From positions 1-40,615 of the IMG/VR virus record IMGVR_UViG_3300005608_000012: 40,615 bases of DNA; one strand, 5' to 3'. The position numbers and the translations under genes were made by a program. The DNA comes from a virus. Numbering within the stretch: the stretch's first letter is position 1; each line of letters begins with the position of its first letter. Positions 1 to 40,615 of the stretch are shown here, one piece after another. The notes below the pieces were generated by a model, which did no database searches, had not been told where the DNA came from, and worked only from the letters and a program-made list of their open reading frames with translations.

Positions 1-16
1 AAGGGGGTTTTTTATT
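1..16 (+). terminator. 3' half of a terminator cut by the window edge
   Basis: The window opens with AAGGGGG followed by six T. This looks like the right arm and U-tract of an intrinsic terminator whose left arm lies outside the window. The complete terminator after cobS (1159-1180) uses the same G5/C5 stem, which supports the reading. The left arm cannot be seen. Confidence 0.5.
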
Positions 17-48
17 GCTATTGTATATACATAGACACAAGACAACAA

Positions 49-1152
49 ATGCCTTTCACAACTGCAATCCCTGTGACCACACCTGATATAGTCACATACT
101 TAACAACAAACTTCGGCAATGAAGTATCTGTCAAAGAACTACTATCTGCTGCTGATGAGTTTCGTTGTTCACTAGCAACAATCAAGAAACGTCTTAAGAC
201 TTATAAGGTTGCCATTGGTAAGTGGAACCTATCTGTTAAAGAACTAGAGCAAACATTCAAAGCACCTGCTGCTACACCTGCTGTTCAGCAAGTACAATCT
301 GTTCCTCGTTCAGAGCAAATACTTGTTCCAGACATTGACCCTAACTATGTTCCTTTTGGTAACTTCACTGCTGTCAAAAAGATTATCAGTTCAAACGTTT
401 TCTATCCTACATTCATCTCTGGTTTATCTGGTAATGGTAAGACATTCGGTGTAGAACAAGCGTGTGCTCAACTTAAGAAAGACTTTGTAAGAGTCAACAT
501 CACAGTTGAGACAGATGAAGATGATCTTATTGGTGGTTTCCGTTTAGTCAATGGAGATACTGTATGGCACAATGGTCCAGTTATCGAAGCACTTGAGAGA
601 GGTGCTGTCCTTCTCCTTGATGAGATTGACCTAGCATCAAACAAAATTCTTTGCTTACAATCTGTACTAGAAGGTAAAGGTGTATTCCTTAAGAAACTAG
701 GTAGGTATGTAAAACCTGCTAATGGATTCAATGTATTTGCAACTGCTAATACTAAAGGTAAAGGTTCTGACGATGGTAGATTCATCGGCACCAATGTTCT
801 TAACGAAGCATTCCTTGAGAGATTTGCTATCACACTAGAGCAAGAGTATCCAACAGTTACTGTTGAGAATAAGATTCTTACTAAGATCGCTACTGATCTA
901 AAGATCAATGACAAAGACTTTGTATCTCGTCTATGTGATTGGGCACAGGTCATCCGTAAGACATTCAACGATGGCGGTATTGATGAAGTGATCTCTACTC
1001 GTAGACTTGTACACATTATGCGTGCATACTCAATCTTCAATAAGAAAGAAGATGCAATCAAGTACAGCATCAATAGATTCGATGATGAGACTAAGCAAGC
1101 ATTCTTAGAACTCTATGATAAGATAGATGTTGACTTCCAAAAGGAAGACTGA
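49..1152 (+). CDS. cobS: CobS-like MoxR-family AAA+ ATPase
   Basis: AAA+ ATPase of the MoxR/CobS type that cyanophages carry as 'cobS', named after the cobaltochelatase subunit that helps insert cobalt during B12 synthesis. The sequence shows a Walker A motif GLSGNGKT at residues 125-132 and a Walker B motif VLLLDEID at about 187-194. An N-terminal region of about 100 residues contains a small, possibly DNA-binding helical part. No CobT or CobN partner is present in this window. The phage protein could therefore assist a host chelatase or act as a general AAA+ chaperone; that role is inferred. It is followed directly by a terminator and then the gp45 group. Confidence 0.9.
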   Translation: MPFTTAIPVTTPDIVTYLTTNFGNEVSVKELLSAADEFRCSLATIKKRLKTYKVAIGKWNLSVKELEQTFKAPAATPAVQQVQSVPRSEQILVPDIDPNYVPFGNFTAVKKIISSNVFYPTFISGLSGNGKTFGVEQACAQLKKDFVRVNITVETDEDDLIGGFRLVNGDTVWHNGPVIEALERGAVLLLDEIDLASNKILCLQSVLEGKGVFLKKLGRYVKPANGFNVFATANTKGKGSDDGRFIGTNVLNEAFLERFAITLEQEYPTVTVENKILTKIATDLKINDKDFVSRLCDWAQVIRKTFNDGGIDEVISTRRLVHIMRAYSIFNKKEDAIKYSINRFDDETKQAFLELYDKIDVDFQKED

Positions 1153-1158
1153 TATACT

Positions 1159-1180
1159 AAGGGGGTATAAACCCCCTTTT
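1159..1180 (+). terminator. intrinsic terminator after cobS
   Basis: AAGGGGG at 1159-1165 pairs with CCCCCTT at 1172-1178 around a six-base loop, followed by T residues. It separates cobS from the gene starting at 1184, which begins only four bases after the T-run. The hairpin may therefore also affect initiation of that gene. Confidence 0.8.
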
Positions 1181-1183
1181 ATA

Positions 1184-1456
1184 ATGTTCAAGTATGAAGA
1201 GGACAAACTCCTCAAAGAAATTTACAAGTACATTGAAAAGACCTATGAAGGTCACTACTCAAATGGACAAGTACAAACTCTTGACATTATAGAATCGGTT
1301 GGTGATGCTGAAGCATTCTGTAGAAGTAATATTCTAAAGTATGCTTCTCGTTACGACCGCAAGGGAACAGCAAGGAAGGACATTGTTAAAATCGTTCACT
1401 ATGCTATACTCTTATTACACTTCTCTGATAAGTCCGACAACAATGACCCAAGTTAA
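1184..1456 (+). CDS. DUF3310 family small protein
   Basis: A 90-residue protein recognised as DUF3310 (often labelled nucleotide kinase-like in phages, without firm biochemical support). It has the family pattern of a GHYSNGQVQTLDII segment, an AFCRSNILKYASRYDRKG core and a hydrophobic helix VHYAILLLHF near the end. I chose ATG 1184 because an upstream in-frame start at 1127 lies inside cobS and crosses the terminator. The 3' end overlaps the gp45 start by 14 bases, suggesting coupled translation. No function can be read from the sequence beyond the family assignment. Confidence 0.8.
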   Translation: MFKYEEDKLLKEIYKYIEKTYEGHYSNGQVQTLDIIESVGDAEAFCRSNILKYASRYDRKGTARKDIVKIVHYAILLLHFSDKSDNNDPS

Positions 1457-2114
1457 ATTAACTAAATCCACATTCAACACACTTAAAAATTTTGCGACGA
1501 TCAACAAATCTATTGTTATCAATCCTGGTTCTAAAATCCGTACGATCAGTGTTAACAAAAACATATTTGCTTCTGCTGAAGTCGAAGAAGTCTTTCCTAC
1601 ACAAGTCCCCATTTATGACCTCGGTGTATTTCTCTCTGGTCTCTCGATGTTTGAGAACCCTATCTTTGATTTCAGTTCAGACAGTAAGGTTATCATCAAA
1701 GATGAATCGGGTGCGGAATCAAACTTCTTCTACAGCGACCCAGAACTCGTAGTACAACCTCCTAAAGATGGAGTTAAACTACCTGACACTAAGACAGTTA
1801 AGTTTACTCTTAAACCTAATGTGTTAGATAATCTTCTACGTGCAGCATCAGTTTATGCAGTTCAAGATTTATGTTTATATTCCAAGAATGGTTCTCTTGT
1901 ATTAACTGTATGTGATAAAAAGAATGAGACATCTAACAGTTATGAAGTGCCAGTAGGAACAACAACTGAAGATGATCTTTGCTATTGTTTTAAAGTAGAG
2001 AATCTTAGGTTGCAACCCGAAGAATATAATGTTACAATCTATGATAATAGATGTGCTCTATTTGATGCAGTGAATCGTGATCTGCAATACTTTATCGCTC
2101 TTGAACCACAATGA
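1443..2114 (+). CDS. 45: gp45 sliding clamp (DNA polymerase processivity factor)
   Basis: A 223-residue protein matching T4 gp45 (228 residues), the trimeric ring that tethers gp43 polymerase to DNA and, in T4, also activates late transcription. Recognition rests on overall resemblance (N-terminal TKSTFNTLKNFATINKSI, C-terminal FDAVNRDLQYFIALEP) and on its place upstream of the clamp-loader genes. ATG 1443 is chosen because it overlaps the end of the DUF3310 gene and gives the family length; an upstream in-frame start at 1341 lies inside that gene. Because T4 gp45 couples replication to late transcription, the T4-late-like motifs in this window fit with its presence. Confidence 0.92.
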   Translation: MTQVKLTKSTFNTLKNFATINKSIVINPGSKIRTISVNKNIFASAEVEEVFPTQVPIYDLGVFLSGLSMFENPIFDFSSDSKVIIKDESGAESNFFYSDPELVVQPPKDGVKLPDTKTVKFTLKPNVLDNLLRAASVYAVQDLCLYSKNGSLVLTVCDKKNETSNSYEVPVGTTTEDDLCYCFKVENLRLQPEEYNVTIYDNRCALFDAVNRDLQYFIALEPQ

Positions 2115-2389
2115 AACTTAAGAAACACGACACTCCAAAACCAACAGAGAATCCAGAACAACTGTTGGCAAGATTTGAGAAACGTATCCAACAACTCAAT
2201 GCTAGAAAAGATGAGTTGCAAGGGTGGTATGATGAGTATGTAAAACTCGAACAAGATCTTACTAGACTTCAAGGATCAGTTGATGCAGTTACTTACATAG
2301 CAACTGGTAAACTTCCTGGAGACGGAAACCACGGTGGTATGAGAGACCACAAACCTGTAAAGCACGGTAAACTAGACGCACTCGACTAG
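2111..2389 (+). CDS. small charged coiled-coil-like protein, unknown function
   Basis: A 92-residue protein I do not recognise by function. Residues 18-60 form a charged amphipathic helix likely to be a coiled coil (repeated E/K/L/Q). The tail is rich in G, H and K. The ATG overlaps the gp45 stop (ATGA) and its own stop abuts the next start at 2390, so it sits within the gp45-gp44 operon. In T4, small genes in this region include RpbA, an RNA polymerase-binding protein; I see no basis to equate them. Confidence 0.7.
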   Translation: MKLKKHDTPKPTENPEQLLARFEKRIQQLNARKDELQGWYDEYVKLEQDLTRLQGSVDAVTYIATGKLPGDGNHGGMRDHKPVKHGKLDALD

Positions 2390-2851
2390 ATGAAAGAATT
2401 TGATTATGGACTCGATTACAAGAGACTTGATTTTACAGACGAGGAAACTCGTAACCTTTATCGTATTGGAAGAGGAGAACAGGGAGTCCTTTTGGTTCGC
2501 CCTTATACTAATGATATATGTGCTCATTGGAGATTCAAAACTCCAGACGAAGCAGTAACATCATCCAATAAAATTTACTCGATGTATCTCGGTTACAGAG
2601 ATGAAGAGGATTTTATTGGTATGGATATGTGTCGAAAATTCTTGGAGATGGGTTTTACCAGATCAAGACGTTATGCTAATCATAACACAGGCAAGAAATA
2701 TGATGATGAAGGCAATGTAAGACCCCAAGAACCAGATCATATGACAAGTAGGTATGCTAAGTCGGCACAAATATTTAAAAAGATTAGAGATATTGTTGCG
2801 AAATGCGACACCTATGTTAGGATGAGAAAAGAATGGAGATCTAACGAATGA
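2390..2851 (+). CDS. DUF4385 family protein
   Basis: A 153-residue protein recognised as DUF4385 from its dense conserved motifs: DYGLDYKRLDF near the N-terminus, YRIGRGEQGVLLVRPYT at about 26-42, HWRFKTPDEA, and FIGMDMCRKFLEMGFTRSRRYANH at about 76-99. The family is found in bacteria and marine phages. Its biochemical role is not established as far as I know. The strongly conserved Arg/Asp/His cluster would suit an enzyme or nucleic-acid-binding site, which is inference. It starts on the base after the previous stop and overlaps the next gene by four bases. Confidence 0.8.
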   Translation: MKEFDYGLDYKRLDFTDEETRNLYRIGRGEQGVLLVRPYTNDICAHWRFKTPDEAVTSSNKIYSMYLGYRDEEDFIGMDMCRKFLEMGFTRSRRYANHNTGKKYDDEGNVRPQEPDHMTSRYAKSAQIFKKIRDIVAKCDTYVRMRKEWRSNE

Positions 2852-3348
2852 ATATTTTTGTCACAAATGCTGACCCTGTAAAGTCAGCACAGGTATTACC
2901 TGACAAACACATTGTCAAAATGCCACTAGAAACTTGTCAAATGCTTTCTATTGTTGCATCAGAAAAGTGGGGTCACGGTTTTGGTGTTTTACCTAAGTTA
3001 GATGGTGCTCCATACAAAACAGACAAAGGTGCATTTCGTAATCACCCTTGTACAGTATGGGCACAGACATACTTCCGTTGGTTGATAGAACACGGACTTG
3101 CCTTATGTGCAGAGTACACTCATCGTTATGGTAAGACACACAGTTGTCAATATACTATCGAGTGTGCTGATATTATTTTTCCTGATAGTCCTGCACCTAC
3201 AAATTTTGTAAGGGCAATGTATGACGAGTTCAAGTACGATAATACTATCGACACTTTTACAGCATACAAAAGATATATTGCATCTAAACCTTGGGTGTGC
3301 GATAATTATCTTCGTAGACCAGAACGCAAACCTTCTTGGATTTCATAA
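2848..3348 (+). CDS. Pyrimidine dimer DNA glycosylase-like protein (Pyr_excise family)
   Basis: A 166-residue protein resembling the Pyr_excise family. The signs are an N-terminal MNIFVTNADPVKSAQVLPD segment, DKHIVKMPLETCQML, a central HPCTVWAQT and an EYTHRYGKTH motif. T4 endonuclease V (DenV) removes UV-induced pyrimidine dimers, and a sunlit marine phage would plausibly need such repair. The match here is to the broader family rather than to DenV itself, so activity on dimers is inferred. The start overlaps the DUF4385 stop (ATGA) and the stop overlaps the gp44 start (TAATG). Confidence 0.6.
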   Translation: MNIFVTNADPVKSAQVLPDKHIVKMPLETCQMLSIVASEKWGHGFGVLPKLDGAPYKTDKGAFRNHPCTVWAQTYFRWLIEHGLALCAEYTHRYGKTHSCQYTIECADIIFPDSPAPTNFVRAMYDEFKYDNTIDTFTAYKRYIASKPWVCDNYLRRPERKPSWIS

Positions 3349-4289
3349 TGAGTAACTTTTTGTGGGTTGAAAAATACAGACCCAAAACTATTGATGAGTG
3401 TATTCTTCCAGAGAATATAAAAGATGTTTTAAATAAGTTTGTAGAAAAAGGAGAACTACCTAATCTATTATTATCAGGTCCTCCTGGGATTGGAAAGACC
3501 ACTGTTGCAAAAGCAATGTGTGAACAGATTGGTGCAGACTATTATGTAATCAATGGATCTGATGAAGGTAGATTCTTAGACACTGTTAGAAACAATGCAA
3601 AGAATTTTGCATCTACTATGTCTCTAGCATCATCTGCAAGTCATAAGGTAATTATTATTGATGAAGCAGACAATACTACTCACGATGTTCAACTTTTACT
3701 TAGAGCATCTATAGAAGAGTTTAGTAGTAACTGTAGATTTATTTTTACTTGTAACTATAAGAATAAAATTATTGAACCATTACATTCAAGATGTAGTGTA
3801 ATTGATTTTTCAGTTACAGGAAAAGAGAAAGCAACTATTGCAGCAGAATTTTTTACTAGCATAAAAACTATACTAGATAAAGAGCACGTAGGTTATGAAC
3901 CTAAAGTTGTTGCTGCTCTAGTACAGAAATATTTTCCTGACTTTAGAAGAACCTTAAATGAATTGCAAAGGTATTCTTCTATTGGAAAAATTGATACAGG
4001 TGTTCTTGCTGTTCAACAAGCAACCAATCTAAATGATTTAGTAACTCATCTAAAAACAAAAGAGTTTACAAAAATGCGTAAGTGGGTTGTATCTAACTTA
4101 GACAATGATCCCAATTCTATTATGAGAACTATCTATGATTCTCTATATGATCATTTACAACCACAAAGTATTCCACAGGCAGTTCTAATCATTGCTGACT
4201 ATCAATACAAAACTGCATTTGTTGCAGATCAAGAAATTAACCTAGTTGCTTTCCTAACCGAGATGATGATGCAATGTCAATACAAGTAG
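3348..4289 (+). CDS. 44: gp44 clamp loader large subunit (AAA+ ATPase)
   Basis: A 313-residue AAA+ ATPase matching T4 gp44 (319 residues), which with gp62 opens and loads the gp45 clamp at primer ends. Seen directly: the N-terminal WVEKYRP signature, Walker A GPPGIGKT at 44-51, Walker B with DEAD at 105-108 and the SRC motif at 147-149 typical of clamp loaders. ATG 3348 is used because WVEKYRP should lie near the N-terminus and the start overlaps the preceding stop. Unlike T4, the gp62 gene does not follow directly; five genes intervene (4274-7315). Confidence 0.95.
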   Translation: MSNFLWVEKYRPKTIDECILPENIKDVLNKFVEKGELPNLLLSGPPGIGKTTVAKAMCEQIGADYYVINGSDEGRFLDTVRNNAKNFASTMSLASSASHKVIIIDEADNTTHDVQLLLRASIEEFSSNCRFIFTCNYKNKIIEPLHSRCSVIDFSVTGKEKATIAAEFFTSIKTILDKEHVGYEPKVVAALVQKYFPDFRRTLNELQRYSSIGKIDTGVLAVQQATNLNDLVTHLKTKEFTKMRKWVVSNLDNDPNSIMRTIYDSLYDHLQPQSIPQAVLIIADYQYKTAFVADQEINLVAFLTEMMMQCQYK

Positions 4290-4861
4290 GATACGTTCCT
4301 AATCATATAGCAGACTTTATCTATGAGGTCTTGTGTAGAGATAATACCTTTCCGTGGTTCTACCAAGAAAAGACCTCATTTTATAATGGCACTGCTGAAG
4401 TATTACAACTAGATGGATACGAAGAGCATCCATATTTTGCACATACTATTGTCACTGACAATCAGATAAAGTCAAACGCATATGATATAGTATTCGATAA
4501 ACTATGGAAGTATATGGTAAAGAATGTTGATGGAGATTTTGGTGAGTTAATTCGTGTACGTGCAGCAAAGACTATGAAAAATAAAGTACCACCTACACAA
4601 CCACACGTTGACGCACCGTTTGGACATTGGGTTATGATTTACTATGCTGACAATAGTGATGGTCCAACTACAATATATAAAGAAAGGTATGGTGAAAATC
4701 CAGAGAACGTCAGACCTAAACAATACATAGATCCTGAGAAAGGAAAGTATGTAATCTTTGATGGTCGTATGTATCACTCTGGTAATGCACCTAGAAAACA
4801 TTCTTCAAGAACTATCTTGAATATCAATTATTATGGACACACACGAATTCTTTCCAGTTAA
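4274..4861 (+). CDS. 2OG-Fe(II) oxygenase (first of cassette)
   Basis: A 195-residue member of the 2-oxoglutarate/Fe(II) dioxygenase superfamily, which hydroxylates proteins, nucleic acids or small molecules using O2. The facial triad is visible as H111-x-D113 and H168, with R179 about 11 residues later to bind 2-oxoglutarate. The surrounding strands (HWVMIYYADN, GKYVIFDGRMYHSG, RTILNINYY) fit the double-stranded beta helix. The gene overlaps the gp44 end by 16 bases and the next gene by 29 bases, so the cassette is cotranscribed with the clamp loader. The substrate is unknown. Confidence 0.85.
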   Translation: MSIQVGYVPNHIADFIYEVLCRDNTFPWFYQEKTSFYNGTAEVLQLDGYEEHPYFAHTIVTDNQIKSNAYDIVFDKLWKYMVKNVDGDFGELIRVRAAKTMKNKVPPTQPHVDAPFGHWVMIYYADNSDGPTTIYKERYGENPENVRPKQYIDPEKGKYVIFDGRMYHSGNAPRKHSSRTILNINYYGHTRILSS

Positions 4862-5441
4862 GTTTTATTCATTTGATAATAAAGATTTAGTAGAACCTAC
4901 TTTACAGACCCTTATGGAATGTGAACGTGGGTTATTTAATATTCCTAATACTGTAGAGACTACTAAAGGGGATTTATTTGAGAGAGAAGAATTTAAGGAT
5001 ATACATAAATGGTTTGAACAATGTTTGAATGATATAAAAACTGAAGAACAATTACAGTTTGAAGGTAACTTCAAGGTCTGTATGTCTTGGGGAAATGTAA
5101 GTGGACCTGATAGCGGTGGTTGTCATCAAGCACACAGACATCCGTTTTCATACCTGTCTGGTATCTATTACCTCACAGAGGGGTCTCCTACGGTCTTCCA
5201 GGACCCTCTGACACCACGTACGATGAATCAGTTAGAAATTATTAGTGGAACATATGAGAATGCTGTAGCGATAGAACCAACTGTAGGTCAACTATTGATC
5301 TGGCCAAGTTGGATGATTCATTGGTCTGTACCACATCACGGTCCAGAACCACGTGCTGTTATTGCTTGGAATGCTCTACCTGATGGTGGTATTAACTTTG
5401 GTCCTTATGGGCAGAATATGGTAAACCTAAAAGTAAACTAA
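4833..5441 (+). CDS. 2OG-Fe(II) oxygenase-like protein (second of cassette)
   Basis: A 202-residue protein of the phage 2OG-FeII_Oxy_5 type. The metal-binding part reads H101-x-H103 (His in place of the usual Asp), followed by the family's SGIYYL strand at 109-114. The second half has GQLLIWPSWMIHWSVP with H163, and R174. This pattern is typical of the cyanophage group often labelled putative 2OG-Fe(II) oxygenase. It begins within the end of the previous oxygenase (29-base overlap) and shares its last base with the next start, so translation is tightly coupled. The substrate is unknown. Confidence 0.8.
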   Translation: MDTHEFFPVKFYSFDNKDLVEPTLQTLMECERGLFNIPNTVETTKGDLFEREEFKDIHKWFEQCLNDIKTEEQLQFEGNFKVCMSWGNVSGPDSGGCHQAHRHPFSYLSGIYYLTEGSPTVFQDPLTPRTMNQLEIISGTYENAVAIEPTVGQLLIWPSWMIHWSVPHHGPEPRAVIAWNALPDGGINFGPYGQNMVNLKVN

Positions 5442-5977
5442 TGATCTTAACTCCTTTCGGTCCTAAAATTTATCACGATAAAATAGATGAAGAGGTGAGA
5501 CTAGATTTATTGAGATATGCTTTTGAAGCAGAACCATCTCAAGATGCGTCTGGTATATTAGCAGGACAACTAGAAGAACAGTATTACATCTATCCAAGTA
5601 AACGTGACTTAAATGAATTACGTAAGCATATTGGTACATATACTAATCAAAACTATATTGATATAGAACCTATCTGGGTAAATTTTCAACGTGCAGATGA
5701 TTGGCAACCTATACATAATCACGCAGGTGAATTTAGTTTTGTAGTTTATGTAGATATTCCACCTGGAATGTATGATGAACCAGAGATAGCAGGTTCGATC
5801 GTGTTTAACTATGGAGAACAGTTACCACACTCAAGATGTCAGTTTGGTCCTATCAAACCACAGGTAGGTGATATTTTTATTTTTCCTGCTTGGTTAAAAC
5901 ATTGTGTGTATCCCTACAAATCTACTGGACAAAGAGTATCAGTTAGTGGTAATATAATAACAAGATTAAATTCGTAA
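5441..5977 (+). CDS. 2OG-Fe(II) oxygenase-like protein (third of cassette)
   Basis: A 178-residue relative of the preceding gene. It has H92-x-H94 in an IHNHAGEFSFVVYVDIPP segment, then GDIFIFPAWLKHCVYPY with H154, and R165 in GQRVSVSGNI. The order and spacing match the double-stranded beta-helix oxygenases of phages, again with HxH instead of HxD. It lies between the second oxygenase and the adenine methyltransferase with single-base TAATG-type junctions on both sides. Whether HxH preserves iron-dependent chemistry here is not known from sequence alone. Confidence 0.75.
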   Translation: MILTPFGPKIYHDKIDEEVRLDLLRYAFEAEPSQDASGILAGQLEEQYYIYPSKRDLNELRKHIGTYTNQNYIDIEPIWVNFQRADDWQPIHNHAGEFSFVVYVDIPPGMYDEPEIAGSIVFNYGEQLPHSRCQFGPIKPQVGDIFIFPAWLKHCVYPYKSTGQRVSVSGNIITRLNS

Positions 5978-6804
5978 TGAAATCATTGAAGACTCCTCTG
6001 AGGTATCCTGGTGGAAAGTCTAGAGTAGCACCAATGCTCGTGGATAAAATGCCACGTATGACAGAGTACAGAGAACCTTTTCTTGGTGGTGGTTCTACTG
6101 CTATAGAATTTACAAAAAGATATAGAGATATACCTGTATGGGTAAATGACTTATATGTTCCTCTATATAATTTTTGGACAATATTACAGGAAGATCCTGA
6201 TACTTTATCTGATGCCCTAATGGGATTGAAGATGAATCACGATACTCCTGATAAAGCAAGAGAACTATATCACGCAGCAAAGACTAGAGTTAATGACTCT
6301 GATATGTTTTTGTCTGCTGTTTACTTTTGGGTAATGAATAAATGTTCCTACTCAGGTCTAACAGAGAACTCATCATTTTCACCACAGGCATCAGTACAGA
6401 ATTTTACTAAGAAAGGTATTAAGAACTTACCTTACTATGGAGAACTGATTCAAGATTGGAAGATAACTAACTTAGATTATAAAAAATGTTTTGGTGATGA
6501 TGCTTTTCTTTTCTTAGATCCTCCATACGATATTAAAGATTTTTTATATGGTGGTAAAGGTGGAACAATGCACAAAGGTTTTGATCACAGACAGTTTGCA
6601 TATCATTGTACAGAAACAACAAATGACTGGATGATTACTTATAACATCAACGAAAACATTGAAGAATTATTCAAGAAATATACAATAGAAAAATATTCTA
6701 TTACGTATGGAATGCAACACAGAGAAGATAATACTAGAAAGAAAGAATTATTAATTACTAACTATAGTATAAAGTCACCATTAGAGGAGTTGTTCGTTGA
6801 TTGA
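5977..6804 (+). CDS. dam: D12-class N6-adenine DNA methyltransferase (Dam-like)
   Basis: A 275-residue enzyme of the D12 class, which transfers a methyl group from S-adenosylmethionine to N6 of adenine in DNA, commonly at GATC. Visible motifs: PLRYPGGKS at 7-15, the SAM-binding FLGGGS at 35-40 and the catalytic DPPY at 181-184. The length fits T4 Dam (259 residues) and E. coli Dam (278). No cognate restriction enzyme lies beside it, so it looks like a solitary methylase that may protect phage DNA or tune replication. It is embedded among four 2OG oxygenase genes, an unusual setting discussed in the findings. Confidence 0.9.
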   Translation: MKSLKTPLRYPGGKSRVAPMLVDKMPRMTEYREPFLGGGSTAIEFTKRYRDIPVWVNDLYVPLYNFWTILQEDPDTLSDALMGLKMNHDTPDKARELYHAAKTRVNDSDMFLSAVYFWVMNKCSYSGLTENSSFSPQASVQNFTKKGIKNLPYYGELIQDWKITNLDYKKCFGDDAFLFLDPPYDIKDFLYGGKGGTMHKGFDHRQFAYHCTETTNDWMITYNINENIEELFKKYTIEKYSITYGMQHREDNTRKKELLITNYSIKSPLEELFVD

Positions 6805-7315
6805 AGTTATTGATGATTTCTTTCCTAGAAGATTAGTACAGGAAGGATTTTACTATTTGGATTCTTATAATGATTGGGATCACCTAGCAGACTCTCCAGA
6901 AAATGCACACGCATATACTCTAGGCAAAGCATTTGAATATCCAAACTTTGAACCTGTAGCAGATAAATTTTTTAAGTTATTAGATATTGAAGCAAGAAAA
7001 TGTTTGTATAATTGTTTCAGACATTCTGATTGCCCTAAAGCACACGTTGATTCAAATGTAGATCAAGGTGTAACATATCTAATTTATCTTAATCTTGACT
7101 GGAATATTAATATGGGTGGAGAGACCGTCTTTATAAAAGAAGATACTGCTGATATAATTAAATCAGTAGCACCTCATCCAGGTAGAATGATAAAGTTTCA
7201 ATCTATCATTCCACATATGGCAAGACCTCCTGTGAGAGACGCATTTCCACGTAGATATAGTCTTGTCTTTCAAACACATCCTTGCGATGACATTCACCTA
7301 GGAGATTTATTATGA
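6797..7315 (+). CDS. 2OG-Fe(II) oxygenase (prolyl hydroxylase-like, fourth of cassette)
   Basis: A 172-residue oxygenase with a canonical triad: H83-x-D85 (AHVDSN), then GGETVFIKED, PHPGRMIKFQSIIPH with H140, and Arg in PRRYSLVF (about 152-153). The hydrophobic GVTYLIYLNLDW strand matches the prolyl 4-hydroxylase-like 2OG-FeII_Oxy_3 type. The start is TTG 6797, supported by a GAGGAG Shine-Dalgarno sequence about seven bases upstream and an eight-base overlap with dam. It leads by a four-base overlap into gp62. Confidence 0.8.
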   Translation: MIEVIDDFFPRRLVQEGFYYLDSYNDWDHLADSPENAHAYTLGKAFEYPNFEPVADKFFKLLDIEARKCLYNCFRHSDCPKAHVDSNVDQGVTYLIYLNLDWNINMGGETVFIKEDTADIIKSVAPHPGRMIKFQSIIPHMARPPVRDAFPRRYSLVFQTHPCDDIHLGDLL

Positions 7316-7710
7316 GCAAACGTGACGACTATCCTTTAAAGGATTATTTGAATAGTGTTAATCACACTAAAGAAAACTTATTAGAACGTGAAGGTGACTG
7401 GGCAAAGAACTATCCTCCATTCATTGTAAACAAATGTCTTAGTGGTTTTACAGATACAGTTCTGTACGCTAATGAAATGAATGCACACTTTCACTTAGAT
7501 AAAGATCTACAATATTCCTTTTATCTAAATAGCCTTAGGAAGAAACGACGTTTCTCTCCTTGGGAAAGAAAAGAGAAGATAAAGGACTTTGAAATAGTAA
7601 AGAGTTACTTTAAATACTCTGATGAAAAAACCAAGGATGCGTTGAGGATTCTGACAAAGGATCAAATTGATTTGATTAAACTTAAAATGAATACAGGAGG
7701 CAAAAGATGA
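7312..7710 (+). CDS. 62: gp62 clamp loader small subunit
   Basis: A 132-residue protein resembling cyanophage gp62, the small clamp-loader subunit that joins the gp44 tetramer to load gp45 (T4 gp62 is longer, 187 residues). Recognition rests on the YPLKDYLNSVNHTKENLL start, the YPPFIVNKCLSGFTDTVLYAN segment, the helical LRKKRRFSPWERKEK region and the position immediately before regA as in T4. AGGAG lies just ahead of the ATG. It is separated from gp44 by about 3 kb of oxygenase and methylase genes. Confidence 0.85.
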   Translation: MSKRDDYPLKDYLNSVNHTKENLLEREGDWAKNYPPFIVNKCLSGFTDTVLYANEMNAHFHLDKDLQYSFYLNSLRKKRRFSPWERKEKIKDFEIVKSYFKYSDEKTKDALRILTKDQIDLIKLKMNTGGKR

Positions 7711-8138
7711 CTGACGAGAATGTAGAAATCTCGTGGGATCCTGAGCAAATGGTAGAGGTGACTTTACGTCAACCTGATGATTTCCTCAAGGTAAGAGAGA
7801 CACTAACAAGAATTGGAGTTGCTTCTCGTAAAGAGAAAAAACTATTTCAGTCTTGCCATATATTACATAAGAAAGGTAAGTATTATATTGTTCACTTCAA
7901 AGAACTATTTGCTTTAGATGGTAAGCATTCTAATCTAACAACTAATGATGTACAACGTAGGAATCGTATTACAAAACTGTTGTCTGATTGGGGTTTAGTT
8001 GTAATGGTAGATGAGAATAGAGTCGAAGATATTGCACCTTTAAATCAAATCAAGGTTATTTCTTTTAGAGATAAGAAGGAGTGGGTCTTAGAATCTAAAT
8101 ATAACATCGGTAAAAAGAAAGTAACGGAGGAATCTTAA
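7707..8138 (+). CDS. regA: RegA translational repressor
   Basis: A 143-residue homologue of T4 RegA (122 residues), an RNA-binding protein that represses translation of many early phage mRNAs by binding near their start codons. The match includes the DFLKVRETLTRIGVASRKEKKLFQSCHILHK-type region and YYIVHFKELFALDG. The position after gp62 is the T4 order. The start has a strong GGAGG Shine-Dalgarno sequence and overlaps the gp62 stop by four bases. A further coupled small gene follows from a TTG start directly at the stop. Confidence 0.9.
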   Translation: MTDENVEISWDPEQMVEVTLRQPDDFLKVRETLTRIGVASRKEKKLFQSCHILHKKGKYYIVHFKELFALDGKHSNLTTNDVQRRNRITKLLSDWGLVVMVDENRVEDIAPLNQIKVISFRDKKEWVLESKYNIGKKKVTEES

Positions 8139-8309
8139 TTGTACGAGACAGATGAACTAGGAGAGGTAGTAAGGGATTTTGCTAAAAGGATTGAGTATGT
8201 GTGTGCAATGGAAATGTCAGGTAAGATAACACAAGAAGTCGCATACGAAAGAATAAGAACTGAATGGAAACATCTAAAGAAAACTAGAAAATTTTTGGTG
8301 TCTAAATAG
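8139..8309 (+). CDS. 56-residue protein after regA, unknown function
   Basis: An open frame starting with TTG on the base after the RegA stop, with GGAGG eight bases upstream, giving 56 residues and ending at 8309. The product is a charged helical peptide (an ELGEVVRDFAKRIEYVCAMEM-like first half, then a basic ERIRTEWKHLKKTRK tail). The ribosome binding site and exact abutment argue that it is real. I do not recognise a family. The stop codon overlaps a CTAAATA late-promoter-like motif serving the next gene. Confidence 0.65.
   Translation: MYETDELGEVVRDFAKRIEYVCAMEMSGKITQEVAYERIRTEWKHLKKTRKFLVSK
8302..8308 (+). promoter_or_regulatory. T4-late-promoter-like motif (CTAAATA)
   Basis: CTAAATA in the context TCTAAATAG lies 22 bases before the ATG at 8331 and overlaps the end of the preceding gene. 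It resembles the T4 late promoter core TATAAATA. Identical or near-identical boxes precede other starts in this window (22140, 24248, 25404, 27980, 34832, 35824, and 13426 on the minus strand), which raises confidence that it is functional. Confidence 0.5.
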
Positions 8310-8330
8310 GGTTAGTTACCCTAAATTGTA

Positions 8331-8729
8331 ATGGCAGAAGTAAAAGAGAAACCTAAAGGTCCTATAGGTAAACTTAAAGAAGTTGCAGAAGATAAAGAAG
8401 AGCAACTGATGTACTTAGCGACATTGATAAGAGTGATCGTTCTCGTGTGGTCCGCAGGAATTTTAACTTTGAACTACGTTAAAATACCAGGTTATGATGC
8501 AGGAGAAAAGATCGATCCAACTTTCATAGCTTCGGTTTTCACAGGAACTTTGGCAACTTTTGGTGTCCAGACTGGGGGTAAGAAAAAGAAATCAGGTGAT
8601 GGTAGTGGAGATGCAAACATATCTAAAAAAGATATGGAGTTTCTTATTGCCAAGGCATCAGAGACTGCTCCTGCACAGACTATAAGAATAGAGTCAGCAC
8701 CTATAAAAATTACTCCTGATTCAAAATGA
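8331..8729 (+). CDS. membrane protein, unknown function (holin-like topology)
   Basis: A 132-residue protein with an acidic/lysine-rich N-terminus, a hydrophobic segment at about residues 27-50 (LATLIRVIVLVWSAGILTL) and a second, weaker one at about 65-80 (FIASVFTGTLATFGV). A hydrophilic glycine/lysine-rich C-terminus follows. Two-helix topology with charged ends is seen in some holins, but nothing specific proves this. It opens a run of eight small, mainly membrane-associated genes downstream of a late-like motif, which suggests a late role in virion assembly or lysis. I do not recognise a named family. Confidence 0.7.
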   Translation: MAEVKEKPKGPIGKLKEVAEDKEEQLMYLATLIRVIVLVWSAGILTLNYVKIPGYDAGEKIDPTFIASVFTGTLATFGVQTGGKKKKSGDGSGDANISKKDMEFLIAKASETAPAQTIRIESAPIKITPDSK

Positions 8730-9268
8730 AATGGTTTAGTCTAGGTTTAGGTACGTTATTAGGTGTATCCCATATAGGGATGATTGGTATGATAGCATCT
8801 AGAAAAACATATCCTGTCATACATCCACCTGTTATAACTCCTTATACATCATACGTTGTATCCGCAGATAAAGATGGATACAAGATGAGTTACGTTGGAA
8901 ATGATCCAAAGACAATGTATAAGACAACTAAACTTGATGAGAAAGGTGGTTTCCTAGGATTAGCAAATGAAAAAACAGAGATAGTAGAAGAATATACAAT
9001 GGATGGAGATGTACATATACAAAAATCTCAAGCAAGTCAAGGTGCTTCTACTGTCACAGACAAGAACGTAGCGTGTATAGAAGCGGTTGGTGCTGCAAAA
9101 GGAACTGGAAGACTGGTTGGTACAAGCATTGGTGCTAGTGCTGCTCCTACTCTCAGTAGTATTCCCTTTGTGGGTTGGGTTGCAGCAGGTTGGGTAGCGA
9201 TGTTTGGTGGCGATCAAGGTGCAGAGATTGGTGGTAATATGGCAGAAGACCTAAATAAAAATTGTTAG
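8726..9268 (+). CDS. membrane-anchored protein with Gly-rich C-terminus, unknown function
   Basis: A 180-residue protein starting with an N-terminal hydrophobic anchor or signal segment (about residues 4-24). A hydrophilic middle contains repeated K/T/E strands. The C-terminus, from about 120, is rich in Gly, Ala and Ser (GTGRLVGTSIGASAAPTL, then FVGWVAAGWVAMFGG) and resembles a glycine-zipper membrane segment. Two Cys, near 118 and at the last residue, could pair. The four-base overlap with the upstream gene shows operon membership. No function is recognised. Confidence 0.65.
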   Translation: MKWFSLGLGTLLGVSHIGMIGMIASRKTYPVIHPPVITPYTSYVVSADKDGYKMSYVGNDPKTMYKTTKLDEKGGFLGLANEKTEIVEEYTMDGDVHIQKSQASQGASTVTDKNVACIEAVGAAKGTGRLVGTSIGASAAPTLSSIPFVGWVAAGWVAMFGGDQGAEIGGNMAEDLNKNC

Positions 9269-9277
9269 GATTAAATT

Positions 9278-9487
9278 ATGTTTTCAGTATTAAACGTAGT
9301 AGAAGCGTGGAATGAAATCTCTTGGGCAGATGCAGTTCCTTTTACACTTGTTCTTATAGGTCTTTACTGGGTAAAGGTAAAGATAGATACATCACTTGGA
9401 TCTATTAATAAGAAGCAAGCAAAACAATTAAAGAGAATCATTCGAGAAGCAATCGATGAATCTGAATTAGTAGATAAAATCAAATGA
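9278..9487 (+). CDS. small single-span membrane protein, unknown function
   Basis: A 69-residue protein with one transmembrane helix at about residues 20-33 (VPFTLVLIGLYWVKV) and a basic/acidic helical C-terminus (KKQAKQLKRIIREAIDE). It begins nine bases after the previous stop and overlaps the next gene by four bases. The arrangement of a short N-terminal part, one membrane span and a charged cytoplasmic helix would suit an anchor or accessory protein. No family is recognised. Confidence 0.65.
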   Translation: MFSVLNVVEAWNEISWADAVPFTLVLIGLYWVKVKIDTSLGSINKKQAKQLKRIIREAIDESELVDKIK

Positions 9488-9804
9488 TATTCTGGATTGG
9501 TTTTTTTGTTATGTTCTTCAACGAAGGATTCGTGATGATGCGTCACGTGTCACCGTGGTTTGCAAAACAAAGAGAAAGAGTCATTAACAAATTAGGAAGC
9601 AATGTGTGGTATCGTCTTCACGGTACGTTAGATTACACTTGGATTGGACTTGTAACACTTGGTCTAATAGTAAACTCTAACAGACTACTACACATATCAT
9701 TACTAGCAATTTTTTGGATTGGTTCTTTCGTAGTATTTTATTTACCGAGATGGAAAAGAAAAAGACGTTACTTAAATTTGAAAAACAATTTGGGAAAGGA
9801 GTAG
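9484..9804 (+). CDS. multi-span small membrane protein, unknown function
   Basis: A 106-residue protein with hydrophobic stretches at about residues 1-18 (IFWIGFFVMFFNEGFVMM), 51-63 (WIGLVTLGLIVNS) and 70-88 (ISLLAIFWIGSFVVFYL), and a very basic C-terminus (PRWKRKRRYLNLKNN). The positive-inside pattern suggests a cytoplasmic C-terminus. It overlaps the upstream gene by four bases and the downstream gene by 55 bases. No recognised family. Confidence 0.65.
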   Translation: MIFWIGFFVMFFNEGFVMMRHVSPWFAKQRERVINKLGSNVWYRLHGTLDYTWIGLVTLGLIVNSNRLLHISLLAIFWIGSFVVFYLPRWKRKRRYLNLKNNLGKE

Positions 9805-10073
9805 ATCCTTGGTATGCCAAGATGGAAAGATGGGCAAAGAAACAAAGGTTTCCTATCAATCATCTTTTACTAGGTCTTGTAGCATATCTTAAAGAAGAAT
9901 GGATAGAGCAGAAGATAGAGAACACAATGGAAGACGTGGATAGACAGGCAGAAAAAATTAAAGAAGATTGGGATGCTCAAGAACGTGAACAGTTTGGAGT
10001 GATAAATAGTTCACCTTCAGAAGTGAAGGGTTTAAACAATTTTGAAATTAATTACAATGCAAAAGATCATTAA
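9750..10073 (+). CDS. charged helical protein, unknown function
   Basis: A 107-residue protein starting at ATG 9750 inside the previous gene. An earlier in-frame ATG at 9714 would extend it into that gene's last membrane span and is less likely. The product is Lys/Glu-rich, with one modestly hydrophobic patch (INHLLLGLVAYL) and a long amphipathic helix (EEWIEQKIENTMEDVDRQAEK). The 55-base overlap with the upstream gene is larger than usual for this genome. No function is recognised. Confidence 0.55.
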   Translation: MEKKKTLLKFEKQFGKGVDPWYAKMERWAKKQRFPINHLLLGLVAYLKEEWIEQKIENTMEDVDRQAEKIKEDWDAQEREQFGVINSSPSEVKGLNNFEINYNAKDH

Positions 10074-10278
10074 TGGAATCGCTATTGCAAGTGGTGTTAT
10101 CTCTCTCACCGTTGTTGGTACTGTTGGGTATGTATTCATACGCAAGGATGCGATTATCGAAGACATCAAAGGTAAAGTGATGGAATCAGTTATGCCTTCT
10201 GTAGGTGGTGCAATCCAAAATTCATTACCTGATATAACTGGACCTGTATTACCTACTGGACCTAACTTAGGACTGTAA
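10057..10278 (+). CDS. small signal-anchored protein, unknown function
   Basis: A 73-residue protein from ATG 10057. An in-frame TTG at 10042 is possible, but neither start has a clear Shine-Dalgarno sequence. Residues 4-27 form a hydrophobic anchor (IINGIAIASGVISLTVVGTVG). The remainder ends in a Pro/Gly-rich tail (DITGPVLPTGPN). The stop shares its last base with the start of the next gene. No family is recognised. Confidence 0.55.
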   Translation: MQKIINGIAIASGVISLTVVGTVGYVFIRKDAIIEDIKGKVMESVMPSVGGAIQNSLPDITGPVLPTGPNLGL

Positions 10279-11045
10279 TGGAAGAAGTTCCAAATATTAT
10301 TATTTCGGATCTCTACATACCAAACACCAATAATGTAAATGTACCACCGTGGGTTGGAAAACCCGCGTGGTCTTTTGGTCCTAGCGTTCCTGTAACAGTT
10401 GACATTGGAACTCCTATTGTCAATATTCCAGGTTGCGTTAAAGCACACGAACTCAATAATCAAAAAAATAAAAATCTTACTGAGGATGATCCTGATAAAA
10501 CCCTCACATATTGTGATGCAGGAGTACCTGCTTTTGAGACTATAGATTACAGAGAAGATGAATTAATCTTTCAACAGGAGACCGTGGTTCCAGATATAGC
10601 ACCACCTCCAGAAATAGATACACCAGAAGTAACACCACCAAACATACCTCCTACAGAAAAAGAAATAGAATGTCCTGCACCTAATCAACCTAGAGTTGGT
10701 GATCTAACTCAGAATGGAGAAGAGAGAGTTATAGGTCACGAGATAAAAGAAGGTCAATGTGTAGTATTATACGAGGACACTACAACAATCGAACAATTTT
10801 TACCATCTACAAATCAAGTATCTGTAACAGCATCGATAGCAGTTGTTGCTACAGCATCTGCTGCTGCAACACCATTATTATTGAGAATTATAAAACCTGC
10901 AATAAAAAAACTCACTACGACTATACAAAAGAAGTTCGGTAAAGAACCACCTAAGTTAAGTCGTAATGAGATACAGACTAATAAGTATCGTGAGAAGAAA
11001 GGATTACCTGCCTTCAAACGTCCTAAGAAGAAAAAGAAAAAATGA
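10278..11045 (+). CDS. Pro-rich protein with C-terminal membrane segment, unknown function
   Basis: A 255-residue protein. The N-terminal 60 residues are Pro/Asn/Val-rich and beta-like. Residues about 90-140 are acidic and proline-rich with repeated PPxI elements. Four Cys occur in the central part. A hydrophobic helix (VSVTASIAVVATASAAATPLLLRIIK) lies at about 181-206, followed by a very basic tail ending in six lysines. This layout suggests an extracytoplasmic or virion-facing domain anchored near its C-terminus. It may be a structural or envelope-interacting protein, but I recognise no family. Confidence 0.65.
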   Translation: MEEVPNIIISDLYIPNTNNVNVPPWVGKPAWSFGPSVPVTVDIGTPIVNIPGCVKAHELNNQKNKNLTEDDPDKTLTYCDAGVPAFETIDYREDELIFQQETVVPDIAPPPEIDTPEVTPPNIPPTEKEIECPAPNQPRVGDLTQNGEERVIGHEIKEGQCVVLYEDTTTIEQFLPSTNQVSVTASIAVVATASAAATPLLLRIIKPAIKKLTTTIQKKFGKEPPKLSRNEIQTNKYREKKGLPAFKRPKKKKKK

Positions 11046-11737
11046 TAAAGATATATTATTATCCATTTGAAGGTAATGCAGGTCCTGATGCACTTGATTC
11101 ACCATTAAATGTTGATGGAGTTGGTATAGAACCAGAACGATTTTATAGTAATCAGAGTCCTTCTTTACCCTATCATAAATGTCCTGCTTGGGCACATAAG
11201 GCAAAGAGAGAGTTTACAGCATTCTCACCACGAGATGTTACTTTGAATATAGATTTCGATAACGAGACTATTGACTCACCCAATACTAACATACGTGAGT
11301 ATCTCGAACCTATTCAGAATTGGCAGAAGACTGGTACATTCCAATTACACCTGATGAAGTTTTATATCTGGACAGACACACCAAATGTTTGGGTTGAACA
11401 AAAAGATTGTGGTCTTACTTCTTATCAAAACAATCTCACATTGGTTGGTGGATGGTGGAATCTATCTGATTGGAGTAGACTAGCAACGTTTGCATTTGAC
11501 GTTGTTGATAAGAGTAAACCAGTAGTAATTAAACGTGGTGATCCACTGTTTAGGTTTGCATTTTATAAGGAGGATGATCTTACCAAGACATTTGATATGG
11601 TCAAGTCAACTCCTACACTTGAACAGATTAGGATGTTTGAAAAGAGAGTTAATCTTAAGAACCTCATACCACATCTGTCAGCACAGTTAATGTTTGGTGA
11701 TCGTCCTAAATGTCCTTTTAAGGATTTGTTCCAATAG
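11042..11737 (+). CDS. conserved-looking globular protein, unknown function
   Basis: A 231-residue soluble protein beginning MIKIYYYPFEG, with many aromatic residues (W, Y, F) and motifs such as CPAWAHKAKREFTAFSPRD at about 46-64 and GDPLFRFAFYKED at about 161-173. The composition suggests a compact, possibly enzymatic or structural domain. I do not recognise a function. Its last 20 bases overlap the 3' end of the minus-strand gene at 11718, so the two operons converge with overlapping stop regions and no obvious shared terminator. Confidence 0.65.
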   Translation: MIKIYYYPFEGNAGPDALDSPLNVDGVGIEPERFYSNQSPSLPYHKCPAWAHKAKREFTAFSPRDVTLNIDFDNETIDSPNTNIREYLEPIQNWQKTGTFQLHLMKFYIWTDTPNVWVEQKDCGLTSYQNNLTLVGGWWNLSDWSRLATFAFDVVDKSKPVVIKRGDPLFRFAFYKEDDLTKTFDMVKSTPTLEQIRMFEKRVNLKNLIPHLSAQLMFGDRPKCPFKDLFQ

Positions 11738-12440
11738 ATACATCTTTTAATAATGAAGCATCTGTACTAGGTATTGTATGAGAGTGGTTTGGAAGAACTC
11801 CAGGTGGGTTCACTAGAACCACATCGGCACATACAGCATAGTATGGTGAGTTTTTATGGAACATTATTCCTGCCTTCATCAGTTCACCACAATTTTTCAA
11901 TCTCGCGATCTCAAAGTCTAATCTTTTATTAGCAGTAAGTTGTTCTGAATATGCTATTTGACTTGCTGCTGCTTCTTTACATAATTTTTGTAGTGTCTTG
12001 TCTAATGGTTTAGACCACGTTGCACTAAAACCTATGGACAGTGAATGATTATCTTTCTGACCTGTTCTTACTGGAATTTCATATAACACTTGCCCTGGAT
12101 TATCTGGTGCACCATCTCCTGTGGGATTTCCATTTGCATCTGTAGTACCAGTCAAGTCACGCATATCGTACACTTGATCAAACCACAGATCTTCGTAGGG
12201 ACGTTGTATAGATGTACTCCCTGTAACATATGGTGTGAAGTTTAACGTTGGACCTTGACATTGTATGCCATTTCCATAAGTATTAGTTATATACGGACCC
12301 TGTAAAACCTGTATAGCTTGATTTGTGACACTTCCAGAACTGTTTGCTATTGGCGATGCTGTTGCTGACACACCACCAACTGTCTCTGCACGCATAGGTA
12401 GAGCGTTAGCAGTGAGAACTGTTGCTATTATTGTTGAAAT
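11718..12440 (-). CDS. exported protein of antisense island, unusual start
   Basis: Minus-strand frame of about 240 residues with a signal-peptide-like N-terminus (STIIATVLTANALP, then RAE as a likely cleavage site), a Ser/Thr/Asn-rich part with QCQGPTLNFTPYVTG, and a C-terminal region with KTLQKLCKEAAASQIAYSEQL and four Cys. The frame is open from 12599, but its first 50 residues look like the out-of-frame shadow of the upstream gene. No ATG, GTG or TTG lies between there and 12395, which would cut into the signal peptide. The coordinates given use ATT at 12440-12438, overlapping the upstream stop. Function is unknown; export to the envelope or virion surface is inferred. Confidence 0.6.
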   Translation of the reverse strand: MSTIIATVLTANALPMRAETVGGVSATASPIANSSGSVTNQAIQVLQGPYITNTYGNGIQCQGPTLNFTPYVTGSTSIQRPYEDLWFDQVYDMRDLTGTTDANGNPTGDGAPDNPGQVLYEIPVRTGQKDNHSLSIGFSATWSKPLDKTLQKLCKEAAASQIAYSEQLTANKRLDFEIARLKNCGELMKAGIMFHKNSPYYAVCADVVLVNPPGVLPNHSHTIPSTDASLLKDVSIGTNP

Positions 12441-12871
12441 ATACTTTGCGTATCTGTGACCGAAGTTATGGTTGTTTCTCTTTGTATTACTGTATGATTT
12501 ATTAGACCTGGGGCACGATACGTCTCCGTGAACTGGAACGCTGCTCCTGGAGTTGTTATCGTGTAATTTGGTTTGTTTGCGTGGTCTAAGTCTTGCCATT
12601 GCGAAGTCACTCCATTAATAGTATTAGATGAACCATTCCCTATAGCGGGTGATATGGTTGTTCCATCTTGTGATACATTTGTACCACTGACCGAATATTG
12701 CCAACCCGTCGCGTAATCCATAGAATTTATGGTCTCCGTCACGGTGGAAGTCGTTTCCGTGTGGCTAGTCATCGATCCCTGAGAAAAATTTGGCACCACA
12801 GGCACTGCTATGACTGGGTTTACGCCCATAGTCAACGTTGCAATGCCACATATGTACCATACACGTTTCAT
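12428..12871 (-). CDS. exported beta-rich protein of antisense island, unknown function
   Basis: A 147-residue minus-strand protein with a classic signal peptide (MKRVWYICGIATLTMGVNPVIA). A Thr/Ser-rich body follows, with alternating hydrophobic residues (ETTSTVTETINSMDYATGWQYSV; FQFTETYRAPGLINHTVIQRE). The body resembles its upstream neighbour in style: Ser/Thr-rich, VSGTNVS/VSGNNVT-like patches and an AGESFSFTQS versus GAAFQFTETY element. The two may therefore be distant duplicates. Its stop lies inside the next gene in another frame. No function is recognised. Confidence 0.65.
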   Translation of the reverse strand: MKRVWYICGIATLTMGVNPVIAVPVVPNFSQGSMTSHTETTSTVTETINSMDYATGWQYSVSGTNVSQDGTTISPAIGNGSSNTINGVTSQWQDLDHANKPNYTITTPGAAFQFTETYRAPGLINHTVIQRETTITSVTDTQSIFQQ

Positions 12872-12885
12872 TATTATATAGTTAC

Positions 12886-13395
12886 TTATTGGATGGTTAA
12901 TTCAGTAGTAAATTGTCCTAGGGCACTTGTACCTGCTCCACCTGCTGTTACTGTAACTGTACCAGAAGAATCAATGGTACCTGCTAAAGTATCTTTTGTT
13001 CCTGCTGCTGTGGATGTCTGATCACCGAACGCTGATACAGCACCTGTGGTCAACGTTGTTGATATGGCATCACCTTGATTCCAAGATTGAGTAAAACTGA
13101 AACTTTCACCTGCTGTTGCCTGAACTGCACCGATAGAAGGTATTGCTCCGACCCCTGTGGAAGCAGTGATTGTCATAGCACCTATGGTGTTGTATGATGA
13201 ACCACTTGAATCTGTACCAGTTGTTGTAACGTTGTTACCTGATACACTGTAAACGTTTGGAGTACGACTTACTTGAGTCGCTGCTGCATTCACATTTAAC
13301 TGGATACTAGATTGAATCTTATGTGTTAAATCTGCCCTCGCTGATAGAGGTGCACCCAATATTCCCATAACAATAACGAAAGCGAGTTTCTTCAT
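12886..13395 (-). CDS. exported Ser/Thr/Gly-rich beta protein of antisense island
   Basis: A 169-residue minus-strand protein starting MKKLAFVIVMGILGAPLSARA, a textbook signal peptide with likely cleavage after ARA. The mature part is low in charge and rich in T, S, G and A (NVTTTGTDSSGSSYN; STLTT-type strands), as in beta-helical or beta-sandwich surface proteins. It is the first gene of the three-gene minus-strand unit; a CTAAATA late-like motif lies about 30 bases upstream. No enzymatic motif is visible. It could be a virion decoration, an envelope protein or a secreted protein. Confidence 0.65.
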   Translation of the reverse strand: MKKLAFVIVMGILGAPLSARADLTHKIQSSIQLNVNAAATQVSRTPNVYSVSGNNVTTTGTDSSGSSYNTIGAMTITASTGVGAIPSIGAVQATAGESFSFTQSWNQGDAISTTLTTGAVSAFGDQTSTAAGTKDTLAGTIDSSGTVTVTAGGAGTSALGQFTTELTIQ

Positions 13396-13425
13396 TGTCT
13401 TTAAATTTAGAGACTATACTGGCTC

Positions 13426-13432
13426 TATTTAG
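13426..13432 (-). promoter_or_regulatory. T4-late-promoter-like motif, minus strand
   Basis: Read on the minus strand the sequence is TCTAAATAG, the same nine-base string found before 8331 and, in the form TCTAAATAG, at 22139-22147. It lies about 30 bases upstream of the ATG at 13395 and would drive the three-gene antisense island late in infection. The rest of the divergent gap (13396-13566) holds no convincing gene. Confidence 0.45.
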
Positions 13433-13566
13433 ACAAATAAATGCTTTCGCGACACCCGTATATTTACTTATGGTTATCCCCCTAGTCATAGCAATACATA
13501 TAGTGTTAAATAGTATTGTCGCCTTACAGGGACACTATTCACACTCGCTTAAAAAGGAGAACTATT

Positions 13567-14010
13567 ATGGGTACGCTATCTAGGTACACAGCAAATGACC
13601 TTGACTTTCTAATGGATGCTATAGAGAAAACAAGCATCGGATTAGGACCAACTCTCAAGAGATTGGATGTCACAAACGGATCTAACAGATCCTATCCACC
13701 ATATAACATCATCAAAAACTCAGAAGAAAACTGGGAGATTGAGATGGCACTTGCAGGATGGGATAAAGATGACATAGAAGTATCTACAGAACAAAACGTT
13801 CTAACTATTGCATCTAAAAAAACTAAAGAAGATGAAGAACCACGCACACACGTGCACCGTGGACTCGCATCTAGGGAATTTACTCAGACTTTTAACCTTG
13901 CTGATGATGTAGAGATTGGAGAAGTTCAATACAAGAACGGTCTGCTATCAATAAATTTGAACAAGATTGTACCAGAACATCAGAAGAGAAAAGTTTTTGA
14001 TATATCCTAA
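13567..14010 (+). CDS. hsp20: Hsp20 small heat shock protein
   Basis: A 147-residue alpha-crystallin-type chaperone, a known cyanomyovirus core gene. The domain spans about residues 38-135: SYPPYNIIKNSEENWEIEMALAGWDKDDIEVS, NVLTIASKKTKED, and the closing GxLxI strand in YKNGLLSINLNKIVPE. Small heat shock proteins hold unfolding proteins and could protect virion assembly or thylakoid components. ATG 13567 is chosen because AAAAAGGAG lies just upstream; the longer in-frame start at 13516 lacks this. Confidence 0.92.
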   Translation: MGTLSRYTANDLDFLMDAIEKTSIGLGPTLKRLDVTNGSNRSYPPYNIIKNSEENWEIEMALAGWDKDDIEVSTEQNVLTIASKKTKEDEEPRTHVHRGLASREFTQTFNLADDVEIGEVQYKNGLLSINLNKIVPEHQKRKVFDIS

Positions 14011-14021
14011 ATTAAAAACAC

Positions 14022-14050
14022 TTGACAATCTTAATGTATTAAGATATACT
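14022..14050 (+). promoter_or_regulatory. strong sigma70 promoter
   Basis: TTGACA at 14022-14027 and TATACT at 14045-14050 are separated by exactly 17 bases. This is a near-consensus promoter that host RNA polymerase should recognise, so the downstream RNA and the gene at 14167 are probably early. Initiation is expected near 14057. Confidence 0.85.
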
Positions 14051-14056
14051 ATATAA

Positions 14057-14142
14057 TTATACAAAGGGATCGAAAGATCGTGCCCCTGCGTAGATTCAAA
14101 AGACACCTTAGTCGAGGTAGTCTAACATCCGCAGGGTTTTTT
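14057..14142 (+). ncRNA. promoter-driven structured RNA ending in a terminator; shares a sequence block with the psbA leader
   Basis: Three elements follow the promoter. A GATC-GAAA-GATC hairpin with a GNRA loop lies at 14068-14079. A seven-base outer stem CCCTGCG/CGCAGGG (14084-14090 with 14130-14136) encloses an inner hairpin, AGAC-ACCT paired with AGGT-GTCT at 14101-14123. A run of six T (14137-14142) follows at once, so the stem can act as an intrinsic terminator. The blocks CGAAAG, ATCGT, CCCTG and GTA (14071-14092) recur in the same order and near-identical spacing in the psbA leader. It could be a small RNA or an attenuator/riboswitch-like leader for the gene at 14167. Confidence 0.65.
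14084..14142 (+). terminator. terminator or attenuator stem within the leader RNA
   Basis: CCCTGCG (14084-14090) and CGCAGGG (14130-14136) pair perfectly and are followed by TTTTTT. Because the next gene starts at 14167 and no second promoter is evident, termination here would have to be partial or regulated for that gene to be expressed. Confidence 0.6.
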
Positions 14143-14166
14143 CTTGCGAGATACTATAAAACAAAA

Positions 14167-14538
14167 ATGATCAAAAAAACAATCGCAGCACTTGCTGCAA
14201 CTCCTCTTCTATTCTCTGGTGCTGCGTTTGCAGGTCCTTACGTTAATGTAGAAGCAAGTGGTTCATATCCAGATGGAGCATATTCATCAGGAACTTGGGA
14301 ATTCCAACTTGGATACGAAGGTACAACACCTAATGGTATTGACTGGTATGTATCAGGTGGTCCTACAGTTACTCATACAGAGACTGCTGACGAGTTCGGT
14401 GACACTGAACTAATCGGTTACATCGGTGGTGGTAAGACACTTACTGATAGTGTAGGAGTTTATGGTGAGTTATCCGCAGCAACTAATGTTGATGACGTAG
14501 ACTGGGCAGGGAAAGCAGGACTTAAGTACACTTTCTAA
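14167..14538 (+). CDS. small outer-membrane beta-barrel-like protein
   Basis: A 123-residue protein with a clear signal peptide (MIKKTIAALAATPLLFSGAAFA, cleavage after AFA). The mature part of about 100 residues has alternating polar/hydrophobic strands (GTWEFQLGYEG, DWYVSGGPTVTHT, ELIGYIGGGKTL, VGVYGELSAAT) and ends KAGLKYTF. A terminal Phe preceded by alternating aromatic residues is the beta-barrel assembly signal of outer-membrane proteins. The number of strands is small for a porin, so it may be a small or oligomeric barrel. Expression from the strong promoter at 14022 suggests an early role, perhaps altering the host surface. Confidence 0.6.
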   Translation: MIKKTIAALAATPLLFSGAAFAGPYVNVEASGSYPDGAYSSGTWEFQLGYEGTTPNGIDWYVSGGPTVTHTETADEFGDTELIGYIGGGKTLTDSVGVYGELSAATNVDDVDWAGKAGLKYTF

Positions 14539-14562
14539 ACCTTTATACATAATACACAACTG

Positions 14563-14592
14563 AAGAGACCCACCCATCGGGTCTCTTTTTTA
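14563..14592 (+). terminator. intrinsic terminator
   Basis: AAGAGACCC (14563-14571) pairs with GGGTCTCTT (14579-14587) over nine base pairs, with a seven-base loop, followed by a T-run. It ends the promoter-driven transcript carrying the outer-membrane-like gene. Confidence 0.85.
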
Positions 14593-14662
14593 TTCAACTA
14601 AATTTATGAACTACTATGTGAACTGCACACCTCGGCATATTAAAGAGAAGGAGAATGTCAAT

Positions 14663-14848
14663 ATGGACATCCCTACTCAAGATGTCGAGGATTTTCTTTA
14701 TTATGTTCGTCTCTTAGCAGACGAAAGAAATATTTCATCACGTCGTGCCTTTGGCGAAATGGTCAAAGGTGTTTACCAATCACTTATGGAGAAAGAGTAT
14801 GACCGTCAAGATCGTAAGAGTCGCCAACGGGGAAGATATAATCGCTGA
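14663..14848 (+). CDS. 61-residue charged protein, unknown function
   Basis: A small protein with an acidic N-terminus (DIPTQDVEDFLYYVRLLADE) and a highly basic C-terminus (EYDRQDRKSRQRGRYNR). I prefer ATG 14663, which has AAGGAG about 11 bases upstream; an in-frame ATG at 14606 would add 19 residues but has no ribosome binding site. The basic tail could bind nucleic acid, which is inference. It overlaps the next gene by 50 bases. No family is recognised. Confidence 0.55.
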   Translation: MDIPTQDVEDFLYYVRLLADERNISSRRAFGEMVKGVYQSLMEKEYDRQDRKSRQRGRYNR

Positions 14849-15164
14849 TGTTCAAGAAGCGTACCCAAATAAAGAAGTGTATGCTCCTATTGGATACTTT
14901 CTAACTAACCCATATCAGGTTATAATAGAAGCAACAGCGGAAATGCTTTTTGAAGAAGGCACTACTGATGAACCGCAGAAGATCAATGATCTAAATCTAC
15001 AACTGTTTCCTTGGATACCTATGTCAGCAGACAAACGTTGTCTAGTACAGTTAAGTCAGGTTCAAACAATTTACAATCCACACCCAGAGGTAGAATCTAA
15101 ATGGGTAAAACTATCAGAGGTAGACAATGGCACCAATCAAACTGGTGATACTCAGAAATCTTAA
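14799..15164 (+). CDS. Sm-like small protein upstream of gp43, unknown function
   Basis: A 121-residue protein from ATG 14799, whose first residues read TVKIVRVANGEDIIADVQEA. The pattern (short strand, N-G-E, strand with I-x-A-x-V, later a PxQ strand and a final TIYNPHPEV) resembles Sm/Lsm-like small barrels. It is also similar to the adjacent 15127-15363 product, so the two look like tandem paralogues. Such proteins often bind RNA; here that is only a guess. An upstream in-frame ATG at 14745 lies well inside the preceding gene and is less likely. Confidence 0.65.
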   Translation: MTVKIVRVANGEDIIADVQEAYPNKEVYAPIGYFLTNPYQVIIEATAEMLFEEGTTDEPQKINDLNLQLFPWIPMSADKRCLVQLSQVQTIYNPHPEVESKWVKLSEVDNGTNQTGDTQKS

Positions 15165-15363
15165 TTACTTGATTGGAGAGGTCACAGAATTAGATGAAGA
15201 ACCATCTTATCTTATAACAGGATGTATGAAAATAGATGGTGATAAGTTCACACCATTTCCATTACATACAGATCAGAGAGATTGTTTCTTGACATCTGAT
15301 AATATTATGACTATAGTAGATCCATCAAAAGATACAATCACTAATTACAAAAAAGCATTGTGA
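15127..15363 (+). CDS. Sm-like small protein, paralogue of preceding gene
   Basis: A 78-residue protein starting APIKLVILRNLNYLIGEVTELDE and ending near DNIMTIVDPSKDTITNYKKA. The strand order and the matched end motifs (TIVDPS here, TIYNPH in the previous gene) suggest common ancestry, with this copy lacking about 40 residues. It overlaps the previous gene by 38 bases and its stop overlaps the gp43 GTG start, so it is translated together with the polymerase. Function is unknown. Confidence 0.65.
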   Translation: MAPIKLVILRNLNYLIGEVTELDEEPSYLITGCMKIDGDKFTPFPLHTDQRDCFLTSDNIMTIVDPSKDTITNYKKAL

Positions 15364-17837
15364 GCAAAATATACTCTAACGTAACTCTACTGGGCGACTC
15401 TATCCTCTGTAGAGGATATGAAAATGGTGAACCAGTATCGTTCAAAGAGATTATTAAACCAGTATTATTTGTTCCCTCTGCTAAAGGTAAATGGAGAACT
15501 TTAAAAGGTGAACCAATGACACCTGTTGTACAGGATGGTGCTAGACGTGCTAGAGAATTTATTGATAAGTACAAAGATGTTCAAAACTTTGAGGTTCACG
15601 GTTATGAACGTTTTGTTTATCAATGGATCTCTGACAAATATCCAGGTCAATTAAGATTCAATATGGATCATATGAAGATCTATACTATTGATATTGAGGT
15701 TGCCTGTGAAAATGGATTCCCTGATGTACAAGCATCACAGGAAGAGATGCTTTGTATAACAATCAAAGATCTTGCAACTGGTAAGTTTATTACTTGGGGA
15801 ACTCGTGAAGCAAATGTAGAGTCAGAGTATCGTGTGTTCTGGACAGAACAAGAAATGCTTGCTGACTTTCATAAGTGGTGGTGTGAAAATACACCTGATA
15901 TTATTACTGGTTGGAATTGCAACTTGTATGATATACCTTACATCTGTCGTCGTTTAGAACGTGTCCTAGGAGATAAATGGCAGAAGTCATTGTCACCTTG
16001 GAATAAAGTTAATATGAGAGAAGTCTACATCCAAGGACGTAGAAATCTTGCTTACGATATACTAGGTGTTAGTATCTTAGACTATCTTGATCTCTATAGA
16101 AAGTTTACATATACTAATCAAGAGTCTTATCGTCTAGAACATATTGCTACAGTAGAACTTGGTGAAGGTAAACTAGATCATAGTGAGTATGAAAACTTTA
16201 AAGATTTTTATACAGAGCATTGGCAAAAGTTTGTAGAGTACAACATCAAAGACGTTGATCTAGTTGACAGACTAGAGAAGAAGATGAAACTTCTTGAACT
16301 AGCAGTAACTATGGCATATGATGCTAAAGTAAACTTTGAAGATGTGTACTCTCAAGTTCGCACTTGGGATACTCTTATATACAATTATCTTAAGGAGAAG
16401 AATATCTGTGTTCCACCTCGTCAAGAAAGTGAAAAGAATGACAAATACGCAGGTGCGTATGTTAAGGAACCTATACCTGGGTTATATGATTGGGTGGTTA
16501 GTTTCGACCTTAACTCTCTGTACCCTCATCTCATTATGGAATATAACATTTCACCAGAGACTTTGGTTCCCACTAGATACCCAAGTATCTCAGTGGACAA
16601 AATCTTAGATGGTGAAATTAGTATTGATAGTGAGTATTGTGTTGCTGCTAATGGTGCACAATATAGAAAAGACATCCAAGGGTTCTTACCTCAGATGATG
16701 CAAAAGATCTACGATGAACGTAAGATCTACAAAAAGAAAATGCTTATTGCTAAGTCTGAATATGAAAAGACAGGTAATAAAGCATTACAAGCAGACATAT
16801 CTGCTTTCAATAATATTCAGATGGCACGTAAGATTCAACTTAACAGTGCTTATGGTGCTATCGGAAATCAATACTTCCGATACTTTAATATTGCTAATGC
16901 CGAAGCAATTACATTGTCTGGACAGTTATCTATCCGTTGGATAGAAAACAAAATGAACTCTTACATAAACAAAATTTTAAAAACAAAGGAGGTTGATTAT
17001 GTTATTGCTTCTGATACCGATTCCATTTATCTTAATCTGGGTTCTCTGGTTGAAACTGTATTCAAGGGCAGAGAGAAAAGCGATAAAAGCGTTCTCAGGT
17101 TCCTTGAAAAGGTGTGTGATGTGGAATTTGAAAAGTATATTCAGAATTCTTATGAAGCGTTGGCAACCACTGTAAACGCATATGATCAAAAGATGTTTAT
17201 GAAGCGAGAGAACATCGCTAACAAAGGCATCTGGACTGCTAAGAAAAGATACATCCTCAATGTATGGAATAGTGAGGGTGTTCAATACTCTGAACCTAAA
17301 CTAAAGATGATGGGTATTGAAGCAGTTAAATCATCTACACCTGCTGCTTGTAGGACAGCAATTAAAGATGCACTGAAAGTTATTATGAATGGTACAGAAT
17401 CTGATGTACAAGAATTTGTAGGAGATTTCAGAAAGAAATTTGAAAGTATGCCACCAGAAGATATTGCATTCCCTCGTGGATGTAATGGGGTTGGCAAATT
17501 CTCAAATCCTGCTACAATTTATAGTAAGGGAACTCCCATACACGTGCGTGGTGCGTTACTATATAATTTCCACGCTAAGAAAACAAAGATAACTCACAAG
17601 TATCCTCTCATACAAGAGGGAGAGAAAGTAAAGTTTCTTTATCTTAGACGACCCAATAAAATAAACGAGAATGTAATCTCATTTTTCCAAACATTACCTA
17701 AAGAGTTTGGACTTGACAAATACATAGATTTTGATCTACAATTCCAGAAGAGTTTTCTTGATCCTTTACAGGTTATTATGGACACTATCAACTGGAAGGC
17801 AGAAAAAATCGCTACTTTAGAAGACCTTTTTGTATGA
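15360..17837 (+). CDS. 43: gp43 family B DNA polymerase
   Basis: The replicative polymerase, 825 residues (T4 gp43 has 898). The 3'-5' exonuclease motif I reads [12 protein letters not shown] with D111 and E113; Exo II is seen around NLYDIPYI (D191). Polymerase motif A is DLNSLYP near residue 384, motif [10 protein letters not shown] near 490 and motif C SDTDSIYL near 553, so both active sites appear intact. Start is GTG 15360, overlapping the stop of the previous gene. It heads a tightly coupled gp43-uvsX-2OG-gp41-mazG unit. It works with gp45, gp44/62, gp41 and gp61, all encoded here. Confidence 0.97.
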
Positions 17838-18850
17838 CATCAGCATTTTTTAAAGACATTATCAGCGACATCGGAAACGAGTATGCAGGTGTAGTGTCAG
17901 ATGGAGTATCAGCAGGAGACGTTGCGTCTTTTGTAGATACAGGTAGTTACATCTTTAATGCCCTAGTAAGTGGTAGTATTAAGGGTGGAATTCCTTCCAA
18001 TAAAATCACCGCTATTGCAGGTGAGAGTAGTACAGGTAAAACTTTCTTTACCCTTAGTATGGTAAAAAGTTTTCTTGAAAGTAATCCAGACGCAGGTTGC
18101 ATTTATTTTGAATCTGAGTCTGCATTATCTAAGGATATGATCGAGACTAGGAATATCCCTTCAGATCGTATGGTTTTAGTTCCTGTTACTACAGTTCAAG
18201 AATTTAGAACACAATCACTAAGGATTGTTGACAAGTATCTTGAGCAACCAGAGGCAGAACGCAAACCATTAATGTTCGTTCTTGATTCTCTTGGTATGTT
18301 ATCTACATCGAAAGAAGTAGAAGACTCATCAGCAGGTAAAGACACACGAGATATGACTCGTGCACAGGTTGTCAAAGCAATCTTCCGTGTTCTTACTTTG
18401 AAGTTGGGTAAAGCGAACATACCTATGATTGTCACAAACCATACATATGATGTAGTGGGTGCATATGTACCTACAAAAGAAATGGGCGGTGGTTCTGGTC
18501 TTAAGTATGCAGCATCGACTATCATCTATCTTGCTAAGTCTAAAGAAAAAGATGGTAAAGAGGTGATCGGAAACATCATTAGATGTGAGACAAAAAAATC
18601 TAGGTTTACAAAAGAGAATGCTAAAATTACTACTCGTCTTTTCTATGACGAACGTGGACTCGACAGGTATTATGGATTACTGGAGTTGGGTGAGAAGTAT
18701 GGAGTCTTCCAACGGAGGGGGAATAGGGTTGTTGTTGGTGAATCTTCCGTTTTTCCTTCTGCTATTCTTGCCAATCCTGACAAGTATTTCACGACCGAAA
18801 TAATGGAAGCATTGGATGAGGCAGCACAAAAAGAATTTGCGTACGGTTAG
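17834..18850 (+). CDS. uvsX: UvsX RecA-like recombinase
   Basis: A 338-residue strand-exchange ATPase of the RecA/UvsX family (T4 UvsX has 391 residues), which drives recombination-dependent replication and repair. Walker A is GESSTGKT at 63-70. The middle contains [12 protein letters not shown] (Walker B region) and the conserved [21 protein letters not shown] loop, equivalent to the DNA-binding L2 region. The four-base overlap with gp43 shows coupling. The C-terminus is shorter than in T4. Confidence 0.95.
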
Positions 18851-19431
18851 TGGAACTAAGAGATTACATACAAATTTACGACTACACATTACCTGATAGT
18901 GTTTGTAAAAACATTATTAGATTGTTCGGTAGTCAGGTTCACGAAGAGGTAGATCAAAATGGTTTACCAACATTTCATCAATTCAATATTACTCAATCAA
19001 TAGATGACAATGAGCACAATCTCAATGTCTCTCCTTGGTCTGAGTGGGGATTGATACAAAATGCTTTGATTGAATCGTCACATCACTATGTCCAAAAATA
19101 TATGGAGGACGTAGATTGCAGAGCATATTTTCCTATGAAATCTGCACTAGAACAATTCAGAGTTAAGAGATACAGAGCAGGATCGGATGATCGTTTTGAT
19201 AAACACGTTGATGTTGGAGATCACGCATCTGCTCGTAGATTCTTATCAATGTTCTGGTATCTAAATGATGTTAGTGAAGGTGGTGAAACTGTTTTTGAAA
19301 ACGGTCCCACCATAAAACCAAAAGCAGGTAGACTAATTATGTTTCCCCCACTTTGGTTATTCCCTCACGAGGGCAAACGTACTATATCTGATGACAAATT
19401 CATCGTGAGTTCTTACACACATTATGTCTAA
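18850..19431 (+). CDS. 2OG-Fe(II) oxygenase (prolyl 4-hydroxylase-like)
   Basis: A 193-residue oxygenase lying between uvsX and gp41. The triad is H119-x-D121 (DKHVDVGD) and H173, with K183 (DDKFIVSSY) in the position that binds 2-oxoglutarate; prolyl 4-hydroxylases use Lys there. GGETVFENG at 144-152 and KAGRLIMFPPLW at 157-169 are further family marks. GTG start at 18850 shares its first base with the uvsX stop. The location inside the replication operon suggests early expression. The substrate is unknown and could be a protein, such as a ribosomal or phage factor. Confidence 0.85.
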   Translation: MELRDYIQIYDYTLPDSVCKNIIRLFGSQVHEEVDQNGLPTFHQFNITQSIDDNEHNLNVSPWSEWGLIQNALIESSHHYVQKYMEDVDCRAYFPMKSALEQFRVKRYRAGSDDRFDKHVDVGDHASARRFLSMFWYLNDVSEGGETVFENGPTIKPKAGRLIMFPPLWLFPHEGKRTISDDKFIVSSYTHYV

Positions 19432-20782
19432 TCTTGAAACTCTAATTTTATCATCAATATTCTTCAATGAGAAATTTACTCGTACAGTATTACCTCATAT
19501 AAAAGGAGAATATTTTGAGGATAACAACAACAAAATAATTTTTGAAGAAACCTCAAAGTATTTTACACAGTATGATGGCATCCCAACAAAGGAAGCATTA
19601 CATATTGAACTCGAAACTCGTAAAGACCTTACTGGTGATCAATCTAAAATTATAGAAGATACTGTAAGTTTCTTTAAAGAAGAACCACACGATCTTAAAT
19701 GGTTAGTAGATACTACTGAGAAATGGTGTCGTGATCGTGCAATATATAATGCTTTACTAGAGTCAATACAAATTGCAGACGGTGAAAAGAAAGCAAGTAG
19801 AGATGCTATACCATCACTACTAACAGATGCACTTGCTGTAAGTTTTGATAACTCTGTTGGACACGATTATATTGATGATGCTGATGATAGATTTGATTTC
19901 TATCATAGAAAAGAGGAGAAGATTCCCTTTGATATTTCTATGTTGAATAAAATTACAAAGGGTGGTCTAGGTAAGAAGACACTGAATATTGCACTGGCAG
20001 GAACTGGTGTTGGTAAGTCATTGTTTATGTGCCACACTGCTGCATCACATTTAATGCAAGGATATAATGTCCTTTATATTACTTGTGAAATGGCAGAAGA
20101 AAAGATTGCTGAACGTATTGACGCAAACTTATTGAATATAAACGTACAACAATTAGAAACATTACCTAAAGTTATGTACGATAATAAGATGACAAAGGTT
20201 GCAGAAAAAACTCAAGGTCGTCTTATTGTAAAAGAATACCCAACAGCAGCAGCACACGTAGGTCATTTTAAATCTTTACTACAAGAGTTAGCAATTAAAA
20301 AGTCTTTTACTCCTGACGTAGTGTTTGTAGATTACTTAAACATCTGTGCATCTGCTAGATATAAGGGGGCAATAGTTAATTCTTACACCTATGTTAAAGC
20401 AATCGCTGAAGAACTCCGTGGTCTTGCTGCTGAGTGCAACCTTCCTATCATTAGTGCTACTCAAACTACTAGATCAGGTTACGGGAACTCAGATGTGGAA
20501 CTTACAGACACTTCTGAATCTTTTGGTCTCCCTGCAACTGCTGACTTTATGTTTGCTCTTATTTCTAGTGAAGACTTGGAAGCAAACGGTCAAATAATGA
20601 TCAAGCAGTTAAAGAATAGATACAATGATCCAACAATGAACAAAAGATTTGTTGTGGGTATTGACAGGGGGAAGATGAGACTGTATGATTGTGATCAACA
20701 GGAAAATATTATAGATCCTGGTCACAACGGTGAGGATACACCTAAAATTCAACCAACATTATTTCAAGATTTTAAAGTATGA
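19424..20782 (+). CDS. 41: gp41 replicative DNA helicase (DnaB family)
   Basis: A 452-residue hexameric 5'-3' helicase matching T4 gp41 (475 residues), which unwinds DNA ahead of gp43 and stimulates gp61 primase. Walker A is AGTGVGKS at 192-199, followed by VLYITCEMAEEKIAERIDAN, the characteristic DnaB/gp41 motif 1a. Walker B lies in DVVFVDYLNI, and ISATQTTRSGYGNSD corresponds to motif 3. It starts eight bases before the end of the upstream oxygenase gene and overlaps mazG by four bases. Confidence 0.95.
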   Translation: MSNLETLILSSIFFNEKFTRTVLPHIKGEYFEDNNNKIIFEETSKYFTQYDGIPTKEALHIELETRKDLTGDQSKIIEDTVSFFKEEPHDLKWLVDTTEKWCRDRAIYNALLESIQIADGEKKASRDAIPSLLTDALAVSFDNSVGHDYIDDADDRFDFYHRKEEKIPFDISMLNKITKGGLGKKTLNIALAGTGVGKSLFMCHTAASHLMQGYNVLYITCEMAEEKIAERIDANLLNINVQQLETLPKVMYDNKMTKVAEKTQGRLIVKEYPTAAAHVGHFKSLLQELAIKKSFTPDVVFVDYLNICASARYKGAIVNSYTYVKAIAEELRGLAAECNLPIISATQTTRSGYGNSDVELTDTSESFGLPATADFMFALISSEDLEANGQIMIKQLKNRYNDPTMNKRFVVGIDRGKMRLYDCDQQENIIDPGHNGEDTPKIQPTLFQDFKV

Positions 20783-21276
20783 CTTCTACACCAGACCCAA
20801 TGCCTCAAGATTTTAAGGGGTTCGCATCACCTGCTGCTAAGAAAATGAAGGATCGTCCAAAGCAAGAGAAGTTTGATATTGATCTTGATAAGTACACAGA
20901 ATTCGTTGATTTGGTAACATCTGATGCAAGTAAGAGTTATGATTCTCTCATAGAAAGGTACGAGGAACTACATAAAGAAGGGTGTAAAATAGAAAGACTC
21001 GATACCGCAGCATCAGGAATGCTTGCTGAAGCGGGAGAGTTTATGGAACTCGTCAAAAAAATCAAATTTCAAGGTAAACCTTGGAACGATGATGTTAAAG
21101 ACCACCTTGTTACAGAACTCGGAGACGTGATGTGGTATGCTGCACAAGCAGCGATGGCATTGGATGAACGTCTTGCAGAGGTAATCTTCCGTAATACAGT
21201 GAAACTTGCATCTCGCTATCCAGAGGGAGAGTTTTCTATAGAACGTTCAGAAAAGCGTAAGGAAGGTGACAGATAA
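20779..21276 (+). CDS. mazG: MazG-like nucleotide pyrophosphohydrolase
   Basis: A 165-residue member of the all-alpha NTP pyrophosphatase superfamily. MazG enzymes hydrolyse NTPs or dNTPs to monophosphates; a role in lowering ppGpp has been suggested for cyanophages but is debated. The metal-binding ExxE/ExxD pattern is visible as E84-x-x-E87 (LAEAGEFMEL) and E113-x-x-D116 (TELGDVMWY). The N-terminal 70 residues are charged and less typical. It is coupled to gp41 by a four-base overlap, in keeping with a nucleotide-supply role beside replication genes. Confidence 0.88.
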   Translation: MTSTPDPMPQDFKGFASPAAKKMKDRPKQEKFDIDLDKYTEFVDLVTSDASKSYDSLIERYEELHKEGCKIERLDTAASGMLAEAGEFMELVKKIKFQGKPWNDDVKDHLVTELGDVMWYAAQAAMALDERLAEVIFRNTVKLASRYPEGEFSIERSEKRKEGDR

Positions 21277-21601
21277 ATTACCACAGGAAAAAGAAGTGAC
21301 TAATTTTCCATTCTCAGATATAAAACCTCTAATAAAACTTCCGTTTGTCGGGAGTTTTTATACTAAGCAAGAGGTTGAACTTTTACTACAAAGAACTTTA
21401 GACGAAGCAAAACGTATTGATGAAGAGTCAATGCGTAAGCACAATAGAGATGCTACTGTCATAAGTATGATACTAGGATTTACTTGTCTAGCATTATTTC
21501 TAGATGGCACACTTCGTTTACTAGGTATTGTACCACCATTTTTAGGAATAGACATTGACATTATAGATAAAATAGTAGAGAAAGTTAATGAACTAAGATG
21601 A
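21266..21601 (+). CDS. membrane protein with cytosolic helix, unknown function
   Basis: A 111-residue protein starting at GTG 21266, overlapping mazG by 11 bases. Residues about 30-62 form a charged helix (FYTKQEVELLLQRTLDEAKRIDEESMRKHNRD). A transmembrane stretch follows at about 67-94 (ISMILGFTCLALFLDGTLRLLGIVPPFLG), then an acidic/hydrophobic tail (IDIDIIDKIVEKVNEL). No family is recognised. It is in the gp43-uvsX-gp41 operon by spacing, so probably early. Confidence 0.65.
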   Translation: MTDKLPQEKEVTNFPFSDIKPLIKLPFVGSFYTKQEVELLLQRTLDEAKRIDEESMRKHNRDATVISMILGFTCLALFLDGTLRLLGIVPPFLGIDIDIIDKIVEKVNELR

Positions 21602-22143
21602 CAGTTTATGTTGGTAGTGGACAACCCGTATTCGAGTTTATACTACCAGATGAATGTATTGAAGAAGCAAACATTGTTATTGATGATTGGTTGAAGTTAG
21701 ATAAACCATCACCAGAAGCATCTAATGTTGTAGCACGTCAAACTGATTGGGATATGAAGATGCCTAAGTGCGAATCGTATGTCACTTTATGTTGTAAAAT
21801 GATTGCTAATCTAATATATAACGCAGGTGGTAGAGTTTATGGTGGATTGAATGATGGAACTACAGATGTAGAATATTATGCTAAAGATATATGGGGTGCA
21901 GACTATCAGCAGGGAGACTATGTGAAACCACACTGTCATTTTCCTGCTGATTTTGCTGCTGTTGGATATTTAAAAATAGATGATGGTGCATCACCTGTAA
22001 TGTTTGACGGACGTAATCCATACTATGTGTCAGCAAGACAACTATTAATATTTGATGCAAAGATGCAACACGAAGTACCACCTACATCAGCAGGAAGACG
22101 TTGTTTTGCTATGAATCTATATAAAAAAGCAGGTACCTTCTAA
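21598..22143 (+). CDS. 2OG-Fe(II) oxygenase-like protein
   Basis: A 181-residue protein, the sixth oxygenase-like gene in the window. H112-x-H114 (VKPHCHFPADFAAVGYLKIDD) supplies the first metal ligands, with His in place of Asp as in the genes at 4833 and 5441. H158 occurs in LLIFDAKMQHEVPP and Arg 167-168 in AGRRCFAMNLY. The order and spacing match phage 2OG-FeII_Oxy_5-type proteins. It overlaps the previous gene by four bases. Its stop codon forms part of the next late-like promoter motif. The substrate is unknown. Confidence 0.75.
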   Translation: MTVYVGSGQPVFEFILPDECIEEANIVIDDWLKLDKPSPEASNVVARQTDWDMKMPKCESYVTLCCKMIANLIYNAGGRVYGGLNDGTTDVEYYAKDIWGADYQQGDYVKPHCHFPADFAAVGYLKIDDGASPVMFDGRNPYYVSARQLLIFDAKMQHEVPPTSAGRRCFAMNLYKKAGTF

Positions 22144-22146
22144 ATA
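22140..22146 (+). promoter_or_regulatory. T4-late-promoter-like motif (CTAAATA)
   Basis: TCTAAATAG overlaps the stop codon of the preceding oxygenase gene. The box ends 13 bases before the ATG at 22160, and an AAAAAGG ribosome binding site lies in between. It is the same string as at 8301-8309 and at 13426 on the minus strand. Confidence 0.5.
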
Positions 22147-22159
22147 GTAAAAAAGGTCG

Positions 22160-23059
22160 ATGGCAAGGGAACAAGATCAAGGAACTCAGTTTGAATGGTG
22201 CGTATTACATACTGCATATAGTCGTCTTACTAATCCAGAAGTTTTATCTAGTAAACAACTAAAAACTAAAGAAAAAGCATTAGCAACTTGGAATAAAACA
22301 AACAGCACAGTACAAAAAGACTCTGTAAAAGTAGTAGATAAACTTGCAAAGACCTTATCCACTAATGAAAGTTTAAAATTTTATGCCTCATTTGAAAAGA
22401 TGGAATCGGGAAGTAAATCTGATATAGTTTTTTATAAAGGTGGTAAGTTATATCAATGCTCTATGAAATATGGAAATTCTTTTCAACTTAGTAGTTCAAT
22501 GATAGAGACTAATGTAACTGCACTCACTGAAATATATAAAAAAATTGCTAGAGGTAAGGGTTCAAGCACAGATGGTAATACTTTGGCAAATATTCAAAAG
22601 GTAATTAATGATGTGGAAGCATTTTTTCCAAATAAATATATGACAAAGGAAGACGTTGATTCATTAATCAAACACAATCCAAATGCAGCAGCACTAGAAG
22701 AAAGGTTGATAGAAATTATAGGAACTAAAGGTAAGGATGGTGTCGGATCAGTCTATGATGAATTTAGATGTGCTTTTGTAGAAGAATCAATCACAGGAAA
22801 GATGACATTAAAAGGAAAACCTCTTCAAATAGCGACACATATACTAACAGAAAAAGGTGTGAGACCAATTACTAAGAAATTAGTACAAGAGTTTTGTGCA
22901 ATAGTAAATCCAAGATTTTCTAAAAAGAAACAAGGTACATTTCCAAAGACAAGACAACTGGGAAAGGGTGTTCTAGGTCCTATAGAGAGGATTCCTACCA
23001 GTCTACAAGGTGTCACACAATATAATCCAGTAATTAGATTAGATGTTAAACTAGGATAG
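22160..23059 (+). CDS. possible PD-(D/E)XK-type nuclease, function uncertain
   Basis: A 299-residue protein that I do not recognise outright. A nuclease-like core is suggested by an N-terminal QFEWCVLHTAY helix with E12, then SKSDIVFYKGGKLYQCSMKYG, in which D88 and the S101-x-K103 (or Q99) pair have the spacing of PD-(D/E)XK enzymes. FQLSSSMIETN would follow as the next helix. The C-terminal third is basic (RFSKKKQGTFPKTRQLGKG). It is preceded by a late-like motif and followed two bases later by the ligase-like gene at 23061, so the two may act on the same nucleic acid. Confidence in nuclease activity is modest. Confidence 0.45.
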   Translation: MAREQDQGTQFEWCVLHTAYSRLTNPEVLSSKQLKTKEKALATWNKTNSTVQKDSVKVVDKLAKTLSTNESLKFYASFEKMESGSKSDIVFYKGGKLYQCSMKYGNSFQLSSSMIETNVTALTEIYKKIARGKGSSTDGNTLANIQKVINDVEAFFPNKYMTKEDVDSLIKHNPNAAALEERLIEIIGTKGKDGVGSVYDEFRCAFVEESITGKMTLKGKPLQIATHILTEKGVRPITKKLVQEFCAIVNPRFSKKKQGTFPKTRQLGKGVLGPIERIPTSLQGVTQYNPVIRLDVKLG

Positions 23060-23060
23060 T

Positions 23061-24248
23061 ATGAAGAACACTCACCTCGAACATTTAGAAGACGATATAC
23101 TCAACAATGGGTCTAATGGTGGTAGAAATGCTATCAAGATTCTAAGAGAGTTAGGTCTTATGTTAACAGAACCACATTCCAATATACGAATTACTACCAA
23201 ATGGGATGGTGCACCTGCTATTGTATGTGGACAACATCCTACTACAGGAAAATTTTTTGTTGGAACAAAAGCAGTATTTAATAAAGGAACACCAAAGATT
23301 TGTAGAAGTAATACTGATATAGACACATACTATGCAGGTCAACTAGCAGATAAACTTAAGGTTTGTTTAGAATATTTACCTAAGTTAGGTATTAAAGGTG
23401 TCGTGCAAGGCGACTTACTTTTTTATAATGATGTGGTCACTAGAAAAGTAAATGGTGAATCTTGTTATGTGTTTACACCTAATACTATTACCTATGCTGT
23501 ACCTGTAAAGAGTGATATGGGTAAGAAAATTAGAACCTCAAAGATGGGTATCGTATTCCATACAAAGTATAGCGGTGGTGATGGCACAGTTAGAGATATG
23601 AAAGCATCTTTTGGTGTGAATACATCTTCTATGAAGAGTAATGACGTAGCAGTATTCTCATCTAATTTTACAGATGCAACAGGTGCTTCTACATTTGATA
23701 GACCTACATTATCTAAGTTTATCTCAGCAACAAACCGTGCAGAAGGTTCTTTGAAACAAGCATCACAATTTTTAGATATTCTAGGACAGACAGGTAGTGG
23801 TAAATTTTTACTATCAGAAGTGTTTAAATTGTTTTTTAATAGTTACATTAAAAAAGGTGTAAAGTTTTCTAGTACAGCAGATGTATCTAATGCTTTTGAA
23901 AAATTTTATATGGGAGCATTGCAAAAAGAAATTGATGCAAAGAAAACAGAAGCGACAAAGAATAAATATAAACAGATACAACTGGATGGTCTAAAGTTTA
24001 TCAAAACTAATGCACGACCGATATATATGACAGTAGCATCTTATATGAATTTAACAGAATGTAAGATGTATATTGTTCGTCAGTTATCAAAAGTAAATAC
24101 TATTGGTACTTACATCAAAACTGACAATGGTTATCGTGTTACAGCACCAGAAGGTTTTGTAGCAATTAAATCTGGTTCCGCTATAAAGTTAGTTGACCGA
24201 CTAGAGTTTAGTAAAACTAACTTTAATATAGAAAAGAACTGGGGTTGA
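23061..24248 (+). CDS. ligase-like nucleotidyltransferase superfamily protein (DUF6267-like)
   Basis: A 395-residue protein carrying what look like the motifs of covalent nucleotidyltransferases (DNA/RNA ligases, capping enzymes). Motif I is TKWDGAPAIV, with K47 as the candidate AMP acceptor. A motif III-like strand is GVVQGDLLFYND (about 113-124). Motif IV is EGFVAIK (364-370) and motif V IKLVD (375-379). The order fits, but a helical insert of about 150 residues separates motifs III and IV, which is unusual. A ligase role, for example RNA or DNA repair, is inferred. It lies directly after the nuclease-like gene and before a nucleotidylyltransferase-domain protein. Confidence 0.55.
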   Translation: MKNTHLEHLEDDILNNGSNGGRNAIKILRELGLMLTEPHSNIRITTKWDGAPAIVCGQHPTTGKFFVGTKAVFNKGTPKICRSNTDIDTYYAGQLADKLKVCLEYLPKLGIKGVVQGDLLFYNDVVTRKVNGESCYVFTPNTITYAVPVKSDMGKKIRTSKMGIVFHTKYSGGDGTVRDMKASFGVNTSSMKSNDVAVFSSNFTDATGASTFDRPTLSKFISATNRAEGSLKQASQFLDILGQTGSGKFLLSEVFKLFFNSYIKKGVKFSSTADVSNAFEKFYMGALQKEIDAKKTEATKNKYKQIQLDGLKFIKTNARPIYMTVASYMNLTECKMYIVRQLSKVNTIGTYIKTDNGYRVTAPEGFVAIKSGSAIKLVDRLEFSKTNFNIEKNWG

Positions 24249-24254
24249 TAAATA
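24248..24254 (+). promoter_or_regulatory. T4-late-promoter-like motif (ATAAATA)
   Basis: GATAAATAG directly follows and overlaps the stop of the ligase-like gene and ends six bases before ATG 24260. Initiation a few bases downstream would give an almost leaderless mRNA. That is unusual and could mean the true start lies further downstream or that the box is fortuitous. Confidence 0.4.
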
Positions 24255-24259
24255 GTATT

Positions 24260-25411
24260 ATGAAATTTAAGCAATTCCTATCAGAAGCACGTACTGTTGC
24301 AGGAGAAGCAGCAGCGAAACGAGGTCTCCAACACGTTGGTCACGGTTACTATGCTGATCGCACAGGTAACATTGTGGCAAAATCAGAAGGTGGTGAAAGA
24401 TTAGTTACAGTATCTCGTGATGAAGCAGAACAGGCACGAGCAGGTGCTGAAGAAGGTGCTGCTGAACAAGAAGGTAACGATTCAGTAAACGATCTTGGAA
24501 ACATTGCAATTACTTTTGGGAGGTTCAATCCTCCTACTGTGGGTCACGAAAAACTTTTATCCAAAGTTGCGGAGTCTTCTCAAGGAGGAGAATACAGGAT
24601 TTATCCATCACGTACTGTTGATGCAAAGAAAAATCCGTTGGAACCTGCGGAGAAGATAAACTATCTTAAAAAGATGTTCCCCGACCACGCAGAGGCAATA
24701 CAAAATGATCCTGATAAAGGAAACATTTTCAATGTATTATCTTCTATCAATGAAGAGGGTTACAGTTCAGTAACAATGGTTGTTGGTAGTGATAGGGTAG
24801 CAGAATTTAATGACCTCCTACAAAAATATAATGGTCAAGCATACAACTTTGAAGAACTCAAGGTAGTATCTGGTGGACAAAGAGATCCTGATGCTGAAGG
24901 TGTTGAAGGTATGTCTGCATCTAAGATGCGTGCATTTGCTGCTGAAGGAAACCTAGAAGATTTTGCTAAAGGTATTCCAGGAAAAGATGAATCAGTAGCA
25001 AAACAACTAATGAGTGCAGTACGTAAAGGTATGGGCATTCAAGAAAAAGAGGACGTAGAGATTAAAGAACTCTGGCAGATCGCTCCTAAGTTAGATCTAA
25101 AGAATCTTAGAGAAGCATACGTTCGCAAAAGTATTTTTGATATGGGAACAGTAGTTGAGCACCTAGACACTGGTGTTCAAGGTAAGATTGTTCATCGTGG
25201 AACTAACTATGCAATATTTGAAGACGGTAACGGATGGAGATTCCGTTGTTGGTTAACCTCACTAAATGAGGTAAGAGAAAAACATCATTCTGCTGATGAT
25301 GGGTCAGGAAACGACTGGAAAATAGGAACCGATACCTATAGACAAGCAGTACAGGCAATGACTCCTGGGCAAAGCGTAAAGAAATTTAGCGACTTCCGAA
25401 AGTCTAAATAA
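24260..25411 (+). CDS. HIGH-motif nucleotidylyltransferase domain protein
   Basis: A 383-residue multi-domain protein. Residues 1-80 are an Ala/Glu-rich lead (MKFKQFLSEA start, then GEAAAKRGLQHVGHGYY). Residues 81 to about 250 form a cytidylyltransferase-like domain: ITFGRFNPPTVGHEKLL with the T/HxGH signature at 93-96, an MVVGSDR strand and an SASKMR signature near 218-223. Such domains make NAD, CDP-alcohols or CoA precursors. The C-terminal part (YVRKSIFDMGTVVEHLDTGVQGKIVHRGTNYAIFEDG) looks like a domain appended to other cyanophage proteins. Late-like control suggests the enzyme may be virion-associated. Confidence 0.7.
   Translation: MKFKQFLSEARTVAGEAAAKRGLQHVGHGYYADRTGNIVAKSEGGERLVTVSRDEAEQARAGAEEGAAEQEGNDSVNDLGNIAITFGRFNPPTVGHEKLLSKVAESSQGGEYRIYPSRTVDAKKNPLEPAEKINYLKKMFPDHAEAIQNDPDKGNIFNVLSSINEEGYSSVTMVVGSDRVAEFNDLLQKYNGQAYNFEELKVVSGGQRDPDAEGVEGMSASKMRAFAAEGNLEDFAKGIPGKDESVAKQLMSAVRKGMGIQEKEDVEIKELWQIAPKLDLKNLREAYVRKSIFDMGTVVEHLDTGVQGKIVHRGTNYAIFEDGNGWRFRCWLTSLNEVREKHHSADDGSGNDWKIGTDTYRQAVQAMTPGQSVKKFSDFRKSK
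25404..25410 (+). promoter_or_regulatory. T4-late-promoter-like motif (CTAAATA)
   Basis: TCTAAATAA overlaps the stop of the preceding gene and lies 22 bases before ATG 25433, the same spacing as the box before 8331. Confidence 0.5.
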
Positions 25412-25432
25412 TATCATAGGATAATTAATCAA

Positions 25433-27250
25433 ATGGACCTTAAAACAGCGACAAAACTATTGAAGTATAGTCCTTCAGACGTACAACGTGTCAGATATGT
25501 CGTAGAGTATGCTAATCATAACACCGATAACCCTAGTGAGTATATCGATGTGCATACACACAGCACTGCACAAAAAGAAATAGCACAGATTTTTGTAGAG
25601 ACAGCAAACGCAGCGACACTTAATATGAAACCAAGTGATGCTTCTCCAAAGATTGATACTGTTAAGGAAAAGGAGACTACTGTAGATCCACAGTGCGAGA
25701 ATCAGAGAACTATAAAAGCAAAACCATCAGAAGCATCTGCTAAGACAGAAGAAGTAGAGCACGTAGAAGAGGGCAAAAAACCAGGATTGTGGGATAACGT
25801 TCACGATAAAGATAAAAGAATTAAGGCAGGTTCTGGTGAGAAGAAAGCAAAACCTGGTGATGAAGACTATCCTAAGACATTAAATGTAGAAGAGGTTGAG
25901 AATCTTGATGAGTTGAGTAACAAAACTCTAGGTGGTTACGTTGCTAAAGCATCAAAAGAAGTTCAAGGTCATATGAATTTTAAAAATCCTTCTCCTCGGA
26001 CTAAAAAGATAAAGGATAAACAAATTAAAAAGAGAGTGAGTGGTATGGCAAAAGCGGGTGCTAAGATGGCAGAAGCATACGCTTCTGTATATGAGAAGTA
26101 TGACAATAGATACTCTGATAACACAGGAGAAGAGTCAGCAAAAAAGAAAGCAGCACTTGAAAAGAAAAGAGGAATGAAGTTAGACAATCATCCTCAGTTT
26201 AAGAGAGAAGAGGTGGAGCATATTGAAGAGAAGGATACATCAGTAATGAAAAAGTATCTTGATGATAAAGCAAAGAAGTTAACAAAACAAAGAAACGCAC
26301 AACCTGATCGTTATAAAAATAATCCTGCTTTTGATAGTACTTCACCTAATCCAAAGTACGAGGGAGTATTGTATAGAGTAAAAGAAGCAGTTGATAATTA
26401 TAATGAAGAACTCAAGATGACTAAGAAGGAATATGCTAAGATTCATAAAGACTTCAAGTCAGATGATCCTAAGAATCCTAGAACTACAAAGTACGTTCCA
26501 GGAAAAGGAACTGTATCAATGCCTGTTAAGTTTGTAGAGCATCATCAAAAGGATAAAGATGGTAAGGTAATCGAACACGAAGATACCACACCAGTATCTG
26601 TAGAGGAAGGTCTAAAGCAAGCACGTAAAAACGTGAAAGCATCTAAGTGTTGGGATGGAAAGAAGATTGGCAGTCCTCCAACTAAAATGAAAGGTGGAAA
26701 AGAAGTTCCTAACTGTGTTCCAGAAGAAATAATTAAGTCAACTAAATTTGTTATTTCTGAAACTCCAAAGGGAGATATGGGAAAAGACAGAGCGACTAAA
26801 GTAAAAGATAGATCAGCACGTAGTTATGGTGGATCAGATACTTACGGTGACAAGTATCACCGTCCTATTCGTCGCGAACTTCACCAAGCGAAGAGAGGTG
26901 TCAAGAAGGATAAAGGTCACGTCAATAGACCAAACAAACCAATAAGTAAGTTTGATGATGATAGACAAGGTGGATCTCATTGGCACAATATGGGTCAAGG
27001 TTTAGGGGGTACAAAGAAACACGGTAAGTCTGACTACGATGAACCTTCAAGAAAGAAGGTCAAAAAAGAAAACTATTCTTGGAGAGAAAGAATGAATTTT
27101 GAAGAAGGGATGGCAAGTCCTGAGAAAGGTACTGGTAAGTATTATGTTCAAGGCAAACCTACTGCTATGCAGTTAAAGAAAAGAGAAGAGATTGAGAAAG
27201 TGAAAAAGTATGGTAGTGTGGAAGCATACAATAAAAAAATGAATAAATAA
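25433..27250 (+). CDS. large charged mosaic protein, probably virion-associated
   Basis: A 605-residue, very hydrophilic protein (Lys, Glu, Asp throughout) without membrane segments. It appears to be a chain of small cassettes. These include a GLWDNVHDKDKRIKAGSGEK segment near 117-136, repeated EEVEHxEE linkers (about 106-112 and 258-265), a CWDGKKIG...KGGKEVPNCVPE block near 403-428 and a basic HRPIRRELHQAKRGVKKDK region. I have the impression that such cassettes recur in marine phage proteins. The repeated acidic linkers could be protease-processed, as T4 internal head proteins are by gp21; this is inference. It is under a late-like motif. Confidence 0.6.
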   Translation: MDLKTATKLLKYSPSDVQRVRYVVEYANHNTDNPSEYIDVHTHSTAQKEIAQIFVETANAATLNMKPSDASPKIDTVKEKETTVDPQCENQRTIKAKPSEASAKTEEVEHVEEGKKPGLWDNVHDKDKRIKAGSGEKKAKPGDEDYPKTLNVEEVENLDELSNKTLGGYVAKASKEVQGHMNFKNPSPRTKKIKDKQIKKRVSGMAKAGAKMAEAYASVYEKYDNRYSDNTGEESAKKKAALEKKRGMKLDNHPQFKREEVEHIEEKDTSVMKKYLDDKAKKLTKQRNAQPDRYKNNPAFDSTSPNPKYEGVLYRVKEAVDNYNEELKMTKKEYAKIHKDFKSDDPKNPRTTKYVPGKGTVSMPVKFVEHHQKDKDGKVIEHEDTTPVSVEEGLKQARKNVKASKCWDGKKIGSPPTKMKGGKEVPNCVPEEIIKSTKFVISETPKGDMGKDRATKVKDRSARSYGGSDTYGDKYHRPIRRELHQAKRGVKKDKGHVNRPNKPISKFDDDRQGGSHWHNMGQGLGGTKKHGKSDYDEPSRKKVKKENYSWRERMNFEEGMASPEKGTGKYYVQGKPTAMQLKKREEIEKVKKYGSVEAYNKKMNK

Positions 27251-27251
27251 A

Positions 27252-27707
27252 ATGGAACTCTCTGAAAAGAAATCTAAGATTTTAGTAAACCCAAAGAAAT
27301 CTGATCTAATGAAAGAATCTATTCGCGAAATGCTTCGTCTTGAAGTACAAAACCTACAAGAGAAAGCAAAGAAAACACTTGATCCTGTAGGAAAAGAGGA
27401 CAAGGACATCGACAACGACGGTGATCACGACAAAGATGATAAGTATCTTCTTAACAGAAGAAAGACTATATCAAAAGCAATGGGTAAGAAGACTCATATC
27501 TGTGCAAAGATGGCAGAGCACGCTGATTATGGTCTTGTAACTACAATCCCAGAGCATCACACTCTAGTTGAGATGGAAGAACCAGATGATCAGGGTAACA
27601 CTCACTACGTATCACACTATGACATCGTAGACAAGGGTGGAAGAATCTATGAGAACGTAGCAGTAGAAGATTTAGAAGTATTAGTATCCGAAGCACACAA
27701 TCATTGA
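27252..27707 (+). CDS. acidic protein with EF-hand-like loop, probably virion-associated
   Basis: A 151-residue protein. After a helical N-terminus (ESIREMLRLEVQNLQEKAKK) comes DKDIDNDGDHDKDDKYL at about 50-66, which resembles an EF-hand/dockerin calcium loop (alternating Asp at 1, 3, 5). RRKTISKAMGKK follows. The C-terminal 70 residues form a beta-rich domain (THYVSHYDIVDKGGRIYENVAVEDLEVLV). It starts one base after the stop of the mosaic protein and shares its style, so the two probably belong to the same assembly. Calcium binding is a structural guess. Confidence 0.6.
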   Translation: MELSEKKSKILVNPKKSDLMKESIREMLRLEVQNLQEKAKKTLDPVGKEDKDIDNDGDHDKDDKYLLNRRKTISKAMGKKTHICAKMAEHADYGLVTTIPEHHTLVEMEEPDDQGNTHYVSHYDIVDKGGRIYENVAVEDLEVLVSEAHNH

Positions 27708-27743
27708 TGTATATATAGGGTAGGTACCTTATTCTTTATTAAA

Positions 27744-27950
27744 ATGATTGGTTCAGTTTCAAGTTTTCTCTTACCCTTTGCGAAGAGTATTATAGAGAAA
27801 GCAATCGCTAAAATCCCTGATGATGCAGAACTTGGTGATAAACTCATCGACATCTGTTTAGTCATCATCGGTAAAGCAGTCAAAATGACTAAAACACAAG
27901 CAGATGATAAGTTGTTTGAGCAAGTCTCAGCAGCAATCAAAGCAAGATAA
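27744..27950 (+). CDS. small amphipathic helical protein, unknown function
   Basis: A 68-residue protein with a hydrophobic N-terminal helix (MIGSVSSFLLPFAKSIIEKAIAKIP) and a second helix LIDICLVIIGKAVKMTK. No Shine-Dalgarno sequence is evident in the AT-rich leader. It is followed by a strong terminator at 27954. The composition is compatible with membrane association, and it recalls small proteins near structural genes in other cyanophages, but no function is known to me. Confidence 0.6.
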   Translation: MIGSVSSFLLPFAKSIIEKAIAKIPDDAELGDKLIDICLVIIGKAVKMTKTQADDKLFEQVSAAIKAR

Positions 27951-27953
27951 ACG

Positions 27954-27977
27954 AAGGAGGGCACACCCCTCCTTTTT
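27954..27977 (+). terminator. intrinsic terminator
   Basis: AAGGAGGG (27954-27961) pairs with CCCTCCTT (27967-27974) around a five-base loop and is followed by T residues. It closes the 22160-27950 transcription unit just before a perfect late promoter box. Confidence 0.85.
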
Positions 27978-27979
27978 AT

Positions 27980-27987
27980 TATAAATA
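27980..27987 (+). promoter_or_regulatory. T4-type late promoter TATAAATA
   Basis: An exact TATAAATA, the T4 late promoter consensus, directly after a terminator and 36 bases upstream of ATG 28024. This is the best-supported late promoter in the window and fits the virion-type product downstream. Confidence 0.7.
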
Positions 27988-28023
27988 AATAATAGGAAAC
28001 ACAATGTTCTTGGAGAATAACTA

Positions 28024-28812
28024 ATGGCGATCTATGGTAAGATTGACGCTGCTGCATTTACACAGAACATTAGCGTCACTAATGGCGACGCTACTGTAAC
28101 GAAAAATGCTGCTGATAGCGTAGTCCCAGGTGACGTACTAGAAATTTCTAGCGTTGCATATATTGTTAAACAGGTAACTAGCACTACTGCTATAGAGTTA
28201 CATAAAGCATATGCAGGATCAACTGCAACAGTTACTGCATCAAGCGTAATTAAAAGAACCCCACCAAAAGCGGTTGCAGAATTTGTAATCAAAGGTGGAG
28301 ATAGTATCACTGACTATCAATTAGTATTTGTAGATACAACAGAAGATGGAATTGCATCTAACAAATCTCGTGGTATAGACGGACCAGGATGGTGGTTGTA
28401 TAGAACATACAATACAGCACAAGGAACCACACGTCATAAAGCAGAGAAACTTGCTGCACTAAGAGTAGCAGCAGGAACATCAGGTGATATGGCAGACGAG
28501 ACAGTAGTAGCAGACGTACTTGAGACTATTACTATCGGTACACAACCTTCTAACCAGACCTCATCTAGTGGTGCTGCAACATTCACAGTTGCTGCAACTG
28601 TTGATCAGTCAGGTACAATCACATATCAGTGGCAGAAGAGAACTGCTAGTGGTACTAGATTTGCTGACGTAAGTGGTGCTACAAGTGCATCTCTTGTATT
28701 GTCTGGACAACTTGCTGCTAATGATGGTGACTCATACAGAGTTAAAGTTAACAGTAGCAAAGGTGCTAAAGAGGTAGTAAGTTCTATCGCAACTCTATCA
28801 TTTGGTAGTTAA
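28024..28812 (+). CDS. virion structural protein with C-terminal Ig-like domain
   Basis: A 262-residue protein. Residues 1-165 form a beta-rich domain starting AIYGKIDAAAFTQNISVTNGDATVTKN. Residues about 171-262 (TIGTQPSNQTSSSGAATFTVAAT, ITYQWQKRT, ATSASLVLSG, DSYRVKVNSS) show the paired Trp/Tyr strand pattern of the Ig-like domains displayed on many phage virions. Such domains can bind carbohydrates or polymers and help adsorption. A perfect late promoter box and a GGAG upstream of the ATG support late expression as a structural or decorating protein. Confidence 0.75.
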   Translation: MAIYGKIDAAAFTQNISVTNGDATVTKNAADSVVPGDVLEISSVAYIVKQVTSTTAIELHKAYAGSTATVTASSVIKRTPPKAVAEFVIKGGDSITDYQLVFVDTTEDGIASNKSRGIDGPGWWLYRTYNTAQGTTRHKAEKLAALRVAAGTSGDMADETVVADVLETITIGTQPSNQTSSSGAATFTVAATVDQSGTITYQWQKRTASGTRFADVSGATSASLVLSGQLAANDGDSYRVKVNSSKGAKEVVSSIATLSFGS

Positions 28813-28829
28813 TTAAATTATAATTCGTT

Positions 28830-29204
28830 ATGAATTTTTCAGTGTTAACGAACGACAACTATATGTTGTTCGCTATGAAGCATTATGACAATCCCCAGTC
28901 TGTAACTTACGATGATTTCCAAGAAGATATGATGAGGTTTAAGTATCTCAAACGTCTTTTTGGCAGATATGTTAAGTCTGGGGTATTGCGTAATCATTTG
29001 ATCTTAAATCATTTGATTGTATTGTTTAATGTGTTTGGTGAAGCAGCAATACCTTTATTGATTTTTAAAATTGAGATGGAGTATTGGTCTATTATGAAAT
29101 CTTATCTATTATATCTGAATAGATTAGATCCGAATGGTGGCAATGGTATTCTTGATGAGATAATCATTGACGCTGAAGTTACATCACAGTTGAGTAAACT
29201 CTAA
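28830..29204 (+). CDS. conserved helical phage protein, DUF7207-like, unknown function
   Basis: A 124-residue protein with the pattern NFSVLTNDNYMLFAMKHYDNPQ, a middle FKYLKRLFGRYVKSGVL and a hydrophobic RNHLILNHLIVLFNVFGEAA stretch. A WSIMKSYLLYLN segment follows. I recognise this as a family widespread in marine and other myophages, usually annotated as hypothetical. It is predicted to be all-helical and possibly capsid- or tail-assembly-related by context. It lies 17 bases after the Ig-like gene and shares its last base with the next start. Confidence 0.65.
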   Translation: MNFSVLTNDNYMLFAMKHYDNPQSVTYDDFQEDMMRFKYLKRLFGRYVKSGVLRNHLILNHLIVLFNVFGEAAIPLLIFKIEMEYWSIMKSYLLYLNRLDPNGGNGILDEIIIDAEVTSQLSKL

Positions 29205-29911
29205 TGCCCGCAGTATCAGTAGCACAACGTAGATTTATGGGGATGGTCAGAGCAGTCCAGAAGGGCGAGATGTCTGCACCATCGAAAGAGATTGCGTCTG
29301 CTGCTAAAGGTATGAAAAAGACTGATGTAAAGAAGTTCGCCTCTACTAAAGAGAAAGAACTACCTATGGTGAAAGAATATATGGTTGGGTATGGTGCTGT
29401 TGTATCGTCAGCAAGACCTGGATCTACCAGTCATAGTGATGCGAAAGGAAAGTATGTTGCTAAGACAGAGAAGAAAAAGAAAACTGTCAAAGAAGAAGGT
29501 GCTCCTACTATGAGCACAGGTTCTACTGCACAAGCAGCGGGATTCTCTGGTGACTCTGATCCTAATGGTCCTACAGCAGGACTAGATGAACCTTTAGGTG
29601 GTGTTGGTAGACCAGTTAAAGGTAGAAGGTTTAAATGTAAAACCAAAAAGAATGGAACCATCAAGTGTGGTCCTTCTACTACTAAAGAAAGTTATACTAG
29701 AAATGAGGGGAGATACTTTCCTTTCAAAGTAGAGTTCACTGAGTTTGAGGGAGAGACAGATTTTGTATTCTATGGTCGTAGTGTCTCTGATGTGAGACTA
29801 CGTTTGAGGTCTATATACAGACCAGAAAAGTTTGATAAGATCAAAATCACCCGTCTAACACCTTCTACTGTGTTAAAATATTACTGGGATAAGCGTCAAG
29901 GAGCAATGTAG
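29204..29911 (+). CDS. DUF3008-domain protein with extra C-terminal domain
   Basis: A 235-residue protein. Residues 1-55 match the DUF3008 pattern (PAVSVAQRRFMGMVRAVQKGE, then KGMKKTDVKKFASTKEKELP). A low-complexity Ser/Gly/Lys/Glu linker runs to about 130, and a beta-rich C-terminal domain lies at about 160-235 (RYFPFKVEFTEFEGETDFVFYG). The three-part composition resembles the nearby mosaic protein at 25433. Function is unknown; the context suggests a minor virion component. It joins neighbours by one-base overlaps. Confidence 0.65.
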   Translation: MPAVSVAQRRFMGMVRAVQKGEMSAPSKEIASAAKGMKKTDVKKFASTKEKELPMVKEYMVGYGAVVSSARPGSTSHSDAKGKYVAKTEKKKKTVKEEGAPTMSTGSTAQAAGFSGDSDPNGPTAGLDEPLGGVGRPVKGRRFKCKTKKNGTIKCGPSTTKESYTRNEGRYFPFKVEFTEFEGETDFVFYGRSVSDVRLRLRSIYRPEKFDKIKITRLTPSTVLKYYWDKRQGAM

Positions 29912-30291
29912 TGTCTGATATTAATTCAGCGATAATAGAAAGACTAGAAAAAGTTGTAGATACCCTTCAAGAGAACTCTGTAAAGATGGGTCAACTGCTT
30001 GCGGTTCATAATGAGAAGTTAGATAAGCAAGATAAGATTGATCAAGTTCTATTCGAGAAGGTAGATAGACTACACGCTGATGTGACCAGAGAAACAAACT
30101 CTATCAAGAAAGGATGCGAGAGAGATATTAGGATGGTAGATGATAGACTCAGGTTAATGGAAAAGAAGATGTGGAGTATCTTTGGTGCTCTTAGTATTAT
30201 TTCTTTTCTTGTAAGTCCAGTTGGACAGAAAGTGATACAACCAATGTTGACAACTCAGACAAATACGAGTAATATAGAAGTCATTCCATAA
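29911..30291 (+). CDS. coiled-coil protein with C-terminal membrane anchor, unknown function
   Basis: A 126-residue protein from GTG 29911, with AAGGAG seven bases upstream. Residues 5-85 form a long heptad-like coiled coil (IIERLEKVVDTLQENSVKMGQLL; DKIDQVLFEKVDRLHADV). A transmembrane helix lies at about 87-105 (MWSIFGALSIISFLVSPVG), followed by a short tail. The topology resembles spanin-like or holin-accessory proteins and also hemolysin XhlA-type phage proteins, but no motif settles it. Confidence 0.65.
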   Translation: MSDINSAIIERLEKVVDTLQENSVKMGQLLAVHNEKLDKQDKIDQVLFEKVDRLHADVTRETNSIKKGCERDIRMVDDRLRLMEKKMWSIFGALSIISFLVSPVGQKVIQPMLTTQTNTSNIEVIP

Positions 30292-30303
30292 AAATCTTTT
30301 GTA

Positions 30304-31302
30304 ATGAGTTATGTTGATGTCAAGTATGCACGTCTTGTAGGCGGTCGTCTTGACAACTTCAAGGAAAAGAAGACAAACCTATACAATTTTAGATGCCCTT
30401 ATTGCGGAGACTCACAGAAACATAAGTCTAAAGCAAGAGGGTATTTTTTCGTCAAAGGTTCTGACTTTATATTCAAGTGTCACAACTGTGGTGTTGGTAG
30501 AACTCTTGGAAATTTCTTGAAAGATCACGCACGAGACTTGTACGATCAGTTTGTTTTAGAAAGATATAAGATGGGATTGACAGGTAAAAGTACAAGGGTT
30601 GCTGAACCAAAATTTACGAGTGTTCAAACCAAACCAATCTTTAATACAGGTACTAAGATTCCAAAAATCTCAGACCTAAATAAAGAACACCCTGCAAGAT
30701 CTTATCTTGAATCTAGAAATATTAATGGAGACAAACTTGATAGAATATTCTATGCAGAGAACTTTAAAGCGTTTGTTAACAAGTACAAACATACCTTTGA
30801 TGATCTGCAAAAAGATAGTCCAAGGATTATAATACCACTCATAGACCAAAGTGGAAAATGGTTTGGAGTGCAAGGAAGATCACTTCTACCTGACTCAAAA
30901 CTAAGATACATTACTATTATTTTCGATGAAACAAAACAAAAAGTCTTTGGTCTCGACACAATCGATAGCAGCAAGACAGTCTACATCGTGGAAGGACCGT
31001 TTGATTCCCTCTTCTTGGAAAACTGCGTTGCTATGTGCGGGTCCGATCTTGATCCTAGGTCGTTTGGTTGGAGCGATTGTGTTTGGGTTTTTGATAATGA
31101 ACCACGCAACAAACAAATCACCAACCGAATCTCAAATACAATCTCTAGAGGTGATAAGGTCGTCGTCTGGAACAACTCCATAAAAGAAAAAGATGTCAAC
31201 GATATGATTCTATCTGGACATAACGTTCAAAGTATAGTAGAATCAAACACCTACTCAGGGTTAACAGCACAAGTTAAATTTCAAAACTGGAAAAAAGTAT
31301 GA
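30304..31302 (+). CDS. 61: gp61 DNA primase
   Basis: A 332-residue primase matching T4 gp61 (342 residues), which makes short RNA primers for lagging-strand synthesis in complex with gp41. An N-terminal zinc ribbon is visible with C31, C34, C59 and C62 (CPYC and CHNC). The Toprim active site contains VEGPFDSLF near residue 228 and a later DNE (VFDNEP). The four-base overlap with nrdA links it to nucleotide synthesis genes. Confidence 0.93.
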   Translation: MSYVDVKYARLVGGRLDNFKEKKTNLYNFRCPYCGDSQKHKSKARGYFFVKGSDFIFKCHNCGVGRTLGNFLKDHARDLYDQFVLERYKMGLTGKSTRVAEPKFTSVQTKPIFNTGTKIPKISDLNKEHPARSYLESRNINGDKLDRIFYAENFKAFVNKYKHTFDDLQKDSPRIIIPLIDQSGKWFGVQGRSLLPDSKLRYITIIFDETKQKVFGLDTIDSSKTVYIVEGPFDSLFLENCVAMCGSDLDPRSFGWSDCVWVFDNEPRNKQITNRISNTISRGDKVVVWNNSIKEKDVNDMILSGHNVQSIVESNTYSGLTAQVKFQNWKKV

Positions 31303-33626
31303 ACGTAATTAAAAGGGATGGCACTGCCGAACCTCTCAACCTAGACAAGATACATCAAATGGTTGAGTTTGCCTGTGAAGACATAACAGGTGTATCATCA
31401 TCACAAGTAGAGATGAATAGTGGTCTACAGTTTTTTGATGGTATTGAATCAGAACAGATTCAAAATATTCTTATTAAATCTGCGAGTGATTTGATTAGTT
31501 TAGATTCACCTAACTATCAATTCGTAGCAGCAAGATTGCTATTGTTTAGTGTCCGTAAACAAGTATTTCCTGAGTGGAATCAAACAGGATACCCTAAACT
31601 AAAAGATCACGTAGAGACTTGTGCAGAAGTAGGAGTATATGATGGTGGAATCCTAAAGAAATATGACGATCAAGAGTGGGAAGAACTAAATTCTTATATA
31701 GATCATCAACGTTGCTATGGATTTACTTATGCAGGGTTGAGACAGATCGTAGATAAGTATCTTGTACAAGATCGCAGCACTGGTAAGGTATATGAGACAC
31801 CCCAGTATATGTACATAATGGTTGCAGCAACTTTGTTCCAAGATTATCCTAAAGAAACGAGACTCGATTATGTCAAACGCTACTACACAGCAACCTCCAA
31901 AGGAAAAATCAACGTCCCAACCCCAGTTCTCGCAGGTGTTAGAACACCTCTTCGGCAGTTTGCGTCTTGCGTTCTGGTTGATGTTGACGACACCTTGGAT
32001 AGTATTTTTACTTCTGATATGGCCATTGGTCGTTATGTCGCACAGAGGGCAGGTATTGGTATCAACGCAGGTCGCATCCGTGGGATCAACAGTAAAATCA
32101 GGGGTGGAGAAGTTCAACACACGGGTGTTGTACCGTTCCTCAAAAAGTTTGAAAGCACTGTCAGATGTTGCACTCAGAATGGCATTAGAGGTGGATCGGC
32201 AACTGTCCACTTCCCCATCTGGCACCAAGAAATAGAAGATATTATTGTACTTAAGAACAACAAAGGTACAGAGGACAACCGTGTCAGAAAACTAGACTAT
32301 AGTATTCAGTTCAGTGAATTATTCTATAGAAGGTTCATAGAGAATGGAGAAATCACACTCTTCTCACCACACGATGTACCAGGATTATATGATGCTTTTG
32401 GAACTCCTGAGTTTGACGCACTGTATATTCAGTATGAGATGGATGAATCAGTACCTAAGAAAAAGGTAGGGGCACAAGATCTTATTCTAAACTTCTTAAA
32501 GGAAAGAGCAGAGACTGGTCGTTTATATATTATGAATATAGACCATTGCAATAGTCACAGTTCATTTAAAGACAAGGTTAATATGAGTAACCTATGTCAA
32601 GAGATAACTTTACCCACTGATCCTGTAGATCATATAGATGAAGACGGTGGTGAGATTGCACTCTGCATTCTATCTGCTATTAACGTAGGTAAACTACGTA
32701 ATCTCAATGAGATGGAAGAACTATGTGATCTTGCAGTTCGTGGGTTAGAAGAACTAATTGATTACCAACGCTACCCTGTTGCAGCAGCACGACGTAGCAC
32801 CCTTGCAAGACGCTCCTTGGGCATTGGTTACATCGGTCTAGCACATTACCTAGCAAAGAATGGATTTAAGTATAACGATCAAGGTGCATATGACTTGGTA
32901 CATCAACTAACTGAGTCATTCCAATACCACCTACTCAAGGCATCAAATGAGATAGCAAAAGAGAAAGGTGCTTGTGATGGTTTCTCCCACACAAAATACT
33001 CTGATGGAATCTTACCAATAGATACATATAAGGGTGAGGTAGATCAGATAACAAAAGAGGGATACAATTATGATTGGGAATCTCTTAGGAATTCTATCAA
33101 AGAGTTCGGACTCAGGCACAGCACTCTGTCCGCACAAATGCCTTCGGAGAGCAGTTCCGTTGTGTCTAATGCAACAAACGGAATCGAACCTCCTAGAGAC
33201 TACTTGTCCGTTAAGAAATCAAAGAAAGGACCTCTTAAGCAGATTGTTCCAGGGTTTCCACATCTAAAAAACAAGTACACTTTACTATGGGATATGCCAT
33301 CGAATGAAGGTTATATCAAAATCACATCTGTTATGCAAAAGTTTTTTGATCAGGCAATCAGTGGTAACTGGAGTTATAATCCAGAGAACTATGATAATGA
33401 TGAAGTGCCTGTCTCTGTTATGGCACAGGATCTTCTTACCACATACAAGTATGGTTGGAAAACTTCTTACTATCAGAATACATATGATGCTAAGAAAGAA
33501 ATTGAAGAACCTGCACATCCAATGGGATGGAGGGATGATGTTCCTATGGACGAAACCAACCAAAGATTAAACCAATTAATACAAGAATTAGAACAGGAGG
33601 AAGACTGTGACAGTTGCAAAGTTTAA
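31299..33626 (+). CDS. nrdA: NrdA, class Ia ribonucleotide reductase alpha subunit
   Basis: A 775-residue large subunit that reduces ribonucleoside diphosphates to deoxy forms. The active-site cysteines align with the E. coli set: C224 (FASCVLVD), C433 (SNLCQEI) and C456 (GEIALCILSA). The radical-transfer tyrosine pair is in TSYYQNTYD. The C-terminal CDSC motif (C770, C773) that shuttles electrons from thioredoxin or glutaredoxin is intact. An N-terminal ATP-cone-like region (NVIKRDGTAEPLNLDKI) suggests allosteric control. It overlaps nrdB by 20 bases and supplies dNTPs for phage replication. Confidence 0.96.
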   Translation: MNVIKRDGTAEPLNLDKIHQMVEFACEDITGVSSSQVEMNSGLQFFDGIESEQIQNILIKSASDLISLDSPNYQFVAARLLLFSVRKQVFPEWNQTGYPKLKDHVETCAEVGVYDGGILKKYDDQEWEELNSYIDHQRCYGFTYAGLRQIVDKYLVQDRSTGKVYETPQYMYIMVAATLFQDYPKETRLDYVKRYYTATSKGKINVPTPVLAGVRTPLRQFASCVLVDVDDTLDSIFTSDMAIGRYVAQRAGIGINAGRIRGINSKIRGGEVQHTGVVPFLKKFESTVRCCTQNGIRGGSATVHFPIWHQEIEDIIVLKNNKGTEDNRVRKLDYSIQFSELFYRRFIENGEITLFSPHDVPGLYDAFGTPEFDALYIQYEMDESVPKKKVGAQDLILNFLKERAETGRLYIMNIDHCNSHSSFKDKVNMSNLCQEITLPTDPVDHIDEDGGEIALCILSAINVGKLRNLNEMEELCDLAVRGLEELIDYQRYPVAAARRSTLARRSLGIGYIGLAHYLAKNGFKYNDQGAYDLVHQLTESFQYHLLKASNEIAKEKGACDGFSHTKYSDGILPIDTYKGEVDQITKEGYNYDWESLRNSIKEFGLRHSTLSAQMPSESSSVVSNATNGIEPPRDYLSVKKSKKGPLKQIVPGFPHLKNKYTLLWDMPSNEGYIKITSVMQKFFDQAISGNWSYNPENYDNDEVPVSVMAQDLLTTYKYGWKTSYYQNTYDAKKEIEEPAHPMGWRDDVPMDETNQRLNQLIQELEQEEDCDSCKV

Positions 33627-34803
33627 ACTTAACAACGACGATCAACAAATGCCAAAGACAAAAATAAAAGGAGTAACGGTATTCAATAAAGAAAAGAATA
33701 ATACCAATCAATCTCCTATGTTCTTCGGACCACCTCTAGGAGTCCAAAGATATGACGGTGCTAAGTACCCAGTGTTTGATAAACTAACTAATCAACAACT
33801 AGGATACTTCTGGAGACCAGAAGAAGTATCATTACAAAAAGATCGAAGTGACTTTGCTACATTAAATGAAACACAGAAACACATCTTCACATCAAATCTC
33901 AGGTATCAGATCCTCCTTGACTCCGTACAAGGTCGTGGTCCTGGTCTTGCTTTCATCCCTTACTGTTCAATACCTGAGTTAGAATCTGCTATGATTGCGT
34001 GGGAATTTTTTGAGATGATACACTCAAAAAGTTACACACATATTATCAAAAATGTATATCCAGATCCATCAGTTGTCTTTGACACCATCTTAGACGATGA
34101 AAAGATACTTGCACGTGCTAAGAGTGTTACAGAAGCATATGATGACTTCATAAACTGTGCACAACAGTATGGATCTAGTAATATGTGGGAACACAACCTT
34201 GACGGTGTTCCTCTTGGTCACTATGAACTCGTTGAATTAAAACGTAAACTTTATAGGGCAGTAGTAAATGTCAACATTTTGGAAGGAATTCGCTTCTATG
34301 TCTCCTTTGCGTGCTCGTTTGCATTTGGAGAACTTAAACTTATGGAGGGATCAGCAAAAATTATCTCCCTCATCTCAAGAGACGAAGCACAACATCTTGT
34401 CCTTACTCAACAAATCCTCGGAAAGTGGGCACAAGGAGACGACCCAGTAATGCTCCAGATAATTAAGGAGGAGAAAGATAGAGTAACTGAGATGTTTGTC
34501 AACGCAGTAAACGAAGAGAAAGCGTGGGCAGAATACTTATTTAAAGATGGTAGTATGATAGGATTGAATGCTAAACTGTTAGGTCAGTATGTAGAATGGA
34601 TTGCTAATCGTAGAATGAAAGCGATAGGTATAGATCCAATCTATGATATACCTTTAAGAAACAATCCTCTACCTTGGACAGAGCACTGGTTAAACTCTAG
34701 AGGACAACAGAATGCACCACAAGAAACTGAGATAGAATCATATATCGTAGGTGGTATTAAGCAAGACGTAACCTCTGACACCTTCAAAGGGTTCGAGTTG
34801 TAA
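33607..34803 (+). CDS. nrdB: NrdB, class Ia ribonucleotide reductase beta subunit
   Basis: A 398-residue small subunit that makes and stores the tyrosyl radical. Candidate metal ligands D105, E136, H139, E226, E260 and H263 are present in the correct motifs (LLDSVQG, FFEMIHSKSY, LEGIRFYVSF, SRDEAQH). The radical Tyr is Y143, four residues after H139. The start is GTG 33607, preceded by AGGAGG. The extra 50 residues at the N-terminus relative to E. coli NrdB are variable. No intron or homing endonuclease interrupts it, unlike T4. Confidence 0.95.
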   Translation: MTVAKFKLNNDDQQMPKTKIKGVTVFNKEKNNTNQSPMFFGPPLGVQRYDGAKYPVFDKLTNQQLGYFWRPEEVSLQKDRSDFATLNETQKHIFTSNLRYQILLDSVQGRGPGLAFIPYCSIPELESAMIAWEFFEMIHSKSYTHIIKNVYPDPSVVFDTILDDEKILARAKSVTEAYDDFINCAQQYGSSNMWEHNLDGVPLGHYELVELKRKLYRAVVNVNILEGIRFYVSFACSFAFGELKLMEGSAKIISLISRDEAQHLVLTQQILGKWAQGDDPVMLQIIKEEKDRVTEMFVNAVNEEKAWAEYLFKDGSMIGLNAKLLGQYVEWIANRRMKAIGIDPIYDIPLRNNPLPWTEHWLNSRGQQNAPQETEIESYIVGGIKQDVTSDTFKGFEL

Positions 34804-34831
34804 CAGAACGGGTATTAAAACCTTTTAGTTG

Positions 34832-34839
34832 TATAAATA
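34832..34839 (+). promoter_or_regulatory. T4-type late promoter TATAAATA
   Basis: An exact TATAAATA downstream of nrdB, 60 bases before ATG 34900. A sigma70-like promoter overlaps the following region (34850-34878), so this gap could carry both late and early control. Confidence 0.55.
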
Positions 34840-34849
34840 TATGTGAATG

Positions 34850-34878
34850 GTGACATTTCTCTAAGAATATGTTATCAT
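34850..34878 (+). promoter_or_regulatory. sigma70-like promoter
   Basis: GTGACA at 34850-34855 and TATCAT at 34873-34878 with a 17-base spacer. Each box differs from consensus at one position. It would start transcription about 15 bases before ATG 34900. Confidence 0.5.
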
Positions 34879-34899
34879 TATTTACAAACGTTCATCTAA

Positions 34900-35106
34900 A
34901 TGATTAGTCTTGCACTATCGGGGTTTCTAATCGCTGAACACAATCCATCTCATTGGGAGATGTCTTGTTCAGAGTGGAACCAGAATAGGGTAGAGATTAT
35001 GAGCGATCAGAATCTTATACCTGATGCCAAGGAGTATCTTATAGATTACTTCCGAACAAAGGTATCCGACGATAGATGTGATGTCTTTATCATTGGACGC
35101 AAGTAA
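34900..35106 (+). CDS. small secreted-like protein with two cysteines, unknown function
   Basis: A 68-residue protein with a short hydrophobic N-terminus (MISLALSGFLIAEH), then MSCSEWNQNRVEIM and an acidic helical body ending near DDRCDVFIIGRK. The two Cys (C23 and about C59) and the I-x-D-A-K...LIDYF pattern match the next gene product, so the two are probably paralogues. The N-terminus could be a signal or lipoprotein-like segment but is short. Function is unknown. Confidence 0.6.
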   Translation: MISLALSGFLIAEHNPSHWEMSCSEWNQNRVEIMSDQNLIPDAKEYLIDYFRTKVSDDRCDVFIIGRK

Positions 35107-35130
35107 GTCGCGGAACGGTACGTTCATCCT

Positions 35131-35322
35131 ATGATACATATGCTTGGACTATTATTAGCATCTACTCAGGTAGTTACTGTCTCCTGTGGAGATATTAACG
35201 AACTTGTAAATCGTGCTAAGGTCTACCCAGACATTAGTGAAAAAGATAGACAAGAAATTGTTGATCTTTACTATGAGTTTGGTGAAACACAAGGACTGTA
35301 TTGTAAGGACGCAAACGACTGA
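35131..35322 (+). CDS. small secreted-like protein, paralogue of preceding gene
   Basis: A 63-residue protein with an N-terminal hydrophobic segment (MLGLLLASTQVVTVS), then SCGDINELVNRAKVYPDISEK and EIVDLYYEFG, ending near GLYCKD. It shares with the upstream gene the SC motif near the signal end, a similar distance to the second Cys and an I(V)D-aromatic helix. An in-frame ATG at 35140 is an alternative start. A GAACG/CGTTC hairpin lies just upstream (35113-35125). Function is unknown. Confidence 0.6.
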   Translation: MIHMLGLLLASTQVVTVSCGDINELVNRAKVYPDISEKDRQEIVDLYYEFGETQGLYCKDAND

Positions 35323-35366
35323 AGGAACGGATCTTAAAAACATCCAACTACTTTAGGAGTAAACAA

Positions 35367-35489
35367 ATGGCACAAGTAACTTATCGTGGTATCCCTTATG
35401 ATACCGACGCTCGTGTACAGAGTCAGAAGACTCAACAACCACAACAGAAAAATCTCGTTTATAGAGGTTTAAAAGTAAAGGAGGCATAA
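35367..35489 (+). CDS. 40-residue DUF4278-like protein
   Basis: A short gene with AGGAG seven bases before ATG 35367. The product contains two copies of a Y-R-G element (VTYRGIPYD near the start and LVYRGLKV near the end) separated by a Gln-rich linker. This is the DUF4278 pattern found in cyanobacteria and their phages. Its own 3' end supplies the strong AAAGGAGG ribosome binding site of the next gene. Function is unknown. Confidence 0.65.
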   Translation: MAQVTYRGIPYDTDARVQSQKTQQPQQKNLVYRGLKVKEA

Positions 35490-35491
35490 TA

Positions 35492-35584
35492 ATGATGATT
35501 GTAACACAGTTGTCCCTCCTCATCGCAGTTGCCCTTTCAATATTTTATTTTGAAGTCCTTCTACTGCACAAGTTAGAGGGGTAA
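35492..35584 (+). CDS. 30-residue single-span membrane microprotein
   Basis: ATG 35492 follows AAGGAGG by seven bases, one of the best ribosome binding sites in the window, and reads a 30-residue peptide that is almost entirely a membrane helix (LSLLIAVALSIFYFEVLLL) ending HKLEG. The size resembles small photosystem or cytochrome b6f subunits, but I do not recognise it as one. It is followed five bases later by the next ATG. Confidence 0.55.
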   Translation: MMIVTQLSLLIAVALSIFYFEVLLLHKLEG

Positions 35585-35589
35585 GATCT

Positions 35590-35778
35590 ATGTTAAGAAT
35601 CCATTTTAGTTGGGGTCTTGACTATGATTTACCAGAGTATGATCCTGAGATCCACGATCCGAAAGAGGTATTCGCTATGCTATGCTATAGAGGAGTGCAC
35701 TACGCTAAATGGGTTCAATTAGATAAATTCAATATTAATAACTGGTTTCTGCATAACCCTAGACAAACAGAAAATTAA
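35590..35778 (+). CDS. 62-residue protein, unknown function
   Basis: A small protein rich in aromatic and acidic residues (WGLDYDLPEYDPEIHDPKEVFAMLC, RGVHYAKWVQLDKF). AGAGGGG upstream of the ATG and the five-base gap after the previous gene support translation. A strong terminator follows at 35790, ending the 34900-35778 group of five very small genes. No family is recognised. Confidence 0.6.
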   Translation: MLRIHFSWGLDYDLPEYDPEIHDPKEVFAMLCYRGVHYAKWVQLDKFNINNWFLHNPRQTEN

Positions 35779-35789
35779 TGTTATAATAT

Positions 35790-35816
35790 AGAGATCCGCA
35801 AGGGTCTCTTTTTTTT
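35790..35816 (+). terminator. intrinsic terminator
   Basis: AGAGATCC (35790-35797) pairs with GGGTCTCT (35802-35809), one G-U pair included, around a GCAA loop, followed by eight T. It separates the small-gene group from talC. Confidence 0.88.
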
Positions 35817-35823
35817 ACTCGAA

Positions 35824-35830
35824 CTAAATA
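35824..35830 (+). promoter_or_regulatory. T4-late-promoter-like motif (CTAAATA)
   Basis: CTAAATA lies directly before an ATG at 35831 and 21 bases before ATG 35852. If transcription starts a few bases downstream of the box, the ATG at 35831 would be excluded, which supports 35852 as the talC start. Confidence 0.4.
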
Positions 35831-35851
35831 ATGACAAAAAGGAAACGTCCA

Positions 35852-36517
35852 ATGAAAATCTTTCTAGACTGTTCTGATCCAGAATTACTTAAACCTGCAA
35901 TAGATACAGGTTTAGTTGATGGAGTAACGACGAACCCAACCTTAATGAAGAAACAAGGTATGGAACCAGTAGATGTTATCTACAAAATCTCAGAATTATT
36001 TTCGTGGAGTTCTTCTGTAAGTGCAGAGGTTGTAGGTGAGACCGCAGATCAAATGTTAGAGATGGCGGTAGACTACTATCAGATAGCACCTAATGTAACA
36101 ATTAAATTACCCTGTACTGTAGAAGGATTGAAAGCGTGTAGTGATCTTACAGAAGATGGTATCAAGACTAATATAACTCTCATATTCTCAGCAGCACAAG
36201 CAATACTCGCAGCAAAAGCAGGTGCAACATACGTATCACCTTTTGTAGGACGTGTATATGACCAATCATTTGATGGTATAGGTCTTATAAAAGATATATC
36301 TTCACTGTATATGATGCACGATATAGAGACTCAGGTACTATCTGCATCAATAAGAGATGTTAAACAGGTCACAGACTCATATAAAGCAGGTGCAGACGTA
36401 GTTACAATGCCCCTACCAATATTTTACAAGATGTATAAGCACGTCTTGACAGACACAGGACTATCACAGTTCAATAAAGATTGGGAACAGTTACAATCAG
36501 ACTTAAACAATGGATAA
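35852..36517 (+). CDS. talC: TalC transaldolase
   Basis: A 221-residue short-type transaldolase, common in cyanophages, which moves a three-carbon unit between sugar phosphates. In infected cells it is thought to push carbon through the pentose phosphate pathway to give NADPH and ribose for nucleotides. Seen here: KIFLDCSDP with D6, GVTTNPTL at about 24-32 and the Schiff-base lysine K85 in VTIKLPCTVEGLKA. The barrel end reads KAGADVVTMPLPIFYKM. ATG 35852 is preferred (AAGGA upstream, family-length N-terminus) over the in-frame ATG at 35831. It supports the same nucleotide supply as NrdAB. Confidence 0.93.
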   Translation: MKIFLDCSDPELLKPAIDTGLVDGVTTNPTLMKKQGMEPVDVIYKISELFSWSSSVSAEVVGETADQMLEMAVDYYQIAPNVTIKLPCTVEGLKACSDLTEDGIKTNITLIFSAAQAILAAKAGATYVSPFVGRVYDQSFDGIGLIKDISSLYMMHDIETQVLSASIRDVKQVTDSYKAGADVVTMPLPIFYKMYKHVLTDTGLSQFNKDWEQLQSDLNNG

Positions 36518-36659
36518 AGACAAACTTAAAATGTTGATTGGTGAATTAAAGTACCTAGTCACAGAACTTGAATCAGAAGTCTACTCAGACATTGCTACAT
36601 ATACTGAGGGACCTGATCATTTACCACAGTATGAGCAAGAAGGAGTCGAGCACGAATGA
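36510..36659 (+). CDS. 49-residue acidic helical protein after talC
   Basis: ATG 36510 overlaps the talC end by eight bases and reads 49 residues: a helix (DKLKMLIGELKYLVTELESEVYSD) and an acidic tail. I have seen similar short proteins next to talC in cyanophages, always unnamed. Its 3' part overlaps the likely start of the GIY-YIG gene in another frame. Function is unknown. Confidence 0.6.
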   Translation: MDKDKLKMLIGELKYLVTELESEVYSDIATYTEGPDHLPQYEQEGVEHE

Positions 36660-37080
36660 ACACTATGATAACCCGTGGATCTTTGATAGCAATATCTTTA
36701 ACAGCATTGACATTGGGAGTAGTTACGGGTTCGTCTATATCATCACGAACGAATGCACTGGACAAAAGTATATCGGACGCAAATACTTTGTTCAAAAACG
36801 AAAACCTAGAGGTGGAGGTAGGAGACGTACGAGTGAAAGCAACTGGAAGAGTTACTATGGAAGTTGTCCAGATCTTAAGCGAGATATTAAGCGGTACGGA
36901 AAGCAAAATTTTTCCAGACGAATCCTCTCCTTACACCCCACCATTGGAAAGACGAACTATGAAGAGACACGACAACTTTTTATCAACAATGTACTAACAG
37001 AAAAATTAGAAGACGGTGAACCTGCTTACTATAATAGCAACATACTTGGTCGTTACTATAAGAAAGACTATTATGACTAA
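36631..37080 (+). CDS. GIY-YIG-type endonuclease (Seg-like)
   Basis: A 149-residue protein with the two-strand signature of GIY-YIG nucleases: GFVYIITNECTGQKYIGRKYF, in which VYI and YIG take the place of GIY and YIG. SNWKSYYGSCPDLKRDIKRYGKQNFSRRILS carries the helix with conserved Arg. NNILGRYYKKDYYD-like residues close the protein. Phage members act as free-standing homing endonucleases or DNA-processing enzymes. ATG 36631 is chosen for length; an in-frame start at 36568 lies well inside the previous gene. Another open frame (36656-36997) overlaps it. Confidence 0.75.
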   Translation: MSKKESSTNEHYDNPWIFDSNIFNSIDIGSSYGFVYIITNECTGQKYIGRKYFVQKRKPRGGGRRRTSESNWKSYYGSCPDLKRDIKRYGKQNFSRRILSLHPTIGKTNYEETRQLFINNVLTEKLEDGEPAYYNSNILGRYYKKDYYD

Positions 37081-37088
37081 CATAGGTT

Positions 37089-37107
37089 CCTCAAGATCTC
37101 CTTGAGG
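37089..37107 (+). promoter_or_regulatory. RNA hairpin between small genes
   Basis: CCTCAAG (37089-37095) pairs with CTTGAGG (37101-37107) around a five-base loop. Only two T follow, so it is a weak terminator at best. It might protect or process the mRNA between the nuclease gene and the gene at 37136. Confidence 0.4.
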
Positions 37108-37135
37108 ATTGTACACAGTTTATAGGAAATGTCCT

Positions 37136-37336
37136 ATGCCTATCACAAAGTCAGACCTGTCAATTCTAAGGTCAGCAGTAAACGGAGACGTTTCATTAGA
37201 CACTGATAACCCGTCACTGTTTAATAGAATCTTCAAATTGTATGAGAAACGTGGAGTAGAGTTCTATGGTGATCCAGAGGATGACTACGAAATACTCATA
37301 GACCATATTGCATCAGACATTGGGTACGCTTTTTAA
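37136..37336 (+). CDS. 66-residue acidic protein, unknown function
   Basis: A small protein from ATG 37136 with AGGA nine bases upstream (a TTG at 37109 is a weaker option). Composition: PITKSDLSILRSAVNGDVS, an NPSLFNRIFKLYEKRGVEFYG helix and an acidic EDDYEILIDHIASDIG end. It is followed by a terminator at 37348. No family is recognised. Confidence 0.6.
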   Translation: MPITKSDLSILRSAVNGDVSLDTDNPSLFNRIFKLYEKRGVEFYGDPEDDYEILIDHIASDIGYAF

Positions 37337-37347
37337 TCTGTCACAAT

Positions 37348-37370
37348 GACCCCTCCACAGGGGTCTTTTT
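37348..37370 (+). terminator. intrinsic terminator
   Basis: GACCCC (37348-37353) pairs with GGGGTC (37360-37365) around a six-base loop and is followed by five T. Confidence 0.8.
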
Positions 37371-37403
37371 ATTGTGTATAATAAGTACACTAACATTATT
37401 ATT

Positions 37404-37658
37404 ATGCAACTAATTCACGAAAGATTTCCATATAAGTATGTTACTTGTGGTGATCTAGAAATCAATGGCAAACCAGATTGTCGTATTCTAAAGTTTGATG
37501 AGTACACAGAGAGATACAAAACAATGTACTACTGTGACAATATGGATCAGATGATGACCGCTATAGAGGACTTTGACTACACCAAATGGTTAGACCCATC
37601 AGGACCTCCTTGTTACGTGCGTGACAGTTCTGATACAGATGCTACACTAATCTCTTAA
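37404..37658 (+). CDS. 84-residue protein, unknown function
   Basis: A small soluble protein (QLIHERFPYKYVTCGDLEING, RILKFDEYTERYKTMYYCDN, then an acidic Trp-containing part). It has three Cys. ATG 37404 lies 22 bases after a TATAAT-like box at 37377-37382, but no convincing -35 is seen. An alternative GTG at 37374 falls on the edge of the terminator. After it, 37659-37771 holds only the hli promoter region. No family is recognised. Confidence 0.6.
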   Translation: MQLIHERFPYKYVTCGDLEINGKPDCRILKFDEYTERYKTMYYCDNMDQMMTAIEDFDYTKWLDPSGPPCYVRDSSDTDATLIS

Positions 37659-37715
37659 TAAAAGTTTACATATCAGCATATTGAGTAAGGATTTGTACTC
37701 ATTTTCCTAAAAGAC

Positions 37716-37745
37716 TTGACACAAATCTTTACAATGCTATATAAT
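37716..37745 (+). promoter_or_regulatory. sigma70-type promoter of the hli array
   Basis: TTGACA (37716-37721) and TATAAT (37740-37745), both perfect, are spaced by 18 bases. Initiation near 37752 would give a leader of about 20 bases before the first hli gene. No other strong promoter is seen until 39674, so it probably drives the array at least to the terminator at 38848. Confidence 0.85.
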
Positions 37746-37771
37746 ATATGTAACGTTTCTTTACAAACACA

Positions 37772-37969
37772 ATGACAGTTATTACTGAATCAGGTGGAAG
37801 ACAAAATGCCTTCCCAAACGAAACCCGTCCTTACATAGACGAGTCTGTTTCTTACGAAGGTTATCCTCAGAATGCTGAGAAAGTTAACGGTCGTTGGGCG
37901 ATGATCGGATTCGTAGCATTGTTAGGTGCATACGCAACTACAGGGCAAATCATTCCAGGTATCTTCTAA
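37772..37969 (+). CDS. hli: Hli 1, high-light-inducible protein
   Basis: A 65-residue HLIP/SCP-type protein: a hydrophilic N-terminus, then AEKVNGRWAMIGFVALLGAYATTGQIIPGIF. The ExxNGRxAM motif binds chlorophyll a through Glu and Asn side chains, and the single helix inserts in the thylakoid. Cyanophage Hli proteins are thought to dissipate excess energy and stabilise photosystem II during infection. This is the first and longest of five copies and lies directly behind the promoter at 37716. Confidence 0.92.
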   Translation: MTVITESGGRQNAFPNETRPYIDESVSYEGYPQNAEKVNGRWAMIGFVALLGAYATTGQIIPGIF

Positions 37970-38082
37970 TGAACTATTGGAAGAACGCAGAGAAAACAAA
38001 CGGTAGATTAGCAATGATGGGTTTCGCTATCGCTGTAATAAACTACGGTTTTACTGGATGGATAATTCCAGGATTCTATTAA
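37969..38082 (+). CDS. hli: Hli 2, minimal high-light-inducible protein
   Basis: A 37-residue Hli starting in a TAATG junction with Hli 1. It keeps the chlorophyll-binding AEKTNGRLAMMGF and ends FTGWIIPGFY, with almost nothing outside the helix. This is close to the shortest form an Hli can take. It shares its last base with the next start. Confidence 0.88.
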   Translation: MNYWKNAEKTNGRLAMMGFAIAVINYGFTGWIIPGFY

Positions 38083-38234
38083 TGAAATTTCAATCACAAT
38101 TCACAATCAACAAAGAGGAAAAACTAATGACTCCAGAAGCAGAAAGATTTAACGGTTGGGCAGCAATGCTTGGTTTCGTAGCAGCAGTTGGTGCTTACAC
38201 ATTCACAGGTCAAATCATTCCAGGTATATTCTAA
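38082..38234 (+). CDS. hli: Hli 3, variant with altered motif
   Basis: A 50-residue Hli from ATG 38082 (TAATG junction). An internal ATG at 38127 with GAGG upstream would give 35 residues. The motif reads AERFNGWAAMLGF: Glu and Asn ligands are kept, but the Arg that normally salt-bridges across the helix pair is absent, with Trp at that position. The end is FTGQIIPGIF. The change may affect dimerisation or pigment binding. Confidence 0.85.
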   Translation: MKFQSQFTINKEEKLMTPEAERFNGWAAMLGFVAAVGAYTFTGQIIPGIF

Positions 38235-38327
38235 ATGAAAAGACACCCTGTGCCATTTAAAGTTGTGCCATACATTTTCTTTGTGGCACTAGGTATGAGT
38301 ACATTTACAACTACAGCATTCGTATAA
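38235..38327 (+). CDS. 30-residue single-span microprotein within the hli array
   Basis: Starts on the base after the Hli 3 stop and reads 30 residues: a basic N-terminus (MKRHPVPFKVV), a helix (PYIFFVALGMSTFTT) and a short TAFV end. It lacks the ExxNGR motif, so it is not an Hli. The position between hli genes and the thylakoid-like size suggest a small photosystem-associated peptide, which is inference. One base separates it from the next hli. Confidence 0.55.
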   Translation: MKRHPVPFKVVPYIFFVALGMSTFTTTAFV

Positions 38328-38328
38328 A

Positions 38329-38442
38329 ATGAACAACAAAGACATTTTTGAAAGAGCAGTAGGAAGACCCGCAATGTTGGGTTTCATTCTCCTATGTGGC
38401 ACTTATCTAACAACAGGACAACTAATTCCAGGTATAGTTTAA
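38329..38442 (+). CDS. hli: Hli 4, variant lacking the Asn ligand
   Basis: A 37-residue Hli-like protein. Its motif reads FERAVGRPAMLGF: Glu and Arg are present, but the conserved Asn is Val, and Pro follows Arg. The end TTGQLIPGIV is typical. The changes would be expected to alter chlorophyll binding. Shares its last base with the next start (TAATG). Confidence 0.82.
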   Translation: MNNKDIFERAVGRPAMLGFILLCGTYLTTGQLIPGIV

Positions 38443-38570
38443 TGAACAAAGAAATTGAAAAACAAAAAGTAGTTGCCGAGAAACTTAATGGCAGATTCGC
38501 TATGCTCGGTATCATTGCAGCACTAGGTGCTTACTTTACAACAGGTCAAATCATCCCAGGTTTTGTTTAA
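38442..38570 (+). CDS. hli: Hli 5, high-light-inducible protein
   Basis: A 42-residue Hli with a Lys/Glu-rich N-terminus and a canonical AEKLNGRFAMLGI motif, ending TTGQIIPGFV. It is the fifth copy in the array and shares its last base with the start of the next gene. The array thus holds three canonical (1, 2, 5) and two variant (3, 4) copies. Confidence 0.9.
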   Translation: MNKEIEKQKVVAEKLNGRFAMLGIIAALGAYFTTGQIIPGFV

Positions 38571-38758
38571 TGGGATTAGAGGCAGACTATAACACTTGGT
38601 TTCATACCATACTGTTTCCTTTTATGCCAGTAATCACGGTATTCTTGTGCAGTTGGTTGATGCTAGGTGACTTGCCTTTCGACGACGACGATGATGATGA
38701 TGACGGTGGAGGAGGAGTAATGACTCCTGTTTACAACTACGCACCATCAGGAGCATAA
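38570..38758 (+). CDS. small membrane protein with poly-Asp tract
   Basis: A 62-residue protein in a TAATG junction with Hli 5. A membrane helix (TILFPFMPVITVFLCSWLML) lies at about 13-32, followed by eight consecutive Asp and then GGGG and a short tail. The Asp run is encoded by a GAC/GAT trinucleotide tract. An exposed acidic patch next to a thylakoid helix could bind divalent metals or a basic partner; that is inference. No family is recognised. Confidence 0.65.
   Translation: MGLEADYNTWFHTILFPFMPVITVFLCSWLMLGDLPFDDDDDDDDGGGGVMTPVYNYAPSGA
38681..38717 (+). repeat. GAC/GAT/GGA trinucleotide tract
   Basis: Three GAC, four GAT, one GAC, one GGT and three GGA codons in succession encode Asp8-Gly4. 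It is a short simple repeat prone to replication slippage in three-base steps, so length variation between related phages would leave the frame intact. Confidence 0.7.
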
Positions 38759-38842
38759 ATGAAGTATCAATTAATTTTTGCTGTTGTACTAGCAGCATTC
38801 GCTATCAAAGGCGATATAATAACAAGTTTATTTTACGCATAA
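38759..38842 (+). CDS. 27-residue single-span microprotein
   Basis: ATG 38759 follows the preceding stop directly. The 27-residue product is a helix (YQLIFAVVLAAFAI) with a KGDIITSLFYA tail. It is the last gene before the terminator at 38848 and therefore probably the end of the hli transcript. Function is unknown. Confidence 0.5.
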   Translation: MKYQLIFAVVLAAFAIKGDIITSLFYA

Positions 38843-38847
38843 TATAT

Positions 38848-38874
38848 AAGGGTAGCACTAACGCTACCCTTTTC
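38848..38874 (+). terminator. intrinsic terminator of the hli transcript
   Basis: AAGGGTAGC (38848-38856) pairs with GCTACCCTT (38863-38871), nine base pairs with a six-base loop, followed by TTTTC. Confidence 0.85.
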
Positions 38875-38876
38875 TT

Positions 38877-39044
38877 ATGAAATATAGACTTGAGTATCAA
38901 ACAGGAGATTCAGATAAGTGGATTAAGATGAATAACTATCGTAATTTATCTGATGCAAAATCTGAATTTTATCTATTTCTCTGTAGACAATCTCAAAATA
39001 TGGTCTACAATAAAACTAAAATAAGAAGAGTACACGATGACTGA
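38877..39044 (+). CDS. 55-residue basic protein, unknown function
   Basis: ATG 38877 begins three bases after the terminator tail. The product is hydrophilic (KYRLEYQTGDSDKWIKMNNY; SEFYLFLCRQSQNMVYN; a basic KIRRVH end). No ribosome binding site is evident because the terminator occupies the space. It overlaps the next gene by eight bases. No family is recognised. Confidence 0.5.
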   Translation: MKYRLEYQTGDSDKWIKMNNYRNLSDAKSEFYLFLCRQSQNMVYNKTKIRRVHDD

Positions 39045-39216
39045 CCTTTCACTAAGAACAAAATCCTATCTACAACTCAAGAAATACTTCAAGGTTTGTG
39101 ACAACCAGAAAGTCTATGAGTTCTGTGACTATTGGATCACAAGTGGAAATACTGACACAGATGGACTAGACGAAGCATTTCGTGTAAGATATAACATAGA
39201 TAAACTCGGAGACTAA
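39037..39216 (+). CDS. 59-residue helical protein, unknown function
   Basis: ATG 39037 overlaps the previous gene by eight bases. The product (TDLSLRTKSYLQLKKYFKVCDN; VYEFCDYWITSGNTD; then FRVRYNID) appears soluble, with two Cys. A GAAGAG precedes the start. No family is recognised. Confidence 0.5.
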   Translation: MTDLSLRTKSYLQLKKYFKVCDNQKVYEFCDYWITSGNTDTDGLDEAFRVRYNIDKLGD

Positions 39217-39220
39217 ATTA

Positions 39221-39301
39221 ATGAAAGTGTCATACTTATTGATACTTCTTACAATATCTGCTATGGTATTGTATCTCCCACAAGTTGCTTATGTACGCTA
39301 A
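39221..39301 (+). CDS. 26-residue single-span microprotein
   Basis: ATG 39221 lies four bases after the previous stop. The 26-residue product is a single membrane helix (YLLILLTISAMVLYLP) with a short QVAYVR end. Its stop shares a base with the next start (TAATG). Size and composition recall small photosynthetic subunits, but no match is recognised. Confidence 0.5.
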   Translation: MKVSYLLILLTISAMVLYLPQVAYVR

Positions 39302-39471
39302 TGACTTTTCTATCTTGTCCACCAGTATATACTCTTCCTGGAACTTGGACTAAATGTGACCACGCATTGATACCACACTTTGAATTTAATGTGGGACCTT
39401 CACTCGCAGTTTTCCTAGGATTAATTACAATAGGGATACTGATATACAGTAAACAATCAATTAAAAAATGA
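39301..39471 (+). CDS. 56-residue membrane protein with two cysteines
   Basis: A 56-residue protein: a hydrophilic, Pro/Cys-containing N-terminal part (LSCPPVYTLPGTWTKCDH, C6 and C19), a membrane helix (LAVFLGLITIGILIY) and a basic end (SKQSIKK). The N-terminal domain would lie on the lumenal or periplasmic side by the positive-inside rule, where C6-C19 could form a disulfide. Four-base overlap with the next gene. No family is recognised. Confidence 0.55.
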   Translation: MTFLSCPPVYTLPGTWTKCDHALIPHFEFNVGPSLAVFLGLITIGILIYSKQSIKK

Positions 39472-39677
39472 GAAACCAGATGATTTCAGCACTCCTTGCT
39501 CACGCACAAGGAGATATTCAAAAACATAAGATGAATGTAGAGATTTATTTAACCAATCCTACTGGCATTGGTGAGCATTCAGATATTATGGAAGCAATCG
39601 AGCAAGAATTAAATATGATTGCTAAGTATGAAGATCAAGTATCTGTCATCAAAAAACATTTTCTTATAAAGGATTGA
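39468..39677 (+). CDS. conserved cyanophage helical protein upstream of psbA
   Basis: A 69-residue soluble protein (LLAHAQGDIQKHKMNVEIYL; GIGEHSDIMEAIEQELNMIAKYEDQ). I recognise it as a short protein common in cyanophages, always unnamed. It is made of two amphipathic helices and is rich in acidic and His residues. It ends three bases inside the psbA promoter -35 box at 39674. Confidence 0.65.
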   Translation: MRNQMISALLAHAQGDIQKHKMNVEIYLTNPTGIGEHSDIMEAIEQELNMIAKYEDQVSVIKKHFLIKD

Positions 39678-39702
39678 CAAAGTTAGGAAAAGCATATATA
39701 AT
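39674..39702 (+). promoter_or_regulatory. psbA: consensus sigma70 promoter of psbA
   Basis: TTGACA (39674-39679) and TATAAT (39697-39702), both perfect, with a 17-base spacer: the strongest promoter in the window. Initiation near 39709 gives a leader of about 190 bases before psbA. Confidence 0.92.
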
Positions 39703-39744
39703 AATTAGGTTGTGAAGTTTTGTAACTTCCTCGACCATTTTTTT

Positions 39745-39822
39745 ACGAAGGACCCGAAAGTATCGTAACCCTGAGTACAAACTGCTCTCAAACCGAGACC
39801 TATAGGCAGTATAAAACTTCGT
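39745..39822 (+). ncRNA. structured psbA leader element (PhotoRC-II-like)
   Basis: The leader holds an element closed by ACGAAG/CTTCGT (39745-39750 with 39817-39822). Inside are the blocks CGAAAG, ATCGT, CCCTG and GTA (39755-39777), then a stem ACTGC/GCAGT (39781-39785 with 39806-39810) that carries an inner TCTC/GAGA hairpin. From memory this matches the kind of conserved RNA described upstream of phage psbA as PhotoRC-II; I cannot check the alignment. TACGA (39744-39748) can also pair with TCGTA (39763-39767), which would open the closing stem, so two forms are possible. It may control psbA mRNA stability or translation. Confidence 0.65.
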
Positions 39823-39830
39823 CTCTCATA

Positions 39831-39854
39831 TCCACCAGTGAAGGGATTGGTGGA
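39831..39854 (+). promoter_or_regulatory. second hairpin in the psbA leader
   Basis: TCCACCA (39831-39837) pairs with TGGTGGA (39848-39854) around a ten-base loop containing GAAGGG. The loop sequence resembles a ribosome binding site, but the start codon is 48 bases further on, and no Shine-Dalgarno sequence lies near that start. Confidence 0.5.
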
Positions 39855-39901
39855 AATAAGTATCGCACTACCCTTTGTGCCCTACTTAAACGTTCTATTA
39901 A

Positions 39902-40615
39902 ATGACAACTTCAAACATTACACGCAGAGAAAGTGGTCTCCTACAGGGTTGGCCAGAGTTCTGCGAGTGGGTAACATCAACTAACAACAGAATATATGTT
40001 GGTTGGTTCGGAGTCTTAATGATTCCTGCATTACTTACTGCTGCTGCGTGCTTCATCGTAGCATTCATCGCTGCTCCACCTGTGGACATCGACGGAATCA
40101 GAGAACCAGTTGCGGGTTCTTTTATGTATGGTAACAACATCATCTCTGGTGCTGTAGTTCCATCTTCAAACGCAATCGGTCTACACTTCTACCCTATATG
40201 GGAAGCAGCAACAGTAGACGAATGGTTATATAATGGTGGTCCATACCAGTTGGTAATCTTCCACTTCCTTATCGGAATCTCTGCTTATATGGGTAGACAG
40301 TGGGAACTATCATACAGATTAGGTATGAGACCTTGGATATGTGTAGCATATTCAGCACCTGTGTCAGCAGCATTCGCTGTGTTCCTTGTGTATCCTTTCG
40401 GACAGGGTTCTTTCTCTGACGGAATGCCACTAGGTATCTCAGGTACGTTCAACTTTATGTTTGTGTTCCAAGCAGAGCACAACATACTAATGCACCCCTT
40501 CCATATGGCAGGTGTAGCAGGTATGTTCGGTGGTAGTCTCTTCAGTGCAATGCACGGTTCTCTAGTTACATCTTCTCTAATCAGAGAGACAACAGAAAAC
40601 GAGAGTCAAAACTAC
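39902..40615 (+). CDS. psbA: PsbA, photosystem II D1 protein (partial, 3' end outside window)
   Basis: The first 238 residues of D1, the photosystem II reaction-centre protein that turns over fastest in light; phages replace it to keep electron transport running. Recognisable stretches include [11 protein letters not shown], the lumenal [16 protein letters not shown] and RGMRPW-like [15 protein letters not shown]. Key residues align with the usual D1 numbering plus three: TyrZ Y164, the Mn-cluster ligand D173, E192/H193, the P680 chlorophyll ligand H201 and the quinone/iron ligand H218. No intron, frameshift or homing insertion occurs in the visible part. Confidence 0.97.

What the first reader, a model, noticed from the sequence alone, without database searches (positions are those of the whole stretch)
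14057..14142. A promoter-driven structured RNA shares a sequence block with the psbA leader
The blocks CGAAAG, ATCGT, CCCTG and GTA occur in the same order at 14071-14092 and 39755-39777. Nineteen of about 23 columns are identical with a single one-base gap. Both copies follow strong TTGACA-17-TATAxT promoters. The first copy is not upstream of psbA: it precedes a small outer-membrane-like gene and ends in its own terminator hairpin. This suggests a phage RNA element used at two loci, perhaps sensing a common signal, binding a common factor, or acting as a small RNA that mimics or competes with the psbA leader. If the motif is PhotoRC-II, a non-psbA copy would be a new context.
Basis: partly seen in the sequence, partly recalled or inferred. 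Interest (0 to 1): 0.75.

Follow-up and report, generated by a model that had tools for sequence, protein, structure and literature searches.

The report
Shared RNA hairpin in cyanophage leaders
Viruses of marine cyanobacteria place the same small folded RNA hairpin at the start of two messages, one for a photosynthesis protein (psbA) and one for a small outer-membrane-type protein, which suggests that one unknown signal or factor controls both.

Summary
The shared block is one strand-complete hairpin, P1 (14060-14092 and 39744-39777). Across viral contigs P1 occurs in 98 distinct psbA leaders and 105 distinct leaders of a cyanophage outer-membrane-like gene (Pfam PF24653, also called DUF680/PhCOG173), and in no other verified context. 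Its outer stem covaries while its apical part is invariant, so it is selected as RNA. A model built only from outer-membrane-gene leaders finds the window's psbA leader at E = 9.7e-5. The site at 14057-14142 is not PhotoRC-II and matches no Rfam 15 family; in psbA leaders P1 sits mostly 5' of the Rfam PhotoRC-II model. The conserved fold pairs CGCAGG (14130) with CUUGCG downstream (14143), making the T-run a loop; the terminator pairing is a competing, near-isoenergetic state, and leaders of related phages that lack P1 also lack the T-run. Best reading: a modular cis-regulatory leader domain that binds a common factor, probably with attenuation at the outer-membrane gene. The factor is unknown and nothing has been tested in the laboratory. 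The small-RNA idea is not supported.

The parts
14022..14050 (+). promoter-like TTGACA-17-TATACT of the outer-membrane-like gene leader; late-promoter-like TATATAAT overlaps it
   Evidence: 84 of 100 homologous leaders score at least 9 of 12 here against 9% of shuffled upstreams, and 89 of 100 carry a TAAATA-type late-like box
14060..14092 (+). P1: shared hairpin domain, copy 1 (invariant GG...CGAA....AUCG....CC apex, covarying outer stem)
14084..14090 (+). CCCUGCG: 3' strand of P1 that can instead pair with 14130-14136
14101..14123 (+). P2: covarying hairpin with invariant GUCG loop (14111-14114)
14127..14152 (+). P3: conserved hairpin CGCAGG(14130-14135)/CUUGCG(14143-14148) with 3' bulged A (14149); T-run 14137-14142 is its loop
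14167..14538 (+). gene for cyanophage outer-membrane-like beta-barrel protein (PF24653 Phage_OMP; DUF680, PhCOG173, phrog_417), 123 aa
39674..39702 (+). promoter-like TTGACA-17-TATAAT of psbA
   Evidence: sequence
39708..39736 (+). P0 hairpin at the start of the psbA leader, followed by a T7 run
39744..39777 (+). P1: shared hairpin domain, copy 2
39766..39867 (+). PhotoRC-II (RF01717) element; pseudoknot GAGAC 39795-39799 with GUCUC 39821-39825
   Evidence: 74.1 bits, E = 4e-11; for the pseudoknot
39902..40615 (+). psbA (photosystem II D1), cut by the window end
   Evidence: 95% identical to Prochlorococcus psbA over 238 aa

Best explanation
The element is the 5' half of a structured, cis-acting mRNA leader of a cyanophage outer-membrane-like gene. 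Its first domain, P1, is a swappable RNA module also built into the phage psbA leader. Shown: P1 is a selected RNA hairpin with an invariant apex, found in these two leaders and no other verified context; in the outer-membrane-gene leader it is followed by P2 (GUCG loop) and P3; and the 3' strand of P1 can alternatively pair with the 5' strand of P3 to make a U-tailed, terminator-like stem. Inferred: the invariant apex is bound by one common factor (phage or host protein, or a small ligand). Binding holds P1 closed, so at the outer-membrane gene the terminator-like stem does not form, P3 forms and the gene is read through; at psbA the same P1 acts on stability or translation of the PhotoRC-II leader. 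My confidence is about 0.9 that it is a cis-acting structured leader domain, about 0.65 that a common trans factor or ligand binds P1, and about 0.4 that attenuation is the output at the outer-membrane gene.
For: Conservation: 94 distinct leaders upstream of the outer-membrane-like gene align over the whole element. 93 of 100 phage PhotoRC-II leaders carry P1. All pattern scans together give 240 P1 sites in these two contexts, plus two cut off at contig ends and two chance matches in coding sequence. RNA selection: P1 outer stem has 7 pairs with double changes and covariation score 0.233 against 0.099 in shuffles, 0 of 500 as high. P1+P2+P3 in the outer-membrane-gene leaders: 93.9% paired, 82 doubly changed cells against 28.8, 0 of 500. 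P3 across phage groups: pair 1 C-G 75 / U-A 19, pair 3 C-G 78 / U-A 12, pair 4 A-U 67 / G-C 20. Cross-detection: R1, built without psbA leaders, finds the window psbA leader at E = 9.7e-5. Modularity: Synechococcus-type leaders of the same gene keep P2 and P3 but have no P1, and a few PhotoRC-II leaders lack P1. Bistability: full leader folds to P1-P2-P3 (-28.2 kcal/mol; terminator form -26.2), RNA ending at the T-run folds to the terminator form (-26.2 against -17.5); 77 of 94 homologues do so when cut there. P1 columns 31-32, mostly mispaired inside P1 (18/94 and 42/94 canonical), are complementary to the P3 strand. T5+ runs occur in 72 of 94 P1-bearing leaders and 1 of 25 P1-less ones.
Against: No transcript, binding or termination data. 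About 12 of 94 P1-bearing leaders have no T-run, so attenuation is not universal. The terminator stem encloses a 40-nt loop containing P2, unusual for an efficient terminator. Linkage of P1 with the T-run could be one ancestral event rather than function, and sequence permutation tests ignore relatedness. No psbA counterpart of the terminator was found. The P1 apex (GG, CGA/UCG, CC) never varies, so its pairing is consistent with, but not proved by, covariation.
Confidence: 0.6

Rival explanations
1. P1 is a passive 5' cap structure: a stable hairpin near the mRNA 5' end that protects two strongly expressed phage mRNAs from host RNase E or helps ribosome loading, with no ligand or regulator.
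For: At the outer-membrane gene P1 sits at the expected transcript start; psbA leaders also begin with a P0 hairpin (87 of 92 fold below -3 kcal/mol). PMC5931967 proposed stability effects for a structured S-PM2d psbA leader.
Against: A mere stem would not keep an invariant apical sequence across about 200 distinct copies while its outer stem changes freely. The P0 hairpins, which are not conserved in sequence, show what a purely structural cap looks like.
Confidence: 0.22
2. P1 is the aptamer of a metabolite riboswitch shared by psbA and the outer-membrane gene.
For: Invariant apex with asymmetric internal loop, alternative terminator-like partner strand, two-gene regulon. Cyanophages carry other putative or proven riboswitches (manA, wcaG, glnA).
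Against: Only about 22 conserved nucleotides, small for a metabolite aptamer; psbA leader has no matching expression platform; no link between the two genes and one metabolite. No Rfam hit.
Confidence: 0.15
3. The first copy is a separate terminated small RNA that mimics or competes with the psbA leader in trans.
For: Promoter plus terminator-like stem give a possible 80-nt RNA.
Against: Conserved P3 needs sequence beyond the T-run; the element always precedes the same gene; P1-less homologues have no terminator at all; P1 copies are alike in sequence, not complementary, so they cannot base-pair with each other's leader beyond self-complementarity.
Confidence: 0.07
4. P1 is a DNA-level element (protein-binding palindrome near the promoter) copied to two promoters by recombination.
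For: Close to promoters in both leaders.
Against: Compensatory changes and G-U pairs in the stem, asymmetric loops, and different distance to the promoter at the two genes.
Confidence: 0.04

Closest known systems
PhotoRC-II RNA (Rfam RF01717, Weinberg et al. 2010, PMC2864571)
   Same: Phage-only cis leader of psbA; the window's psbA leader is a member (74.1 bits). P1 lies in 93 of 100 such leaders sampled.
   Different: The Rfam model starts at 39766, inside the 3' strand of P1, so it omits most of P1. The 14057 element has no PhotoRC-II loop, pseudoknot or match. A differing ZWD version of PhotoRC-II exists (PMC7657543) and was not examined.
manA (RF01745) and wcaG (RF01761) RNAs of T4-like cyanophages
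   Same: Structured 5' leaders of auxiliary genes in the same phages, function unknown.
   Different: No sequence or structure match in Rfam searches of the window; different genes.
S-PM2d psbA 5'-UTR hairpin (PMC5931967)
   Same: Hairpin in a cyanophage psbA leader with sigma70 and late (Gp55) promoters; the same promoter pairing is seen here.
   Different: Described for one phage as a 36-bp inverted repeat; not linked to another gene. Whether it is P1 was not tested.
Transcription-attenuating riboswitch and protein-responsive leaders
   Same: Mutually exclusive hairpins, one followed by a U-run.
   Different: No ligand or protein known; terminator state not demonstrated and absent in part of the family.

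Membership tests
PhotoRC-II (RF01717), for 14057-14142 | covariance-model score above the gathering cut-off (39 bits) | tested here: not met
   no match at 14040-14180 up to E = 10
PhotoRC-II (RF01717), for 14057-14142 | P2 loop AACCNAGACCUA with GAGAC/GUCUC pseudoknot | tested here: not met
   P2 loop here is AGUCGA; the pseudoknot is 84 of 84 canonical in psbA leaders only
PhotoRC-II (RF01717), for 39744-39867 | covariance-model score above the gathering cut-off | tested here: met
   74.1 bits, 39766-39867
P1 module (defined here, model R2) | invariant GG...CGAA....AUCG....CC apex within a hairpin | tested here: met
   14060-14092 (40.7 bits) and 39744-39777 (47.6 bits); both were in the training set
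P1 module (defined here, model R2) | outer stem kept by compensatory change | tested here: met
Cyanophage outer-membrane-gene leader (defined here, model R1) | P2 with GUCG loop, CAUC linker and P3 with 3' bulged A upstream of a PF24653 gene | tested here: met
Intrinsic terminator ending the 14057 RNA | conserved G+C-rich stem directly followed by a U-run | tested here: inconclusive
   present in the window and in most P1-bearing homologues; pairs broken in up to 24/55 sequences; absent from P1-less homologues
Riboswitch | direct binding of a metabolite changing expression | not testable with these tools
   needs in-line probing or reporter assays
trans-acting small RNA | discrete short transcript with its own ends | not testable with these tools
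   needs RNA-seq or Northern data from infected cells

The most novel reading that the evidence does not exclude
P1 is a new sensory or protein-binding RNA domain that couples a photosynthesis gene and an envelope-protein gene in cyanophages into one post-transcriptional regulon, plugged as an interchangeable first domain into two otherwise different leaders, with a switch to a terminator-like stem at one of them.
Probability: 0.4. Interest if true: 0.8.

Novelty: new variant of a known kind. Interest (0 to 1): 0.65.

Why it matters
Phage psbA is among the best studied auxiliary genes in the ocean, yet its post-transcriptional control is unexplained. This shows that most sampled phage PhotoRC-II leaders carry an extra 5' domain omitted by the Rfam model, and that the same domain sits on one further gene, an outer-membrane-like protein reported to mutate when a cyanophage adapts to a poor host (PMC6224464). 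That gives a candidate two-gene regulon and a defined RNA bait for finding the factor, in phages that can be grown in the laboratory (P-HM2 on Prochlorococcus MED4 carries both copies).

Tried and rejected
Chance similarity: rejected. PhotoRC-II at 14057: rejected. Any Rfam 15 family at 14057: none, the three matches below E = 10 are far under their cut-offs. Host origin: an exact P1 pattern had no match in 84,980 bacterial and archaeal genomes, R2 gave only one chance-level match (12.8 bits, E = 3.9) in 79 cyanobacterial psbA loci, Rfam found no PhotoRC-II in a sample of those, and R2 found nothing in 300 genomes of the host family; that last search scored only 23 candidates per genome and had no positive control, and the pattern covers one P1 variant. 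Ribosomal RNA mimicry: no similar stretch in Prochlorococcus 16S or 23S rRNA. Pairing of the GUCG loop with CGA of P3: CGAGA becomes CAAGU in Synechococcus-type leaders, which suits the P3 stem, not a loop contact. P0 at psbA as a general terminator: only 9 of 92 have a T5 run. A last calculation (cost of forbidding the terminator pairing) gave implausible values and is not used. Alignment A3 misplaces the 3' strand of P3 in P1-less leaders, so P3 was counted by direct extraction instead.

Full report
What was checked. The two blocks are present as described: 19 of 23 columns identical with one gap. The core pattern CGAAAG-N{0,2}-ATCGT occurs only at these two places in the window, with 0.02 expected by chance. 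The neighbouring genes are, upstream of the first copy, an Hsp20 gene and, downstream, a 123-aa protein matching Pfam PF24653, cyanophage outer-membrane-like beta barrel. The same gene is called DUF680, T4-GC 241 or PhCOG173 in isolates. The second copy precedes psbA and overlaps by 12 nt the Rfam PhotoRC-II element at 39766-39867.

Conservation. BLAST of the 161-nt leader finds it in many Prochlorococcus myoviruses immediately upstream of the DUF680 gene (annotated regions), in different gene neighbourhoods (after psbD, after talC, after a glycosyltransferase), so the leader travels with the gene. A scan of IMG/VR with the core pattern gave more than 90 further copies and, unprompted, seven psbA leaders. 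A separate scan for PhotoRC-II gave 100 usable phage psbA leaders, of which 93 carry the block; at least six of the other seven start directly with another hairpin or with the PhotoRC-II stem, and one (L206) has a variant block. Two more scans with psbA-type variants of the block brought the total to 240 sites, all at psbA or the outer-membrane-like gene, apart from two truncated at contig ends and two chance matches in unrelated coding sequence. After removing duplicates there are 98 psbA and 105 outer-membrane-gene leaders. In 22 phage records searched with model R2 there were one or two strong copies where present, and the second copies that were fetched all lay at these genes; three weak further matches at E above 0.1 were not pursued.

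Structure. MAFFT alignment of 55 outer-membrane-gene leaders with pair counts and RNAalifold give three hairpins. P1: 14060-14092; the inner part GG/CC and CGA/UCG is invariant and the outer stem is kept by compensatory change once psbA copies are included. P2: strongly covarying stem with invariant GUCG loop. P3: CGCAGG pairs with CUUGCG just downstream, with a bulged A; the T-run is its loop. Synechococcus-type leaders of the same gene confirm P3 with C-G to U-A and A-U to G-C exchanges and lack both P1 and the T-run. So P2-P3 is the family-wide leader of this gene, and P1 is an added module found in Prochlorococcus-type phages and in psbA leaders. The cross-detection of the psbA leader by the outer-membrane-gene model R1, E = 9.7e-5, is the cleanest single test, because no psbA leader was in that model.

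The terminator. It competes with both P1 and P3. For the window, the full leader prefers P1-P2-P3 (-28.2 against -26.2 kcal/mol), whereas RNA that ends at the T-run prefers the terminator form (-26.2 against -17.5). 77 of 94 homologues behave the same way when cut at the T-run, and the matched strands pair better than permuted ones for both alternatives. Nucleotides in P1 that are mispaired in most outer-membrane-gene leaders are the ones that pair in the terminator. This is the anatomy of an attenuator, but part of the family lacks the T-run and relatedness was not controlled, so I hold the attenuation step at about 0.4.

Promoters. 84 of 100 outer-membrane-gene leaders have a good sigma70-type promoter placed so that transcription would start at or just before P1, against 9% of shuffled sequences; 89 also have a TAAATA-type late-like box. 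psbA leaders have the promoter 33-39 nt upstream of the GG of P1, because an extra hairpin P0 intervenes. This matches the early plus late promoter arrangement reported for S-PM2d psbA (PMC5931967). Neither leader has a clear Shine-Dalgarno sequence in most phages carrying P1.

Function. An invariant apex on a covarying stem, present at the 5' end of two mRNAs and hardly anywhere else, is what a shared binding site looks like. I cannot say whether a protein or a small molecule binds. The two genes share early and late promoters, and the gene at 14167 was reported to collect disabling mutations when a cyanophage adapted to a Synechococcus host (PMC6224464), so it is not always beneficial; regulation of it would make sense. 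All of this paragraph is inference.

Novelty. No paper found in the held library describes this leader or the sharing, and Rfam 15 has no model for it. PhotoRC-II itself is known. The new points are the P1 domain, its restriction to two genes, its modular placement and the competing terminator-like fold. Caveat: the ZWD version of PhotoRC-II differs from the Rfam version (PMC7657543) and may already include part of P1 at psbA; that would not affect the second gene.

Limits. Many IMG/VR sequences are related, so counts are not independent events. R2 contains both window copies. Negative host searches are weak for the reasons given under rejected ideas. No wet data exist for any step.

Noticed in passing
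39795-39799 and 39821-39825; psbA leaders generally: PhotoRC-II carries a pseudoknot, GAGAC in the P2 loop with GUCUC after P2; the variable pair is A-U 60, G-C 23, U-G 1 in 84 distinct leaders. The Rfam consensus structure shown does not include it.
   Followed up: yes
14069-14072 and 14081-14084 (P1 internal loop): Non-Watson-Crick covariation in P1 of the outer-membrane-gene leaders: alignment columns 10/25 switch A-A to G-G and 11/26 switch C-A to A-C. Could be isosteric non-canonical pairs or a few linked ancestral changes.
   Followed up: partly
39708-39745: Hairpin P0 followed by T7 lies between the psbA promoter and P1; it looks like a terminator here and in a few relatives (GGUUG/CGACC changes to GAUCG/CGAUC in L151), but most psbA leaders have P0 without a T-run.
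   Followed up: partly
L504 (- strand, 532 and 3696): One viral contig has two psbA-type leaders 3.2 kb apart, each with its own P1 and PhotoRC-II and each followed by a psbA-like start.
   Followed up: no
L336-L342, L008, L009 and many of L343-L448: Leaders of the outer-membrane-like gene in Synechococcus-type phages keep P2 (GUCG loop) and P3 without P1: a second, family-wide leader RNA for which no Rfam family was found at the window's copy.
   Followed up: partly
L325 589-723 (P-HM2 171588-171722): Annotated ORF PHM2_211 covers P1 and the PhotoRC-II region of the psbA leader and is probably not a gene.
   Followed up: no
L004 3745 (P-SSM2 second DUF680 gene, next to pstS): This second copy of the outer-membrane-like gene has none of the leader hairpins, in line with different (phosphate-linked) control.
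   Followed up: no
14080-14166: The longest mechanical ORF starts at GTG 14080 inside P1; the real start is most likely ATG 14167, where homologues begin.
   Followed up: yes
38838-38891, - strand: Sub-threshold match to Salmonella STnc390 (23.5 bits, cut-off 50); a strong hairpin, family assignment is chance.
   Followed up: no
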